Shown here in pieces: positions 1 to 64,000 of a stretch of 64,000 nucleotides of DNA. Under the pieces are notes generated by a model. That model saw only the letters and a list, made by a program, of their open reading frames with translations, did not search any database and was not told the origin of the DNA. The first letter of the stretch is position 1, and the number at the start of each line of letters is the position of its first letter. Made by a program: the position numbers and the translations under genes. Source of the stretch: an uncultured Pseudomonadales bacterium (lineage in GTDB: Bacteria > Pseudomonadota > Gammaproteobacteria > Pseudomonadales > Pseudohongiellaceae); assembly GCA_943842505.1 (NCBI GenBank), contig CALTDI010000012.1:1-64000 (forward strand). Direction: 5' to 3'.

Positions 1-106
1 CAACCACTTATTTGAGCTCTGAAACCAGCTCTTTCTAAGAGACTCTAAGAGTTTAAATTAACAAGAGGACCTGACCTCTAGAATAACAGGATACCAGGGG
101 ATTTCG

Positions 107-571
107 TTAGGTTGATAAGCTATCAGGGGCCCTAATTCCCTGATTTCGCCCTGCTTTGCTGGTGACCCGAATCCTCTCTGCCGGGACTGCCAGTTGCTCT
201 AATAGATAAATTTTAAATGACGCTTTATAAGGCTGCAGTTCTATCGCCCTTTCCATACACAGTAACCAGGCATCACGTTCTGCTTTATTTATCACCAGAT
301 GACTGTGTACTCGAGGGATGCTGATTGGTCCATACTTATCACGATAGTGCCTGGGGCCACCCAACCAGTAGCAGAGAAAATGCGTTAATTTATCGTCTAT
401 TAGAGATAGGTCCTGCGCATGCATAGAACGAATAGTTTTCGCTCCGGGTAACTGATCAATAAATGTATAGAAACTTTTTACGAGTTTTTGTATTCCTGCG
501 AAACCACCGGCGGCTTTGAAGGATGTGTCTTCGATGCCGTAGGTTTCGTTATTTGGGGAGGTGGTGTTCAT
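107..571 (-). CDS. Group 2 truncated haemoglobin (TrHb2/YjbI type)
   Basis: A 154-residue haem protein of the 2-on-2 globin fold. Family members bind O2 or NO and are linked to oxygen or nitrosative-stress chemistry in the cytoplasm. Visible family features are the N-terminal GG-x-x-GI-x-x-LV-x-x-FY segment (about residues 22-35), R-x-MH (48-51), the FL-x-x-WLGGP block (65-73) that includes the distal-side Trp, a proximal His at about residue 89, and the downstream ERD-x-WLLCM motif. The length is slightly above the usual 130-140 residues because of a 20-residue N-terminal tail. It is a single gene reading away from the tRNA-Arg region. The family is clear; the ligand and role are not. Confidence 0.9.
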   Translation of the reverse strand: MNTTSPNNETYGIEDTSFKAAGGFAGIQKLVKSFYTFIDQLPGAKTIRSMHAQDLSLIDDKLTHFLCYWLGGPRHYRDKYGPISIPRVHSHLVINKAERDAWLLCMERAIELQPYKASFKIYLLEQLAVPAERIRVTSKAGRNQGIRAPDSLST

Positions 572-767
572 GGGGAGTAGTGTGTACTAGATTAATGTAT
601 TTGGACAGATGTGTGCGCCGCTACCACGGACGCGCGGGTACGAGCTTCTTTTTGGCTTTGTCCGGACACGAGTCATTCGCAATTTGCCTAAGCCAAATTC
701 CTCACCCCTTTGCGGGCGGCCTTCGGCCGTCTGCGCCGCTACGCGGCTTTCGAACGAGATGCCTCCT

Positions 768-833
768 CTCCTGTCCGGGGCACCATAAAAAAACCCGCGC
801 GAGCGGGTTTGTTTATGGTGCCCCGGACAGGAG
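768..833. repeat. 22-bp inverted repeat copying the 3' end of tRNA-Arg
   Basis: Bases 768-789 are a perfect reverse complement of 812-833. The right arm is the last 18 bases of the tRNA gene (part of the T arm, the 3' acceptor strand and CCA) plus four flanking bases. The left arm is an inverted second copy beyond the terminator. The terminator hairpin (791-810) fills the 22-base loop, so the read-through transcript could fold as one long nested hairpin. Integrases normally leave direct, not inverted, copies of a tRNA end, so this is not a standard att pair. Confidence 0.85.
787..810 (-). terminator. Rho-independent terminator of tRNA-Arg
   Basis: An 8-bp stem (791-798 with 803-810) and a 4-base GCGA-type loop are followed on the minus strand by a run of seven T (complement of 787-793). 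It lies six bases past the CCA end of the tRNA gene. Confidence 0.85.
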
Positions 834-892
834 TCGAACCTGTGACCTGCCCCTTAGGAGGGGGCCGCGCTATCCAGCTGTGCCACCGGGGC
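816..892 (-). tRNA. tRNA-Arg (anticodon CCU)
   Basis: A 77-base cloverleaf on the minus strand with encoded CCA (816-818). The acceptor stem is GCCCCGG paired with CCGGGGC. The anticodon stem is GCCCC/GGGGC around the loop CTCCTAA, giving anticodon CCU, which reads AGG. The T loop GTTCGACTC is standard. It is followed by its own terminator and appears to be a single-gene transcript. Open reading frames crossing this region are artefacts of the tRNA sequence. Confidence 0.95.
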
Positions 893-903
893 TTGTGGGC
901 CGC

Positions 904-909
904 AGTATA
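904..909 (-). promoter_or_regulatory. Candidate -10 element for tRNA-Arg
   Basis: On the minus strand TATACT lies 11 bases before the mature tRNA 5' end and is followed by a G+C-rich discriminator (GCGGCCC), as is usual for stable-RNA promoters. No good -35 match is visible at 17-base spacing, so this is tentative. Confidence 0.35.
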
Positions 910-1012
910 GCATCGGGTCGGTATGTTTTTGTATCCTTGCTGCCGATCACATCTTCATCCTACTTGAGATAGAATGGCGCTGATTGAAAATAGCGGGTAG
1001 TGGTTTGAAACA

Positions 1013-1480
1013 ATGGGCAATACTGTAATTTGGAGCTGTAAGCGGTTCGATGAGCTGAGCACGGATGACCTGTATGCAATTCTGCAACTTCGTTCCGAGA
1101 TCTTTGTCGTCGAGCAGGACTGTGTCTATCAGGATGTGGATGGCTTCGATCAGGGGGCCTTGCATGTTATGGGACACCTGGCTGCCGCGGAAGATGGCGG
1201 CGCTCCACAGCTTATTTGTTACACGCGATTGCTTGCGCCGGGAGTTAAGTACAAAGGTGCCTCTATAGGCAGAGTAGTTTCACGGAAGTCGGCTCGCGGT
1301 AGTGGGCTTGGAAAAGCCTTGATGCTGCAATCCCTCGCTTTTAGCCGACAGCACTGGCCTGAGACGGCTATCACTATATCGGCACAACAGTATTTACAGA
1401 AGTTTTATACCGAGCTGGGGTTCGAGACGCAGTCGGAGCCCTATGATGAGGATGGAATACCCCATATCCGAATGAGCTAG
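1013..1480 (+). CDS. elaA: ElaA-family GNAT N-acetyltransferase
   Basis: A 155-residue protein of the ElaA branch of the GNAT superfamily, which transfers acetyl from acetyl-CoA to a substrate that is poorly defined for this branch. It shows the family opening around residues 25-45 (LQLRSEIFVVEQ-x-C-x-Y-x-D-x-D), the strand IGRVVSRKSARGSGLG carrying the acetyl-CoA pyrophosphate loop R-G-x-G-x-G, and the C-terminal FYTELGFE block. Length matches E. coli ElaA. It is divergent from the tRNA and stands alone, with 316 bases before the next gene. Confidence 0.88.
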   Translation: MGNTVIWSCKRFDELSTDDLYAILQLRSEIFVVEQDCVYQDVDGFDQGALHVMGHLAAAEDGGAPQLICYTRLLAPGVKYKGASIGRVVSRKSARGSGLGKALMLQSLAFSRQHWPETAITISAQQYLQKFYTELGFETQSEPYDEDGIPHIRMS

Positions 1481-1673
1481 ACACCTAAATAGCTACTGTC
1501 ATGCCGATATCAGCCTACCTTCATATCCAGTCGCCTCACCAGCACCCCTAGCCGAAATTCGGGCATCACCGCCCGCAGAAACAGCTCAGCAACCCTCAAA
1601 ACTGTTTGCGCTTAGGTATATTTATTTAAGCTTTTGCATTACTAAGTCTTTTATTTGTCGGTGAAGCTCATTT

Positions 1674-1739
1674 TAGTAAAGTATTTTATTTACTATTAAT
1701 AAAAACGCACCGAAAAGCTTTAAACAAAGTAAATACTTT
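1674..1739. promoter_or_regulatory. AT-rich palindromes upstream of the SufR-like regulator gene
   Basis: The 1481-1796 gap contains no gene. Its AT-rich half holds two dyads: TAGTAAA-N8-TTTACTA (1674-1695) and AAAGT-AAAT-ACTTT (1726-1739), which share an AAAGTA core. Their place 58-120 bases before a winged-helix regulator start suggests operators, possibly autoregulatory. This is inference from symmetry and position only. Confidence 0.35.
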
Positions 1740-1796
1740 AATTAAAATGCCGACTAAAGAGAGAGTACGCAGCTAAATTAGTAGTGAGCCAACGCC

Positions 1797-2470
1797 ATGG
1801 AACTGCCAAAGAGCCAGGATCGCATCATGCAGCGCCTTAAAACGCGGGGGCCGCAGTCTGTAAAAATCCTTTCAAAACAATTAGATATGACCACGATGGG
1901 AGTGCGACAGCATCTCGCCGAGCTAGAATCTAAGGGTCTTGTGGGTCAAACTCAGGAAGAACGGCAAACTCGCGGGCGCCCTGTCCATCTGTGGAAACTG
2001 AGCGCTGCCGGCCATGGCCGCTTCCCCGATATGCACTCTCAAACCACCATCGAGCTTATCGATGTCATACGCTCCACCCTTGGCGAGCAGAGCCTGAACC
2101 AACTCATTGACCAGCGCAGCGAGGAAATAGAGGCCCAGTACCGTGAGCAACTAGGCGCCACCGAACCCGACCTTCAACTAGCAGATCGAGAGGCTCGCAC
2201 AATTGCGCAGCGACTGAAGGCTACATGGCCGAGGTGCGCCTATTACCCGATGGTTTTATGCTTATTGAGAATCACTGCCCTATCTGCACGGCTGCCACGA
2301 GCTGCCAGCAATTCTGCGAGACTGAGCTCGATCTGTTTCAGCGACTCCTCGAAGACAAGGCCGTCGTTACACGCACCGACCATCTGTTAGCTGGTGCGAG
2401 GCGCTGCGCCTATAAAATCAACGGCAATCGGCGCGTAAACGCGAAAATTTCACGGCTATTTCTGCTATAG
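1797..2470 (+). pseudogene. SufR/COG2345-type winged-helix Fe-S regulator, one frameshift
   Basis: The first about 140 residues carry a DeoR/ArsR-like winged helix (PKSQDRIMQRLKTRGP...TTMGVRQHLAELESKGLV). The reading frame then shifts, and the C-terminal cysteine region continues in another frame from about 2219 (NHCPICTAA...CQQFC...RRCAYKI). This split matches the two halves of SufR-like regulators, which sense an Fe-S cluster through such cysteines. One base appears to be missing near 2217-2219; restoring it gives about 224 residues. No suf genes are adjacent; the next gene encodes a DUF945 protein. It may be a true pseudogene or a sequence error. Confidence 0.75.
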
Positions 2471-2525
2471 TGTGCCGCTTCTCGCTCAGGCGGCTTTAAG
2501 CACGGCGCAAACAACTCAGGCACCT

Positions 2526-3848
2526 ATGAAATCACTCTCAAGCAAAGTTTTAGTCTGCGCCGTCGCATTGATCGCGCTGCTGCTTGCCGTGGCGCCAAGG
2601 GTTATAGGCGCAGGGATAGAGCAAGCGACTATAGATAGGCTCATGGAGCTCATTCCGCCGGAAGCCGAGAGCCAGCTAGAGATTCGTCGCAATGAAATCA
2701 ACAGCGGCTGGTTTCGAAGCTCGGCCAGCATCGAGCTAATCTTCACACCCATAGGCACAGACGCCATCGCGCTGGTGATGGACTTCGACATTGACCACGG
2801 ACCACTACTACAAACCCAGAATGGGCTTGGAATAGGGCTTGCCTATGCCAATATCAAACCCAGTATTCGCAACGATCTATTCGATATCGCTATTGCCGAG
2901 CTCTCGTTTCCCTTGCCGGATATAATGGCCGACCTGCTGGTGCGTTTCGATCAATCTGTGCAGCTCGACATGAATGTCAGCGAGGCCAACTATAGCGGCA
3001 CCCAGGGAGAAATGAATTTCAATGGACTGAACGCGAGCATCCATGTGGATTCTGACCAGTCGGCCCGCTTCGTCCTCAACATGGGAGAACTGGCAGTTAC
3101 CGAGAATGCAGCCAATTCCAATGTTGTTGTTGCCGGGCTGGCCATCACCAGCATAACCTCTCAACTGAACGACATGCTCGCCAATAGCAGCGCGACTCTC
3201 TCTATCCCATCACTAAGCAGCACGGCACCTGTTTCGTTTTCGATATCAGACATCGTTGTCGACTACGGGCTGAATGTCTCACCTGCGGATCCCCAGAGCA
3301 GTGAAATCTATCAGTCTCTAAGTATTGCAAACATCGAAGGTGGCCTGCCCGTTCGCTCACTCAGTTGGCGCAGCGAAATCAAACAGTTAAAAAATGAACT
3401 GCTGCAGGACTACTACCGCCTGCTCAACGAGCTACAGGCTGAATTCAATGCAGACCCCGAAGTCTATTCCGAGGAACTTCTATTCCTGGGGCAAGAATTG
3501 CTGCTCATCGTTCTGCAGAACCCGCTGGAGATAAATAATCTTATTGCAGCAAACGCCTTCGATGGCGATCACACTGCTGACCTGCGCATCGAGTGGTCAG
3601 GACTGGAAACATTGGCCAGTCTTTCGGAAGTCGATACCAATGCAGCGATAGCAGCCTTGGATATAACACTCGACATATCCCTTGATCTGAAAGCAATTCT
3701 GCGCAGCCCGCTAGCCGGACTGATTGACCCCTATGTTCAGCAGGGTTATCTGACAGTCTCAAACGGCAGAGTAATAATCGAAGCTAGCCTGCAGGACAGC
3801 ACGCTGATGGTAAATGGAGACCAGCTCCCCCTAGACCAGTTTTTATAA
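2526..3848 (+). CDS. DUF945 (YdgA-type) family protein
   Basis: About 440 residues from the ATG at 2526, which places a hydrophobic N-terminal signal or anchor (about residues 8-24) first; an in-frame GTG at 2472 would only add an unlikely polar leader. It resembles the DUF945/YdgA family of periplasm-facing proteins in an N-terminal anchor, a RRNEINSGWF-like segment, repeated beta-rich stretches and the closing motif VNGDQLPLDQFL. The function of the family is not established. It starts 55 bases after the regulator gene and may share its transcript. Confidence 0.65.
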   Translation: MKSLSSKVLVCAVALIALLLAVAPRVIGAGIEQATIDRLMELIPPEAESQLEIRRNEINSGWFRSSASIELIFTPIGTDAIALVMDFDIDHGPLLQTQNGLGIGLAYANIKPSIRNDLFDIAIAELSFPLPDIMADLLVRFDQSVQLDMNVSEANYSGTQGEMNFNGLNASIHVDSDQSARFVLNMGELAVTENAANSNVVVAGLAITSITSQLNDMLANSSATLSIPSLSSTAPVSFSISDIVVDYGLNVSPADPQSSEIYQSLSIANIEGGLPVRSLSWRSEIKQLKNELLQDYYRLLNELQAEFNADPEVYSEELLFLGQELLLIVLQNPLEINNLIAANAFDGDHTADLRIEWSGLETLASLSEVDTNAAIAALDITLDISLDLKAILRSPLAGLIDPYVQQGYLTVSNGRVIIEASLQDSTLMVNGDQLPLDQFL

Positions 3849-3911
3849 GCGCGAGACCGAAACCCTCTCGCCCATCAATATTGCATTAACTAAATCCGAG
3901 TCACTAGAAGT

Positions 3912-6056
3912 ATGTCAAAAAAATCCAACAAGAACTCTCAGCGCAGCGATCTATCACACTCCCCGCGGAAGCTTTTTTCCTATCCGAAATATTGGGCGGA
4001 GTGCTTCGATGCAGCCCCCTATCTACCTATGTCCAGAGAGGAAATGGATCAGTTGGGCTGGGATAGCTGCGACATAATTATCGTTACCGGTGATGCCTAC
4101 GTAGATCATCCGAGCTTTGGCATGGCGGTAATTGGAAGGTTGCTTGAGGCCCAGGGGTTTAGAGTCGGCATAATTTCTCAGCCCGCGTGGGATAGTGCAG
4201 ACCCGTTCAAGATACTCGGCAAGCCCAATCTATTTTTTGGCGTCACCGCCGGCAATATGGATTCACTGATTAATCGTTATACCGCCGACCTGCGCATGCG
4301 TAGTGATGACGCCTATACACCCAACGGTGACGCGGGCAGGCGCCCTGACAGATCGGTCATTGTCTACAGTCAGCGTTGCCGAGAGGCTTATTATGACACA
4401 CCGATAGTCATTGGCGGCATCGAGGCCAGTCTCCGGCGCATCGCGCAGTACGACTACTGGAGCGACAGCGTGAGACGCTCCGTATTGATCGACTCCAATG
4501 CGGATATCTTATTGTACGGAAACGCAGAGCGAGCCCTCGTTGAGGTCGCGCATCAACTTGCCGCCGGCAGGACTACCGACGAAATGGAATATCTGCGCGG
4601 CACTGCCCGAATTAGAGCAGAAGTACCCCAAGGCTGGACCGAGATAGATTCCACCCGTATCGACTGGCCGTCGAAGATTGACGACATCCCCAATCCTTAT
4701 GATTTCCACGACAAGAAAACCGATTCGAAACCTAAAGCCGAATCTCTCGATGGCTCCAATGGCAGTGACGACACGGGCAAGCAGGCGATTCGAATCATTC
4801 CTCTACCCTTGCAGCGCAAAGAGGAATTCGATTCCGAGACCGCTTATATTCGCCTGCCCTCTTTCAGTAAAGTGACAAATGACCCGGCTTTGTATGCCCA
4901 TGCATCTCGCGTATTGCATCAGGAAGCCAATCCCTACAATGCCAAGCCGCTGATACAGAAGCATGGCACACAGGAAGTCTGGGTAAACACGCCTCCGATA
5001 CCGTTGGAAACCGACGAGATGGACTGGATCTTCGACCTGCCCTATCAGAGACGGCCACATCCATCCTATGGTGATGCGCGAATCCCTGCCTACGACATGA
5101 TCAAGACATCCGTAAACATAATGCGCGGATGTTTCGGCGGCTGTACCTTCTGTTCTATTACTGAACACGAGGGCCGCATCATTCAGAGTCGATCGGAAGA
5201 TTCGATACTGCGTGAGATCGAGAAGATTCGAGATCAGGTTCCTGGCTTCACTGGCACGATTTCAGATCTTGGTGGGCCGACAGCTAATATGTATAAGCTG
5301 AACTGCAAGTCACCGAAGATTCAGAAAACCTGCAAACGGCTCTCCTGTGTCTACCCCAATATCTGCAAACACCTGAACACCGATCATAGCCCTACCACCC
5401 AACTATATAGAAAAGCGAGAGCGATCCCTGGCGTAAAACGCGTAGCGATTGCATCAGGACTGCGCTATGACCTGGCCCTGAAAGACCCCGAGTATGTCGA
5501 AGAACTGGTTACCCATCATGTAGGTGGCTACCTAAAGATCGCCCCGGAACATAGTGAAGACAAGACCCTTTCCAAGATGATGAAGCCGGGCATCTCAGCC
5601 TATGACGAATTCAAAATTCTATTTGACAAGTTTTCGAAGAAGGCTGGCAAGGAACAGTATCTAATCCCTTACTTCATTGCCGCCCATCCGGGAAGCGATG
5701 CCGAGGACATGCTGAATCTCAGCATGTGGCTTAAGGAAAGAAATTTTAAACCCGATCAGGTGCAGACTTTCTACCCTTCGCCGATGGCACTCGCCACCGC
5801 CATGTACTACTCCGAACGCAATCCCTTGGAGAAAGTGCGTTACAAGAGCGAGAAGCTTAGCATCTGCAAAGATATCGATCAGCGTCGACTACAGAAAGCT
5901 TTCCTGCGTTACCACGACGAGAAGAATTGGCCGATGCTTAGAGAGGCCTTACATGAAATGGGCAGGGCCGACCTGATAGGCGACGGCGACAAGTTCCTGA
6001 TCCCGAAAGCGAAGCCCAGCAATAGGCGGCAGAGACAGCATCCACGCCGACGCTAA
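3912..6056 (+). CDS. ygiQ: YgiQ-family radical SAM protein
   Basis: A 714-residue radical SAM enzyme of the YgiQ group (UPF0313). The N-terminal UPF0313 region includes [13 protein letters not shown] and [18 protein letters not shown]. It is followed by the SAM-core CxxxCxxC motif (C407, C411, C414, in [12 protein letters not shown]), which binds the 4Fe-4S cluster that cleaves S-adenosylmethionine. Further motifs are GGPTANMY, a short Cys cluster (about residues 465-485) and KIAPEHSE. The basic C-terminal tail ([10 protein letters not shown]) is typical. The substrate is unknown. It is a single gene convergent with the downstream ATPase gene. Confidence 0.93.
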
Positions 6057-6066
6057 CTCGTGTTAG

Positions 6067-7848
6067 TTAGGCCCGAACTTCCAGATTAATTTCTTCGAGG
6101 ATAAGCAGCTTTTCTGCACTCTGATTCGTAGCTGGTAGCTTTTTCAGTATCAGTTTTTTGCGCGTATCGTCACGATAGCTTGGCGATCTATAGGCAAGCC
6201 AGAAGTGCACCTCAATGCTTTCCTCGTCTTCGCTAACTATCATGAAGTCCGATAGTTCCAGAGTAATCTGACTTGCACTGCCGATGACGCGCTCTCTGTT
6301 ACTGCGCCACGCTTCCTTGTTTCGATGATAGCGGGGAACAAAGCCGGCGTCGTAACTGGCGAAATACTCATCTAGATTTTGACCCTGCCAGGCGTCTATC
6401 CAATTTTCCACCATTTGCCGTGAATCGGTGCCATGCGTCTCAGGAATTGCTTCTGCTGGCGCAGGATCAGCCTCTGCAACATTCGGCAAGGGCTCTGGCT
6501 TAATAACCGCCTCCGCAGCGGTGACTTCGTCATCATCATCGAGAGCCAGCATAGGCCTGGTGACTACGATATTGGCCAGTGGGGCAGACTCTGTGACGCG
6601 CAGCGCATCATTCAGCACAGAAAATCTAGGCTGGTCAGTCACCATCGGCTCAAACTCGGGTTCGGTAATTGTTTCCTGCGCTATACCTCTCTCCTGCACT
6701 GTTACAAGAGCAAGATTCGAATCGAAAACCGGAATTTCTTCTGCTGCATTTGCGGCAGCTTGCAGATGCACTTCAAGCGTAGTGTCTGTCTCCGTCACGA
6801 CTATGCGCTCATTGTCGAGATCACTACCAGCTAGCGGCGAAGTCATAGCAGACTCGGCAGCTTGCTGCTCTGGGGCGACATCCTCATCCTCGGCGAAAGG
6901 CGATGGGCTTGCCGAGGGAGTTCCCTGACGCGCCGGCGAATTCTCTATGCTCCCGATCACACCCTCCTCTGCATTCTCAGGCCCGCCCGAGTTCAGTTGT
7001 CGCATAAGCAAGGCTAGAGAGGCAATGACGATTACCGCCACGATTGGACCGAGCAGCAGCCATCGATTGCCCTGCCTGGATTGACTGCTCGAGACTGGCT
7101 CCTCGCCATCGATACTACGAATTGCCTTTAGCAGCTCTTCTTTCGTTACAGGCCGCAAGTCTATATCATGTTGCCGTAGCGAAAGTATTAACTGGCACAG
7201 TGAATAAGCCGGCCCTGGAAATCCCTTACACGACTTATAGAATTGACTTTTCGCCCCGGGCTCCAGCTGCAAACCCGGAAGGTTCGTCTTCTCGAGAAAA
7301 GCTGTCAGGAAGTGAGATGTAGTTTCAGCATCCATCGGCTCGAGCAAGAAGTTATGAGACACATGCTGTAATAGCGGCCTGAATTCCTTCTTGCTGCTCA
7401 GACGCTTCTCTAGATCTGGCTCTCCACACAGGACAATGTTGATGACCCGATTCTGTTCAACTTGCACCCCGGCGAGTTTGTAAATTTCAATCAGGGTTAT
7501 ATCGCTTAGCTGGTGCGCATCATCGAATATGATGAGCAAGGGTTTATCAGCTATACTCGCGAGGCTATCTTCCAAGTGTCGTAAGATATTAGATGTATCT
7601 GGTATAGCGAGCTCTTTAGCTATCATGCTGCGCAGCATATCTGGTGATTCGATTGCATAATCGAAATAGATAACACGATAATCCTTGTGCCGCATGAACT
7701 GCGCCAGCTTCTCACAGACTCCGCTCTTACCAGTATGGCCCTGCCCGATGAACTTTACGAAGGCCTCAGTGCCAGACACCGCCGCGTGCAGGCCATGCAT
7801 CGCCTGCAAATAGGGTCCATCGCTGAAATAAAAAGTCTGTCTGGCCAC
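6067..7848 (-). CDS. AAA ATPase with one membrane helix and C-terminal Cds6/SnoaL-like domain
   Basis: 593 residues in three parts. Residues 1-250 are an ExeA/DamX-type AAA ATPase: Walker A GQGHTGKS (35-42) and Walker B LLIIFDDAHQ (104-113). One membrane helix follows (about 263-285). Then comes a long acidic, low-complexity periplasmic linker rich in Ala, Glu and Pro, and last a domain of about 110 residues (VENWIDAWQGQNLDEYFASY...) resembling the Cds6/NTF2-like domain found at the C terminus of some L,D-transpeptidases. The arrangement suggests an ATPase reporting to or acting on the cell wall or a secretion structure. It is 101 bases after trmJ on the same strand. Partner unknown. Confidence 0.75.
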   Translation of the reverse strand: MARQTFYFSDGPYLQAMHGLHAAVSGTEAFVKFIGQGHTGKSGVCEKLAQFMRHKDYRVIYFDYAIESPDMLRSMIAKELAIPDTSNILRHLEDSLASIADKPLLIIFDDAHQLSDITLIEIYKLAGVQVEQNRVINIVLCGEPDLEKRLSSKKEFRPLLQHVSHNFLLEPMDAETTSHFLTAFLEKTNLPGLQLEPGAKSQFYKSCKGFPGPAYSLCQLILSLRQHDIDLRPVTKEELLKAIRSIDGEEPVSSSQSRQGNRWLLLGPIVAVIVIASLALLMRQLNSGGPENAEEGVIGSIENSPARQGTPSASPSPFAEDEDVAPEQQAAESAMTSPLAGSDLDNERIVVTETDTTLEVHLQAAANAAEEIPVFDSNLALVTVQERGIAQETITEPEFEPMVTDQPRFSVLNDALRVTESAPLANIVVTRPMLALDDDDEVTAAEAVIKPEPLPNVAEADPAPAEAIPETHGTDSRQMVENWIDAWQGQNLDEYFASYDAGFVPRYHRNKEAWRSNRERVIGSASQITLELSDFMIVSEDEESIEVHFWLAYRSPSYRDDTRKKLILKKLPATNQSAEKLLILEEINLEVRA

Positions 7849-7949
7849 GTTTAGTAACTACACCTGTCGCTTTCTGATTTTTTGATGCCGCCGAACAGTC
7901 AGTTCTGATGGCTAATCTAGAATCTAGACTTGCTGAGCCGCCCCATATT

Positions 7950-8732
7950 CTACTCTTTGTTTTTTTCTTGCAGTTCGGCCTTTAACTTCTTCTCGTTGTC
8001 GAGTCTAAATTCGATGTTACTGAGGATGCCCCGAAGGATGTTCATCTCCATTACATCGATCCGAATGCGACTAAACAGACGGCGCATTCTTGGCATAAGC
8101 TGTCTTGGGTTCTCCGGGTCGTGGAATTTAATTGCTGTCATCACCCGTTCCAGATGCACATAGAAATGCTCCATCTGTTCGCCATTGGCTTTTTCCTGGT
8201 CCCAAAACTCATCTTCGGCCGCGGCGGTTTGTTCTGCGAGGGCCAATGCGGCTTTACGCACCTCATAACAAACAACCATTACAGCGGCAGACAGGTTAAG
8301 GGAACTGTAATTTGGGTCTGCGGGAATCTGCACATGAAAATGACACAGCTGCAGCTCCTCGTTGTTCAATCCAGAGTCTTCACGACCAAATACCAGCGCA
8401 ACCTTGTTTACACCGGCCTCGGCCACTGTCTTGTGCGCACATTGCTCCGGAGTAACCATGGGCCAGGGAATATTTCGAGAGCGGGCGCTGGCACCAATGA
8501 TTAGCCCGCAATCCTCAACGGCTTCCTGAAGACTTGAGACCACCCTCGCATTATCGAGAATATCTACGGCACCCACTGCCCTACCCACTGCCACGCCGCT
8601 TGGAAAGTCCTCCGGCTGAACCAAGGTCAGCTTGCTTAGACCCATATTCTTCATGGCACGCGCGGTGGCGCCAATATTGCCTGGATGGGAGGTATTAACT
8701 AGTACTACTGAGACCTGACTGAAATCAAACAT
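7950..8732 (-). CDS. trmJ: tRNA (cytidine/uridine-2'-O-)-methyltransferase TrmJ
   Basis: A 260-residue SPOUT (SpoU) methyltransferase that 2'-O-methylates position 32 of several tRNAs using S-adenosylmethionine. Visible motifs are VLVNTSHPGNIGATARAMKNMG at the N terminus (motif 1, quoted here only in part: NTSHPGNIGATARAM), FGREDSGL and YSSLNLSAAV forming the trefoil-knot SAM site, and a C-terminal helical extension. It is divergent from the suhB homologue, as in E. coli, which supports the assignment of both. Confidence 0.95.
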   Translation of the reverse strand: MFDFSQVSVVLVNTSHPGNIGATARAMKNMGLSKLTLVQPEDFPSGVAVGRAVGAVDILDNARVVSSLQEAVEDCGLIIGASARSRNIPWPMVTPEQCAHKTVAEAGVNKVALVFGREDSGLNNEELQLCHFHVQIPADPNYSSLNLSAAVMVVCYEVRKAALALAEQTAAAEDEFWDQEKANGEQMEHFYVHLERVMTAIKFHDPENPRQLMPRMRRLFSRIRIDVMEMNILRGILSNIEFRLDNEKKLKAELQEKNKE

Positions 8733-9027
8733 TGTACAACTACTATTCCGACCAAAAGAGCCGCGAATTATAGCAGGATACTAGCGATGTCGCGGTCTAA
8801 CAGCTGCTAAATTCCGCCCGAATAGCCCAACATTGGAATAGTTTCCTTCTGCTTTCTTTTGTTTGCTATCATAGCCCCAAAATTCGGTAGCTGTAGCGCA
8901 GTTCGCGGACACGGACAATTCCTCAAGAATTCTCCAGCAGGCCCAAATAAGATGGGCTGCATCTATTCGGTTCTAGCCCAAGAATAGCCAAGAGGCCACT
9001 GCCTGCGGCGTGGTCAGGAAGTCAGTA

Positions 9028-9807
9028 ATGCACCCCTTGTTAAACATCGCACTGCAAGCTGCAAGAGACGCAGCTGAGGCCATAGCACATAGCAGTGATC
9101 GCCTCGATAGAATTAAAATAATCAACGACGACCCAGACAATTTTCTCACCTCTATGGATCTGGAAGCCGAAAAAACGATTATCTATCACTTAGAGAAGGC
9201 CCATCCCGAGCACAGTTTCCATTCCCGCGCCTCCGGCCTTAGAGAGGGCGAGAATAAGAATACCGTTTGGCTTATCGACCCACTGGTCGGTAATAGAAAC
9301 TTTGCCACCGGTTATACCCAATTCGGCGTATCTCTGGCCTGCCAGATCGAAGGCACAGTGCAACACGCGATATTTCTCTGCCCGCTTCTGCGCGAAGAGT
9401 TCATCGCGACACGCGGCGCCGGCGCTCGATTGAATTCACATAGAATTCGCGTGGGCAATCGAACAGAGATTCAGGGAAGCCTGCTCAGCATCAATCCAAA
9501 TGGGTTACCCCAAGACCTAGCCATCGCCCTGCAGTCAGAATTTATGAGCGCAGGAGCCAGCCCGCGGATTTCCGGCTGTACCGCGCTGGACATGATACAG
9601 ATAGCAGCAGATCGGATGCAGGGTGGCAGCGCAGCCAATGAGAATCGACTAACCTTAGCCGCGGCCAAACTCATACTGCAAGAAGCCGGCGGACTGCTGG
9701 CTAGTGAGAGCGGCAACCCGAACCTTAGCGAGGCCAAGGAACTGCACTTCGGCAATCCGAAGATATACAAGCAGTTGATCAAGATAAGAAAGGGGCTCGC
9801 GGTCTAG
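9028..9807 (+). CDS. suhB: SuhB-family protein lacking inositol monophosphatase active-site residues
   Basis: 259 residues from ATG 9028, preceded by AGGAAG at 9016-9021; an in-frame GTG at 9010 lacks such a site. It aligns without gaps to the N-terminal half of E. coli SuhB, with MHPLLNIALQAARDA at the start. Catalytic positions differ: E67 is R, E68 is A, D87 is V in DPLVGN (normally DPLDGT), and the C-terminal WD is replaced by LT. D84 and the LT-x-MD strand remain. IMPase activity is therefore unlikely. E. coli SuhB also acts as a Nus factor in rRNA transcription, independently of catalysis, and the divergent trmJ neighbour is conserved. A non-enzymatic Nus role is the best inference. Confidence 0.88.
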   Translation: MHPLLNIALQAARDAAEAIAHSSDRLDRIKIINDDPDNFLTSMDLEAEKTIIYHLEKAHPEHSFHSRASGLREGENKNTVWLIDPLVGNRNFATGYTQFGVSLACQIEGTVQHAIFLCPLLREEFIATRGAGARLNSHRIRVGNRTEIQGSLLSINPNGLPQDLAIALQSEFMSAGASPRISGCTALDMIQIAADRMQGGSAANENRLTLAAAKLILQEAGGLLASESGNPNLSEAKELHFGNPKIYKQLIKIRKGLAV

Positions 9808-9914
9808 GATTGCAACTTTCTGTGTCTGTCGGAATTTGTTTTGCAATCTAAGGTATATTAATGAATAGATAGGGTGAGATAGATTTAGAATTTCCCACTG
9901 GATACCGCATTTTT

Positions 9915-11300
9915 ATGTCTTCAACTAGCAATAAGCACAGCTTTAACCTGTCAGAAGGCTCCATTGAAAAGTCCCTAATTCGCATGACGACACCGATGAT
10001 AATCGGCATGCTCATGCTATTTACCTTCAGCCTGGTAGACACCCTGTTTATCAGTTTCCTTGGTACCGAAGCACTCACCGCCATTAGTTTCACCTTCCCT
10101 GTCACATTCACCATCATGAGTCTGGCCATAGGCCTCGGCATAGGCGCATCGGCTGTCGTCGGCAAGTATCTGGGCAGGTCTGATTACGAGAAAGCCAAAG
10201 AAGCCTCTACGGTAATCAACTATATCTCCCTGATGCTCGCTGCCATCGTGGTGGGCCTATGCTGGTTCTTCATGGAGCAGATCTTCTCTGTGATGGGTGC
10301 TAGTGAATCGCTTATGCCAGCGATCAGGGAATATATGGTGGTCTGGTTTCCGGGCAGCATCATGGTGGTCTGCATCATGACTGGCAACAGTGTGCTGCGC
10401 GCCTGCGGCGATACCAAGACACCGAGCATCTTGATGGCTGGCGCCGGCCTTATCAATGCGGTTCTAGACCCAATCTTTATCTTCGGCCTTGGGCCCATTC
10501 CGGCACTCGGCATCCAGGGAGCCGCATGGGCGACAGTAATAGCCTGGGGAGTCGGCTACTTCTATCTGATGTATCTGCTTGTCATTAAGAAGGAACTTGT
10601 CAGTCGCTCTCTACCGAGCAGGCCTGTCATGCTGTCATCGGGGCGAGAGATGCTGCGCATCGGAGTACCTGCCGCCGGTGCAAATATGATGACCCCACTA
10701 GCCGCTGGTGTCATGACCGCCATTGCCGCAAGTTTTGGCGATAGCGCCGTTGCGGCATTCGGTGTCGGGGCCCGATTGGAGCCCATTGCCACACTCATTG
10801 TATTAGCGATGTCTTCCTCACTACCGCCGCTCATCAGTCAAAACTATGGCGCGGGGAAGATAGATCGCGTAGAGGAAGCCTACAGGCTAGCCATTAAATT
10901 CATTCTAAGTTGGCAGTTACTAGTCTATGTCGTTCTCGCACTTGGAGCAGGTGTGATCGCCTCTACCTTCTCTGACGACCCCGAAGTTATCCAGACCATC
11001 AAACTCTTTCTCTGGATCTTGCCCCTGGGTTACGGCATGCAGGGCATAATCATACTCTCCAATTCGTCGCTGAATGCCTTGCACAGACCTATGTCGGCTC
11101 TCTACTTAAGCGCCGCCAGATTCTTCCTGTTCTATGTACCTCTGGCCTATGCGGGCAGCCAGCTATTTGGCTTGGTGGGATTCTTCGCGGGGGCAGCTTG
11201 TGGCAACCTGCTGATGGCCGCAATATCTCTGCGAACCGTTAACAAGGCACTGTCAGGCGAGCATGAAACACTCGCCAACTCTTCAGAGAATATGGCCTAG
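9915..11300 (+). CDS. MATE-family efflux transporter
   Basis: A 461-residue inner-membrane protein with about 12 hydrophobic helices in two homologous MatE halves. The opening MTTPMIIGMLMLFTFSLVD and the second-half ISQNYGAGKIDR segment are characteristic. MATE proteins export cationic drugs, flavins or other metabolites using an H+ or Na+ gradient; the substrate cannot be told from sequence. The gene stands between suhB and a convergent radical SAM gene whose end is 4 bases away. Confidence 0.92.
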   Translation: MSSTSNKHSFNLSEGSIEKSLIRMTTPMIIGMLMLFTFSLVDTLFISFLGTEALTAISFTFPVTFTIMSLAIGLGIGASAVVGKYLGRSDYEKAKEASTVINYISLMLAAIVVGLCWFFMEQIFSVMGASESLMPAIREYMVVWFPGSIMVVCIMTGNSVLRACGDTKTPSILMAGAGLINAVLDPIFIFGLGPIPALGIQGAAWATVIAWGVGYFYLMYLLVIKKELVSRSLPSRPVMLSSGREMLRIGVPAAGANMMTPLAAGVMTAIAASFGDSAVAAFGVGARLEPIATLIVLAMSSSLPPLISQNYGAGKIDRVEEAYRLAIKFILSWQLLVYVVLALGAGVIASTFSDDPEVIQTIKLFLWILPLGYGMQGIIILSNSSLNALHRPMSALYLSAARFFLFYVPLAYAGSQLFGLVGFFAGAACGNLLMAAISLRTVNKALSGEHETLANSSENMA

Positions 11301-11304
11301 AGGC

Positions 11305-12906
11305 CTAACTGCGAAACAGGTTCTTCACTCCGTCCAGCAACGAACTTGACGCAGGTGGCGGAACTACCACATCGGCTTCCTTCTCCTGAGTGCTGGCAGC
11401 CTCAACGAAGGTAAAACTCTTATCCTCAACCGTCGCACTACCAGGCTCATCGTCATAGCTCAAACGATTATTGGCCTGCTGAAAGGCGAGCATCTCCATG
11501 CAGATCTCGTTGTAATCTTCCTGCGTTAGCAGCTCTGGGCACTCCTTCATATTGAGTATGAACTGCTGATCGTTCGCCGCAGAAAGGTAGTGTAGCTCCC
11601 TCTTATCGGTGAGCAGCAAGCCATCTTCCTTCGCGATATTGTAAAGCGGAGTCCCACGCAGAGGTATGTAGGGGAAGAAGAAGAAATGCTCTGGCGCTAT
11701 TTCCTGGTTTAACTTCAGCGTCTGGCGCATATTATCAGCGGTCTCGCGGGGCGCACCGACAATATTGAAGGTAAGCCGGTTAATGCCAGCTTTCTTGCAG
11801 TTGGCAGCGGCTTCGACAACTTGCTTGTTAGTCATCTTACGACCGAGCATCGATGCTCTGAATTGCTCGTCACCACTTTCGATACCAAACCAAATTGTAT
11901 GGCAACCTGCCTCGGCGGCTGTCTTGCAGAATTCTTCGTTCATTACCTCAACACGCGAGTTTATCGAGAACGGAAGGCGTATCTGTTCTTTATAGAGCTC
12001 GAAGAATGCGCGCACGAATTTCAAGTTGGAAAGAAAAAGCTCATCCCAGAATTCGAAATAGCCTACGCCATACTTGTCACGCAGGCGTATGAGCTCATCG
12101 ACCATATCCTGGGGATCGTACTTTCTCAGAAAGGTCTTCTTGGTTTTCCAGCCTTCAAGAATTGGGGTATTACAGCAGTAGGTGCAACGATAGGGACAAC
12201 CCCGGCCGGTCATAACCGGTAACACCAACTTCCCTTTCGGGCCAAAGATCGAGGAATTTACATCTTTGAATCCGTCTTCTTTTTCGAAGACATCGTAGTC
12301 GGGGAACGGAAGCGATGCTAAATCACCGATCTGGTGTGCTTCGGTTTCATAGACAGACCCGTCTATCAATTTTTCCCACATGCCATCGGCGGGGCCGTGC
12401 TTCAAGCCCATTAGGTGCTGCACCAGGTTACCAATGGCGTACTCACCATCGCCCACGCAAATGTAATCGATATCAGGATTCTCGATAGTCTGCTCTTGTG
12501 ACAACATCGCTTGATAGCCCCCGATAACGATAGGCATATCTGGCATCAATTTTTTAATCTCGGCGAAGTAGGGCTCCATCGGATACCAGTGCGGGCTCAT
12601 GATCGAGAATGCGATCACATCCGCATCCAGATCCTTGATCATGCGGGCATAGTTTTCCGGCGAATATTTCTCCGCATCGCGCAGAATAAGAACCGGCTCA
12701 AGTAATACTTCAACATGGGGGAAGTCACGCTTTAGATAAGCCGACATGCTCGCGATGGGCATGGCGATTTCGTTACCGTCGGGGGAATAAAACGAGAACG
12801 CCAGGCGCAGCGTCTTCTTTTTAACACTGCCGAACCACCGTGATTTATCCTGAGGATATACCGGCTGATCGTTGCCGACCGCAATAACATCTACCTTGGA
12901 ATTCAT
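11305..12906 (-). CDS. B12-binding-domain radical SAM protein
   Basis: 533 residues. The N-terminal about 200 residues form a cobalamin-binding Rossmann-like domain (DADVIAFSIMSPHW, IPIVIGGYQ-type strand, DYICVGDGE). A radical SAM core follows, with C237, C241 and C244 in GRGCPYRCTYC, then FEFWDELF and TIWFGIESGDE strands. The C-terminal tail is acidic and low in complexity. Enzymes of this class methylate unactivated carbons or modify lipids and tetrapyrroles (BchE/HpnP-type superfamily). The substrate is not predictable here. It is convergent with the MATE gene. Confidence 0.88.
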   Translation of the reverse strand: MNSKVDVIAVGNDQPVYPQDKSRWFGSVKKKTLRLAFSFYSPDGNEIAMPIASMSAYLKRDFPHVEVLLEPVLILRDAEKYSPENYARMIKDLDADVIAFSIMSPHWYPMEPYFAEIKKLMPDMPIVIGGYQAMLSQEQTIENPDIDYICVGDGEYAIGNLVQHLMGLKHGPADGMWEKLIDGSVYETEAHQIGDLASLPFPDYDVFEKEDGFKDVNSSIFGPKGKLVLPVMTGRGCPYRCTYCCNTPILEGWKTKKTFLRKYDPQDMVDELIRLRDKYGVGYFEFWDELFLSNLKFVRAFFELYKEQIRLPFSINSRVEVMNEEFCKTAAEAGCHTIWFGIESGDEQFRASMLGRKMTNKQVVEAAANCKKAGINRLTFNIVGAPRETADNMRQTLKLNQEIAPEHFFFFPYIPLRGTPLYNIAKEDGLLLTDKRELHYLSAANDQQFILNMKECPELLTQEDYNEICMEMLAFQQANNRLSYDDEPGSATVEDKSFTFVEAASTQEKEADVVVPPPASSSLLDGVKNLFRS

Positions 12907-13245
12907 AACTAAACCCTGAGTACTCTCTTTGCAAGGCCTACTAAAGCCTATTTCTAAAAACCCGGTCGAAAAACGTGGTCGAAAAACCTAGACAAAGCCT
13001 GCCATTACCATTAACAGAGCCTATCCAATTGCTATCGACTGAATAGCGCGAAAGTATACCAGTATCCTGAATAATTATCATGAATCTCGCCACACATAAC
13101 CCTGCTTAAACTGTGGTTAATAGCCATTCGAAGAGGCAACGGTTTCCAGCAATCTATGATTGCTTTATGCTTCATCCGTTAGCCGGCCATCGTTGCCGTG
13201 AGTGGCTCGCCAATGGCAATCTATTGACTTGGAAAAATACCCGCT
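12907..13245. other. Intergenic region between divergent genes, no gene seen
   Basis: Holds the divergent control region of the radical SAM and nitroreductase genes. A GGTCGAAAAAC direct repeat occurs at about 12963-12987. The nitroreductase start has no strong ribosome-binding site. I found no convincing small gene or RNA. Confidence 0.4.
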
Positions 13246-13800
13246 ATGGATGCACTAGAAGCACTACATTGGAGAAGCTCGGTTCCCAGACTGAGCGAAC
13301 CTCTTCCCTCCCCGCAAATGCTCGAGAACATCTACAAGGCAGCCTTTAGGGCGGCAGATCACGCGGTTCTCAGACCCTGGCGCTTTCTGCTGATCAAGGG
13401 TGACTCACGATTGAGACTGGGGGATCTATTCGTCGACGCCGGCCTCGCTAACGATGCATCCCTCAATTCTGGCGCGCAGGAAAAGCTGCGCTGCAAGCCC
13501 ATGCGGGCGCCGCTCATTGTAGTGTGTATTTCCAGCTACAAGCCTCACCCGAAGGTGCCACAGATCGAGCAGGATTTGTCCGCAGCTGCAGCCACTCAAA
13601 ACATGTTACTCGCGGCATTTGCACAAGGCGTGGGTGCTATGTGGAGAACGGGCTCTCTGGCCTACAATTCGGTCGTCAAAGATGGCCTGGGATTGAGCAG
13701 AGATGAGAAAATCATTGGTTTTCTCTACATAGGCACGATAGACGGCGGCACCAAGCAATTATGCGAGCCCGACGTACAAGCCCACTTTCAAGAATGGTAG
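13246..13800 (+). CDS. YdjA-like nitroreductase family protein
   Basis: A 184-residue minimal FMN-dependent nitroreductase of the YdjA type, which reduces nitro-compounds or quinones with NAD(P)H. Family features are an N-terminal RSSVPRL segment (R-x-S FMN phosphate contacts), AFRAADHAVLRPWRF, the NMLLAAFAQGVGAMWRTG helix and FLYIGT near the C terminus. Length matches the family. It is 14 bases ahead of the small zinc-ribbon gene, so the two are probably cotranscribed. Confidence 0.85.
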   Translation: MDALEALHWRSSVPRLSEPLPSPQMLENIYKAAFRAADHAVLRPWRFLLIKGDSRLRLGDLFVDAGLANDASLNSGAQEKLRCKPMRAPLIVVCISSYKPHPKVPQIEQDLSAAAATQNMLLAAFAQGVGAMWRTGSLAYNSVVKDGLGLSRDEKIIGFLYIGTIDGGTKQLCEPDVQAHFQEW

Positions 13801-13814
13801 CCAGCCTCTGAGAC

Positions 13815-14219
13815 ATGGGAAGCCGAAGCCTCACAATTCAATGCTGGAAATGCGGGAAAACACTGCGCAATTTGCTGCTGCCCTTTTCTCGCTATGAAGA
13901 ATGCAGCACCTGTAAGGCCGACCTTCACGCCTGTATCTCCTGTAAGAGTTATGCGCCAGGTCTCTCCGATGCCTGCAGCGAGGATAGAGCCGATTTCGTG
14001 CTAGACAAGGAAAAGGCCAACTTCTGCGACTTTTTCAAAGTAAACAGCAAGGCCTATAGCAAGAAAGACGATGCCGCCGCAATAGCGGCCAAGGCCAGCC
14101 TCGCCGAACTGTTTGGAGAAGAAGTGGAAGAAGACGAACTTGAGAGCGCAACACCGACAACAGAGGCCGACAAGGCACTCGATGAATTAAAACGCCTGTT
14201 CGGCGATGACTCAGAATAG
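13815..14219 (+). CDS. Small cysteine-rich zinc-ribbon protein, function unknown
   Basis: 134 residues. The N-terminal half contains CxxC pairs typical of a zinc ribbon: CWKC (10-13), C-STC, C-ISC and single Cys/Asp sites to about residue 72, ending FCDFF. The C-terminal half is acidic and helical (LAELFGEEVEEDEL, LDELKRLFGDD). It resembles small conserved hypothetical proteins of gammaproteobacteria, but I cannot name a function. It is likely translated with the nitroreductase ahead of it. Zinc binding is inferred from the cysteine pattern. Confidence 0.7.
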   Translation: MGSRSLTIQCWKCGKTLRNLLLPFSRYEECSTCKADLHACISCKSYAPGLSDACSEDRADFVLDKEKANFCDFFKVNSKAYSKKDDAAAIAAKASLAELFGEEVEEDELESATPTTEADKALDELKRLFGDDSE

Positions 14220-14354
14220 CCTTATCCCCAAACTGACTTTGCACAGTAGTTAAGAAATTTCCACACGCAAACATCTCTCGCAAAAATCGCAGCAGCGTTC
14301 ATTTGCAGTTCATGTAGACAGCGTAATATGGCTGTTAACAACAGGAGAACTGCG

Positions 14355-14915
14355 ATGAAGAAGACACTGCGAACCACATTACTTTCCTTGTCTGCATTCC
14401 TGATCATAGGGTCGGGCACAGCCGATGCGGACCATGGCAACAGGAATCTCGACGCATCGGATCTATTGTTCGGCATCGCGACAGGCTATCTGGCATCGAA
14501 CACAGCGCGAGATGTTGCCGAAGACAGGGCCATCCGTTCGCGTCGCGACAGAGGGTACAACCATGATTCACGTAATTCATCGCGAAGTTTTGGCAATAGA
14601 CATGACAACGGCTACAGCGCCAAAAGCGTAACTAGCGAACCGATTCGCGGAGGAAGCTCACGGCGCACTCGCATAGTCAGCAACCCCTATCCCAACCGAG
14701 CCCTTAGCGGAATTAGCTTTGCGGGCATCGATCGCGGCACAGTACATATAAACGATGTTATAACTTATCCGCGCAAACGACTGATTAGCCGCAGAGGTTA
14801 CTCCTTGAGCCTGTTTGAGCCCAGCCGATTTCTGAGCACCAGGGGCTACGTCGACTACATAAGCGTTAAGGCAAAGCGTAAAGAATATTTTACCGTTACT
14901 TTTCACTACGAATAA
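14355..14915 (+). CDS. Exported basic protein, function unknown
   Basis: 186 residues from ATG 14355, which has AGGAGA seven bases before it; an in-frame ATG at 14328 lacks this. A clear signal peptide (MKKTLRTTLLSLSAFLIIG, cut near TADA) precedes a middle part very rich in Arg, Ser, Asn and Asp (about residues 50-105). A more ordered beta-rich C-terminal segment ends in YFTVTFHYE. No known domain is recognised. It is probably periplasmic. A hairpin at 14931-14961 lies shortly downstream but lacks a T run. Confidence 0.6.
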   Translation: MKKTLRTTLLSLSAFLIIGSGTADADHGNRNLDASDLLFGIATGYLASNTARDVAEDRAIRSRRDRGYNHDSRNSSRSFGNRHDNGYSAKSVTSEPIRGGSSRRTRIVSNPYPNRALSGISFAGIDRGTVHINDVITYPRKRLISRRGYSLSLFEPSRFLSTRGYVDYISVKAKRKEYFTVTFHYE

Positions 14916-15023
14916 CCCTTTCAACTCAACCCGAATACACCTCTTGCCCAGGCGTATTCGGCCTCTAGCTTACTCCCGTCAAGCACTGCTATACTCGCTG
15001 CCGCCCAACCGGAACAGACGACA

Positions 15024-15599
15024 ATGCGAACCACAATTTTTTCTACTCCAATAGTCACCCCCGTACTGCGCTTCTTCGCGATACTCATTCTCCAGCTTAT
15101 TGGCTGGAAAGCGGTGGGCAGTAAAGTATCGGTTCCAAAATATGTATTAATTGGCGCACCTCATACTAGCAACTGGGATTTCCCATTAATGCTACTGGTG
15201 GTATTGGAATTAAGATTACAGCTGTACTGGATGGGAAAGCACACCCTATTCCCCTTCCCTTTTTCGGGCCTAATGAAATGGCTGGGAGGCATCCCGATCA
15301 ATCGGGAAAAGTCACACAATGTCGTGTTTGATGTGGTGAAGCAATTTAAAGACAACGAGACCTTCGTGGTGCTGGTTCCGCCCGAAGGGACCAGAAGCAA
15401 GGTCGCGCACTGGAAGACCGGTTTCTACCATATCGCGAACAACGCCGAAGTGCCGATCCTAATGGGTTACGTGGATGCAAAGCAGAAAGAGGGAGGATTT
15501 GCTGACTTCTTCTATCCTACCGGCGACTTGGAGGCAGACATGAAAGAAATTCGCGCCTTCTATGCGCAGAAACAAGGACTGAGAGCCGAAAACAGCTAG
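15024..15599 (+). CDS. PlsC-type lysophospholipid/glycerolipid acyltransferase
   Basis: A 191-residue member of the 1-acylglycerol-3-phosphate acyltransferase superfamily. The catalytic HxxxxD box is HTSNWD (about 48-53), and the substrate-binding box is PPEGTRS (about 119-125). An N-terminal hydrophobic helix anchors it to the membrane. It is shorter than PlsC (about 240) and resembles the small acyltransferases often found beside TetR regulators. Its stop overlaps the end of the convergent TetR gene by four bases. The acceptor lipid is unknown. Confidence 0.85.
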   Translation: MRTTIFSTPIVTPVLRFFAILILQLIGWKAVGSKVSVPKYVLIGAPHTSNWDFPLMLLVVLELRLQLYWMGKHTLFPFPFSGLMKWLGGIPINREKSHNVVFDVVKQFKDNETFVVLVPPEGTRSKVAHWKTGFYHIANNAEVPILMGYVDAKQKEGGFADFFYPTGDLEADMKEIRAFYAQKQGLRAENS

Positions 15600-16369
15600 G
15601 CTACCGCTGAGCGTTCTACCCCTGCACTTGACGCGTCTTTAGCGGCAACGCTTTTATCTAACTCGCCCTGATATTCCAGGCACTTCAGCAAAGTTTCAAA
15701 GACAAACTGTGCGTAAGCCTGCGTACCAATGTCTCGCAGCTTAAACTTCCATTGCTTCAGATGCCATTGCTGTAACTGTGCCGTCACCTGAGAAGCCAGT
15801 AGCTCTGGCTGATCACAGACAAATTGTCCAGCCTCAACACCGGCCTGTATCGCATTCATTAGAATCCCTTCGAAGCGCAATTCTAACTCAAGGGTTTGCT
15901 GTTGTTGCTCGCGGGGCAGCCCCTTCAACTCCATGAAGCAGAAATAATACCAGGGGCTTAACTTCTCCATGGCATAAATTTCCCCAAAGACGATAGCCCG
16001 AAGGCTCTCTATGGGTTCCAGGTCGTAGGCAGCCAAGCCTCCAGATATCTGCTCGATGGTGTTTCTTAAGACACCTTCGATCACCGAGGCCAGATCATTC
16101 TTGCTACCAATATAGGCGTACAGGCCCCCCATACTTATACCGGTCTCGCGACTAAGGTCGCGCAGGCTCATGGCCTGAAAGCCTTTGCTATTAGCGAGAT
16201 TAAACGTCGCTGAAAAAATTTTCTCGAGGTTGCCGATGGCGATGTTCGGGTTCTTAATCTCCATCTTGTCTTTGTGCATCTCAAAAACACTGCGCCAGAA
16301 AGACTCCCCTTCCAGGGCCCAGGCTTCGTTAAAAGAATCCACGCTAATCTCGATAGGCCAAGCTGCCAT
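15596..16369 (-). CDS. TetR/AcrR-family transcriptional regulator
   Basis: 257 residues from the ATG at 16369, which has a GGAAGAAG stretch six bases ahead; an in-frame ATG at 16384 is an alternative. The TetR helix-turn-helix (SLRDLSRETGISMGGLYAYIGSK) lies unusually far in, at about residues 75-97, after an N-terminal extension of about 50 residues. An all-helical ligand-binding domain follows. The extension may carry a separate contact surface. It probably controls nearby lipid or transport genes, but no operator was identified. Confidence 0.85.
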   Translation of the reverse strand: MAAWPIEISVDSFNEAWALEGESFWRSVFEMHKDKMEIKNPNIAIGNLEKIFSATFNLANSKGFQAMSLRDLSRETGISMGGLYAYIGSKNDLASVIEGVLRNTIEQISGGLAAYDLEPIESLRAIVFGEIYAMEKLSPWYYFCFMELKGLPREQQQQTLELELRFEGILMNAIQAGVEAGQFVCDQPELLASQVTAQLQQWHLKQWKFKLRDIGTQAYAQFVFETLLKCLEYQGELDKSVAAKDASSAGVERSAVA

Positions 16370-16460
16370 GTATCTTCTTCCCATACTACTGTGCTGTTAT
16401 TCTTTTTCTGGTACTCATCTTAGCAAACACCACTGCTGATAGCAGTATTTCAGTTAAGCA

Positions 16461-16497
16461 TAAAAAAGGCCTCTTCTCCCACCACATAGAAGCCTTG
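16461..16497 (-). terminator. Probable terminator after the TauE/SafE gene
   Basis: On the minus strand AAGGCTTCT pairs with AGAAGAGGCCTT (one bulge) around a loop of about nine bases, followed by a run of six T. It lies 80 bases past the TauE/SafE stop and before the TetR gene, so the two genes are probably separate units. Confidence 0.6.
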
Positions 16498-16577
16498 TAG
16501 ATTGATGTCTGTCTCGGCCTACCACGGCAGCCATTAACACTAATTAAGCCCCGCAGCGCAGCCGATCCGATTTTGGC

Positions 16578-17285
16578 TTAGAACCAATAGGAAGCTGTAG
16601 CTGCGACCCCCGCTATAGCGCAAAGCCCAAGAGAGAATCGACGCAGATTCTGATGAGAAATCTTGTGCATGGTGCGCATGGCTAACCAATACCCTGCAAG
16701 AGTAGCCGGCATTAAGGGCAGTGAGATCATAATATGCTCCATGCCGAAGCGCCCGATACTCGTCAGCATGACTAGAGACATTAGACAGCTTACGACGAAG
16801 AAAGCCGCTAGATTTGCCCTGATAAAGTCATTCTCTTGATGCTGCAGCACTAGAGCCATCGGCGGACCACCTATCGACGAGCTAGTACCCATGAATCCAG
16901 AAAGAAAGCCTGCGCAGAAAAGCGATTTACCATTCGCCTTGAAGACAATAGTACTCATACTTAGGCCTACCGCGACCAGAACCGATATTCCCAACCACAA
17001 AGCCAACGCCTGCTGATTAATCCACAGCAGCAGGAAGCCTCCAGAAATAGTTCCAGGTATTCGCCCCGCGATGGCGAAGCGCAATCCGTGAAACGATATC
17101 GATCGCCAGTGGCTATAAGAGTTCGCTACAGACAGTGTCAACGCCGAGATAGTAATAGGCGCAGGCACATACAGCGGGTCGATGAAAAATAGTACCGGAG
17201 CCGCAACGATGGCAAGGCCGAATCCGATTGAACTCTGAATAAACGAGCCAACGAATATTACGAATGCTGCTATTGCGATTTCCAT
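16578..17285 (-). CDS. TauE/SafE-family membrane transporter
   Basis: 235 residues from ATG 17285; an open frame extends upstream to 17438, but that part lacks family character. About eight hydrophobic helices are present, with the two-fold TauE/SafE repeat. The first half has VGSFIQSSIGFGLAIVAAP and the second has CAGFLSGFMGTSSSIGGPP. Members export or import sulfite, sulfoacetate or other organosulfur anions; here the substrate is unassigned. It stands between the TetR gene and the divergent formaldehyde dehydrogenase. Confidence 0.85.
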   Translation of the reverse strand: MEIAIAAFVIFVGSFIQSSIGFGLAIVAAPVLFFIDPLYVPAPITISALTLSVANSYSHWRSISFHGLRFAIAGRIPGTISGGFLLLWINQQALALWLGISVLVAVGLSMSTIVFKANGKSLFCAGFLSGFMGTSSSIGGPPMALVLQHQENDFIRANLAAFFVVSCLMSLVMLTSIGRFGMEHIMISLPLMPATLAGYWLAMRTMHKISHQNLRRFSLGLCAIAGVAATASYWF

Positions 17286-18746
<1,461 letters not shown>

Positions 18747-18785
18747 GCCACTAACAAAGACTAAACCACTAAACGAGCATCCCTT

Positions 18786-19205
18786 ATGAAATACCTTCAC
18801 ACCATGGTTCGAGTGGCCGACCTCGATAAGTCTCTAGAGTTTTACTGCGAGCAGTTAGGGCTCAAACTACTAAGCCGCCGCGATTTCGAGGAGGCCCGAT
18901 TTAGTCTGGTCTTTCTCGCAGCCCCAGGCGATGAAGAAGCCCAGGTCGAGCTAACCTATAACTGGGATCCTGAAGAATATGGCGAGGGGCGCAATTTTGG
19001 ACATCTGGCGTATGCCGTAGAGAACATCTATGACTGCTGCCAGAAATTGATGGACGCGGGGGTCACGATCAATCGGCCGCCTAGAGATGGCCATATGGCA
19101 TTTGTTCGATCCCCGGATAATATCTCCATCGAGCTTCTGCAGCGAGGCGATCCCCTGCCCGCTCAAGAGCCCTGGAAGAGTATGGAGAATACCGGTAAAT
19201 GGTAG
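18786..19205 (+). CDS. gloA: Lactoylglutathione lyase (glyoxalase I)
   Basis: A 139-residue enzyme that converts the hemithioacetal of methylglyoxal and glutathione to S-lactoylglutathione. Metal ligands are visible as His5 (YLHTMVRV), Glu in VELTYNW (about 56), His in FGHLAYAV (about 74) and Glu in ISIELLQ (about 116). Length matches the bacterial Ni-type enzyme. Lying directly after adhC, it probably forms a glutathione-dependent aldehyde detoxification operon. Confidence 0.93.
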   Translation: MKYLHTMVRVADLDKSLEFYCEQLGLKLLSRRDFEEARFSLVFLAAPGDEEAQVELTYNWDPEEYGEGRNFGHLAYAVENIYDCCQKLMDAGVTINRPPRDGHMAFVRSPDNISIELLQRGDPLPAQEPWKSMENTGKW

Positions 19206-19367
19206 CCACAGTATTGGCTATCCTGGCCCGCCATGCTTGAGCTAATCTGGCCGCTCGTTTATCATAGCGACGCTTCAGACAACGCAATTCCCAGCGCAAT
19301 TTGATTAGAACGCGCTAGAGTATTCGGGCCAGCTAACGGGCTCTCTAACCACACTGGAAAGATCACA

Positions 19368-20240
19368 ATGCAACTACTTGATGGTAAGTCTTGCTCGGAG
19401 CAAATTCGTCAAGAGATAGCTAAAACTGTCTCCCAATTAAAGGCGGATGGCCAACGGGCCCCTCACCTCGCGGCGGTTCTGGTCGGTAACGACGGTGCCT
19501 CGCAAAATTATGTCGCTTTTAAAGTCAAGGACTGTGAAGAAGTAGGATTCGAGTCCACCACCATCCGTCTGGAAGACTCTATAAGCGAGCAGGAGCTGCT
19601 AGCCAAGGTTGACGAGCTGAATAAGGATGACGCCATCGACGGCTTTATCGTACAGCTGCCGCTGCCTAAGCATATTGACGAGAACAAGATCATTCTGGCT
19701 ATCGATCCTGCAAAAGACGTCGATGGCTTCTGCCCGGAGAACGTTGGCCGCCTAAATCTCGGCCTCCCTACTTTTATCTCTGCGACACCCAATGGCATCA
19801 TGGAATTGTTGCGCCGCTATGAGATTGATACCGAGGGCAAACACTGTGTAGTTCTGGGCCGCAGCAACATCGTTGGCACGCCGATGGCCGTGCTTATGTC
19901 GCGTAATACCAACCCAGGCAATGCTACGGTAACAATTGCACACAGCCGCACCAAAGATCTGGCCGCACTGTGCGCCAGCGCTGACATTCTCATTGTCGCC
20001 ATAGGCAAGACAGAATTTGTTACCGCCGACATGGTCAAGGAAGGTGCCGTCGTAATCGACGTAGGACAGACGCGCGTGCCCGATGACACGAAGAAATCAG
20101 GCTTTAGAAATGTCGGCGATGTCGATTTCGACAACGTAAAAGACAAATGCTCCTATATTACTTATGTAACCGGAGGCGTAGGCCCAATGACTCGCGCCTC
20201 ACTGCTGCAAAACACCCTCAAAGCCCACCAGAGAAGATAG
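19368..20240 (+). CDS. folD: Bifunctional methylenetetrahydrofolate dehydrogenase/cyclohydrolase
   Basis: A 290-residue FolD that interconverts 5,10-methylene- and 10-formyl-tetrahydrofolate using NADP+. It carries the substrate motif [13 protein letters not shown] with catalytic Lys, [10 protein letters not shown], the [13 protein letters not shown] block and the NADP motif [14 protein letters not shown], and ends in the PGGVGPMT-like VTGGVGPMT. The length is normal. The next gene starts 10 bases after its stop, suggesting one transcript. One-carbon flux fits the formaldehyde-handling genes upstream. Confidence 0.97.
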
Positions 20241-20250
20241 AGTAAACATC

Positions 20251-21447
20251 ATGTTCCAAACACTTCCGGCTCTACCCGCAGATCCCATCCTAGGACTCAT
20301 GGCTAGCTACCGCGCCGACAACAACCCCAATAAAATTGATTTGGGAATCGGCATCTACAAAAACGAAAACGGCGACACCCCTGTTATGACGGCGGTGAAG
20401 AAAGCCGAAGACATGATATGGCATTCTCAGATCACGAAAAGCTATGTGGGCCCGACCGGCTCCGCCGAGTACAACGCGGTCGTAGCAGAGCTGCTCTTAG
20501 GCAGCACCCTCAACGACAGTCTGGGTAAGCGACGCATTACCGTGCAATCACCGGGTGGTTGTGGCGGCCTGCGACTCGCCGCCGAGTTCATCAAGTCGGC
20601 AAACGCCGATGCCACTGTATGGGTCAGCAACCCAACCTGGGCAAATCACATCCCACTGCTAGGCTCAGCCGGACTCAAGATTGAAGAATACCCTTACTAT
20701 GACTATGACAGTCACAGCGTAAAGTTCGATGAGATGATCGAATGCCTGAGCAAGATTGGCAGCGGTGATGTCGTCTTGCTACACGGCTGCTGCCATAACC
20801 CCTGCGGCGCCGATCTAAACCCGGAGCAATGGCAACAGATCCGCGATGTTGCGCTGAAGCAGGGCTTCACCGTATTTATCGATCTAGCCTACCAGGGCTT
20901 GGGAGATGGCCTCGAGGAAGATGTATACGGCACGCGCCTTTTGGCCGAGACGCTGCCAGAACTGATAATCGTCAGCTCTTGCTCGAAGAATTTTGGACTG
21001 TACCGTGAACGCACCGGCGCCATGACTCTGATTAGCGAGAATGAAGCAGCTGCCGCTGTAGCAACGACCCAGATCGCTGCTGGCGCAAGAGCCATGTACT
21101 CCATGCCACCTGATCACGGTGCCGCTATCGTGCAGTTAATTCTCTCTGATGACGCGCTACGCAGCCAGTGGGATACAGAGTTGACGGAGATGCGCGACCG
21201 CATCAATGGATTACGCGCGCAATTCGTAAGACAGATTCAATCGATTGGCATCGATCAGGATTTTAGTTTTATCGAAAGGGAGAAAGGCATGTTTTCCTTC
21301 CTCGGAGTGAACGTGGATCAGGTGCAGTCACTAGTCAATGACTACAGCATCTATCTGGTGAACTCTAGCCGCATCAATGTTGCAGGCATCAATGATTCCA
21401 ACATAGAGTATCTTGCTAACAGCCTTGCTGCTGTTTTGAAGGCCTAA
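20251..21447 (+). CDS. tyrB: Aromatic/aspartate aminotransferase (TyrB/AspC type)
   Basis: A 398-residue PLP-dependent class I aminotransferase of the AspC/TyrB group. Visible are the opening ADPILGLMASYRADNN, DLGIGIYKNENG, the PLP-contacting HGCCHNPCGADL, and the Schiff-base lysine in SSCSKNFGLYRERTG. It catalyses the last step of Phe/Tyr or aspartate synthesis. The convergent gene encodes DAHP synthase, which begins aromatic amino-acid synthesis. AspC and TyrB cannot be separated reliably by eye. Confidence 0.92.
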   Translation: MFQTLPALPADPILGLMASYRADNNPNKIDLGIGIYKNENGDTPVMTAVKKAEDMIWHSQITKSYVGPTGSAEYNAVVAELLLGSTLNDSLGKRRITVQSPGGCGGLRLAAEFIKSANADATVWVSNPTWANHIPLLGSAGLKIEEYPYYDYDSHSVKFDEMIECLSKIGSGDVVLLHGCCHNPCGADLNPEQWQQIRDVALKQGFTVFIDLAYQGLGDGLEEDVYGTRLLAETLPELIIVSSCSKNFGLYRERTGAMTLISENEAAAAVATTQIAAGARAMYSMPPDHGAAIVQLILSDDALRSQWDTELTEMRDRINGLRAQFVRQIQSIGIDQDFSFIEREKGMFSFLGVNVDQVQSLVNDYSIYLVNSSRINVAGINDSNIEYLANSLAAVLKA

Positions 21448-21466
21448 CCGGAAGTGATACTGCCTC

Positions 21467-21506
21467 GATGCCCAGCGCGTTCTAAGCATAGCCCGCGCTG
21501 GGCATC
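21467..21506. terminator. Long hairpin between convergent tyrB and aroG
   Basis: A perfect 13-bp stem (21467-21479 with 21494-21506) with a 14-base loop lies in the 65-base gap of convergent genes. There is no T run, so it may be a non-canonical bidirectional terminator or a 3'-end stability element. Confidence 0.55.
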
Positions 21507-21512
21507 AAGCAA

Positions 21513-22589
21513 TTAGGCCGATCGTGACTTCAGTGCCTCAGAGATTGACCCCGCAAAATCGCGCAGCAGTACTTCAGTCGTCGCCCAATCGATACACGCG
21601 TCGGTGATCGAAACTCCGTATTTCAGATCATCCAGGTCGTCGGGAATCGGCTGATTACCTTCTTCCAGGTTACTCTCGATCATCACGCCGATAATCGATT
21701 TATTGCCAGCACGAATCTGATCGGCAATTTCTTCAAGAACCAGCTTTTGATTATTATGATCCTTGTTCGAATTTCCATGACTACAATCGATCATGATATT
21801 TTCAGCCAGCCCCGCCTTCTGCAGATCTTTCTCGCAATCGGCCACGCTTGCAGCATCATAGTTGGGCGACTTGCCCCCTCTTAATATGACATGACAGTGA
21901 GGGTTGCCCTCGGTACGAAAGAGAGCCACCTTGCCCTCATCCGTAACACTTATAAAACTATTAGTAGCCGATGCCGAGCGAATAGCATTCACTGCCACCA
22001 TAAGACCGCCATCGACATTATTCTTAAAGCCAACGGCAGACGAAATCCCGCTGGACAGTTTTCTGTGTGTAGGCGACTCGGTTGTTCGCGCGCCAATAGC
22101 GGTCCAGCTTACCAAGTCTTGTAAATACTGCGGCGTAATGAGGTCCAGCGCTTCTATTCCTATGGGCAAACCTATTTCCGCAATATCCAACATCAGGCGC
22201 CTACCGATGCGCAGCCCGTGGTCGATCTTGTGGCTGCCATCCAGATGGGGGTCATAGATCAAGCCTTCCCATCCTATAGAGGTTCTAGGCTTCTCGAAAT
22301 AGACTCGCATCACGATCAGCAACTCATTAGACAAGTCATCAGCAAGAGTCTTCAGGCGCCGTGCATATTCCAGCGCCTCTTCGGGACTGTGGATCGAACA
22401 AGGCCCGACGACGACGATGAGTCGAGCATCCTCATGATCGAGAATCCCCTTTACTGCCCGATGGCCAGTCTGCACCGTTTCCAGCGCCCGACCCTCCAGA
22501 GCGAGTTCAGCCTTCAGCGCCGCCGGTGCCGGCAGCTCCTCATGACCAATAATATGTAGATTTTCGATATCTTTCGTACGATATGTCAT
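21513..22589 (-). CDS. aroG: 3-deoxy-7-phosphoheptulonate (DAHP) synthase
   Basis: A 358-residue class I DAHP synthase that condenses phosphoenolpyruvate and erythrose-4-phosphate at the start of the shikimate pathway. Family blocks are VVVGPCSIHSPEEALEYA, MRVYFEKPRTSIGWEG, WTAIGARTTESPTHRKL-type and IMIDCSHGNSNKDH. It belongs to the AroF/AroG/AroH group; which amino acid feeds back on it cannot be told. It is divergent from efpL. Confidence 0.95.
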   Translation of the reverse strand: MTYRTKDIENLHIIGHEELPAPAALKAELALEGRALETVQTGHRAVKGILDHEDARLIVVVGPCSIHSPEEALEYARRLKTLADDLSNELLIVMRVYFEKPRTSIGWEGLIYDPHLDGSHKIDHGLRIGRRLMLDIAEIGLPIGIEALDLITPQYLQDLVSWTAIGARTTESPTHRKLSSGISSAVGFKNNVDGGLMVAVNAIRSASATNSFISVTDEGKVALFRTEGNPHCHVILRGGKSPNYDAASVADCEKDLQKAGLAENIMIDCSHGNSNKDHNNQKLVLEEIADQIRAGNKSIIGVMIESNLEEGNQPIPDDLDDLKYGVSITDACIDWATTEVLLRDFAGSISEALKSRSA

Positions 22590-22803
22590 TGCTAAACCTT
22601 GCTGCTGTTTCGGTAGTGTCTATTGAGATCTTTTCTCGGATTCCGGATTATGGTGGAAAAGAGGCCGCAATCAAAGCCCCATAGCTAAAATGGCGCCCCA
22701 CAGGAGCTGACGGGAACACCCGCTGTTTACAGCGGCAGGCCTATTCTGTAAATTCTCCAGCGAACCCAGACACATCGAGCCAACAGAACAGGAATTACCC
22801 AGC

Positions 22804-23372
22804 GTGCCAAAAGCCAGTGAACTGAAAAGAGGAATGATCGTCGACATAGACGGCGTACCGCACATCGTCAAGCAGACAGAGAGCAAGAGCCCCTCCTCCC
22901 GCGGTGCCGCCACGCTTTACAAGAGTTCGATTCAACAATCTGCAGAGCCATCAGAAGCTGGACTCTTCATTCAAAGGCGACGACATTCTGAAGGAAGCCG
23001 ACTGTGTTCGTGCCGGCGTGCAGTATTCCTATCTTGATGGGGATACTTACTACTTCATGAATATGGAAGATTTCAGCCAGTATGCTATCGACGCGGACCA
23101 GCTAGAGGGTCAGATAGGTTTCTTGGTCGAACAGCAGGAAGACATCATAGCGCTGATCATGGACGGCAATCTGCTGGGCATCGAACTGCCGCAGTCGGTG
23201 AATCTTGAGAGTCACAGATACCCCGCCTGCCGTAACCGGGTCCTCCGCGACGAATAGAAGTAAAACCGCAGTGCTATCTACAGGCCTTGAGGTGCAAGTC
23301 CCCGAGTATTTGTCACCGGGGGAAATGATTAAAATAAATACGGTGACGGGTAAGTTTATGTCGCGAGCCTAA
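22804..23372 (+). pseudogene. efpL: Elongation factor P-like protein EfpL/YeiP, two frameshifts
   Basis: A translation factor that relieves ribosomes stalled at proline-rich and related motifs. It starts at GTG 22804 after AGGAA. The first 40 residues match YeiP, including the loop-tip Arg33 in [11 protein letters not shown] that distinguishes EfpL from lysine-modified EF-P. The frame shifts near 22924 (an extra A), continues through [15 protein letters not shown] and NLLGIELPQSVNLE, and shifts again near 23210 (an extra A). The C-terminal domain (VQVPEYLSPGE) closes at TAA 23370-23372. Correcting both gives about 189 residues, the normal length. Two indels in an otherwise well-preserved gene suggest sequence error or very recent decay. 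Confidence 0.85.
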
Positions 23373-23391
23373 ACTAATTGGCAGCGCACAC

Positions 23392-23649
23392 TCAGAGAAA
23401 CAGAAGCGCAACGAACACGAAAAAGCCAACACCGGCTAACACCCCAAGAATCCGACTCCAGCGATCCTCGTTGCGCTGATCTGCCCAACTCTGTTGTACG
23501 ATCTGCGCATCGTTATTACTCAGGGCGGCATCCAAGTCTGCAAACTCTTCCTCTGTCATGGACAAGGCTTGATTCGCATCCGCTACCGCGGCGGTAGTTT
23601 CTGCCACCGCTACAGACCCATCTTCAGAATAGCCTCGGGCGTTTAGCAC
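23392..23649 (-). CDS. Small protein with C-terminal membrane helix, unknown
   Basis: Up to 85 residues. The start may instead be the internal Met31 (MTEEEFADLDAAL). It has an acidic helical middle, a WADQRNEDRWSR stretch and a final hydrophobic helix (ILGVLAGVGFFVFVALLFL), consistent with a tail-anchored inner-membrane protein. It converges on efpL with 19 bases between. No family is recognised. Confidence 0.45.
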   Translation of the reverse strand: MLNARGYSEDGSVAVAETTAAVADANQALSMTEEEFADLDAALSNNDAQIVQQSWADQRNEDRWSRILGVLAGVGFFVFVALLFL

Positions 23650-23725
23650 TTGGCCCGATCTGGCACTGCCTTTTCAGCTGCTTTTAAATCGGGTCGCTTA
23701 CTCTTGGCGGCAAGGTGTTTTCTTT

Positions 23726-24214
23726 TCACTTGCATTCTACAGTACTGTCTTTAGCGCTCTTCGCTCTCTCTTCAGCCTGCGCTAACAGTCCTGAATCCAG
23801 CACTACATCGCTTGCAATCTTGTAGGCCTTGGTGCCGGTTGCCAATAGACCTCGATCGACATTCTTGCTGCTGGCGAAGCCGACGATTCTGTATTTGCTT
23901 CTATCGTCTTTAGTCACAGTGCGCAGCGATGTAGCAAAGCCGGCAATCGCGAGACAGTCTTCGGCCAGACTTTTTTGTTTCGCCTCATCCAAGCCGCTTT
24001 CGTTTAGCGTGTTCCATTTAGCCTTCTTTAAATGACGCAAGACACTGATTGCAAACCAGCGAGAACTCTCCACAGCAGCAGCATCGCCCAGCCTGGCTTC
24101 GATGGCGCTAATGGTTTGGGCTATGGAATTGTGTTCGGCCGTCTCTACACCCAGCTCACCCGCAACAAAGCGCTGGTTAGGATGCAGGGCTGGAGAGTTA
24201 ATTTCGTCACTCAT
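23726..24214 (-). CDS. Hypothetical soluble protein in the lipase operon
   Basis: 162 residues, no signal peptide, largely helical (IAQTISAIEARLGD, WFAISVLRHLKKAKW, LAEDCLAIAGFATSLRTV). I do not recognise the family. Its start overlaps the lipase end by eight bases, so translation is probably coupled. It completes a run murJ, DUF2007, lipase and this gene on the minus strand. Confidence 0.65.
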   Translation of the reverse strand: MSDEINSPALHPNQRFVAGELGVETAEHNSIAQTISAIEARLGDAAAVESSRWFAISVLRHLKKAKWNTLNESGLDEAKQKSLAEDCLAIAGFATSLRTVTKDDRSKYRIVGFASSKNVDRGLLATGTKAYKIASDVVLDSGLLAQAEERAKSAKDSTVECK

Positions 24215-24932
24215 TGCGATCTTGTTCCAAAGATTGAGAGATGAAGGCCCCGGTCTTCAAGTAATGAATCGCCTCGTCAATCACTTCGTTGTTTCGCATC
24301 ATGAAGGTATGGGTTACGGGTAAAACTTTATGGGCATTCATACCCTGTACCTTGGTGCTTTCTATTGAGACGATACTGTCGCTAGGGCCCGGGATGAACA
24401 AAAACTCAAAGGGATTGATGTTCGTACTACCAGCAATCACACCCAGGTCGAAGTCGACTGGACCGAGGCTAGCTATGATACTCCCCTCGCCAGTACCTAG
24501 CGCCGAACCTGCCGGCCCACCGATGAAACCAAAGCCGGGAACAGGTAGCAAGCCATCGACTATCTGACTCCCCTGATTGGGCGGCCCAAGCATAACGGCC
24601 CTGCCCAACTCTTCAATACTGTGTTCGCGCAAATAGTAACGCAGAAGTATTCCACCTAGAGAATGTGTGACGAAGTGAATCTTACCCCCCTGCATATCTC
24701 TGCACTGAGTCAGCCCGCGACCAATTGCATCCTCTGCCAAAACATCAACGGGGTAGCTGCGAGAAGGATACAAAATATTCGCCACGCTATAGCCGGCTGG
24801 ACCTAGCTTCCTCTCCAACTCCGACATTGAGTTCGACACTCTACCCAGCCCATGCAGAAGCACTACACACTCTGCCAGCGCAGAGGCAGGTAGAAGAAAC
24901 AGCAGCGTGAGTAGCATAAAAAGTCTTAGCAT
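24207..24932 (-). CDS. Exported alpha/beta-hydrolase lipase
   Basis: A 241-residue lipase or esterase of the alpha/beta-hydrolase fold with an N-terminal signal peptide (MLRLFMLLTLLFLLPASALA). The oxyanion segment VVLLHGLGR opens the mature protein. The nucleophile elbow is VTHSLGG, the acid is in PGPSDSIVS, and the base is in VTHTFMM. It resembles short proteobacterial triacylglycerol lipases or palmitoyl-thioesterase-like enzymes and probably acts in the periplasm or outside. Its start overlaps the DUF2007 gene by seven bases. Confidence 0.85.
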   Translation of the reverse strand: MLRLFMLLTLLFLLPASALAECVVLLHGLGRVSNSMSELERKLGPAGYSVANILYPSRSYPVDVLAEDAIGRGLTQCRDMQGGKIHFVTHSLGGILLRYYLREHSIEELGRAVMLGPPNQGSQIVDGLLPVPGFGFIGGPAGSALGTGEGSIIASLGPVDFDLGVIAGSTNINPFEFLFIPGPSDSIVSIESTKVQGMNAHKVLPVTHTFMMRNNEVIDEAIHYLKTGAFISQSLEQDRNE

Positions 24933-25261
24933 GGCTCTTCATCTAGCATGGGCTTCTCGTCGCTGCTTTGGCACTTCCAACAGACGGAATAGGAGATCAT
25001 ATTGGACTCACCGCATTCCGAACACTTCCAGTCCGGGCCCTCGGCCTGTGATGAACTTTCGAGCTCGGCAATAATCTGTTTGGCACGCCTGTAATACAGT
25101 GGCTTTACCCATACCTCAGGCATGCATTCAATAAACGGCACCTCGCCCGCCACCGAGAAGAGGTTCTCGTTGCGGATAACCGAGTCGATATCGTATTGCT
25201 CAAGCACATTACGAATATGCCATGCATTTGCGAGAATTTCCGTACTGTAAACTCTTTTCAT
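24926..25261 (-). CDS. DUF2007 domain protein with C-terminal zinc ribbon
   Basis: 111 residues. Residues 1-70 are a DUF2007 (putative signal-transducing protein) domain beginning MKRVYSTEILANAWHIRNVL. Residues 78-97 are a zinc ribbon of two CxxC pairs (WKCSECG and CWKCQ). A paralogue lies at 54809-55114. Its molecular role is not established. It is translationally coupled to the lipase downstream and lies 54 bases after murJ. Confidence 0.8.
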   Translation of the reverse strand: MKRVYSTEILANAWHIRNVLEQYDIDSVIRNENLFSVAGEVPFIECMPEVWVKPLYYRRAKQIIAELESSSQAEGPDWKCSECGESNMISYSVCWKCQSSDEKPMLDEEPC

Positions 25262-25315
25262 AGGCTCAGATCATCCCTGGTTCGCATTTCTTGAACTATC
25301 AAACCAGACAATTAA

Positions 25316-26902
25316 CTAGCGATAGATATGACGCCAGCGCAACCCTGCGGCAAACAGCAGGGCAACATAGATAAATATTCCACCGAAAACCAGGGTGGCT
25401 AGTCGAACTATCTTGTCTGCCATTCCCCAAGATAACCACTCCTGCCAATCTCCTGGAAAATTCATCAAGAACACCACCATCGCGGCATTCGCCAACAAAA
25501 TACGCAGAAGAAACCCCAACCAACCGGCCTGAAACCTGAAGACACCATCGCGGTATAGACCCGCCATCAACAGGCCCGCGTTCAAGAAGGCGGCAAGGCT
25601 AGTTGCCAATGCCAGGCCGACATGAGCGAGCCCCATCAGGAAGAAACCCAGATTCATCACCATATTACTTACCATGGCCACGACGCCGATCTTCACGGGG
25701 GTGCTCGTGTTCTGTCGGGCATAGTAGCCCGGCGCGAAGATCTTGATTGCCATGAAGGCGACCAGACCAAGCGCATAGGCTTTTAGACTGCCCGCAGAAT
25801 TCACCACATCTGTCTCGCTAAAGTTGTCATTTTGAAACAGGGTAACTAACAAAGGCTCCGCAATAATTACTAACGCGAGAGCGGCGGGTATCGCTATTAA
25901 CACGACAAGCCTGAACGCCCAATCCAGAGTCTCGGAAAATTCATGTAGAGATGATTCCGCATGTTTTCTGGAAAGACTGGGCAGCACCACTATCGCGATC
26001 GCAATACCGAATGTGCCAAGGGGCAGTTCCATCAAGCGATCTGAGAAATAGAGCCAGGAGACACTGCCCGAGATGAGTAGTGAGGCAATGAAGGTATCGA
26101 ACAATAGATTGATCTGACTGACCGAAACTCCAAACAAGGCCGGCACCATCAGTTTCTTGATGCGCTCCACCCCTTCGTGATGCTTGCCGAATGCGGGCAC
26201 AGGCATGAGGCGCATACGCGCGAGAAAGGGCAGTTGAAACAGCAGCTGCGCCACCCCGGCAATTAATACGCCCCAGGCCAGGGCGAGTTCCGGTACGCGC
26301 ATATAGGGCACCAGAAGAAAAGAGCAACCTATCAGTGAAATATTGAGCAGCGCCGGAGTTATCGCTGGCACAGCGAATCGGGAGTAGCTGTTCAGGATTG
26401 AACCACACAGAGCCGTCATCGAGATCAGGAGAAGATAGGGAAATGTTATTCGTAGCATCTGAATAAACAGAGCAAACTTGTCAGGCTCATCAACAAAGCC
26501 ATAGGCCAGTGGCACGGCCAACAGAGGCGCGGCCACCACAGCAACCGTAGTGAGCAGAAAAAGGAAGCCGCCAAGACTGCCAGCCACCGCGTTGATTAGT
26601 GCCTGAACATCCGCCAGAGACTTCGTAGACCGATATTCGGACAGCACCGGCACGAAGGCCTGATTGAACGCGCCTTCCGCAAACAGCCTGCGCATGAAGT
26701 TCGGAATTTTATTTGCCAGAAAGAAGGCATCGGCACCGTCACTCACACCGAATACCCGCGCTATAACCACGTCACGCGCCAGGCCCAGAAACCTTGAGAC
26801 CATAGTCATCGAACCGGTGACACCACTAGCTCTTAGCAGGCTAGACTCGCCCTTAGTGCTGTTTTCTGGCTGCTCTTCGCTGGAAGAGTGAGATTCACTC
26901 AT
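25316..26902 (-). CDS. murJ: Lipid II flippase MurJ
   Basis: A 528-residue inner-membrane protein of the MOP superfamily with about 14 helices that moves lipid II across the membrane for peptidoglycan synthesis. The start is taken at 26902 (MSESHSSSEE), since the frame upstream is not family-like. Diagnostic are GSMTMVSRFLGLARDVVIA, GVSDGADAFFLANKIPNFMRR (loop quoted in part) and AEGAFNQAFVPVLSEY. It is divergent from rpsT, a common gammaproteobacterial arrangement. Confidence 0.96.
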   Translation of the reverse strand: MSESHSSSEEQPENSTKGESSLLRASGVTGSMTMVSRFLGLARDVVIARVFGVSDGADAFFLANKIPNFMRRLFAEGAFNQAFVPVLSEYRSTKSLADVQALINAVAGSLGGFLFLLTTVAVVAAPLLAVPLAYGFVDEPDKFALFIQMLRITFPYLLLISMTALCGSILNSYSRFAVPAITPALLNISLIGCSFLLVPYMRVPELALAWGVLIAGVAQLLFQLPFLARMRLMPVPAFGKHHEGVERIKKLMVPALFGVSVSQINLLFDTFIASLLISGSVSWLYFSDRLMELPLGTFGIAIAIVVLPSLSRKHAESSLHEFSETLDWAFRLVVLIAIPAALALVIIAEPLLVTLFQNDNFSETDVVNSAGSLKAYALGLVAFMAIKIFAPGYYARQNTSTPVKIGVVAMVSNMVMNLGFFLMGLAHVGLALATSLAAFLNAGLLMAGLYRDGVFRFQAGWLGFLLRILLANAAMVVFLMNFPGDWQEWLSWGMADKIVRLATLVFGGIFIYVALLFAAGLRWRHIYR

Positions 26903-27022
26903 TGAGTAGATGGCCTGCTGCTTTGATGAATGGCGAAACGCGATTATCACGCTATCGGAGCCAATCAGCAATAAGTTGAGTATTGTTAAGGGCTTAGAGA
27001 AATGTCACCCAATTTTCCGCTA

Positions 27023-27051
27023 TTGACATCAAGCGGTGAAAACGGCATAGT
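27023..27051 (+). promoter_or_regulatory. Predicted sigma-70 promoter of rpsT
   Basis: A perfect -35 TTGACA (27023-27028), a 17-base spacer and -10 CATAGT (27046-27051), followed by a G+C-rich discriminator as is typical of growth-rate-controlled ribosomal promoters. It leaves a leader of about 100 bases. Confidence 0.75.
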
Positions 27052-27160
27052 GTCGCGCTCTGAATTCGGGGAAGAAGCGGACAAGTTATCCTCCTCACTC
27101 GATCGAATATAACGAAACAACCAGCTAGATTAATAGGTCTAGTGCAATAAGGAGCTCCAA

Positions 27161-27424
27161 TTGGCTAATTCTCCACAAGCCCGCAAGCGCGCAAGACAGA
27201 GTGAAGTACGTCGTCGACACAATGCATCTTTTCGATCCATGGTTCGCACTCACATCAAGAAAGTAGACTCAGCCATCGAGGGCGGCGATCACGCCAAGGC
27301 TATCGAAGCTTACAATGCTGCGGTGCCAGTCATCGACCGCATGGCGGATAGAGGCATTATTCATAAGAATAAGGCTTCGCGCCATAAGAGCCGACTGAAT
27401 ACAGCAGTAAAGGCATTGAAATAG
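27161..27424 (+). CDS. rpsT: 30S ribosomal protein S20
   Basis: An 87-residue basic helical protein that binds 16S rRNA. It begins [20 protein letters not shown] after the initiator. The start codon is TTG at 27161 with AAGGAG six bases before it; a TTG start is also used by E. coli rpsT and is part of its translational autocontrol. A strong terminator follows. Confidence 0.97.
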
Positions 27425-27436
27425 ACTAGTTCAGTG

Positions 27437-27468
27437 CCAAAAAAACCGGCGAGTGCCGGTTTTTTTAT
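27437..27468. terminator. Bidirectional rho-independent terminator (rpsT/proB)
   Basis: AAAAAAACCGGC, a short loop and GCCGGTTTTTTT: a G+C stem with A and T runs on both sides, placed between convergent rpsT and proB. Confidence 0.9.
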
Positions 27469-27517
27469 GCCTGAAAGAACAGGCCTAGCTCGTTATCCTA
27501 GCCTCTGGGGATAAGCA

Positions 27518-29817
<2,300 letters not shown>

Positions 29818-29904
29818 TTAGAACTACTAGTTCTGGAGAAATGATTTCGACTCATTGAAGAGAAGTTTGCCTGCCAAACGCTGTAACATTGCGTCCCTAA
29901 AAAC

Positions 29905-29936
29905 AAAAAAGCCCCGTCGAACGACGAGGCTTTTTA
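29905..29936 (-). terminator. Rho-independent terminator after rpmA
   Basis: A G+C stem flanked by A and T runs (minus strand AAAAAGCC...GGCTTTTTT) lies 17 bases past the rpmA stop. It separates the rplU-rpmA unit from obgE-proB, at least partly. Confidence 0.85.
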
Positions 29937-29952
29937 GCAACAAATTACTTTG

Positions 29953-30210
29953 CTAGGCTACTTCGATGCTCACGAACTTTCGATTGTTAGGGCCTTTAAC
30001 TTTAAAAGTCACAACACCGTCAGCCTTTGCGAACAAGGTGTGATCCTTACCACAACCTACGTTCTCACCCGGGTGAAAGCGAGTACCGCGCTGACGCACG
30101 ATGATATTCCCGGCTGTGGCAACTTCACCACCAAACTTCTTCACACCTAGTCGCTTCGATACCGAATCGCGACCGTTATTAGTACTACCACCTGCTTTCT
30201 TATGTGCCAT
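29953..30210 (-). CDS. rpmA: 50S ribosomal protein L27
   Basis: 85 residues, standard L27. The opening [21 protein letters not shown] reaches the peptidyl-transferase centre, followed by [15 protein letters not shown]. It is 16 bases after rplU in the usual pair. Confidence 0.97.
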
Positions 30211-30226
30211 TACCTAACTCCCGGCC

Positions 30227-30538
30227 TTACGCTTTAATTCCAGTAATCTTAACGTCCGTAAACCACTGACGATGACCTTGTGTTTTACGCGAATGCTTAC
30301 GTCGATTAAATTTGATGATCGTAACTTTATTAGCTCGACCCTGTTTGACGACCTCAGCAGTAACCTGACCGCCCTCAACATAAGGCGTACCAATCTTTAC
30401 GGACTCGCCTTCGCCGACCATTAAAATATTGTCGAAGCTTACTTCTTCACCAGTAGCGGCTTCCAGTTTCTCTAGCCGAAGAATTTCGCCTTCTTCAACT
30501 CTGTGCTGCTTGCCACCACTCTTTATAACCGCGTACAT
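30227..30538 (-). CDS. rplU: 50S ribosomal protein L21
   Basis: 103 residues from ATG 30538 ([14 protein letters not shown]), the length of E. coli L21; the longer open frame upstream is not part of the family. The [13 protein letters not shown] segment is typical of rRNA contact. A promoter is predicted just upstream, divergent from ispB. Confidence 0.97.
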
Positions 30539-30596
30539 AATTCTCTCCGATACCGCCTTTTGAATGGGAACTGTACCCATTCCTATAGGGGCGGGC

Positions 30597-30625
30597 ATTT
30601 TACGGGAACAAGCCACTCGAAGCAA
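30597..30625 (-). promoter_or_regulatory. Predicted promoter of rplU-rpmA
   Basis: On the minus strand TTGCTT, a 17-base spacer and TAAAAT, followed by a G+C-rich discriminator (GCCCGCCCC). It lies about 60 bases before the rplU ATG. Confidence 0.6.
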
Positions 30626-30728
30626 GCAGATTTAGCCCTCAACTATCAGCAAAGGCCCGTATCTTGCCGCTGCGCGTATTCACCGCTGTGCTTCAAGCCC
30701 AGTGCCGCCTAAAGCGAGTCTCAGCGAC

Positions 30729-30757
30729 TTGACACAACCCAGTTCGCTCCCTAGCAT
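30729..30757 (+). promoter_or_regulatory. Predicted promoter of ispB
   Basis: TTGACA (30729-30734), a 17-base spacer and TAGCAT (30752-30757), about 75 bases before the ispB ATG. Confidence 0.5.
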
Positions 30758-30832
30758 GCGTGCTCACGCATTTTCTCCAAAAATTTGGGCTATTAGCCGC
30801 CAAATGAAGGGCAATTAAGCAGCAAACCGCCT

Positions 30833-31804
30833 ATGTATCAGCAGATTCGCTCAGTTGTAGATGCCGACTTTGAAGCAGTAGACAAGTTCATAGTAGCCCA
30901 GCTCTACTCGAACGTGCCACTTGTAGAAAGTATCGGTCACTATATCGTGGAGGCCGGCGGCAAGCGCCTGCGCCCCCTGCTGGTGCTACTCGCCGCGAAA
31001 ACCTGCAAGATCGACAATCAGCAGCACATCTCGCTAGCCTCTGTGATCGAATTTATCCATACGGCGACCCTTCTTCATGATGATGTCGTCGACATGTCTT
31101 CTCTGCGCCGCGGGCGGCCAACAGTGAACGCTCAGTGGAATAACCCCTCCAGCGTTCTGGTAGGAGACTTCATCTACTCCAGGGCATTCCAGATACTGGT
31201 TACCCTGGGCAACATGAAGATCATGGAAATCATCGCCGACACCACCAACAGAATTGCCGAAGGCGAGGTGCTGCAATTAATCAGCAAGAACAACCCAAAC
31301 CCCACCCAGCAGAATTACATGCAGGTGATCCAGAACAAGACCGCTATCCTTTTCCAGGCTGCAGCACAATGCGGAGCGATTCTGGCAGGCGCTACCGAGG
31401 AAGAGGAATTAGCCCTCAAACGTTTCGGCATGCACATGGGAACAGCCTTTCAGCTAATCGACGATGTTCTGGATTACGACGGCGACAGCGAGTCTCTGGG
31501 TAAGAATATTGGCGATGATCTAGCGGAAGGAAAACCCACCCTGCCCCTGATCTATGCCATAGAGCATGGCAGCGACGAGCAGGCCAAACTGATCAAGAAA
31601 GTCCTTACTGATGAAGAGCTTAAGAGTGAAACATTAAGTCAGGTGATAACTATAGTGCAGGACTGTGGCGCGCTGGATTACGCCAGAAAGCTTGCCGAGT
31701 CAGAGTCAGCGCAGGCGCTGGAATGCCTGCAAGCACTACCCCCCTCAGAGTATCTCGACGCACTCATAGCAATGGTAGAGTTCTCCAATACCCGCAGCAG
31801 CTAA
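30833..31804 (+). CDS. ispB: Octaprenyl (polyprenyl) diphosphate synthase
   Basis: A 323-residue trans-prenyltransferase that makes the ubiquinone side chain. First Asp-rich motif region LLHDDVVDMSSLRRG (about 82-96), second LIDDVLDYDG (about 209-218), and GGKRLRPLL near the N terminus. Length matches IspB. It is divergent from rplU, as in E. coli and Pseudomonas. Chain length cannot be read by eye. Confidence 0.95.
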   Translation: MYQQIRSVVDADFEAVDKFIVAQLYSNVPLVESIGHYIVEAGGKRLRPLLVLLAAKTCKIDNQQHISLASVIEFIHTATLLHDDVVDMSSLRRGRPTVNAQWNNPSSVLVGDFIYSRAFQILVTLGNMKIMEIIADTTNRIAEGEVLQLISKNNPNPTQQNYMQVIQNKTAILFQAAAQCGAILAGATEEEELALKRFGMHMGTAFQLIDDVLDYDGDSESLGKNIGDDLAEGKPTLPLIYAIEHGSDEQAKLIKKVLTDEELKSETLSQVITIVQDCGALDYARKLAESESAQALECLQALPPSEYLDALIAMVEFSNTRSS

Positions 31805-31941
31805 GCCCTGTTTTTGCACGCCCACCCGATTGAAATCCATGCTATAAATGCCCGCTAGGAAATCTTGCCTGAAGCCGAAAAGACTCAGCGAGATAGGGCA
31901 TTAAATAGCAGTAATACCGGCTTGAATCTGGAGAACTACCC

Positions 31942-33769
31942 TTGATTGATCTGTCACAAATACCCACAGCTGAACCCATCATGGAAACGATTGCCAGCGT
32001 AGAGGCTTTTGAGAAGACCCCACTAGCTGAGCAGTTCCCCTATACCGACAGCTACAATCTAATAAAGGATAGCGCCTCTCGCTTCGGTGACGATGCCGCA
32101 CTGGAATTCCTCCTCCAGGGCCTGCCAGACGAACCCGCCACAACCGTCAGTTTCGCCGAGTTAGGCCAACAGGTGACCCGCACCGCGAACCTATTACATG
32201 AACTTGGCGTAGACGAGAACGATGCGGTCTCGATCATTCTGCCTATTTTGCCACAGACCCATTTTGCCATCTGGGGCGCACAGGCGGCGGGCATCTCTAA
32301 TCCGATTAACCCCATGCTTGAAGCCGAGCATATTGCCGAGATTATTTCCGCGGCCGAAGCGAAGGTCGTGATATGTCTGGCACAGTCAGAACATAGCGAC
32401 ATCAACGAGAAGGTGCGCGAGGCGATTTCCCAGTGCGCATCAGTAACCGCCCTACTCGAAGTCAACATCCCAGGCCTGTGTACAGCGGGATCCCAAGACT
32501 ATGACAACGAGCAGGTCAGCGTTCAGGATTTCGACACAGCGATCGCGCCAATGGGAGCTGACACTCTGGATAGCGGGCGCAGCTTCGCCGCCAGTCAGAA
32601 GGCTGCCTATTTCCATACCGGAGGTACCACAGGAAGGCCCAAGCTTGCCCAGCTAACCCATGGCAACATGGCCTTTCTAGGCCAGCTCATGCAGGTCTAT
32701 ACAGCGCATATGGAGCGTCATACCGTGCTCTGTGGACTCCCGCTGTTTCACATCTATGGCTGCATCATTCAGGGCGTCGCCGCTTTCGCTGTGGGCTATC
32801 GAATAGTACTAATGACCCCGGCAGGCTTTCGCTCGCCGGGGGCCATGATGAATTTTTGGAAGCACGTAGAACGCTTCCAGGTGAAACAATTCTCTGCAGT
32901 TCCCACGGTGCTGATGGCACTCGCCGATATCCCGGTGGGCGATGCCGATATCAGCAGTCTCACTAACATCAATTCCGGCGCCGCCCCCTTGTCACTCCCG
33001 TTTGAACACAGTTTCGAGAAGAATTTTAATGTTGCAGTGGGCAATGGCTACGGCATGACAGAAACCACCGCTCTGATTTCTCGCGCCCCCCTGTACCAAC
33101 CACCAGGCAGCGTAGGCATGCGGGTCCCCTATTCCCAGATTCGCATTGCGCACGTCGATGGAACTACCGTCACCAAAGACTGCCCGTTAGGAGAAAGCGG
33201 GGTCATCTCTGGTGAAAGGACCTCAGGTTTTCGAGGGCTATAAGAGCGAATTGGACAATGCCTCCGCATGGATTGAGGATGGCTGGTTCAATACTGGCGA
33301 CATTGGCTATATGGATGCCGAAGGCTTCCTCTATCTCTCCGGTCGCGCCAAAGACCTAATCATTCGCAGTGGCCACAACATCGACCCGGAATTGATCGAG
33401 GAGCCACTGAATGCACACCCCGATGTGGTGACGTCGATAGCTATTGGCCTGCCCGATCCTTATGCGGGCGAGCTGCCCATGGCCTACGTAGTCAAGGTCG
33501 CCAATAGTTCGCTAAGCGAGCAAGATCTGATCGATCATTGCGCCGAGACCATGTCAGAACGCGCGGCGATTCCAAAGAGAATCGAATTTATCGACGCGAT
33601 GCCTCTCACCGCCGTAGGCAAAATATTTAGACCTACTCTTCGCCAGAAAATTTCCGAGCAAGTTATACGCGAACTCTTGACGAAAGAAGATATCGCAGCA
33701 GACGTTAGCAGCGATTTAGAGAAGAAACGAGGCCTGGTTCTGCGCATCGATGTCACTGACAAAGCCTAA
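31942..33769 (+). pseudogene. Acyl-CoA synthetase (AMP-binding), one frameshift
   Basis: An adenylate-forming ligase that activates a carboxylic or fatty acid with ATP and CoA. It resembles the about 630-residue AMP-binding family containing VTRTANLLHELGV and ETHFAIWGAQAAGI-like blocks. It starts at TTG 31942 after CTGGAGAA; ATG 31981 is an alternative. The P-loop is YFHTGGTTGRPK, and the adenylate motif is GNGYGMTETT. The frame breaks at 33211-33212, where one extra G separates GESGVIS from VKGPQVFEGY; the hinge YLSGRAKDLIIRSG and the C-terminal catalytic Lys region (AVGKIFRP) continue in the new frame. Corrected length is about 608 residues. Confidence 0.85.
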
Positions 33770-33870
33770 GATAGATGCCGTAAAGAAGCTGGTCGAAGGT
33801 TATATCTTTACTAGCGAAGTTAGCTAAAAACAATTAACGCAAGGCAGTTAAACACATCGGAGTAGCATGT

Positions 33871-34458
33871 ATGAAAACTAAAGTAGGCATCATCACATCC
33901 AAGCTGATCGCAGCAACTGCGTTGATAGTATTCCTGGCTTCCTGCACGACCACGGGCATGACTAGAGGTACTCCCGACTCACGCAGACAGGCTATACAAG
34001 AAATGCGACAGGAGGTGCTAGCCGAACTGTACAGCATCAAGCCCGACACCCGGGGACAGATCGCCGATGCAAGTGGCTATGCCGTTTTTTCGAATGCAAA
34101 TATTAATCTCATTCTTGCCAGCTTCGGAGGAGGCATCGGCGTAGTTCGATCAAACGCAAACAACGCCGACACCTATATGCGCATGGGCGAGGTAGGCATC
34201 GGCATAGGTGCTGGTGTAAAAGACTTCCGAGCCGTCTTCGTCTTTCACAACGCCCAGGCTCTTGAGCGCTTCATGGATGTGGGTATATCGGTTGGGGGGC
34301 AGGCGGATGCTGCAGCTAAGGCCGGCGACCTAGGCGCTGCCGTTGGTGGCGAGGCAATAGTAGATAATATAACTGTGTACCAGCTAACTCAGAGTGGCCT
34401 AGCCTTGCAGGCAACCGTAAAGGGAACACGCTATTGGCAGGACGCCGATCTAAACTAG
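33871..34458 (+). CDS. SYLF/YSC84-domain lipoprotein
   Basis: 195 residues with a lipoprotein signal (lipobox LASC, Cys25), so it is anchored to a membrane in the envelope. The mature part is a SYLF (YSC84-like) domain: GYAVFSNANINLILASFGGGIGVV, then VGIGIGAGVKDFRAVFVF and GDLGAAVGGE. SYLF domains bind phosphoinositides in eukaryotes; the bacterial role is not defined. It is convergent with the TPR lipoprotein gene, 13 bases away. Confidence 0.82.
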   Translation: MKTKVGIITSKLIAATALIVFLASCTTTGMTRGTPDSRRQAIQEMRQEVLAELYSIKPDTRGQIADASGYAVFSNANINLILASFGGGIGVVRSNANNADTYMRMGEVGIGIGAGVKDFRAVFVFHNAQALERFMDVGISVGGQADAAAKAGDLGAAVGGEAIVDNITVYQLTQSGLALQATVKGTRYWQDADLN

Positions 34459-34471
34459 AATGGGTACGCGC

Positions 34472-35704
34472 TTAATTACTGCGCCGTCTATTAGTCCTGC
34501 TCCCTGGCGCAAAAATACTGATGCCAGGGCTAGACTTACGTAATATAGTGGTCGAATCGATTATCTTCACTTTCTCATTGCTTGGCTGATAGATATTGTC
34601 ATACATCGCCAGAATGCTTCCAGCCGTATCGGAATAAAGCTGCGCTTCGGATTCGTTCCCTAGTCGCTTGTAGACAGCCGCCAAGGCCAAATAGAAGTCG
34701 GGCTCTTCTTCCTTCAGTCGCACTGCTCTTTGAAAAGACTGGCGCGCCAAATCAAAATCTTCATTCCCAAACGCAATACTTCCCTGAGCGAAATGGTAGT
34801 ACGGGTTTCTATCGTTAAACCGCTCAATGGCTTTCTCATATTCTCTAGCCAGGGCATAGTCACCAGCACGTCTATAAAATCTGGCAAGATTATTAATCGA
34901 AGTCGCATTGTTATCGTCCAAGCTAAACGCTAACTGATAACTGTATTCAGCGAATTTTTTATTACCGAGGCGGGTATAGGTACTACCTATATTGTTCCAG
35001 GCAATAGATGATTCTTCATTCAAGAAAAGTGCATTCTTGAAAAAGATGAGCGCCTGTTCAATATTGCCATCGATAAGCTCCTCAACACCCAGATTGTTAA
35101 AATACAGAGATCGCGCGCTGCGATCGGAAACGACCTTCGATGTTAGCTGCTGCAGCAATATTTCGGGTGTAAAGTCTACGATGTAATCTCGTGTAGCACT
35201 GATACGTCCACTCGCATTGATGTGTTGACTGAGCACTAGCAGATCACCACGACGGTCCCAACTTGGCTGCACATCCACGGTCTGAAAATTTGCATCAAGC
35301 CCTGCATAGCGAGCCATTGCCACATACAGATTCATTACGGAAAGGCAATTGCCTTCTCCCGCATAGAAAGCCTCCATCGCCGTGTGGGTCTGCTCACTGG
35401 AATACTGAGTGTTAAGAAACTCTTCCCCATAGAGCAGGTCTTGCAATTTATCGACACGGGCTACAGTACCATCTCTCGGGTCTATATAGGCATCGATGTA
35501 CTGCTTTACCTCATCGGATATATAAAGCGGGTCGATCTCTGAGAAGCGATCTTCACTCTGATCGATAATGGCCGCATGAAGCTCTTCGTCCCGAGTGAAC
35601 TGAGTATCGAGATCGATACCGACGCACCCCAAAAGAGCTGCAGAGATTGCGCATACTGCTACAGCTTTTTGAGAGGCCGATAGGTAGCTCATTGTCTTAG
35701 TCAC
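34472..35704 (-). CDS. TPR lipoprotein with transglutaminase-like N-terminal domain
   Basis: 410 residues with a lipobox LLGC (Cys27). Residues 60-180 resemble a bacterial transglutaminase-like fold with a possible Cys120 (GEGNCLSV), His161 and Asp177 triad. Residues 190-370 hold at least four TPR units (LYFNNLGVEELIDGNIEQAL, IAWNNIGSTYTRLGNKKFAE and others). The tail is basic. It is the last gene of a three-gene envelope operon, 18 bases after the frameshifted gene. A role in envelope protein processing or scaffolding is inference. Confidence 0.72.
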   Translation of the reverse strand: MTKTMSYLSASQKAVAVCAISAALLGCVGIDLDTQFTRDEELHAAIIDQSEDRFSEIDPLYISDEVKQYIDAYIDPRDGTVARVDKLQDLLYGEEFLNTQYSSEQTHTAMEAFYAGEGNCLSVMNLYVAMARYAGLDANFQTVDVQPSWDRRGDLLVLSQHINASGRISATRDYIVDFTPEILLQQLTSKVVSDRSARSLYFNNLGVEELIDGNIEQALIFFKNALFLNEESSIAWNNIGSTYTRLGNKKFAEYSYQLAFSLDDNNATSINNLARFYRRAGDYALAREYEKAIERFNDRNPYYHFAQGSIAFGNEDFDLARQSFQRAVRLKEEEPDFYLALAAVYKRLGNESEAQLYSDTAGSILAMYDNIYQPSNEKVKIIDSTTILRKSSPGISIFAPGSRTNRRRSN

Positions 35705-35722
35705 TGGTCTTAGTCATTGCCA

Positions 35723-37190
35723 TTAATAACGAATAGGTGTTTTTTCACCGAGTTTGTCTATCTTCATGAAATCGTAGCGGCCTCGCAAAAAACGTACCTC
35801 GTCTTCCTGCAGGCGTCTAAACAGGGCAGCCCAACCGGCGTAGGTCGCGACTTCCCTCATACTCTCAGCTAGGCCAGAATAGTCCAGGTTATCGTTCAGA
35901 CGCGCCACGTACCTTCCCCAACTATCTGAATACTCTGCGGTTTTTGAATCGCTATCGTAGACATAGACAAGCGCGGCTCTAGTCTGAGCGATACGCATAT
36001 TGTCGGCGGAGAGAAAGCGAACCTCGTAATCCACTTCGAATTGCAGCGTCTTGCCGATCTCGCCGCGTTGCCACTTAACACCGGTATCGATGATTACGCT
36101 CTTGGTAACCGGAAGATTTGGCACAAACTCAAAAGGCTGCGTATCGGCATGCATAATCTTATAACCTGCCTCGGTATCTCGCAGCGCGGAGGAGATTCGC
36201 ACCCTGCCCTGCGCATCGATATCTACAATAGCATCGGATCCTATGGCGCGCGATCTGTTCACAAAGTCGAACAGGGCCTTAACATCTGCCAAATCGATCT
36301 CTGGCAATTCATGAGCATCCCCATCCTCGTCAATAAGTATCAATTCACCTCGATCAAACTGCAGCTCCGCAGCCGTGAATGCCAAACTAGCAGTCTCTCC
36401 AAAAGCCACACCACCGGGTACGACGATTTCGCGAATTGTGGATTGATTAAATTCGTCTCCCAGGGTTTCTTTCAGGAACACCGAGGGCTCTCTTCGCGCC
36501 AGGGATCCATCACCTCGATTACCGTCTTCGCTAAACAGTGAATTACTCCTCCTGCGCACACGCTCACCGAGATACGCGAGCTCAGTTACTTCGGTCCGAT
36601 ACCTGCGAGCATCGCGACTATCTATCGCCAAACGCTGTGCTGCCGTAGCATAGAGTTCGCCCACCCTCGCGCATATCGCCGGAGCCAAAATAGAATGCCG
36701 TAGCAAAGCCAGCCGCCTCGGCTACGTCCCTTAACTTCTCTGCCGCGACCAGATCATCTTTGTAGAATGTGACAAACAGGCGCTCGTCGCCCGCGCTTTC
36801 AAGCCAGCGCTGTAAATACTTTTCTGTGCTGGCATCAATAGCCTTAGCATCTGCAATAACTGCCAGGCCTCCAACTTCAGATTCACCGAAAGCCGCCTCC
36901 CAGTTAGCGATCTCCGCACTATCGGCCAGCCTATCTAGCGGTAAATCCGGAAAACGACCCAGCCTCGCTTTACGAATTCTCTGCCGCACTACATCCCTTG
37001 CGTTAAGATTCGTCGTAACATCGATATCATGACTTGCCAGTGCTGCTGAAAGTTTAAGCAGGAAGGCGTCCTGCGACACAGCCTCATCAAGCGCATCCGC
37101 CGCAGCCGGTGTTGGAACAAACAAGACAGCCAGGAACGCTAGCGCTCTTGTATGCTTGATGAAGTTTGAAGCCGCGGACGCTATTTTCAT
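35723..37190 (-). pseudogene. Exported protein of unknown function, one frameshift
   Basis: A signal peptide (MKIASAASNFIKHTRALAFL) starts at 37190; a GTG at 37205 would overlap the upstream stop. The first frame runs to about 36665, where one extra G in a G-run (minus strand GAGGGTGGG) shifts it. The sequence then continues smoothly (VGELYATAAQRLAID) to 35723, giving about 489 residues in all. The C-terminal half contains beta-rich segments ending LRGRYDFMKIDKLGEKTP. No family is recognised. It is sandwiched between two exported TPR proteins, so it is probably part of one envelope system. Confidence 0.6.
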
Positions 37191-37197
37191 CTGATAA

Positions 37198-38766
37198 CTA
37201 ACCACACTCGTTATAAGGTTCGCCGCGACGTTTTCTTAGTAGCCGCTCCCGCAGGTCAGTAACCCAGCCAGGCTCGCCGAAATAGTGAATCGGTTGAGCT
37301 AGTTCGGAAATCAGTCGCTCGGCTTCTTCATAATTATCAGCCGCGATAGCGTACCTAACGGCCTGTTCCATAATAAAGGTATCTGCGGGCAATAAGTCGA
37401 AGGCTCTACGCTGATAGTCAACACCTTCGGCCCAAGCGGCACCAGGCAATAAGAAATACTCCCCCATCGCCAGATTCGCCTCTGGGCTGTGCGGATTCAA
37501 CTGAACTGCGCGCTGAAAATGATGCAATATGTCGTCGCTAATCGCTCGTCGCTGCGGGTCGGGCCAAATTTTTTCACAGTTCTCGAGCTCTGCCTCCCAA
37601 TACTCTCCATAGTCTAAAAGAATATTCACATCCTGCGGCGCCATCTCTGCAGCTTGAATGAAGTAGCTAGCGATGCGTTGATCCATGCCTTCAACTTCAG
37701 CCATGCGCAGCGCATCGCCGACACCCGAAAGCCCGCGGGCGAGATCAGCGTCTTGCTCAGTAGTAAGCTCGAACAGCATCTGAGCTACTTCGAAGTTTCC
37801 AGAGTTCAGTGCAAGTTCGCCCAGCGCTAGAGTCAAAGGTGCACCTTCAATCGCGGAACTGCTCAGCGGCGCAACCTCATCCAGAGCACCTGTGAGCACT
37901 CTACCGGCGGGCCTGCTGCTTGTTAATAGGTAATTGTGAAATTCTTCATCCAGCTGAGCGGTAGTAACATCGAAAGCTCGGTCGTAGGCATAGCGGGGAT
38001 TTCTGCCTTCCAACAAATACTCAAGATATCCGCGTAACTGCGATCTTCTATCGACAAAGCCCTCCTCCTCATAGGCATGCAAAAAATAATGCAGTAGGCT
38101 ACTCGATTTAAGGTTGGCTATCTGAATCAGTCTCGGCGAAGCGAGGGCATCGTCGCTGTACAGCAAGCGCTCCATCGACAGGCTTTCCGAGAGAGGGATG
38201 AAACCTTCATTACCCGATCGACTGAAGCGATCGAACTCCACCTCATCGCCATCCACCTGCATTCGAGCTATATAACCGGCTAGACCCTCTTCATACCAAC
38301 GCGGCAAGCGCAAGTCAGAAAAATTCCTTACCAGAAAATGCACATAGTGATGAAAGCCTAATGAGATAGAGCCTTCTTCATCGAAGGCGAGTGCCAAATA
38401 GTTTGCGCGCGGGCTAGGCGCAAAGAATGCAGAAGCATTAGTGGCTACAAATGTCTGTAGAGTCGCCACATCATCGAACAGGAAGATCTGATTAGGCACA
38501 TTTGCTGGGGGGAAATCCCCGCCAGAAATTGTAAAAGCGGCAGCCTGGCGCCAAAATTCCAGCTCGGTTGCGAATCGATTCGTCTGCCGCATCGACTGCT
38601 GACTAAATATCTTAAAATTAACAGTGCTCACTTCCACCCAGCGATCTCGAAGAGCTTGCTCCTGAGCGCTGCTCGACATAGAAAGCAAACACAGCACAAG
38701 GGCGAGGGTAAGTAGCAGACTCGAAGGAATCACTGAGAGCTGACGAAACATGTTAATGCACCGCAC
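37198..38766 (-). CDS. Exported gluzincin-like/TPR protein with altered zinc motif
   Basis: 522 residues; ATG 38766 or, five codons in, 38751, both followed by a signal peptide ending about SSSAQ. Residues 130-170 look like a DUF1570-type peptidase core: HHYVH (139-143), then LPRWYEEGLAGYIA (154-167) supplying the third-ligand Glu. The usual HExxH reads H-H-x-x-H here, so the catalytic Glu is His. The C-terminal half has TPR-like helical repeats. It is first in the three-gene envelope operon and nearly abuts the next gene. It may be a non-catalytic peptidase relative. Confidence 0.65.
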   Translation of the reverse strand: MRCINMFRQLSVIPSSLLLTLALVLCLLSMSSSAQEQALRDRWVEVSTVNFKIFSQQSMRQTNRFATELEFWRQAAAFTISGGDFPPANVPNQIFLFDDVATLQTFVATNASAFFAPSPRANYLALAFDEEGSISLGFHHYVHFLVRNFSDLRLPRWYEEGLAGYIARMQVDGDEVEFDRFSRSGNEGFIPLSESLSMERLLYSDDALASPRLIQIANLKSSSLLHYFLHAYEEEGFVDRRSQLRGYLEYLLEGRNPRYAYDRAFDVTTAQLDEEFHNYLLTSSRPAGRVLTGALDEVAPLSSSAIEGAPLTLALGELALNSGNFEVAQMLFELTTEQDADLARGLSGVGDALRMAEVEGMDQRIASYFIQAAEMAPQDVNILLDYGEYWEAELENCEKIWPDPQRRAISDDILHHFQRAVQLNPHSPEANLAMGEYFLLPGAAWAEGVDYQRRAFDLLPADTFIMEQAVRYAIAADNYEEAERLISELAQPIHYFGEPGWVTDLRERLLRKRRGEPYNECG

Positions 38767-38859
38767 CGGGAACCTATTGCCAGCGTATTACTTTAGCACG
38801 GAGGCACTCGGGCCTTAAAGCCAAAATGGCGCACCAGCGCCAGTTTCAGCCCTACCATG

Positions 38860-40518
38860 CTACATCGCTGGATAATTCGGGCCACCGCTTCCTTCTGGCA
38901 CCACCCAATGAATATTCTGCGAGGGATCCTTAATGTCGCAAGTCTTACAGTGGACGCAATTCTGACCATTGATCTGGAACTTCTTGCTGCCGTCTGCCTC
39001 CTCAATCACCTCGTACACGCCTGCTGGGCAGTAACGCTGCGCCGGTTCATCGAACATCGGCAGATTGTAATCGATAGGGATTGCAGGATCTTTCAGCTGG
39101 AGATGACAGGGCTGGTCTTCCGCGTGGTTGGTGTTCGACAGAAATACCGACGAAAGCTTATCGAAGCTAATCTGGCCGTCTGGCTTCTCATAGGAAATCT
39201 TCGGACTCTCAGCCGCAGGTTTCATTTGTGCGTAGTCTTGGGATTTATCATGGAAGGTCAGCGGGAATTTGCCAAAAAAGATATTCTGCTCGATAAATGT
39301 CAGCGCACTGCCCAGCCAGAAGCCAAATTTGTGAAAGCCCGAACTGAAGTTACGCGTCTTGTGCAATTCCTCATGCAGATCGGAATCTGCAAAGCGTACG
39401 CCATAGTCTACTAGCTCCTTCTCTGGAGACTCGCTACTGAGCGCGGCAAACAATGTCTCGGCGGCGATGATGCCGGATTTCATAGCAGTATGACTGCCCT
39501 TTATCTTCGCGGCATTCATCGTGCCCGCGTCGCAGCCGATGAGCAATCCACCGGGGAAGGTCATCTTCGGCAAAGAGTTCAAACCACCCTTGATAAGAGC
39601 ACGCGCTCCATAGCTAATTCTCTTGCCGCCTTTTATATACTTTTTAATGACGGGATGATGCTTAAACTTTTGGAATTCATCATAGGGACTTATATGTGGA
39701 TTCTTGTAGGCGAGATCTACTATGAGCCCCAGGGAAACCTGATTGCCTTCCAGGTGATAGAGGAAGCCACCGCTGGTCGCCGCGAAACTATCGCCAATCA
39801 TCGGGTAGCCTGCCGTGTGCACGACCAAGCCTTCCTTGTGCTGTTCCTCGGGAATCTCCCACACCTCTTTAATGCCAATTCCATAGTGTTGCGGGTCGCT
39901 ATCTTTATCGAGTTGAAATTTGCTGATCAACTCCTTGCCCAGATGCCCGCGACAGCCCTCGGCGAGAATCGTGTACTTGGCATGAAACTCGAAACCAGGC
40001 TCGAAGGAAGGCTTCTGCTCGCCCTTGGCGTCGACACCCATGTCACCGGTGGCCACTCCCTTGACGCTGCCGTCTTCGTGGTAAAGAATTTCTGCTGCGG
40101 CAAAGCCGGGGAATACCTCGGCGCCTAGCTCCATCGCCTGCTCTGCCAGCCAGCGGCACAGATTGCCCAGGGAAATAATATAGTTACCATCGTTGTGCAT
40201 AGGCCGCGGTACGAATAGCCCGGGAAACCGAAATGACTTCTCTGCCGAGGGCAAATAATACACATCGTCGCCCGTGACAGCGGTATTCAGCGGTGCCGCT
40301 TTTTCCTTCCAGTCCGGAAATAACTCGTTCAAAGCGGAAGGCTCAAATACGGCTCCAGATAAAATATGCGCCCCAACTTCCGAGCCCTTTTCCAACACAC
40401 AAACCGAAATTTCGGTACCTACCTCCTTCGCCATCTGTAGAAGCCGGCATGCCGTGGACAAGCCTGCCGGTCCACCACCTACAATAACTACATCAACTTC
40501 CATGGATTCACGTTGCAT
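38860..40518 (-). CDS. Electron transfer flavoprotein-ubiquinone oxidoreductase
   Basis: A 552-residue membrane-associated flavoprotein that passes electrons from ETF (fatty-acid and amino-acid oxidation) to ubiquinone. The FAD motif VVIVGGGPAGLSTAC is at residues 9-23. The membrane-surface segment and GCDAGTMNAAKIKGSHTA are in the middle. A C-terminal 4Fe-4S site includes CPAGVYE and CVHCKTCDI. Length matches the family. It fits the acyl-CoA synthetase and other beta-oxidation-type genes nearby. ETF subunits are not in this window. Confidence 0.95.
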   Translation of the reverse strand: MQRESMEVDVVIVGGGPAGLSTACRLLQMAKEVGTEISVCVLEKGSEVGAHILSGAVFEPSALNELFPDWKEKAAPLNTAVTGDDVYYLPSAEKSFRFPGLFVPRPMHNDGNYIISLGNLCRWLAEQAMELGAEVFPGFAAAEILYHEDGSVKGVATGDMGVDAKGEQKPSFEPGFEFHAKYTILAEGCRGHLGKELISKFQLDKDSDPQHYGIGIKEVWEIPEEQHKEGLVVHTAGYPMIGDSFAATSGGFLYHLEGNQVSLGLIVDLAYKNPHISPYDEFQKFKHHPVIKKYIKGGKRISYGARALIKGGLNSLPKMTFPGGLLIGCDAGTMNAAKIKGSHTAMKSGIIAAETLFAALSSESPEKELVDYGVRFADSDLHEELHKTRNFSSGFHKFGFWLGSALTFIEQNIFFGKFPLTFHDKSQDYAQMKPAAESPKISYEKPDGQISFDKLSSVFLSNTNHAEDQPCHLQLKDPAIPIDYNLPMFDEPAQRYCPAGVYEVIEEADGSKKFQINGQNCVHCKTCDIKDPSQNIHWVVPEGSGGPNYPAM

Positions 40519-40805
40519 TTTTAACCTCTGGTCTATCTAAAGACGAATATCTATCTAATCTGATTTGTCTGGACGGCTCCTACCCTGCTAGAGCCTGTCT
40601 TAGCAGCAGACTCGCATTATCCTCAATTCGCGGAATAAGAGCAAAGAAGCCCGCGCCATGCACATTACAAAATGTCACAAATAAGTGCCTATAGCTAATT
40701 CTTAAGCGTGACGACAATGTGCATACTTACGCACACTTTTAGTGCGGTCATTACTGCCTATTTTGAACCTCAAAGTTCGCAAATCTTTCAACTCCGGAGC
40801 ACACG

Positions 40806-42968
40806 ATGCGCTGTAAAACAGCCACGACACTTGTACTTTCTCTTGCTACCGTGCTCTGCGGACTCTCTGTGCCCCTGACCACACTTGCACAAGAGCCAAC
40901 GACCACCGACTCAACAGTTACCTACCCCGCTGAGTTCTTCTCTCAGTACGAGCCGTTCTCGGTTAACGACATGCTGGATCGCATCCCCGGCATCAGCGTA
41001 GCCAGGGGCGGCGGTGGCGGCGGGAATGGCGGCCCCGGCAGTTCCGGCGGGTCTGGACGTCGTGGGCTGGGGCTGGGCGGTGATCAAATTCTTATCAATG
41101 GGCGTCGCACCGCGGGCAAAGAAAACGAAGGCAACAGCCAGCTGAGCCGCATCCCGGCGAATCAGGTTCAATACATAGAGATTATTCGTGGCACCTCAGG
41201 CGAGCTAGATGTACGCGGAGGCAACCAGGTCATCAATATCGTATTGCTGGAAGCCGAGACACGGTCGTCTATTGCCTATGAGGTCAACGCCGATCAACTT
41301 CACGACGGCGAATTTAAACCCGGCGGCAAGGTATCACTTACCGGTCAGCGCGGCGCGCTGGACTACCTATTTAGTGCAGAATCAGAACCTCGCTGGGATC
41401 GTCGCAAAGGCTTCGAGAGAAGCATTCTGGGAGATGGCACTCCGAATGACAATGTCAGCAGAGTTACCACCACAGACTCACAACCCTTAGTCTTCAGCAT
41501 GAACCTCGGCTATGAATTCGGCGCGGATGACATCGCCCATTTCAATGCGCAGTTTGAAGACAGGGACGCGCCCTTTTACGACGAGAGAACCATCTTCAAC
41601 CTGAGATCAATGCCAAGAACTGACACTGTGCAATTTGATAACACGGATCATACTGGCGAGTTTTGGGAGATCGGTGGTGACTACGAGCATACGTTTGCAA
41701 ACAATGCGCGCTGGAAGACACTCTTCATCGTCAATAAAAAAGAAGACGACAGTGAGCGCAACCGTTTCGATTTAGCGGGCTCCACACGCACCAAAGATTT
41801 ATTTATCGCTAATTTTAATCGTTATCAGGAAAGAATTATTCGCAGCTCCTATTCATTCGCCTTTGCCGGTAGCCAGAATATCGAGGTAGGCATGGAGCGC
41901 GCACAGACCATTCTCGACTCTTCTTTGCAGCTAGGCTTATTGTCTGGATCGGGAACCCCGTCCGCCGCGTTTGGCGGTCTGCCCGCAGTAAATAACGCCA
42001 ACGCAACGGTTGAAGAGCTTCGCTACGAATCGTTTTTCATTCATAACTGGCAGATCAACAGCCGTATGGCGCTTGAGAGCACCCTAATCGCAGAGACATC
42101 GGAGATTTCACAGACTGGCGATGTCAGCAAGAAAAGAGACTTCGATTTTATACGGCCTAAGGTCGACTATCGGTTCGACATCACACCTGCACTGCAGTTT
42201 CGCGCTACGGTTGAGAAAGATGTTTCACAATTAAGCTTCAATGACTTCACTGCAAACATCAATTCAGGAGATGACGATCAGAACACCGTCGCCGGAAACC
42301 CGGAATTGCGCCAGGAACAATCATGGCGCTACGCCCTCAACCTCGAATATCGATTCAACGATGACAATGGCGTTATAAGCTCGAACTTCTACTATCACGA
42401 CCTGGAGGACGTTATCGACAGAGTCGATGTATCCACGTTAACCACCATTCAGTCAGCGAACGGCAATATCGGTGATGGCGAACGTTATGGGCTTAGCCTC
42501 AATGCGAGCCTGCGCCTAAGCAGTCTTAATGCGCCTGGCATTTTAGTGACCTCCTCTGTTGACCTGGAAAGCTCCAGCGTCACCGACTCCTTTCTGCGTG
42601 TAGATCGGCGGCTAAGTCGACAGGGTCGAGGAAATTACAATATTGGCTTTCGCCATGACATGCCTGAACGCAATATCAACTATGGCTTTACCTATCGCAA
42701 CGGCATCAGAGACAACAATAAAGTCTACGACATCGACAGAATCGAATCCTACAACTCTAGTGCTTTCTCAATACTCTTCCTTGAGTACCAAGGCTGGGAA
42801 GGAATGACCGTTCGATTCGAATCAACGAACCCCCATGAGAGTAGTCGCTGCCGCGTTCGCAGTCGCTACAAAGGCGGCACAATCGCCACCGGAACTCTAA
42901 GCGAGACGGAAAACTCATGTAGCCACAATGGCGAGAAATACGCGATTAAGATACGCGGAACATTCTAA
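40806..42968 (+). CDS. TonB-dependent outer-membrane receptor (paralogue A)
   Basis: 720 residues. A signal peptide (about 1-29, ending TLAQ) precedes a plug domain (SVNDMLDRIPGI, ILINGRRTAGK, VQYIEIIRGTSGELDVRGG) and a long beta-barrel ending in a C-terminal Phe, the usual outer-membrane assembly signal. A Gly-rich insertion sits at residues 68-92 inside the plug. It is related along its length to the receptor at 55294-57459. The substrate is unknown. A ribosome site GGAGC precedes the ATG. Confidence 0.85.
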   Translation: MRCKTATTLVLSLATVLCGLSVPLTTLAQEPTTTDSTVTYPAEFFSQYEPFSVNDMLDRIPGISVARGGGGGGNGGPGSSGGSGRRGLGLGGDQILINGRRTAGKENEGNSQLSRIPANQVQYIEIIRGTSGELDVRGGNQVINIVLLEAETRSSIAYEVNADQLHDGEFKPGGKVSLTGQRGALDYLFSAESEPRWDRRKGFERSILGDGTPNDNVSRVTTTDSQPLVFSMNLGYEFGADDIAHFNAQFEDRDAPFYDERTIFNLRSMPRTDTVQFDNTDHTGEFWEIGGDYEHTFANNARWKTLFIVNKKEDDSERNRFDLAGSTRTKDLFIANFNRYQERIIRSSYSFAFAGSQNIEVGMERAQTILDSSLQLGLLSGSGTPSAAFGGLPAVNNANATVEELRYESFFIHNWQINSRMALESTLIAETSEISQTGDVSKKRDFDFIRPKVDYRFDITPALQFRATVEKDVSQLSFNDFTANINSGDDDQNTVAGNPELRQEQSWRYALNLEYRFNDDNGVISSNFYYHDLEDVIDRVDVSTLTTIQSANGNIGDGERYGLSLNASLRLSSLNAPGILVTSSVDLESSSVTDSFLRVDRRLSRQGRGNYNIGFRHDMPERNINYGFTYRNGIRDNNKVYDIDRIESYNSSAFSILFLEYQGWEGMTVRFESTNPHESSRCRVRSRYKGGTIATGTLSETENSCSHNGEKYAIKIRGTF

Positions 42969-43051
42969 TAATTTGACTGGAATACAGAGCAGGCAAGGCG
43001 AATCGAAAACGCCTTAACGATTAGGCAAACTTTTCAGCGCTAGAATTAGTT

Positions 43052-43085
43052 CAAAAAAAAAGACAGCGAGGCTGTCTTTTTTTTG
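43052..43085. terminator. Bidirectional rho-independent terminator
   Basis: AAAAAAAAAGACAGC, a GAG loop and GCTGTCTTTTTTTT, a 7-bp core stem extended by A/T pairs. It ends the receptor gene on the plus strand and the small gene on the minus strand. Confidence 0.9.
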
Positions 43086-43108
43086 ATGCGCATTTCGAAA
43101 ATAGGCCT

Positions 43109-43255
43109 TTAACCCACATAGAAGACCAGCGAGGTAAGCAGCGCCAGAGTGAGGCTGCCCTCGAGCACATTCACCCACACCTTCCCCCTCGGGGTCAGGC
43201 TCTGAACGTATTTGTCCATTGGCACAATAATCTGTGTGTATCTGTGATTCGTCAT
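43109..43255 (-). CDS. Possible small membrane protein (48 aa)
   Basis: MTNHRYTQIIVPMDKYVQSL begins a 48-residue frame with a GGAGG site nine bases before the ATG. One C-terminal hydrophobic helix is present (LEGSLTLALLTSLVFYVG). The terminator lies just beyond. No family is recognised; coding status rests on the ribosome site and composition. Confidence 0.45.
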   Translation of the reverse strand: MTNHRYTQIIVPMDKYVQSLTPRGKVWVNVLEGSLTLALLTSLVFYVG

Positions 43256-43593
43256 TTCTCGTGTCCTCCACTTGCTATTCGGTGGCGGTAGTAGTGTCTC
43301 GCTAGGCTGTGGCAATATGCAAAAAAGTGCTGGCAAAAGTCTGCATCAGTATTACGGCCAATTAATTTGTTGCTTTAGTAGTTAGACGCAAAGAAGAAGA
43401 AATGGTTACTGCGCACAGTAAATAATCTCTTCTATTAACTAGATGACTCTCGGGGGAGATTTGGATGCAGCGACAAGAAAGTGTTAGGCGACAGCGGGTT
43501 TTTAGCCGTCAGCACAATAGACTGCGGGGAGATAGAGTCGCTCGCGGGCTATGCCACGAGCAACTTACGAAGCTGGCTATATAGAAAACGAGG
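43256..43593. other. Intergenic region with one possible short gene
   Basis: No known gene is seen. A plus-strand frame at 43465-43584 has GGGGGAGA five bases before its ATG and would encode 39 strongly basic residues (MQRQESVRRQRVFSRQ...). It could be a small nucleic-acid-binding peptide or chance. Confidence 0.25.
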
Positions 43594-44334
43594 CTAGTTT
43601 GTAGCGTCTACCTTGGTAAAGATCATCATGTGCTGCCAGGGTAGAAAATCCAGCGTATCTGTCCACTCCAGACCGAAAACACCCATTTCTTTCACTACCT
43701 GCTCTTCGGTCATCTTGTGCAGGGGGCGAATCGGTACCGAATCGTCCTCGCCACGGTACTCAAGCAGGAAGATACGACCACCGACTCTAAGCGCGTTATT
43801 GATACCGTCGATCATCTCGAAGGGGTGGTCGAACTCATGATAGGCATCCACCATGATTGCCGCATCGATGGAGTTTGCTGGCAGGTTCGGGTCGTCTACC
43901 TTGCCTAGCACACCCTCGATGTTGCTGACGCCATCGGCCGCTTTGCGCTGTTCAATGAGTGCCAACATTTCCGGTTGTATGTCGACGGCAAGCACCTTGC
44001 CCTGGGGAACCAGCTTCGCGATCCTAAAAGAGAAATAGCCCGAGCCCGCACCGATATCGGCAACCACGTGATCTGGGTCCAAACCCATATTGGCCACTAC
44101 TTCGTCTGGCATTTCTTCCTGTATTCGACCAGGCCGATTCAGCCAACCGGCAGCCTGATGGCCCATTACGAAGGATATCTCACGGCCCATATAGAACTTG
44201 CCAATACCCGTGGTGCGTCGCTCTGGAGCCTCTTCATAGCCAGGGAACTCGGCGGCACTTAGTGGGGAGCAATACAGAAGAACCGTCGCGAGAGCAGTTA
44301 CTGCACCGAGCTTTAACTGTTGAGCTGAAATCAT
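43594..44334 (-). CDS. Exported class I SAM-dependent methyltransferase-like protein
   Basis: 246 residues. The first 27 form a convincing signal peptide (LGAVTALATVLLYCSPLSAA). A class I methyltransferase fold follows, with motif I VVADIGAGSGYFSFRIA (about 88-104), VLAVDIQPEML and a later ALRVGGRIFLLEY strand. Export is odd, because S-adenosylmethionine is cytoplasmic; similar signal-bearing methyltransferases are known in proteobacteria without a settled role. It is divergent from the small-protein region and not obviously in an operon. Confidence 0.78.
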   Translation of the reverse strand: MISAQQLKLGAVTALATVLLYCSPLSAAEFPGYEEAPERRTTGIGKFYMGREISFVMGHQAAGWLNRPGRIQEEMPDEVVANMGLDPDHVVADIGAGSGYFSFRIAKLVPQGKVLAVDIQPEMLALIEQRKAADGVSNIEGVLGKVDDPNLPANSIDAAIMVDAYHEFDHPFEMIDGINNALRVGGRIFLLEYRGEDDSVPIRPLHKMTEEQVVKEMGVFGLEWTDTLDFLPWQHMMIFTKVDATN

Positions 44335-44512
44335 GAGCTGACCTTTGTGTATTTTACGTGTGGTTTCACTGTTCGGGCTATTGCCACAGAATAGTGTGCA
44401 TATCCGCAGAGCGGACCCTGCTCGGATTGTAAATCAGCACTGGGGGGCAAACAAGAAGCCCGGCGAACTTGCTAGAAGCTCCCGGCTTATGAATTCTTGG
44501 ATTTAGCGGGTT

Positions 44513-44689
44513 TTATAGAAGCTTGAGCAACCTCTGCCCACTGCCCTTGCACTTGGGACATACACTGTTATCGGTGATCTTACCGGCGCCTTTGCAGACA
44601 TTGCAGGCATCTTGGTAGGGCTTCTTTAGTATAGAAGTCAGTTCATTTAAAGCTTCTTTAGGCACATTCTTATTTTCAGCCAAAGTCAT
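44513..44689 (-). CDS. 58-residue DnaJ-type zinc-finger miniprotein
   Basis: The sequence begins MTLAENKNVPKEALNELTSI and contains CNVCKGAGK and CPKCKGSGQ, two CxxCxGxG repeats as in the DnaJ zinc finger. AGGAGA precedes the start (ATG 44689, or GTG 44692 one codon earlier). It has no J domain. It probably binds zinc and may aid protein or tRNA binding. It is too short for usual gene callers. Confidence 0.7.
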   Translation of the reverse strand: MTLAENKNVPKEALNELTSILKKPYQDACNVCKGAGKITDNSVCPKCKGSGQRLLKLL

Positions 44690-44931
44690 CACGTTAATTC
44701 TCCTGCGTGTAATCGGGTAAAGCCGTTATGCTGATTTCTTGAGCCCTTTTTGTGCTCAATGTGATTGGCATCTCATTTGTGAAGTATTATGCAGAACAAA
44801 ATAACCGAATTACGTTAACCACCTCACAAAAAAGAGCAGGGGTGTAAAATTAATCTACAGGCAGATAATCTCTACATATTAGAGACTTATGATAGAATTT
44901 CGTCTCGGTTATTAAGAAGTTTCTTACATAG

Positions 44932-46128
44932 ATGGAAGCAAGTATGACTCAAGTTTTAAAAGGGATTCGGGTACTGGATTTTGGCCGCTATATCGCGGGG
45001 CCCTACTGTGGAACGCTCTTAGGAGACATGGGGGCCGAAGTCATTCGTATCGAGAAGATCGATGGCAGCGAAGATCGATTCCTCTCGCCTATCAGCGATA
45101 AAGGCGATGGCGGTCTATTCATGCAGTTGGCACGGAACAAGAAGTGCCTGACTCTCAACCCGATGAAGCCCGAAGGACGCGAAATCGTCAAGAAGCTGGT
45201 GAAGACTGCGGATGTGGTTATCGCCAACCTTCCTCCCGATACACTTGAGGCGATGGGGCTGGACTATGAATCTCTCAAGGCACTAAAACCCGATATTATC
45301 CTCACCACTGTCTCAGCCTTCGGCCGTGGCGGCCCTTATGCGAACCGCGTCGGCTTCGATGGGCTAGGACAGGCCATGTCGGGAGCCATGTACATGTCGG
45401 GCACGCCGGATCAACCGGTAAAAGCCTATCCCCCCTATATAGACTTCGGTACGGCCAGCCTGTCGGCATTCGGCACCATGGCAGCGCTATTCGAACGACA
45501 GAAGACCGGTCGCGGACAGATGGTGGAAGGGTCGCTGTTCAATACCGCTCTTACCATGATGAATGGCACCGCTATCGAGCAACATGCGATTCAGCGCAAC
45601 CGTGTAGCAACACTGAACCGCTCCCAGACTTCAGGGCCTGCGGATACTTATAAGACCAAGGATGGCTGGGTGCTGGTGCAGTCCGTCGGTGGGCCCCTGT
45701 TCAAGCGCTGGGCCGACCTGATGGGCGAAGCGCATTGGCTCGATGATCCGCGTTTTAAAGATGATATTTCCCGCGGCGACAATGGCGAGCTTATTAGCGA
45801 GAGACTGGCAAAGTGGTGCGCGGAACGCACATCGGCACAAGTGCTGAGCGAAATGGAAGAGGCAAGATTACCGGCAGGCCCGATACTGTCACCGCAGGAA
45901 GTGTTGGACGACCCCCACATCGCGGCTAAGGGATTGTTTCAAATGGTTGAGTATCCCGGGCTGGAAAAGCCTGCGCCATTGATGGAGACGCCAGTGGAGC
46001 TGTCCGAGACACCGGGTGAGATTCGTTCGCGCGCACCTACTCTGGGTGAGCACACGGATGAGATTATGCAGGAGCTTGGTTATAGCGAAGCCGAGATAGC
46101 CGACCTGCGAGAGAAGCGTGTTGTCTAG
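44932..46128 (+). CDS. CaiB/BaiF family CoA transferase
   Basis: A 398-residue class III CoA transferase that moves CoA between carboxylic acids. Family blocks are VLDFGRYIAGPYCGTLLGDMGA at the N terminus (here cited as VLDFGRYIAGPYC), RNKKCLTLNPMKPEGRE, VGFDGLGQAMSG with the catalytic Asp, and EARLPAGPILSPQEVLDDPH. It starts at 44932 with an in-frame ATG at 44944 as alternative. The substrate is unknown; the neighbouring oxidoreductase and hydrolases suggest catabolism of an organic acid or ester. Confidence 0.92.
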   Translation: MEASMTQVLKGIRVLDFGRYIAGPYCGTLLGDMGAEVIRIEKIDGSEDRFLSPISDKGDGGLFMQLARNKKCLTLNPMKPEGREIVKKLVKTADVVIANLPPDTLEAMGLDYESLKALKPDIILTTVSAFGRGGPYANRVGFDGLGQAMSGAMYMSGTPDQPVKAYPPYIDFGTASLSAFGTMAALFERQKTGRGQMVEGSLFNTALTMMNGTAIEQHAIQRNRVATLNRSQTSGPADTYKTKDGWVLVQSVGGPLFKRWADLMGEAHWLDDPRFKDDISRGDNGELISERLAKWCAERTSAQVLSEMEEARLPAGPILSPQEVLDDPHIAAKGLFQMVEYPGLEKPAPLMETPVELSETPGEIRSRAPTLGEHTDEIMQELGYSEAEIADLREKRVV

Positions 46129-46186
46129 CAGGCCTAAGAACTGCACGATCTTATCTCAACAGGGGCAAGCACCAGCAGAATCCAGC

Positions 46187-48217
46187 CTAGTCTTCGGGCA
46201 AGGCATAGATGATTATGCTGCCGGTTCTGCTCGACTCGGTTCCCGTCTGAAAAGTCAGCATGGCATTGCCAGAGTTTGTGGCAATGTACTGCCTGCCATC
46301 GACCTCGTAGGTCACGATGCCGCCACCTACCGGCGCGCCGGTATCGATACTGTTAAGCAGAGCTCCAGATGCGGCATCCATTAACAGCAGATTGCCCGTT
46401 AGCTCGCCACTGATAACCAGGCCACCCGCCGTCGTAGTCACAGCCGAGACCATAGGAGTAGACGAATGATAACGCCACCTGACCTCTCCAGTTTCTGCAT
46501 CCATCGCCGTTAACCAGCCTGTCTGCGCCTCCTGATCCGGGCGCACAGCACCACCCATATAGAGCTGACCGGGAATGTACTCGACATTCTCTGCGGCGGT
46601 GAACTGGGCGCAGTAGTCGATGGAAGGTGTAATCAGCAACTTCTCTTCAGGATGGTAGGCAGGGCCGCTCCAGAGCACGCCCCCATAGACTCCAGGGCAG
46701 GCAAACACACCCTCCTGCGTTACCGGCACCTCGGCATTTAAGATTGTAGTGACTGGAGTCTCATAGAGAATCTCGTGTGTCTGCTTATCCAGGCCTCTCA
46801 GAATGCCATCCTTACCCACGGTAGCGACGAAATCCCTGGACACGTTATCAACACCCACTTTTAAAACTGGACTGACCTGCGTTAAGTCCCAATCATGGTC
46901 GTCGTTCGGCACCAGAGCCTTGTGCCAGTTGAGCTCTCCGCTGCGCACATCAAGCGCGATTATATTGTTGGTGTACAAATTTTCACCGGGGCGCAGATAG
47001 GCCGGCAGGTCGGGTGCGGGATTGGTAACGGCCGCATACAATTCGCCCGACTCCAGATCCATGCTCAGTGGTGTCCAAACGGCACCACCACCGAGTGGGA
47101 TATTCTCAGGATTCCCCCAGCTTGCCCCTCCCCCTGCAGCCGCCTCTGGCACCGTCAGAAACTTCCAGAGTAGCTCGCCATTGTTTATCGAGAATGCGCC
47201 TACCCAGCCGGATATCGCATTCTCACTTCCCGCAGGACCGATAAGTATCATGTCCTCATAGATCATGGGTGGCATGGTGAAGGTTTCGCCCAGCCAGGGA
47301 TCTGCAACCTGCCGCGCCCAGAGTAGATTGCCATTGGCCGAATCCAGAGCCAACAGATAGCCATCGGCCGTTCCCCTGACCACATAGCCGTCCCGGATCG
47401 CGACGCCTCGATTATTGCCCCACACCATCCTATCTTTCGGCTCCCAATCGTAGCTCCAGATCCTTTGGCAGGTCGCCGCGTTTATCGCCGCAGTATGGGT
47501 TGCATTGGTTACATACATCACGCCTCTGTAGACGATTGGACCCGTCTGCATGGTCGCGTTGGTGTTTAACTGATAGGCGCAAACCTGTTCCAGGTCGGCG
47601 GCATTGCCTGTGTCGATTTCCAGCAATTCGGAATAGCGTGTGCCCTGATAATTTTGATTGTGATAGAGCCAATCTTTCGAGTTTGTCGAGGCCGCCAATA
47701 GCTCTTGAAACGAGGGTCCTGTGCCACTGGGCTCGGTGCCGTAAATTCCTTCGATGAAAGTTGCCGCACTGTCTAGCACCTCATCACCCCGAGAAAGAGG
47801 TATGGCACTTAGATAATTGTAGTCATTCTTGAGAGATTCGGTTCCCTCAAGCACATTATTGCGCCCCAACACATAGGCGAGGACATCCAGACTCTGAGAT
47901 TCACTGAGACTGCCAGGGTCACTGGGAGGCATGGATGTACTAATCCGATTAAAAAGCTCGCCGACGTTAGCACCTAGTCTGGACCAGCTCTTGCGGAAGG
48001 TTACCCCTATTAGCTCCGGTGCCGCAGCACTATCGAGCTCTGCCCCATGACAGGTTGCACACTGCTGCCGATATAGGGCCTCACCTCTTTCGAATTGAAG
48101 CTCTGTAAAGGTACTCGATGCAGGGGCATCTGCGGTAAATGCAAGCGATGAAAACGAAAGCGAGGCCAGCATGCCAACGACAGTAGACAGACTTGATTTG
48201 AGAATTATTGATTTCAT
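46187..48217 (-). CDS. PQQ-dependent dehydrogenase with N-terminal cytochrome c
   Basis: 676 residues. A signal peptide is followed by a cytochrome c domain (QQCATCHG, about residues 50-60) and an eight-bladed PQQ propeller with tryptophan-docking repeats such as GELLWKFL, GNLLWARQV and GEVRWRYH. It oxidises an alcohol or aldehyde in the periplasm and passes electrons to the respiratory chain. The cytochrome is N-terminal, whereas classical quinohaemoprotein alcohol dehydrogenases carry it C-terminally. It is convergent with the CoA transferase. Confidence 0.9.
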   Translation of the reverse strand: MKSIILKSSLSTVVGMLASLSFSSLAFTADAPASSTFTELQFERGEALYRQQCATCHGAELDSAAAPELIGVTFRKSWSRLGANVGELFNRISTSMPPSDPGSLSESQSLDVLAYVLGRNNVLEGTESLKNDYNYLSAIPLSRGDEVLDSAATFIEGIYGTEPSGTGPSFQELLAASTNSKDWLYHNQNYQGTRYSELLEIDTGNAADLEQVCAYQLNTNATMQTGPIVYRGVMYVTNATHTAAINAATCQRIWSYDWEPKDRMVWGNNRGVAIRDGYVVRGTADGYLLALDSANGNLLWARQVADPWLGETFTMPPMIYEDMILIGPAGSENAISGWVGAFSINNGELLWKFLTVPEAAAGGGASWGNPENIPLGGGAVWTPLSMDLESGELYAAVTNPAPDLPAYLRPGENLYTNNIIALDVRSGELNWHKALVPNDDHDWDLTQVSPVLKVGVDNVSRDFVATVGKDGILRGLDKQTHEILYETPVTTILNAEVPVTQEGVFACPGVYGGVLWSGPAYHPEEKLLITPSIDYCAQFTAAENVEYIPGQLYMGGAVRPDQEAQTGWLTAMDAETGEVRWRYHSSTPMVSAVTTTAGGLVISGELTGNLLLMDAASGALLNSIDTGAPVGGGIVTYEVDGRQYIATNSGNAMLTFQTGTESSRTGSIIIYALPED

Positions 48218-48279
48218 TATTGTTCCCTTACTAAATTCTGCTCTAGTGTTTACTGCGTTTTCTAATAAAACATTTGCCT

Positions 48280-49690
48280 TTAAGGATTGTTGAGCAACTC
48301 TACTGCAGCTGTATACATCGCCTCAACTCCCGCCTTAACAGAATTAGGGTCTATGCGAAAACTAGCAGAGTGATGTGGCGGCGCATTAGTCCTGCCGGCG
48401 GCTATTTCGCGCATCAGCTGAGGAGGTGTGCCGCCGACGGAAAAGAAGACTCCCGGCACCTTATGCTCAGTCTGGGTGAAATAGGCAAAATCTTCAGCAC
48501 CCATACCGGGTCGCTGGGAAGTTAGTAGAGAATCGTATCCAAACTGCTCCTCCCAGACCGGAAGCACTTTTCGCACCGCATCGCTATTATTAATATTCGT
48601 CGGCGTGCTTTCGAAACCCATTCTGACTACCGGCAATAAATCGTCGGGCAAGCCATTGAGCCTGCCAATATTTGCTGCTGTTTCACGGATCCTGCCTAGC
48701 ACTTCATCTCTGGTCTTCTCCGAGTCGGTGCGCACTGTTAACTGCAGATCCACTTCATTGGATATTATGTTGTGCTTGCTGCCACCCTGAAACGAACCCA
48801 CGGTAATAACTGCCGGGGACAGCGGGTTTATCTGGCGACTGATGATGCCCTGCAGTGCAATCACCAATTGTGATGACACATAGATCGGATCGATAGTCTG
48901 ATGAGGATAGGCACCATGGCCACCGATGCCCCTGACCTTGATATCCACGCTGTCCGAACTGGACTGCACTATCCCCTCGCGCACGGTAACAAGGCCGCTA
49001 GGCGCCCCCGAACTGACATGCAGACCGATCGCATAGTCCGGCACCCCAAAACGCTGATAGAGACCGTCCTCTAACATCGCCTTCGCACCATTGATTATTT
49101 CTTCGGCGGGCTGACCGACCAGCATTACGCTGCCGCTCCAGCTATCGCGATTATCCATCAACATCTTCGCCGTACCTACCAGAGTAGTCATGTGCATGTC
49201 ATGGCCACAGGCGTGCATTACGGGGACCTCTTCACCCTCGAAATTTATCTGTCTATTGCGCGAGGCATAGCTGAGCCCGCTCTCTTCCAGGATAGGCAAG
49301 CCATCCATATCGGCACGCACCAACACCAAAGGCCCGGGCTCCATTCTCAATCATCCCCACCAGGCCGGTACCGCCAACGCCTTCGGTAACGTCTATCCCC
49401 AGAGCACGCAACTCACTCGCAAGGCGCGCGGCGGTCTGCTGCTCCAGGAATCCTAATTCAGGATTCTGATGAAACCAGAGGAATAGCTCGGACAGATGCT
49501 CGTCGTAGTAGTCATCGATATCACTCTTGAGCGTTGTATCGGCTGCCATGCCAGGCTGAATTGACGCAGAGACTGCTGCTAGGCAGGCACAGGAGAGCAT
49601 TAGCCTGATACGACGCAGTGGGAGAAAGCAACGGGAAATGCTACGGGCGAGATGACGAGCAAACTTCAACAACATACAATTTATATCCAA
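48280..49690 (-). pseudogene. Exported M20-family amidohydrolase, one frameshift
   Basis: A metal-dependent amidohydrolase of the IAA-amino-acid hydrolase/carboxypeptidase type. The N-terminal part (49690 to about 49340) has a signal peptide and LFLWFHQNPELGFLEQQTA. One extra base near 49331-49342, in a G/C-run, shifts the frame. The rest carries RADMDGLPI, the metal-binding HACGHDMH, QPAEE and GMGAEDFAYF. Corrected length is about 469 residues. It is on the same strand as the PQQ dehydrogenase 62 bases downstream. Without the missing linkage the enzyme would be inactive. Confidence 0.82.
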
Positions 49691-49793
49691 TGAGGTGACT
49701 GACTTAGGAACAGGTCTTTCAACGATAAAAATAGACTAATTGACCCGCCCCGCTAATGAAAGCTGTTTTAACGCCGCGATGCCTCTTCAGGCC

Positions 49794-50900
49794 CTAAGGC
49801 GATGGCGCTGCCTCTACCAAGGCTGCCCAGAAGCTATCGTTGAAACTCGAATCGTTCGCTGCGCCTGCGGAGCCCAATCGAGTTATCACCAGATCGAGAC
49901 TAGGTACTAGATACAATTTTCTATCCAATGCCCCCTGCATGGCGACGAGATCGCCGGGTGCCGAAGGGATCAAATTACCGTTTCGCCGCTTCGCCTGCGC
50001 GCCTGTAGCCCTCGAAAATTCTTGCCCATTCAGCCACCATAGGTAGCCATAGGCTGGATTAAGCTGCTGCGAGGGGGACAGCATCGCGTCGAGGAAAACC
50101 GTGTCTTGCAAGACAACCTTGCCTGCCCACAGCCCACCCCTTTGTATCATCAGACCGAATCTTGCGAGGTCCCTGGCGGTCGTTGACAGACCCACCGCTA
50201 TATCAGAACTTGCCCAAGGCCTGTCGGTCCATGCCGTATTCGTCATGCCCAGAGGCATTGTCACCCACTGCTCTGTTAGCTGTTGCCGTTCCAGCCCGGT
50301 CGCCGCCATAAGAACGCGCATCAGCTCATGATAGACGGGCGTGTTGTAGAGCCACTCGCTATCAGGCATTGCTACATAGGAAAAATCGATGGCCAAGCCA
50401 CTATTCATGCTGAGCAAGTGTCGAATCGTAATTGCATCTTCCTGCTGCCGCGATGCCTTTGACCAACCCTCTCCGACATACTTGGCTACCGGCTCATCGA
50501 TGCTCAAGTAGCCACGCTCTTGAGCCATCCCGGTTAACACCGCGACCACACTCTTCTGAGCTGAAGCCACGTCTTCGATAGCTCTACCCTGAGAATCTAA
50601 CCCAGTCACATTATTCTGGTAGCGACGCGAATCATCAGGAGAATCCCAGTAGCGTTCCGCCATGATTCTTCCTCGATGCAGAATCACCACACCGCTAGAT
50701 TTTCGTAAGCCCGCAAGATCCAGGGCCGCATTTAGCTTGCCTGAGTCCCAACCCAGGCTCTCGGGATCGACCGTCTCCCAGAGAGCGTCGCTATTCGGAT
50801 AATAAACATCCTCCGCCGCCTGGGCTGGCAAGGCAGCGAAGCCAATGCACAAAAGGAGAGGAAGCATCATCGCACAGCTTATTATTCGTCTTGTCTGCAT
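49794..50900 (-). CDS. Exported serine hydrolase, beta-lactamase (class C) family
   Basis: 368 residues with a signal peptide (LLLCIGFAALPAQA). The SxxK nucleophile is in ASAQKSVVAVL (about 116-126), and a later YGYLWWLNG segment matches the family's Tyr-containing region. Such proteins are esterases, peptidases or beta-lactamase relatives; no specific substrate can be read. It precedes the amidohydrolase gene on the same strand with a gap of about 100 bases. Confidence 0.82.
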   Translation of the reverse strand: MQTRRIISCAMMLPLLLCIGFAALPAQAAEDVYYPNSDALWETVDPESLGWDSGKLNAALDLAGLRKSSGVVILHRGRIMAERYWDSPDDSRRYQNNVTGLDSQGRAIEDVASAQKSVVAVLTGMAQERGYLSIDEPVAKYVGEGWSKASRQQEDAITIRHLLSMNSGLAIDFSYVAMPDSEWLYNTPVYHELMRVLMAATGLERQQLTEQWVTMPLGMTNTAWTDRPWASSDIAVGLSTTARDLARFGLMIQRGGLWAGKVVLQDTVFLDAMLSPSQQLNPAYGYLWWLNGQEFSRATGAQAKRRNGNLIPSAPGDLVAMQGALDRKLYLVPSLDLVITRLGSAGAANDSSFNDSFWAALVEAAPSP

Positions 50901-51039
50901 TACTTGAGAACCTCAATATCACCATCTAAAACAGAAGTTGCGCAGCAAAAAGTGCTTTCTACTATCGCCGACAGGCGCGCCCATAGGCTATCCTCTTGTA
51001 TCACTTTCTTAGACACACTGACAACCAAGGCCCCAGCTC

Positions 51040-51789
51040 ATGACAGCCAAATCATCGACATTTCTACTACAGGCAATTCTCTCCCTAGCCATTGGACTGC
51101 TCGGCCTAAGCCCTGCCGTTACCCATGCCGCAGAAGCCGGGTTTACTCTGCCCGGGGCTCTAACTGCGGAGGACTTTCCAGATGATATCCACATGGGCTC
51201 ACTCGCCAGACTGCCACAGGTGAATCGAGAAGACCTGGATGCCGCCGGCAAAGCGGCCTTCGACACCTATGTCAGCCCCGGAACAGGCTATGAAACCGGG
51301 CTGCGCGGGCCTATAGGCGTCTGGATGAATAGCCCAGCCTTGGCACAGGCGATGTTCGATGTGCGCCAGCGCGTGCGCTATGAATCGAATCGCGACCAAC
51401 GCCTGACAGAGCTGGCCATTATCTCCACGGCTCGGGAGATAAATAATCAGTATGAATACACAGCCCACGAACCTCTGGCCCGAGCCGCAGGCCTGGAACA
51501 AGACATTATCGATATCGTGCGCTTCAGGAAGCCGGTAGAGGGTAATGAGGCGATACAGGGCTTCGGTAGAACCGAGCAAGTTATTGTAAAGTTTGCTAGA
51601 GAGGTCATCAGTGAAGACAAGGTTAGCTCTGAAACCTTTGCAAGCGCTATAGAAATATTAGGTAATGAGGGCGTGACGGATCTAACAGGCCTGATAGGCT
51701 ACTACAGCTTCGTCGCCATAACCCTGAAAGCCTTCGATGTGCAAAGGCCTATGGGCAGCGACCTGCTTCTGCCAGTGAGAACTCGCTAG
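51040..51789 (+). CDS. Exported carboxymuconolactone decarboxylase-like protein
   Basis: 249 residues with a signal peptide (LQAILSLAIGLLGLSPAVTHAA). The domain resembles AhpD/CMD folds: RLTELAIISTAREINNQYEYTAHEPLARAAGL aligns with the family's E-x-x-C-x-x-C-x-x-x-H helix, but both cysteines are absent (NQYEYTAH). So it is of the CMD rather than the thiol peroxidase type. Export is unusual for this family. It is divergent from the serine hydrolase and convergent with the epoxide hydrolase-like gene. Confidence 0.78.
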   Translation: MTAKSSTFLLQAILSLAIGLLGLSPAVTHAAEAGFTLPGALTAEDFPDDIHMGSLARLPQVNREDLDAAGKAAFDTYVSPGTGYETGLRGPIGVWMNSPALAQAMFDVRQRVRYESNRDQRLTELAIISTAREINNQYEYTAHEPLARAAGLEQDIIDIVRFRKPVEGNEAIQGFGRTEQVIVKFAREVISEDKVSSETFASAIEILGNEGVTDLTGLIGYYSFVAITLKAFDVQRPMGSDLLLPVRTR

Positions 51790-51832
51790 GCGCTTTCCAA
51801 TATCAGGAACCAAGCTCTCGGCTCGCTAGTTT

Positions 51833-52921
51833 CTAGAGCGCGTCGAGAAACTCCATGATTGCGGCGTTCGTTTCTGCGGGGGCCTCTTGCTGTACCCAGT
51901 GTCCTATCTCGGGAATCAGCACCACACCGCGCAGATCTTTCGTCGCCCTGGAGATCGTAGCGCGAAGTCGCTCCTCATCTGCCCCGGCTATTACAGAGTC
52001 TCGCGAACCTGCAATAAAGAGCACCGGTATTTCAATCATTGCACCGTCTAGTTGTTCGGTGATTTCCCAATTGCGATGGAAGTTTCGATAGTAGTTTATG
52101 CCCCCGCGAAAGCCTGCGCTTTCAAATTGCGCGACGACGTAATCGAGATCTCCTTCTGCCAGCCAATCGGGCAAGCCTTTAGGTGCCCCCAGACGGCCGA
52201 TCCAACCCCCAGCAGAACTAAGCGGATCGCTTATCGTTGCGGGCTCTCTGGGCGAGTCGGGAGAAAGGTAGAGCCGGCTAATCAAACCACGGGGATCGGC
52301 ATCGTATTCCGCCTCCGCTACGCCGCCCGGTTCATTGTGGTAGAGAATATAGAAAAAGTTTTCACCATACGCCTGCCGCCAACTATCCATAGGAGACTGT
52401 TCCACACGACCGCCATAGGGCACGCTCATCGCGACCAAGGCGGTGAAACGAGTCGGGTGTAATAGCACCGTGCTCCAGGCAACTATGGAGCCCCAATCAT
52501 GAGCGATCAGGATGGCGGTCTCCTCGCCCAGCGCATCGATGATACCGACGAGGTCGCCTGCCAGGTGATCGATGTCATAGTCTTCGACTTTCGCCGGTTT
52601 ATCTGTCTCACCATAGCCACGCATGTCGGGCGCGACGACGTGATAACCCGCATCGGCAAGCTTCGTTATCTGATGCCTCCAGGAGTACCAGGATTCAGGC
52701 CAGCCGTGGGCCAAGAGCACTAGCGGGCCCCTACCCGCCTCGGCGATACGCATGCGTATACCGTTAGACTCGATGAAACGAAAGCTAACTCCTGCTACTG
52801 GTGACTCGGTACTCACGTCGTTATCTCCTTGTTGTGCCCATAACTGCCCTGATATTGAAGCAAGCAGCAATAATGAGATGATACTGGTTCTTAGTAAAGT
52901 CTGTACCGTGCTGATCGTCAT
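51833..52921 (-). CDS. Exported alpha/beta hydrolase, epoxide-hydrolase type
   Basis: About 362 residues from ATG 52921 (MTISTVQTLLRTSI, signal peptide); ATG 52963 adds 14 polar residues. The oxyanion motif is HGWPES, the nucleophile Asp is in AHDWGSIVAW, and the final His is in EIGHWVQQE. Cap tyrosines (YYRNFHRNW) fit an epoxide hydrolase or haloalkane dehalogenase-like enzyme. The GYGETDKP loop is typical. A signal peptide implies action in the periplasm. Confidence 0.85.
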   Translation of the reverse strand: MTISTVQTLLRTSIISLLLLASISGQLWAQQGDNDVSTESPVAGVSFRFIESNGIRMRIAEAGRGPLVLLAHGWPESWYSWRHQITKLADAGYHVVAPDMRGYGETDKPAKVEDYDIDHLAGDLVGIIDALGEETAILIAHDWGSIVAWSTVLLHPTRFTALVAMSVPYGGRVEQSPMDSWRQAYGENFFYILYHNEPGGVAEAEYDADPRGLISRLYLSPDSPREPATISDPLSSAGGWIGRLGAPKGLPDWLAEGDLDYVVAQFESAGFRGGINYYRNFHRNWEITEQLDGAMIEIPVLFIAGSRDSVIAGADEERLRATISRATKDLRGVVLIPEIGHWVQQEAPAETNAAIMEFLDAL

Positions 52922-53084
52922 TGTGCCTGCCTCTGTCTTGTTCTTTCGGCGTTGTTCAGCCAAGCATCTTCTGTCTGCTGGCTAAAGTTTTTTATCGTGG
53001 ACTCTAGACTATCATGGCCACAGTTGACTTCACTATGCCAAGCGCGTTTCATGGCGCTAGCGATTCTGAAAAAGAGGAGTAACC

Positions 53085-53963
53085 ATGAACAACAACGATG
53101 TGCCCTACATGGAGAGAACGCGAAACTTCTACCGCGCGCAGGGCTATACCAATGACTACCAGTGGGCACAGCATGACGACGTACCGTTTTGTGCCCCCAC
53201 AAAACCTCTAAGCGAATGCAAGGTAGCCGTAGTCACTACCGCCATGCCAGACACTGAGGCCGGACGCGCTAATCGTCAGGTCTACTCCTGTTCCAGCCAG
53301 CCAATTCCGAGCGCGATGTACACCGCGGAACTCTCCTGGCACAAGACCATGACACACACAGACGATGTTGCCTCATTCCTGCCCTTGCTGCAGCTAGGTC
53401 GCTGCGCCGAGGAAGGCTTGATTGCGCAACTCGCCGAGCATTACCACTCAATACCAACAGAATACAGTCAACGTAATACCCTGGAGAAGGATGCGCCGGA
53501 GATTCTAGCTCGCTGTCGTCAGGACAAGGTTGACGCAGTAGTGCTAGTCCCGTTGTGACCCGTCTGCCATCAGACCGTGTGTCTGTTAGCACGCTTCCTC
53601 GAAAGCAATGGTATTTTAACTGTGGTCATTGGGTCGGCGATGGATATCGTCGAACACTGCGGCGCGCCTCGATACCTGCACAATGACTTTCCTCTGGGCA
53701 ATCCCTGCGGCGTTCCCTTTGACGCACAGATGCAACTGGAGATAATGCGCCTCGGCTTACAGCTATTCGAAAAAGCAGACAAGGGAGGCAGCATCGAACG
53801 CAGCCCCTTCCACTGGAAAGATGACCTCTGGCGAGCAGACTATGCCGCGGTCGATGACAGTAACGCTGAAGAACTACGACTGCGGGGAGAACGACGACGC
53901 CAGCAGCAGATTGACGACAAGGCGGCCGGCAACTCGCGCGCCTCTATGATTTCAGATGCATAA
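53085..53963 (+). CDS. GrdB-like selenoprotein (glycine/betaine/sarcosine reductase B family), in-frame UGA
   Basis: 292 codons with a GAGGAG site six bases before ATG 53085. TGA at 53556-53558 (residue 158) is in frame, and the protein continues without any shift to 53963. The motif reads VVLVPL-U-PVCHQTVC, where homologues have Cys-P-V-C-H-Q-T, so UGA sits at the redox-active site (U158, C161). After it, DIVEHCGAPRYL and FPLGNPCGVPFD match the family. Selenocysteine needs SelA, SelB, SelD and tRNA-Sec elsewhere in the genome. A SECIS-like hairpin follows the UGA. Family members of this non-clostridial type have no proven reaction. A Cys-to-stop sequence error is the alternative. Confidence 0.82.
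53566..53590 (+). promoter_or_regulatory. Candidate bacterial SECIS element
   Basis: CAGAC (53571-53575) pairs with GTCTG (53581-53585) around loop CGTGT, extended below by A-T, C-G and G-C pairs interrupted by two mismatches. The loop has G at its second position, about 19 bases after the UGA, within the spacing known for bacterial SECIS. An alternative 5-bp stem (53562-53566 with 53571-53575) is possible. Confidence 0.55.
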
Positions 53964-54127
53964 GGATTCTATTTTTCCAGCACCAGCAAGACACTTGAAT
54001 CAGCTAAGATAATTATTCTGCATGAATGGTTTATCTCAAAATAACAAACAAGCATTAGACTCCACATTATGGCTAGAAGCGGTAAATCAACTATCGATGT
54101 TCGTCAAACTACTAAAGGGATACCGTT

Positions 54128-54577
54128 ATGAAAGACAAAATAGAAAAAACTGTAGACCTCAACGCCCCAATCGAACGCGTATGGCGGGCTCTGACCGACT
54201 ACAGGGAATTCGGCGAGTGGTTTCGTGTCGCCTTAGAGCGGCCGTTTGCCGAGGGTGAGAAAACCGAAGGCAATATTACCTATCCCGGCCACGAACACAT
54301 GCGGCTCGAGGCAATGATCAAGACCATGGACACTAACAAGCTCTTCGCCTACACCTGGTGCCCGGTGGCTGACGAGACTGGCAACGCGCCTCTGGGCGGC
54401 ATAGAAACACTGGTCGAATTCAAGCTTCAGCCTATTCACGGTGGTACGCGCCTGCAGATTATCGAATCGGGTTTCAGCGCAATACCCGAAGAGAAACTCC
54501 GACTTGATGCACTGCGCACGAATACGGGTGGCTGGGATATTCAGGTCGAGAATATCGCAGCCCATGTAGCATCTTAA
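54128..54577 (+). CDS. SRPBCC-domain protein (AHSA1/polyketide-cyclase like)
   Basis: 149 residues of the START/SRPBCC fold, opening KIEKTVDLNAPIERVWRALTD and closing with a long C-terminal helix (GGWDIQVENIAAHV). The fold binds hydrophobic ligands; function here is unassigned. ATG 54128 is preceded by AAAGGG. It lies 164 bases after the selenoprotein gene on the same strand. Confidence 0.82.
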   Translation: MKDKIEKTVDLNAPIERVWRALTDYREFGEWFRVALERPFAEGEKTEGNITYPGHEHMRLEAMIKTMDTNKLFAYTWCPVADETGNAPLGGIETLVEFKLQPIHGGTRLQIIESGFSAIPEEKLRLDALRTNTGGWDIQVENIAAHVAS

Positions 54578-54772
54578 TCCTAATGAGAAACCCCAAGCGC
54601 TAGTGCTATCCCCCTTTAAGGCAGCACCTAGAGCATTTCTCCTCTCAGCGGGATGAAGCTATCGGAGGACTAGAAAACCTTTATTAGAGAGGATTAAAAG
54701 GACTTCTTTCTTGTGTTGGATATCGCTACGCATTAGATTGATAGTTAGTCTCAGAGATACTAGGCGCAATGC

Positions 54773-54803
54773 ATAGGGTATAGGGTTAGGGTATAGGACA
54801 TAG
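54773..54803. repeat. Short TAGGGTA-type tandem repeat
   Basis: ATAGGGTATAGGGTTAGGGT and a following TATAGGACATAG form imperfect 6-7-base repeats immediately before the DUF2007 gene start (54809). They may carry its poor ribosome site or vary in number. Confidence 0.5.
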
Positions 54804-54808
54804 CAGCA

Positions 54809-55114
54809 ATGAAGCATGTATACACCCATGACAACATCACCGTAGTAAATTCTGCGAAGAATATCCTTGCGCTAAACGACATCGAGTCCTTCGTTAAGAA
54901 TGAAAACACGATTCCAAACGGGGCCCGCCACGGTATCGAAAATACATTTATAGAGTTATGGATTACTAACGATCAGGATTTCGATAGAGCCGCTACGATC
55001 ATCGAGGAACAACTCACCAATCCGCCGCCAACAGAGCCCTGGCATTGTTCGAAATGTGCAGAGGAGAACGATGGTAGCTTCGACTTCTGTTGGAAATGCC
55101 AAACTGAAAAATAG
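54809..55114 (+). CDS. DUF2007 domain protein with zinc ribbon (paralogue 2)
   Basis: 101 residues: a DUF2007 domain (MKHVYTHDNITVVNSAKNIL at its head) and a C-terminal zinc ribbon with CSKC and CWKC. It shares the architecture of the protein at 24926-25261, including FCWKCQ near the end. It precedes the repeat-flanked TonB receptor by 180 bases. Confidence 0.78.
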   Translation: MKHVYTHDNITVVNSAKNILALNDIESFVKNENTIPNGARHGIENTFIELWITNDQDFDRAATIIEEQLTNPPPTEPWHCSKCAEENDGSFDFCWKCQTEK

Positions 55115-55180
55115 AAATGCAGCACAAGAAACAAAGCACGCCAGTTTGCGATAGAACCTAGCCAACGACAATAACAATAA

Positions 55181-55220
55181 CAGTAGCAGTAGCAGTAGCA
55201 GTAGCAGTAGCAGTAGCAGT
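55181..55220. repeat. Hexanucleotide repeat (CAGTAG) x 6.7
   Basis: Six full CAGTAG units plus CAGT, flanked on both sides by AACAATAA-type sequence, 74 bases before the receptor start and 20 before the leader frame. Such an array can change copy number by slipped pairing and so alter spacing in the upstream region. Confidence 0.9.
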
Positions 55221-55240
55221 AACAATAATAGGCAAATTCC

Positions 55241-55297
55241 ATGAATACCAAAATAGTACTTATTCTGAACACACAGCTACCACCCCCGCCAAGATGA
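55241..55297 (+). CDS. Possible 18-residue leader peptide ending in PPPPR
   Basis: MNTKIVLILNTQLPPPPR is encoded directly before the receptor gene, and its TGA overlaps the receptor ATG as ATGA. Four consecutive prolines are a classic ribosome-stalling sequence relieved by EF-P. The receptor start has no good ribosome site of its own, so translation may depend on this leader. Coding is not proven, and its own ribosome site is weak. Confidence 0.35.
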   Translation: MNTKIVLILNTQLPPPPR

Positions 55298-57459
55298 GCA
55301 TTGGCAAGTGCCTGGCGCTGGGCACAGTCGTAATTTTAAGCGCCCTATCAAATCCCGTTATAGCGCAGAACGAATCGGAAGATGACGCGACCGTCACCTA
55401 CCCCGCGTCATACTTCGCCGAGTACGGAGTGGTATCAGTTAACGATATGCTCAGCCGAATTCCCGGTATAGGCCTTGCCCTGGAAGGCAATCAGGTCCCT
55501 AGCTTTAACAACAACAATCGCGGGCTCGGAGAATCGAGTCAGATTCTGATCAATGGCAAACGTCTCGCAGGTAAGGCCAACGAAGAGAGCAGCCAACTCG
55601 ATCGCATCGCAGCCGAACAAGTTGATTATATCGAAATCATTCGCAGCAGCTCTGGCGAACTCGATGTGCGCAACAGCGGGCAACTGGTAAACATAGTACT
55701 TTTCGAATCGCAGAGTAGTTCCAGCATGTCAGGCGAGCTTGGGTTCACTCACTTTCACGATGGAACGGTCGAGCCTAATGGTACTTTTTCATACAGCGCG
55801 CAGGCCGGCTCTCTCAGCTATCTGCTTAGCGCAGACGTAGCCAGTAACTACGAATATCTAGAAACCAGAGAGGTGAGCTTTCTCGCAGACAATTCACTGA
55901 ATGATACCCGCGACTTTGATCGAGTTCGCGAACAAACCACCTATAGAATAAATTCGAATGTCGTGTATCAGCCCTCTGCTGCCGATCGCATCGCATTCAA
56001 CTTTCTGTATAGCGAGAGTGACCCGCCGTCCAGCCTTTCGCGAACGGTCACTAATTATCAATTGCCGAACGCCCCTATTACCTATGAGAGAGAGGAACTT
56101 CCATCTACGCAGAATAATTGGGAACTCGGCGGCGACTATGAACACAACTTCGACAACGGTGGCAAATACAAATTCCTATTCATCGTCAATGAACGGGATC
56201 GCAGCACCACTCGCGAGAGCTTCGTGTCCACAATTTTAGGCGGCGCCGAGACCAAGGATCTCTTCCTCGAAACTTCCAGCAAGTATCAGGAGCGCATCGC
56301 TCGCAGCTCCTACACCTGGCCGGTCGCAGCGGCTCAGTCACTCGAACTCGGGGTGGAGGGCGCACAAACCATACAGAACTCAGCACTGCGTCTGGGACTT
56401 AATATTCCCGGAGCAAGCTCTCCAGAATTTGGCGGCCTCAGACCTATCCCTGTGCCCAACGCGTTCTCCGAAGTCGAAGAGATACGATTCGAGGGCTTCG
56501 CCATTCACAACTGGCAGATCAATGAGCGCATGTCTCTTGAAAGCTCGCTCTTCTACGAGACTTCCCAGATAGAACAATCCGGCGACATCAACAAGACGCG
56601 CGATTTCGATTTCATTAAACCCAAGATGGATTTTCGCTTCGACATGAATCGTAGCTTTCAGCTGCGCCTCTCGGCAGAGAAAGATGTCTCGCAACTGAGC
56701 TTCGCAGATTTCTCCGCCGGCGTGAATCAACAGGATGACGACCAAGACACCATCGCTGGAAACCCCGAGCTAGAGCAGGAACAAACCTGGCGCTACAACA
56801 TCAACCTGGATTACAGGCTGCCGAATGATGGCGGTGTTCTGAATTCTCGATTCTTCTACTATGATGTCTCTAACTCAATAGGCAAGGTAGATGTGACAAC
56901 CGACCCACGCATTCCAATAAGCGCCAATGGCAACGTAGGCGACGGCAAGGTGTTCGGCTTGTATCTCAACGCCAGCATAAGACTGGGCTTTCTCAATCTG
57001 CCGCAGGCAGTAGTCACCGCCGCAATAAACTTCGAAGACGCCTATATCTTTGACCCTCTGATAGCCAAGAAACGCACAATCATCCCCTTCGATCGGGGCG
57101 GATTTCGCCTGGGGTACCGGCAAGACGTGCCCGCACAGAATCTTAGTTTCGGCATAAACTATCAGGATGGATTTGGAGATGTTGGCGGCACGGGCGGCAA
57201 TCGAGTGCGTTACGATATCGACAACGTTGTGTTCTTTGGAGGCGGCAAACTGCGCCCCGAGCTGAAGTTCTTTGCCGAGAAGCTTGGCTATGGAAATCTC
57301 ACCTATCGCATGGAACTGAATAACGCTGAAGACGAAATTAGATGCTTGGAGCGCAAGCGTTACAGCGGCTATCTGCGCGATGGCAGACTGCGCGAGACGG
57401 AGAAGCCCTGCTCTAACACTGGAGCAGAGCTTGTGCTTAAGGTTCGGGCGAACTTCTGA
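55294..57459 (+). CDS. TonB-dependent outer-membrane receptor (paralogue B)
   Basis: 721 residues. A signal peptide ends near VIAQ. The plug has SVNDMLSRIPGIGLA, ILINGKRLAGKANEE and VDYIEIIRSSSGELDVRNSG, and the barrel ends with Phe. It is a full-length relative of the receptor at 40806-42968 but lacks the Gly-rich plug insert. Hexanucleotide repeats lie before and after it, and its ATG overlaps a possible leader peptide. The ligand is unknown. Confidence 0.85.
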   Translation: MSIGKCLALGTVVILSALSNPVIAQNESEDDATVTYPASYFAEYGVVSVNDMLSRIPGIGLALEGNQVPSFNNNNRGLGESSQILINGKRLAGKANEESSQLDRIAAEQVDYIEIIRSSSGELDVRNSGQLVNIVLFESQSSSSMSGELGFTHFHDGTVEPNGTFSYSAQAGSLSYLLSADVASNYEYLETREVSFLADNSLNDTRDFDRVREQTTYRINSNVVYQPSAADRIAFNFLYSESDPPSSLSRTVTNYQLPNAPITYEREELPSTQNNWELGGDYEHNFDNGGKYKFLFIVNERDRSTTRESFVSTILGGAETKDLFLETSSKYQERIARSSYTWPVAAAQSLELGVEGAQTIQNSALRLGLNIPGASSPEFGGLRPIPVPNAFSEVEEIRFEGFAIHNWQINERMSLESSLFYETSQIEQSGDINKTRDFDFIKPKMDFRFDMNRSFQLRLSAEKDVSQLSFADFSAGVNQQDDDQDTIAGNPELEQEQTWRYNINLDYRLPNDGGVLNSRFFYYDVSNSIGKVDVTTDPRIPISANGNVGDGKVFGLYLNASIRLGFLNLPQAVVTAAINFEDAYIFDPLIAKKRTIIPFDRGGFRLGYRQDVPAQNLSFGINYQDGFGDVGGTGGNRVRYDIDNVVFFGGGKLRPELKFFAEKLGYGNLTYRMELNNAEDEIRCLERKRYSGYLRDGRLRETEKPCSNTGAELVLKVRANF

Positions 57460-57492
57460 GAATCCGGCCAGAGATTAATAGAAGAACTTAAC

Positions 57493-57520
57493 GCCATCGC
57501 CATCGCCATCGCCATCGCCA
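57493..57520. repeat. Hexanucleotide repeat (GCCATC) x 4.7
   Basis: Four full GCCATC units plus GCCA begin 34 bases after the receptor stop. Together with the upstream CAGTAG array it brackets the receptor gene. Confidence 0.88.
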
Positions 57521-57717
57521 TATTCAGTATCCGTACGCGAACTCCAAAGAGCAATACCCCAGCATACCTAACTGCTCCGGCTGAGCAATCTTAGATTTCT
57601 CAATGGGATATCCTCAGCCTTGTTGATAAGCTAGAATACGGATATACGAATCACAGCGCTGAGTAATGCAAAGTAGTTGCTTGGCCTGCAATCAATGTTT
57701 TTTAAGAGGGAATATCT

Positions 57718-58116
57718 ATGTACAAAACGATTTTGTGTGCAATCGAGGCGTCACAAGAAGGAAAGATGGTACTTGCCAAGGCTTCCGAACTCGCGAAGTT
57801 ATGCGGAGCCAAACTTGTCGTAATCCATGTCCTCCCCTACAAGCTTCTTCCCAGCGACTACCAGAAGACGCTGAAAGAGGAAATCGCTCCAAAAATTGAG
57901 AAAATAACATCTCCCTTTGGCATCAGCAAAAAGAACTGCCACATTAAGGTGGGCAAGCCTTACGAAGTTATTTGTAGAGAAGCGGATAAGCGCAAGGCCG
58001 ATCTGGTAATTCTGGGAACCCATTCAAAGAAAGCATTGCAAGCAGCCATCATAGGGTCTACCGCTACCGGCGTATCAAATAACGCGAAGTGTGACGTTAC
58101 TCTATTCAGAATATAG
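57718..58116 (+). CDS. Universal stress protein (UspA family)
   Basis: 132 residues, alpha/beta Usp fold. It begins MYKTILCAIEASQEGKMVL, and the ATP-binding-type loop LVILGTHSKKALQAAIIGST is followed by SNNAKCDVTLFRI. An AGAGGGA site precedes ATG 57718. It probably functions as a stress-responsive nucleotide-binding protein; a single gene. Confidence 0.88.
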   Translation: MYKTILCAIEASQEGKMVLAKASELAKLCGAKLVVIHVLPYKLLPSDYQKTLKEEIAPKIEKITSPFGISKKNCHIKVGKPYEVICREADKRKADLVILGTHSKKALQAAIIGSTATGVSNNAKCDVTLFRI

Positions 58117-58277
58117 TGTTCTGAGAGTTTCGCCTCGTATACTTCCGATTGTCAGAGAGACTCAAATAGAATAGTAACTTCGCTCGATACAAATAGTCTT
58201 GAGCGAAGCTACTAAATCACTAAGTCGTTGTTACTGCCTTGGCTATCAAATCAAAGACCCGCCATAGCATTCCCAAT

Positions 58278-58541
58278 CTATCGAATCAGTTGCAGTTCAT
58301 CTCGCGCTCTAGCCTCTAATCTTGACTGCTGGGCAACGGTCATACACATGAATCTGGGGATGTTGCTACCCAATGGCTTCTCGCGAGTGCAGACCAGCTT
58401 GTCCTCCTCTGCGGTAACCGTTGCATTGTAGGCATCAACTTGTCGCTGCGATCTGATGTCGGCAATGTCCGAGACTTCGTACAAACTCTCGCAAGCCATT
58501 AAAGTTGCCGCAAGGGCTAAGATTACAAATAGTCTTTTCAT
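58278..58541 (-). CDS. Small lipoprotein, function unknown
   Basis: 87 residues from ATG 58541 (an ATG at 58547 is alternative) with lipobox LMAC (Cys17). The mature part has two further cysteines (VCTREK and FMCM) that may form a disulfide, and a charged helical tail. No family is recognised. It follows metY on the same strand with 30 bases between. Confidence 0.7.
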   Translation of the reverse strand: MKRLFVILALAATLMACESLYEVSDIADIRSQRQVDAYNATVTAEEDKLVCTREKPLGSNIPRFMCMTVAQQSRLEARARDELQLIR

Positions 58542-58571
58542 GTTCATTAATTCTCTAATTTACTAATGCTG

Positions 58572-59842
58572 TTATACCACCGCTAAGGCTTGCTCGATAT
58601 CGGCTATGATATCGTCGATATGTTCGATGCCTACGCAGATGCGCATGGTTTCAGGAGTCACGCCTGCCGCTAACTGCTCCGTCTCACTGAGCTGTCTGTG
58701 GGTAGTCGAGGCTGGGTGACAGGCCAGTGTTTTGGCATCGCCAATATTTACCAGGCGCTTGATCATAGCCAGCGCGTCTAGAAGCGAACACCCCCATCGA
58801 AGCCGCCTTTGATGCCGAAAGTCAGCAGCGATGCTGGAACGCCGCCGCAGTATTTCTTCGCCAGCGCATAGTTAGAGTCACTCTCTAGGCCCCCAAAATT
58901 AACCCACTCTACCTTGTCATGATTCTGCAGGTATTCGGCAACGGCCATCGCGTTGGAACAGTGACGCTCCATGCGCAGGCTTAGCGTCTCCAGGCCCTGC
59001 AACAGGAAGAAGGCATTCATCGGTGAAAGCGCCGAGCCGGTGTTTCGCAGAGGAACCGTTCTAGCGCGACCAATATAGGCTGCCTCGGCCAATGCCTCGG
59101 TGTACACCACACCATGATAGGAGGGTTCAGGCTCGTTCAATTCTGGATAGCGATCTTTGTGCTCTGCCCAGGGAAACTTGCCGGAGTCTACAATCATGCC
59201 CCCTATAGAGGTGCCGTGGCCACCGATATACTTGGTCAGAGAATGCACGACGATATCGGCACCAAAATCGATCGGGTTACACAGGGCCGGTGTTGCCACC
59301 GTGTTATCGACAATCACCGCCACGCCCTTCGCATGGGCGGCTGCGCAGACAGACTCAAGATCGATGATATTGCCTGCTGGGTTACCAATACTCTCGCAGT
59401 AAACTGCCTTGGTCTTGTCATCGATTAGCTTCGCGATCGCCTCGGCAGAATCGTCCTCGGCGAAGCGCACCTCAATGCCCTGACTCGGCAACATATGCGC
59501 GAATAGCGTGTAGGTGCCGCCATAGAGCTGTGGTGTTGAAATAATATTGTCACCCGCCTTGGCTATAGTAAGAACAGCATAATTGATAGCCGCCATACCG
59601 GAGGCTACTGCCAGACCAGCCAGACCACCTTCCATTGCAGCTACGCGCTGCTCTAACACATCGTTGGTGGGATTCATGATGCGGGAATAGATGTTGCCCG
59701 GCACCGCCAGATCGAAGAGATCGGCACCATGTTGCGCATTGTCGAACTCGTAGGCAACGGTTTGGAATATAGGCACGGCTACCGACTTGGTCGTTGGGTC
59801 GGTTTCATAACCTGCGTGGATGGCTAGAGTTTCTTTTTTCAA
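58572..59842 (-). pseudogene. metY: O-acetylhomoserine sulfhydrylase MetY, one frameshift
   Basis: A PLP enzyme that makes homocysteine or methionine from O-acetylhomoserine and sulfide. It begins MKKETLAIHAGYETDPTTKS, with the PLP lysine in VVHSLTKYIGGHGTSIGG and R-I-MNPTNDVLE near the N terminus. The frame ends at a TAG (58778-58780) after FDGGVRF; one base seems to be missing there, and [17 protein letters not shown]... to 58572 continues in another frame. Corrected length is about 423 residues. The C-terminal part is needed for the active dimer, so a genuine break would inactivate it. Confidence 0.88.
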
Positions 59843-60304
59843 TTTTCTGCTCCTTAAAATCTCAAGCGTCGTTTATACAGCAGCTTTTTGTGGGGTGCAA
59901 TTTGAATGATTCCGGTGCTTTAGGGAAATTCCAGGCTCATTTAGCTGCCAACAGATTTAGCTGCGACAAGTATTGACTGCAAGCCCGACATTCCTGCTAA
60001 TTTATATCTAATACTCAATAGCTTACAGAGCTAAGGGCCCATCTCAACAAATCGCGACCGGCTTCATTGCATCATGTTAATGTACTAGCAAAGTAAGACA
60101 CACCCTCAGTCTCAGTGTTTTAGGGTGCCACATTGATAAACGCAAAGAGAGACGACGCATCTTGCACAAGCTGGACTCTGAGGGAGATAGCTCTTATTCT
60201 TCCCCCCCAACTTCACGCATCCAATAGAGTTTGAACGGGCTTGGATTAAAACTGTATTACCCAGAAGCGAAGCGTTTAGCGCTTCCTCAAACAGGAATAG
60301 TAAA
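59843..60304. other. Intergenic region between divergent metY and NHL-repeat genes
   Basis: It holds the metY leader on the minus strand, where GCAGCTAAAT occurs twice (plus-strand 59939-59948 and 59955-59964). A plus-strand promoter region for the NHL gene is expected but not resolved. No coding frame is supported. Confidence 0.4.
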
Positions 60305-61273
60305 ATGAAAATAATAAACACGCTGTGCCTACTGACGCTGTTGACAGCTTCCGCAGAAGTTGCCGCTCAGCGACCCAATAGACCCCTCTTCCCCCTGCAG
60401 GCTTATACGCTTACCGACTATGAAGCGATCGAGTACAGCGAAGCATTTGAGATGCCCGAGGCCTTCGAGGGTGAGTCCTACGCAGGGGTGGCAGTGAACT
60501 CACAGGGCAACCTGGTGGTGTTCAGTCGCGGTAGCACTCCCTTTTTGGAATTTAATAGCGATGGAGAATTCATACGCTCTTTTGGTCAGGAAGGCCTGGT
60601 CCGCCGCGCCCACGGATTACACCTCGAAGCAGACAATAAGATCTGGGTTACCGACGTTGCCGATCATGTGGTCATGAAGCTGGATCAAAACGGCAATGAA
60701 CTAATGACTATCGGAACCCGTGGTGAGAGTGGCAACTGGGATGAAGCCGCCGGCGCCCACCTGTTCCAGCAACCTAACGACCTGGCGCTGGATTCTGCAG
60801 GCAATATCTATGTAGCCCAGGGTCATGGCTCGGACAATCCCAAAGTGCTGAAATTCAATTCCGATGGCGAGTTTATAACGCAGTGGGGTAGCCGCGGCTA
60901 CGGACCTGGTCAGTTCTGGGTCGCTCATTCCATTGAGATCGATGCCGACGACGTCATCTATGTGGCAGATCGTGAAAACATGCGCATTCATCGCTTCGAC
61001 ACCGAAGGTGGCTTACTGGGTGAGTGGAATTTTGAGGCTATGGTTTGTGCTATCTTTCTGCATGACGATGGCCACATGTATATCACCACAGGCTTCGATG
61101 GGCAGCTGGCGAAGGTTGACATGACAGGCAAGGTGTTAGGCGCCATCGGCAGACCCGGGACTGCCAACGGACAATTTGGCGAGGCACATGCGCTCACGCT
61201 TGATCATGAGGACAACGCGTATATCGCGGACGTGATAAATAGAAGGATTCAGAAGTTTGCGAAGATTGATTAA
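60305..61273 (+). CDS. Exported NHL-repeat six-bladed propeller protein
   Basis: 322 residues; signal peptide MKIINTLCLLTLLTASAEVA; AGGAA seven bases before the ATG. NHL-type repeats recur about every 45-50 residues (FNSDGEFIRSFG, FNSDGEFITQWGSRGYGPG, DVINRRIQKFAK). The fold is close to peptidylglycine-alpha-hydroxyglycine lyase-type propellers, but specific catalysis is not shown. It is probably a periplasmic binding or lyase-like protein. Confidence 0.82.
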   Translation: MKIINTLCLLTLLTASAEVAAQRPNRPLFPLQAYTLTDYEAIEYSEAFEMPEAFEGESYAGVAVNSQGNLVVFSRGSTPFLEFNSDGEFIRSFGQEGLVRRAHGLHLEADNKIWVTDVADHVVMKLDQNGNELMTIGTRGESGNWDEAAGAHLFQQPNDLALDSAGNIYVAQGHGSDNPKVLKFNSDGEFITQWGSRGYGPGQFWVAHSIEIDADDVIYVADRENMRIHRFDTEGGLLGEWNFEAMVCAIFLHDDGHMYITTGFDGQLAKVDMTGKVLGAIGRPGTANGQFGEAHALTLDHEDNAYIADVINRRIQKFAKID

Positions 61274-61378
61274 GACCGATAGGTTTTGACGCATATGTTG
61301 GCTGATCAGAGCAAGCTGACTCCATTGCTTTTAGACCATCGTATTTATGCTAATGACACACTAACGTAAGGATCGAAG

Positions 61379-61724
61379 ATGAAAATTTTGTCTGCTTTTA
61401 GAGTATCCAGATCGATTTCTCTAACCGGCTCAGTTTTAGCAATACTGTTACTGCAGGGCAATGTACTGGCACAAGAAGACCACCCAAACGTAGAAGCATC
61501 GGGTGACTCCCCTCACGCAGCTCACGGGGCAGATAATCCCCATCATGGATCCACCGATGGGGCCCATGGCGCACATCATGGATCTACGGGTGACCACGAC
61601 GCGCATCACGGGTCTACTGACGAGTTCTCACGCAGCCCATCGCGCGCAGCATGGCTCTGTAGATGGGGCCCACGGCGCAGATAATCCGCATCACGGCACT
61701 GGGCACGGCACTAATCCTCACTAA
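61379..61724 (+). pseudogene. Exported His/Gly-rich repeat protein, one frameshift
   Basis: A signal peptide (ISLTGSVLAILLLQGNVLAQ) is followed by imperfect repeats of AHGADNPHHGSTDGAH type, very rich in His, Gly, Asp and Ala. An extra T near 61625 shifts the frame; the repeat pattern (HAAHRAQHGSVDGAHGADNP) resumes in the next frame to 61724. Corrected length is about 114 residues. The composition suggests binding of Cu, Zn or Ni. It lies before the di-haem peroxidase gene. Confidence 0.65.
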
Positions 61725-61739
61725 ATAAATGCGGCGAAT

Positions 61740-61784
61740 AAAAGGGGTCGGAGGGATTTATTTTTAATCCCTCCGACCCCTTTT
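61740..61784. repeat. 45-bp palindrome, copy 1 (also terminator-like)
   Basis: Arms of 19 bases (AAAAGGGGTCGGAGGGATT and its complement) with a 7-base loop, ending in T4. It follows the His-rich gene, and nearly the same sequence recurs after the next gene at 63559-63603. It could act as a bidirectional terminator, but identity across both arms points to a dispersed palindromic repeat family. Confidence 0.85.
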
Positions 61785-61820
61785 GCGTTATTATTACTAG
61801 TATTCAGCTAGCGAAACGCA

Positions 61821-63545
61821 ATGATGAAAAAGATTCTCCTCGCGATACTCCTTTCTGGGGCTGTTCAACCTGCCCTGGGCGGCACCGATTTGGCCTCAAC
61901 CGAGGAAATCGAAAGTGCCTGGCTGGCCTTCAGCAATGCCAGAGGCGAAGCTTCGCTGATTTTAGGCGATGTGCAGCATCCGTCAGCAAATAGTGTTTTT
62001 CGCGTTATTCCCGATGTCGGCACTGACTCTCTGATCGAGTCTAAGCTACAGCTGGGCTCGGAGCTGTTTAACGAGGCCAGATTATCCAGAGATGGTTCCG
62101 TGGCCTGCTCTTCCTGCCATCTAGGTATGATGGGCGGCGCTGACCGCCGACCGGTGCCTTTCGGAATAGGTGGTGCTCAGGGAACCCTGAACGTGCCTAC
62201 CATCTTCAATGCAGCGTTAAACTTCCGTCAGTTCTGGGACGGCCGCGCGCTCACGCTGCGGGAACAGGCACTGGGGCCCATCGAAAACCCGGTGGAGTTC
62301 GGTCACGATCGCGATGGCGCCGTGGCAGTACTGAAGAGCATTCCCGAGTATGTACGCGCCTTCGCCAGCCTTTACCCCGATGGCATTACCGCCGCGAACC
62401 TCACTGACGCTATCGCCTACTATGAAACCATGAACTTTACCGGCTTGACTTCCCCCTTCCTGCGTCAGTTCGAAGAGGAGCATATTCCCCTGAGCGAGCA
62501 GGCCATCCGTGGCCAGCAGCGCTTCGTAGACGTGGGCTGCGCCAGCTGTCACAACGGCGTCAATCTGGGCGGCAACTCCTATCAACAGCTTGGCGTGGCC
62601 CAGCCCTGGTACGGTATCGACAGACCCGCAAGCGAGGCCGATGACGGCCTGTTCGGACGCACTGGCCGCGAACAAGACCGGCATGTGTTCAAGGTTCCGA
62701 CTCTGCACAACGTGGCTATCACCGGCCCCTGGCTTCATGACGGCAGCATCACTTCACTGCAGCAGACCGTGGATCGCATGGCGCGCCACCAATCGGGCCG
62801 CTTTCTGGTAAATCAGGATATCGATGACATCGTCGCCTTCCTGCGCGCGCTAGGCGATAGCCTGGGTATGGTGGGTGACTGTTCTGTGAGTGGTAACTAC
62901 TCGGTAACCATGGATTGCAGCATGAACCAGACCGCGTCGGGGGCCAGCCTAGCTGGTGATAGCACTGCTCTAGACCCTCTGCCCGATTCTGTAGAGTTGG
63001 CGCGCAGGCACCAGGAGCACTACGATACGGCACTTGAACGCGTAGCCGCCGCACCGACACGCATCGAAGAAGAAATGCAGCGAATCCGTTCAGGCCAGGT
63101 AGCGCACTATGACTTCCTGCAATACGAGCACATAGAAATGCTGCGCCATGCCCGAGCACTTTCGCTTCCTCCGGCGAGTCTTACTGCTGAGCAGCGCGAG
63201 GCTATGCTGTACCAGGCAAAACAATTGCAGCAGTCAGCCGAGCAATATGAACTCATCATCGCCGACTTTCTGCGTGCGCAGGCAGTGGCTAGCAGTGCCA
63301 AATTCAACTATCAAGACTTGCTACGTGTACTGTCCGCCGGTGCGAATGAGAAGACCCTGTCATTACTAGCGCAGGCCGAACAGAGTGCGCTAGCATTTTA
63401 CGCAAAGCCCCAAGCGGATACGCAGCTAAAATTGGAGAGCTCAACTCGGGCGCTGCTTGATATCGATCTGAACCCCGAGCGGCTCGAAGAGTTGCAGTTT
63501 CAGGTTCGGTTGTTGGTAGAGAATGTTTCGATTCCCCGGGTGTAA
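61821..63545 (+). CDS. MauG/cytochrome c peroxidase-like di-haem protein with C-terminal extension
   Basis: 574 residues with a signal peptide (ILLAILLSGAVQPALGG). Two haem c sites are present: CSSCH (C96, C99, H100) and CASCH (C240, C243, H244). The family block FWDGRALTLREQALGPIENP lies between, and KVPTLHNVAITGPWLHDGSI follows the second site. Beyond about residue 360 a helical extension of about 200 residues has no recognised domain; typical peroxidases end near 350. It is likely periplasmic, reducing peroxide or oxidising a protein substrate. It is bracketed by two matching palindromes. Confidence 0.9.
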   Translation: MMKKILLAILLSGAVQPALGGTDLASTEEIESAWLAFSNARGEASLILGDVQHPSANSVFRVIPDVGTDSLIESKLQLGSELFNEARLSRDGSVACSSCHLGMMGGADRRPVPFGIGGAQGTLNVPTIFNAALNFRQFWDGRALTLREQALGPIENPVEFGHDRDGAVAVLKSIPEYVRAFASLYPDGITAANLTDAIAYYETMNFTGLTSPFLRQFEEEHIPLSEQAIRGQQRFVDVGCASCHNGVNLGGNSYQQLGVAQPWYGIDRPASEADDGLFGRTGREQDRHVFKVPTLHNVAITGPWLHDGSITSLQQTVDRMARHQSGRFLVNQDIDDIVAFLRALGDSLGMVGDCSVSGNYSVTMDCSMNQTASGASLAGDSTALDPLPDSVELARRHQEHYDTALERVAAAPTRIEEEMQRIRSGQVAHYDFLQYEHIEMLRHARALSLPPASLTAEQREAMLYQAKQLQQSAEQYELIIADFLRAQAVASSAKFNYQDLLRVLSAGANEKTLSLLAQAEQSALAFYAKPQADTQLKLESSTRALLDIDLNPERLEELQFQVRLLVENVSIPRV

Positions 63546-63558
63546 ACTCGACCGAAAT

Positions 63559-63603
63559 AAAAGGGGTCGGAGGGATTTATTTTAAATCCCTCCGACCCCT
63601 TTT
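63559..63603. repeat. 45-bp palindrome, copy 2
   Basis: Arms of 21 bases with a 3-base loop, nearly identical to the copy at 61740-61784. It lies 14 bases after the peroxidase stop and could terminate it. Confidence 0.85.
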
Positions 63604-63635
63604 GTATCTTTTGTACCGTTTGTATTCTGGCTTCC

Positions 63636-63959
63636 TTATTTCGCTTGCTGTGCAACCCAGATGTTAAAACGTTCTAACATGCAGTCAGCTATCACCACGA
63701 TGTCTCCTCGCGCTAACACCGTGCACTCCTCGAAGTGCTGCGTCGAGATAGCTACGGTAAAAAGATTCGCCAGACGGTAATTGCACGCATGAATGCTTAC
63801 GTATTTCCCGTCCTGCCAGACTCTGCCGCAGTGATCGTTAATCAGCGCACCCGACATGGATAGGTTGTAATCTTTACCCTGCCATTCTTGTGCCTCAGTT
63901 ACGCTATCTGTTGCTACGGCAGCTAGACTAAAAACCAGACTCGCAAATATTCTGTGCAT
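63636..63959 (-). CDS. Small exported cysteine-containing protein, unknown
   Basis: 107 residues with a signal peptide (MHRIFASLVFSLAAVATDSV). The mature part has four cysteines (DHCG, ACNY, EECT, ADCM) that could form two disulfides, and mixed beta-like segments. No family is recognised. A T/A-rich site and AGAGA precede the ATG. It is convergent with the peroxidase gene. Confidence 0.6.
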   Translation of the reverse strand: MHRIFASLVFSLAAVATDSVTEAQEWQGKDYNLSMSGALINDHCGRVWQDGKYVSIHACNYRLANLFTVAISTQHFEECTVLARGDIVVIADCMLERFNIWVAQQAK

Positions 63960-64000
63960 TCTATCTCTCCAGGGGACAGTAACAACTTAGGGTATCTGGC

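Follow-up and report, generated by a model that had tools for sequence, protein, structure and literature searches.

Results

The PrdB-like gene and its in-frame TGA codon

The window, that is, the whole stretch of 64,000 nucleotides analyzed here, contained a gene for a PrdB-like selenoprotein, located on contig C12 of an assembly of 3.25 Mb with 26 contigs and a completeness of 94.09%. The features recognized at the locus were as follows.

53085 to 53963, plus strand: PrdB-like selenoprotein gene, 292 amino acids with TGA read as selenocysteine (Sec), based on the reading frame and on homologues
53074 to 53079, plus strand: probable ribosome-binding site, GAGGAG, preceding the ATG, as read from the sequence
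53556 to 53558, plus strand: in-frame TGA, the Sec codon (residue 158) opening the U-P-V-C motif, from the alignment of homologues
53565 to 53567, plus strand: TGC codon of Cys161, the putative second redox residue of UxxC, invariant in alignment A1
53571 to 53585, plus strand: bacterial SECIS hairpin with stem CAGAC/GTCTG and loop CGTGT, from covariation and the contrast with Cys rows; the fold of the lone RNA counts against it

The gene formed a single frame of 292 codons whose sole interruption was the TGA at 53556–53558. The initial annotation had placed both halves in one frame, split only by this codon, and had assigned the TGA to the first position of a U-P-V-C-H-Q-T motif; both descriptions were exact. 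Residues 158, 159, 161, and 163 were invariant in the 20 rows of alignment A1. Values of pN/pS with respect to seven relatives were similar before (0.09–0.21) and after the TGA (0.05–0.25), so that translation evidently continues past the TGA.

Homologues with Sec or Cys

A protein search of the order yielded 17 matches in 11 of 194 genomes. All except one displayed one in-frame TGA, and the remaining match (L030) covered only residues 5–122 of the query, at a contig end. Ten further loci were obtained by scanning GTDB genomes, and the TGA appeared at the same site in all of them. One of these loci (L037), with a gene 97% identical to that of the window and coming from another assembly, kept the TGA, which argues against a sequencing error. 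When a 20-row alignment was searched against the phylum, 18 matches were found in 16 of 398 genomes, of which three had TGA (the gene of the window itself and a pair from genome G342); the other 15, free of any stop, carried TGC or TGT at the Sec site. Cys was also present there in two plasmid-borne homologues from Alphaproteobacteria. The frames of the Cys homologues were open, with 312–420 codons between stops.

Altogether, 28 Sec rows (window included; L030 and the further copies of the same gene, L020, L047, and L078, were left out) presented the UGA at one U-P-x-C position, and 17 Cys rows presented TGC or TGT. The alignment to Cys homologues suggested in the initial annotation thus revealed the conserved in-frame UGA with Cys in homologues by which bacterial selenoproteins are recognized; the assertion that homologues have Cys held for these 17 rows, whereas the nearest relatives have Sec.

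Four PrdB-like genes (L027, L032, L034, and L036), all with a single in-frame TGA, were found in genome G039 and fell on separate branches of the tree; in L034 and L036 the motifs were U-P-N-C/U-P-I-C and the open frames comprised 412 and 428 codons. At L102 4219–6281 (genome G261), a Cys homologue was located just before UPF0261 and PEP_hydrolase-like (PF09370) genes on the same strand, in an apparent operon.

SECIS hairpin

The hairpin started 12 bases past the UGA, with the 5-bp stem formed by 53571–53575 and 53581–53585 and the loop CGTGT at 53576–53580 bearing G in second position, in full agreement with its first description. The complete stem was formed in 26 of the 28 Sec rows vs. none of the 17 Cys rows (among distinct Sec sequences, in 10 of 11), and the GU apex in all 28 Sec rows vs. 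two Cys rows; from random synonymous codons a full stem would be expected in 7–10% of the distinct Sec sequences (10–12.5% for the peptide of the window). Covariation was tested against 500 shuffles on an ungapped alignment of 19 of 26 Sec rows (17 distinct), where 98.8% of the stem cells paired and two-sided changes occurred at four of the five pairs. The covariation score and the paired share were reached by no shuffle, the count of two-sided pairs by four, and the count of pair types by 30, whereas versions of the stem slid from its position paired in 8–47% only. A synonymous compensatory change was observed in L031, L046, and L080, where Gln CAA and Leu TTG pair instead of CAG and CTG.

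For a lone 45-nt RNA of the window, the best fold was a different hairpin, GUCUG/CAGAC, competing with the SECIS stem, with a z of −1.85 and equal stability in 10 of 200 shuffles. Judged from the sequences as a whole, the hairpin is a real bacterial SECIS, a feature by which bacterial selenoproteins are recognized, with the fold of the lone RNA counting against it. One Cys row (L079, genome G413), placed beside Sec row L080 in the tree (98/75), kept four of the five SECIS pairs and the GU apex, and apparently represents a recent Sec-to-Cys conversion.

Selenocysteine machinery

The search for Sec machinery proposed in the initial annotation recovered the proteins but no tRNA-Sec, so that a lack of Sec machinery, named there as a ground for refutation, does not apply. 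Genes selA, selB, and selD were found in the same genome (570.6, 394.3, and 282.4 bits, respectively), each above its curated cut-off. No tRNA-Sec over the gathering score was obtained from this 94%-complete assembly in a covariance search of the whole genome that scored 150 of 243 first-look candidates. The best of ten sub-threshold matches (45.7 bits) corresponded to a tRNA-Leu, and the eight that became loci were other tRNAs. ARAGORN detected no tRNA-Sec on contig C1 (run in pieces), positions 60001–120000 of C12, or 20 kb of C10, and Rfam models at gathering score matched a single ordinary tRNA in the window. In congener G210 the tRNA-Sec follows a gene whose homologue sits near the end of C1 here, and the corresponding place was without tRNA-Sec.

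In related genomes, a tRNA-Sec over the gathering score was present in 18 of 20 gene-bearing genomes (the exceptions being the genome of the window, counted among the 20, and G593) and in 19 of 24 congeners searched. ARAGORN assigned a tRNA-Sec with anticodon tca to all eight congener loci given to it. The genome of the 97%-identical relative has a tRNA-Sec with a DUF547 gene alongside; the latter gene was not found in the genome of the window by a search run without a positive control. We infer that the missing tRNA-Sec reflects a gap of the assembly or of the search.

In G590, which carries the 97%-identical gene, the tRNA-Sec adjoins a gene for a tyrosine integrase (Phage_integrase, Arm-DNA-bind_3; L105, G590:C75:1–9000, 2316–3554 and 3712–3803), and it may serve there as an island insertion site.

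Family placement and predicted structure

The protein matched PF07355 (GRDB) with 27.2 bits, above the gathering cut-off of 22. Its best NCBIfam match was PrdB (TIGR04483; 83.9 bits, E 1.1e-23), the cut-off of 300 not being reached, and TIGR04483 also matched all 20 members of A1 (best E 4.2e-48). Scores were considerably lower with the models of GrdB, GrdF, and GrdH (21–38 bits vs. cut-offs of 602–800; 21.3 vs. 602.2 for GrdB TIGR01917), and the broad model TIGR01918 gave 32.8 vs. 65.45. The earlier designation as GrdB-like was therefore adequate at the level of the superfamily, whereas the best named match is PrdB. GrdB proper was rejected on the score and on the lack of a GrdE-type subunit in the 27 gene-bearing genomes tested. 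With GrdB, GrdF, and GrdH of glycine, sarcosine, and betaine reductase the protein has PF07355 in common, but it matches only the C-terminal half of these models (431–435 positions).

The PrdB of Firmicute D-proline reductase belongs to the same superfamily and shares the UxxCH core and the UGA at the same site. In contrast, true PrdB has the motif A-G-U-G-T-C-H-R and a length of 237–241 amino acids (two proteins), vs. P-L-U-P-V-C-H-Q in the subfamily of the window and 292 amino acids in its protein, which moreover remains below the TIGR04483 cut-off, falls in a separate clade, and lacks a PF09338 partner. In a tree of 50 rows, rooted at midpoint and accompanied by a tool warning of long branches, five Firmicute PrdB rows formed a distinct clade (100/99), and the window fell in a clade of 19 rows, 18 with Sec and one with Cys (99/98); the labels Sec, Cys, and PrdB need five changes on this tree. 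RefSeq proteins named "glycine/sarcosine/betaine reductase selenoprotein B family protein" from Roseomonas and Haematobacter plasmids aligned with 86% of the query at about 43% identity, with Cys instead of Sec at the same site and without formation of the SECIS stem.

A structure model built from an 11-row alignment, with Sec entered as Cys, reached a pLDDT of 71.7 (moderate confidence) and a pTM of 0.76, and residue 158 was predicted to lie between a strand (151–155) and a helix (159–174). Searching solved structures by sequence returned two ribosomal entries (E 0.68 and 0.91) that were taken as chance matches, searching them with the alignment as query returned none, and a fold search with the model gave no match at E ≤ 0.001.

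Partner subunit and gene neighborhood

According to the available part of PMC10298544, D-proline reductase binds its substrate via a pyruvoyl group on another protein. PrdA of two species matched PF09338 (PrdA/GrdE), and this family was present in all five records with annotated or matching PrdB that served as positive controls, whereas it appeared in none of 27 gene-bearing genomes tested (own genome included; 21 with Sec forms and six with Cys forms only) of the about 36 known here. These results make D-proline or glycine reduction unlikely. TIGR04480, searched without a positive control, had no match in the genome of the window. In a plasmid record of Peptoclostridium acidaminophilum (L108), a PF09338 match was located just before prdB at 4923 (record 258999–260039), with no gene entered at this place in the table of the record; this unlisted gene is probably prdA.

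No neighbor family occurred in more than 11 of the 26 loci compared. An alpha/beta hydrolase was found in 11 loci, a CMD-family protein in nine, and an amidohydrolase-like cluster in eight, all of them confined to close kin of the window, while one unnamed cluster appeared in five of the more remote loci, at any place within the 14–19 kb that they span. The immediate neighbors of distant homologues differed, except between near relatives such as G105 and G157. Deriving a function from the neighbors was rejected since no neighbor family was widely conserved across the 26 loci. The lack of PF09338 together with that of a widely conserved neighbor points to a single-subunit enzyme.

The window contains a gene for an alpha/beta hydrolase (Abhydrolase_1), divergent from the PrdB-like gene and upstream of it. 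A short run of CAGTAG-type repeats (55181–55221) was observed between a DUF2007 gene and the large ORF that comes next. In one congener (G081; L059 7567–9003), a single case, a gene for a pyridine nucleotide-disulphide oxidoreductase (NAD(P)) was found divergently beside the PrdB-like gene, and its product is a possible electron donor.

Discussion

Conservation of the TGA, covariation of the hairpin, Cys homologues, selection, and the presence of selA, selB, and selD support the selenoprotein with a bacterial SECIS that had been proposed initially, and we regard this part, taken alone, as virtually beyond doubt. As to function, the protein is likely a stand-alone PrdB-like selenoprotein acting as a dithiol-dependent reductase of a substrate other than proline, in which case the name proline reductase would reflect similarity alone. 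The initial wording, "redox selenoenzyme of unknown chemistry," fits with the lack of a PF09338 subunit in this genome and in the 26 other gene-bearing genomes.

As supported by the sequences, UGA codon 158 is read as Sec via the conserved SECIS and SelA, SelB, and SelD, and selection acts on the protein over its full length. Sec158 and Cys161 would constitute a redox centre located where a strand of an alpha/beta protein ends; after attack of the selenolate on a small electrophilic substrate, Cys161 would resolve the product by forming a selenenylsulfide, and the centre would be restored by a dithiol of the cell, linked to thioredoxin, lipoyl groups, or glutathione. Since no pyruvoyl-type subunit of the PF09338 family is encoded, the substrate would not be held as a Schiff base, unlike in D-proline reductase. 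We infer the dithiol dependence and the selenenylsulfide intermediate from the invariant UxxC, the CxxC of 17 homologues, and mechanisms described in the part of PMC10298544 available.

A special case of this dithiol-dependent reductase would be an enzyme that cleaves an activated C–X bond, for instance C–halogen, by selenolate attack. The precedent is FarB, a homologue of GrdB whose Sec is proposed, in the accessible portion of PMC10838667, to attack the C–F bond of fluoroacetate, where no Schiff base can form, and the Abhydrolase_1 gene beside the gene of the window would be in line with such a role. However, the same portion describes FarB as working with the GrdE homologue FarE, whose family was not found here, and the hydrolase is confined to close relatives of the window (11 of the 26 loci compared), so that we consider this special case rather unlikely.

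The protein could otherwise be a genuine subunit of D-proline (or glycine/betaine) reductase whose pyruvoyl partner is absent from the assemblies or is an unrecognized protein. PrdB as best named match, the TIGR04483 matches throughout A1, and the UxxCH core common to true PrdB would agree with this, but the score of 83.9 bits vs. a cut-off of 300, the distribution of PF09338 (five of five PrdB records vs. none of 27 gene-bearing genomes), the separate clade of the five PrdB rows, and the different motif make it very improbable. That the TGA is a real stop, leaving a pseudogene or a 157-amino-acid protein plus a second ORF from GTG 53577, is scarcely credible, since the undetected tRNA-Sec and the mechanical listing of that ORF are opposed by a TGA conserved across genera, Cys homologues with open frames, covariation in the SECIS, purifying selection downstream of the TGA, and selA, selB, and selD; pseudogene or sequencing error was rejected on the basis of the conserved TGA, Cys homologues, SECIS, and selection.

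The stand-alone reductase reading bears on marine surveys. Sec-containing "PrdB" with UxxC is already known from the surveys of 2005 and 2008, and the point of interest is the missing partner. In the consulted parts of these reports, "proline reductase" PrdB with Sec ranked third in abundance among the known families of the Sargasso Sea (PMC1088965, 2005), where it had 42 genes and was assigned D-proline cleavage, and PrdB of GOS comprised 235 Sec and 110 Cys sequences with pfam07355 and UxxC (PMC2398784, 2008). The gene of the window falls within the survey definition (pfam07355 plus UxxC with Sec), and the survey proteins resemble it in their PrdB label, Sec in UxxC, and Cys homologues; matched by description, they likely belong to the same subfamily. 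Among the matches listed in a literature search of open-licence papers (titles and starts of abstracts), none assigned a function to PrdB-like proteins that stand alone in Proteobacteria. Since the 27 gene-bearing genomes tested lack a PrdA/GrdE-type subunit, D-proline cleavage is doubtful for the PrdB-like branch, whose true reaction probably differs from that of proline reductase.

In the ocean surveys, PrdB was one of the selenoprotein families of highest abundance (PMC1088965 and PMC2398784, as far as the parts consulted extend). For the gene described here, the name and the content of its genomes disagree. The question can be approached with a single-gene enzyme and natural Cys variants. 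We consider it probable that these proteins make up a branch of the PrdB/GrdB superfamily that has a single subunit and no pyruvoyl group, is distributed over several Pseudomonadota lineages with repeated Sec–Cys exchange, and catalyzes a reaction different from the reductive cleavage of amino acids; if this is true, many of the abundant "proline reductase" selenoproteins of the ocean would be misnamed.
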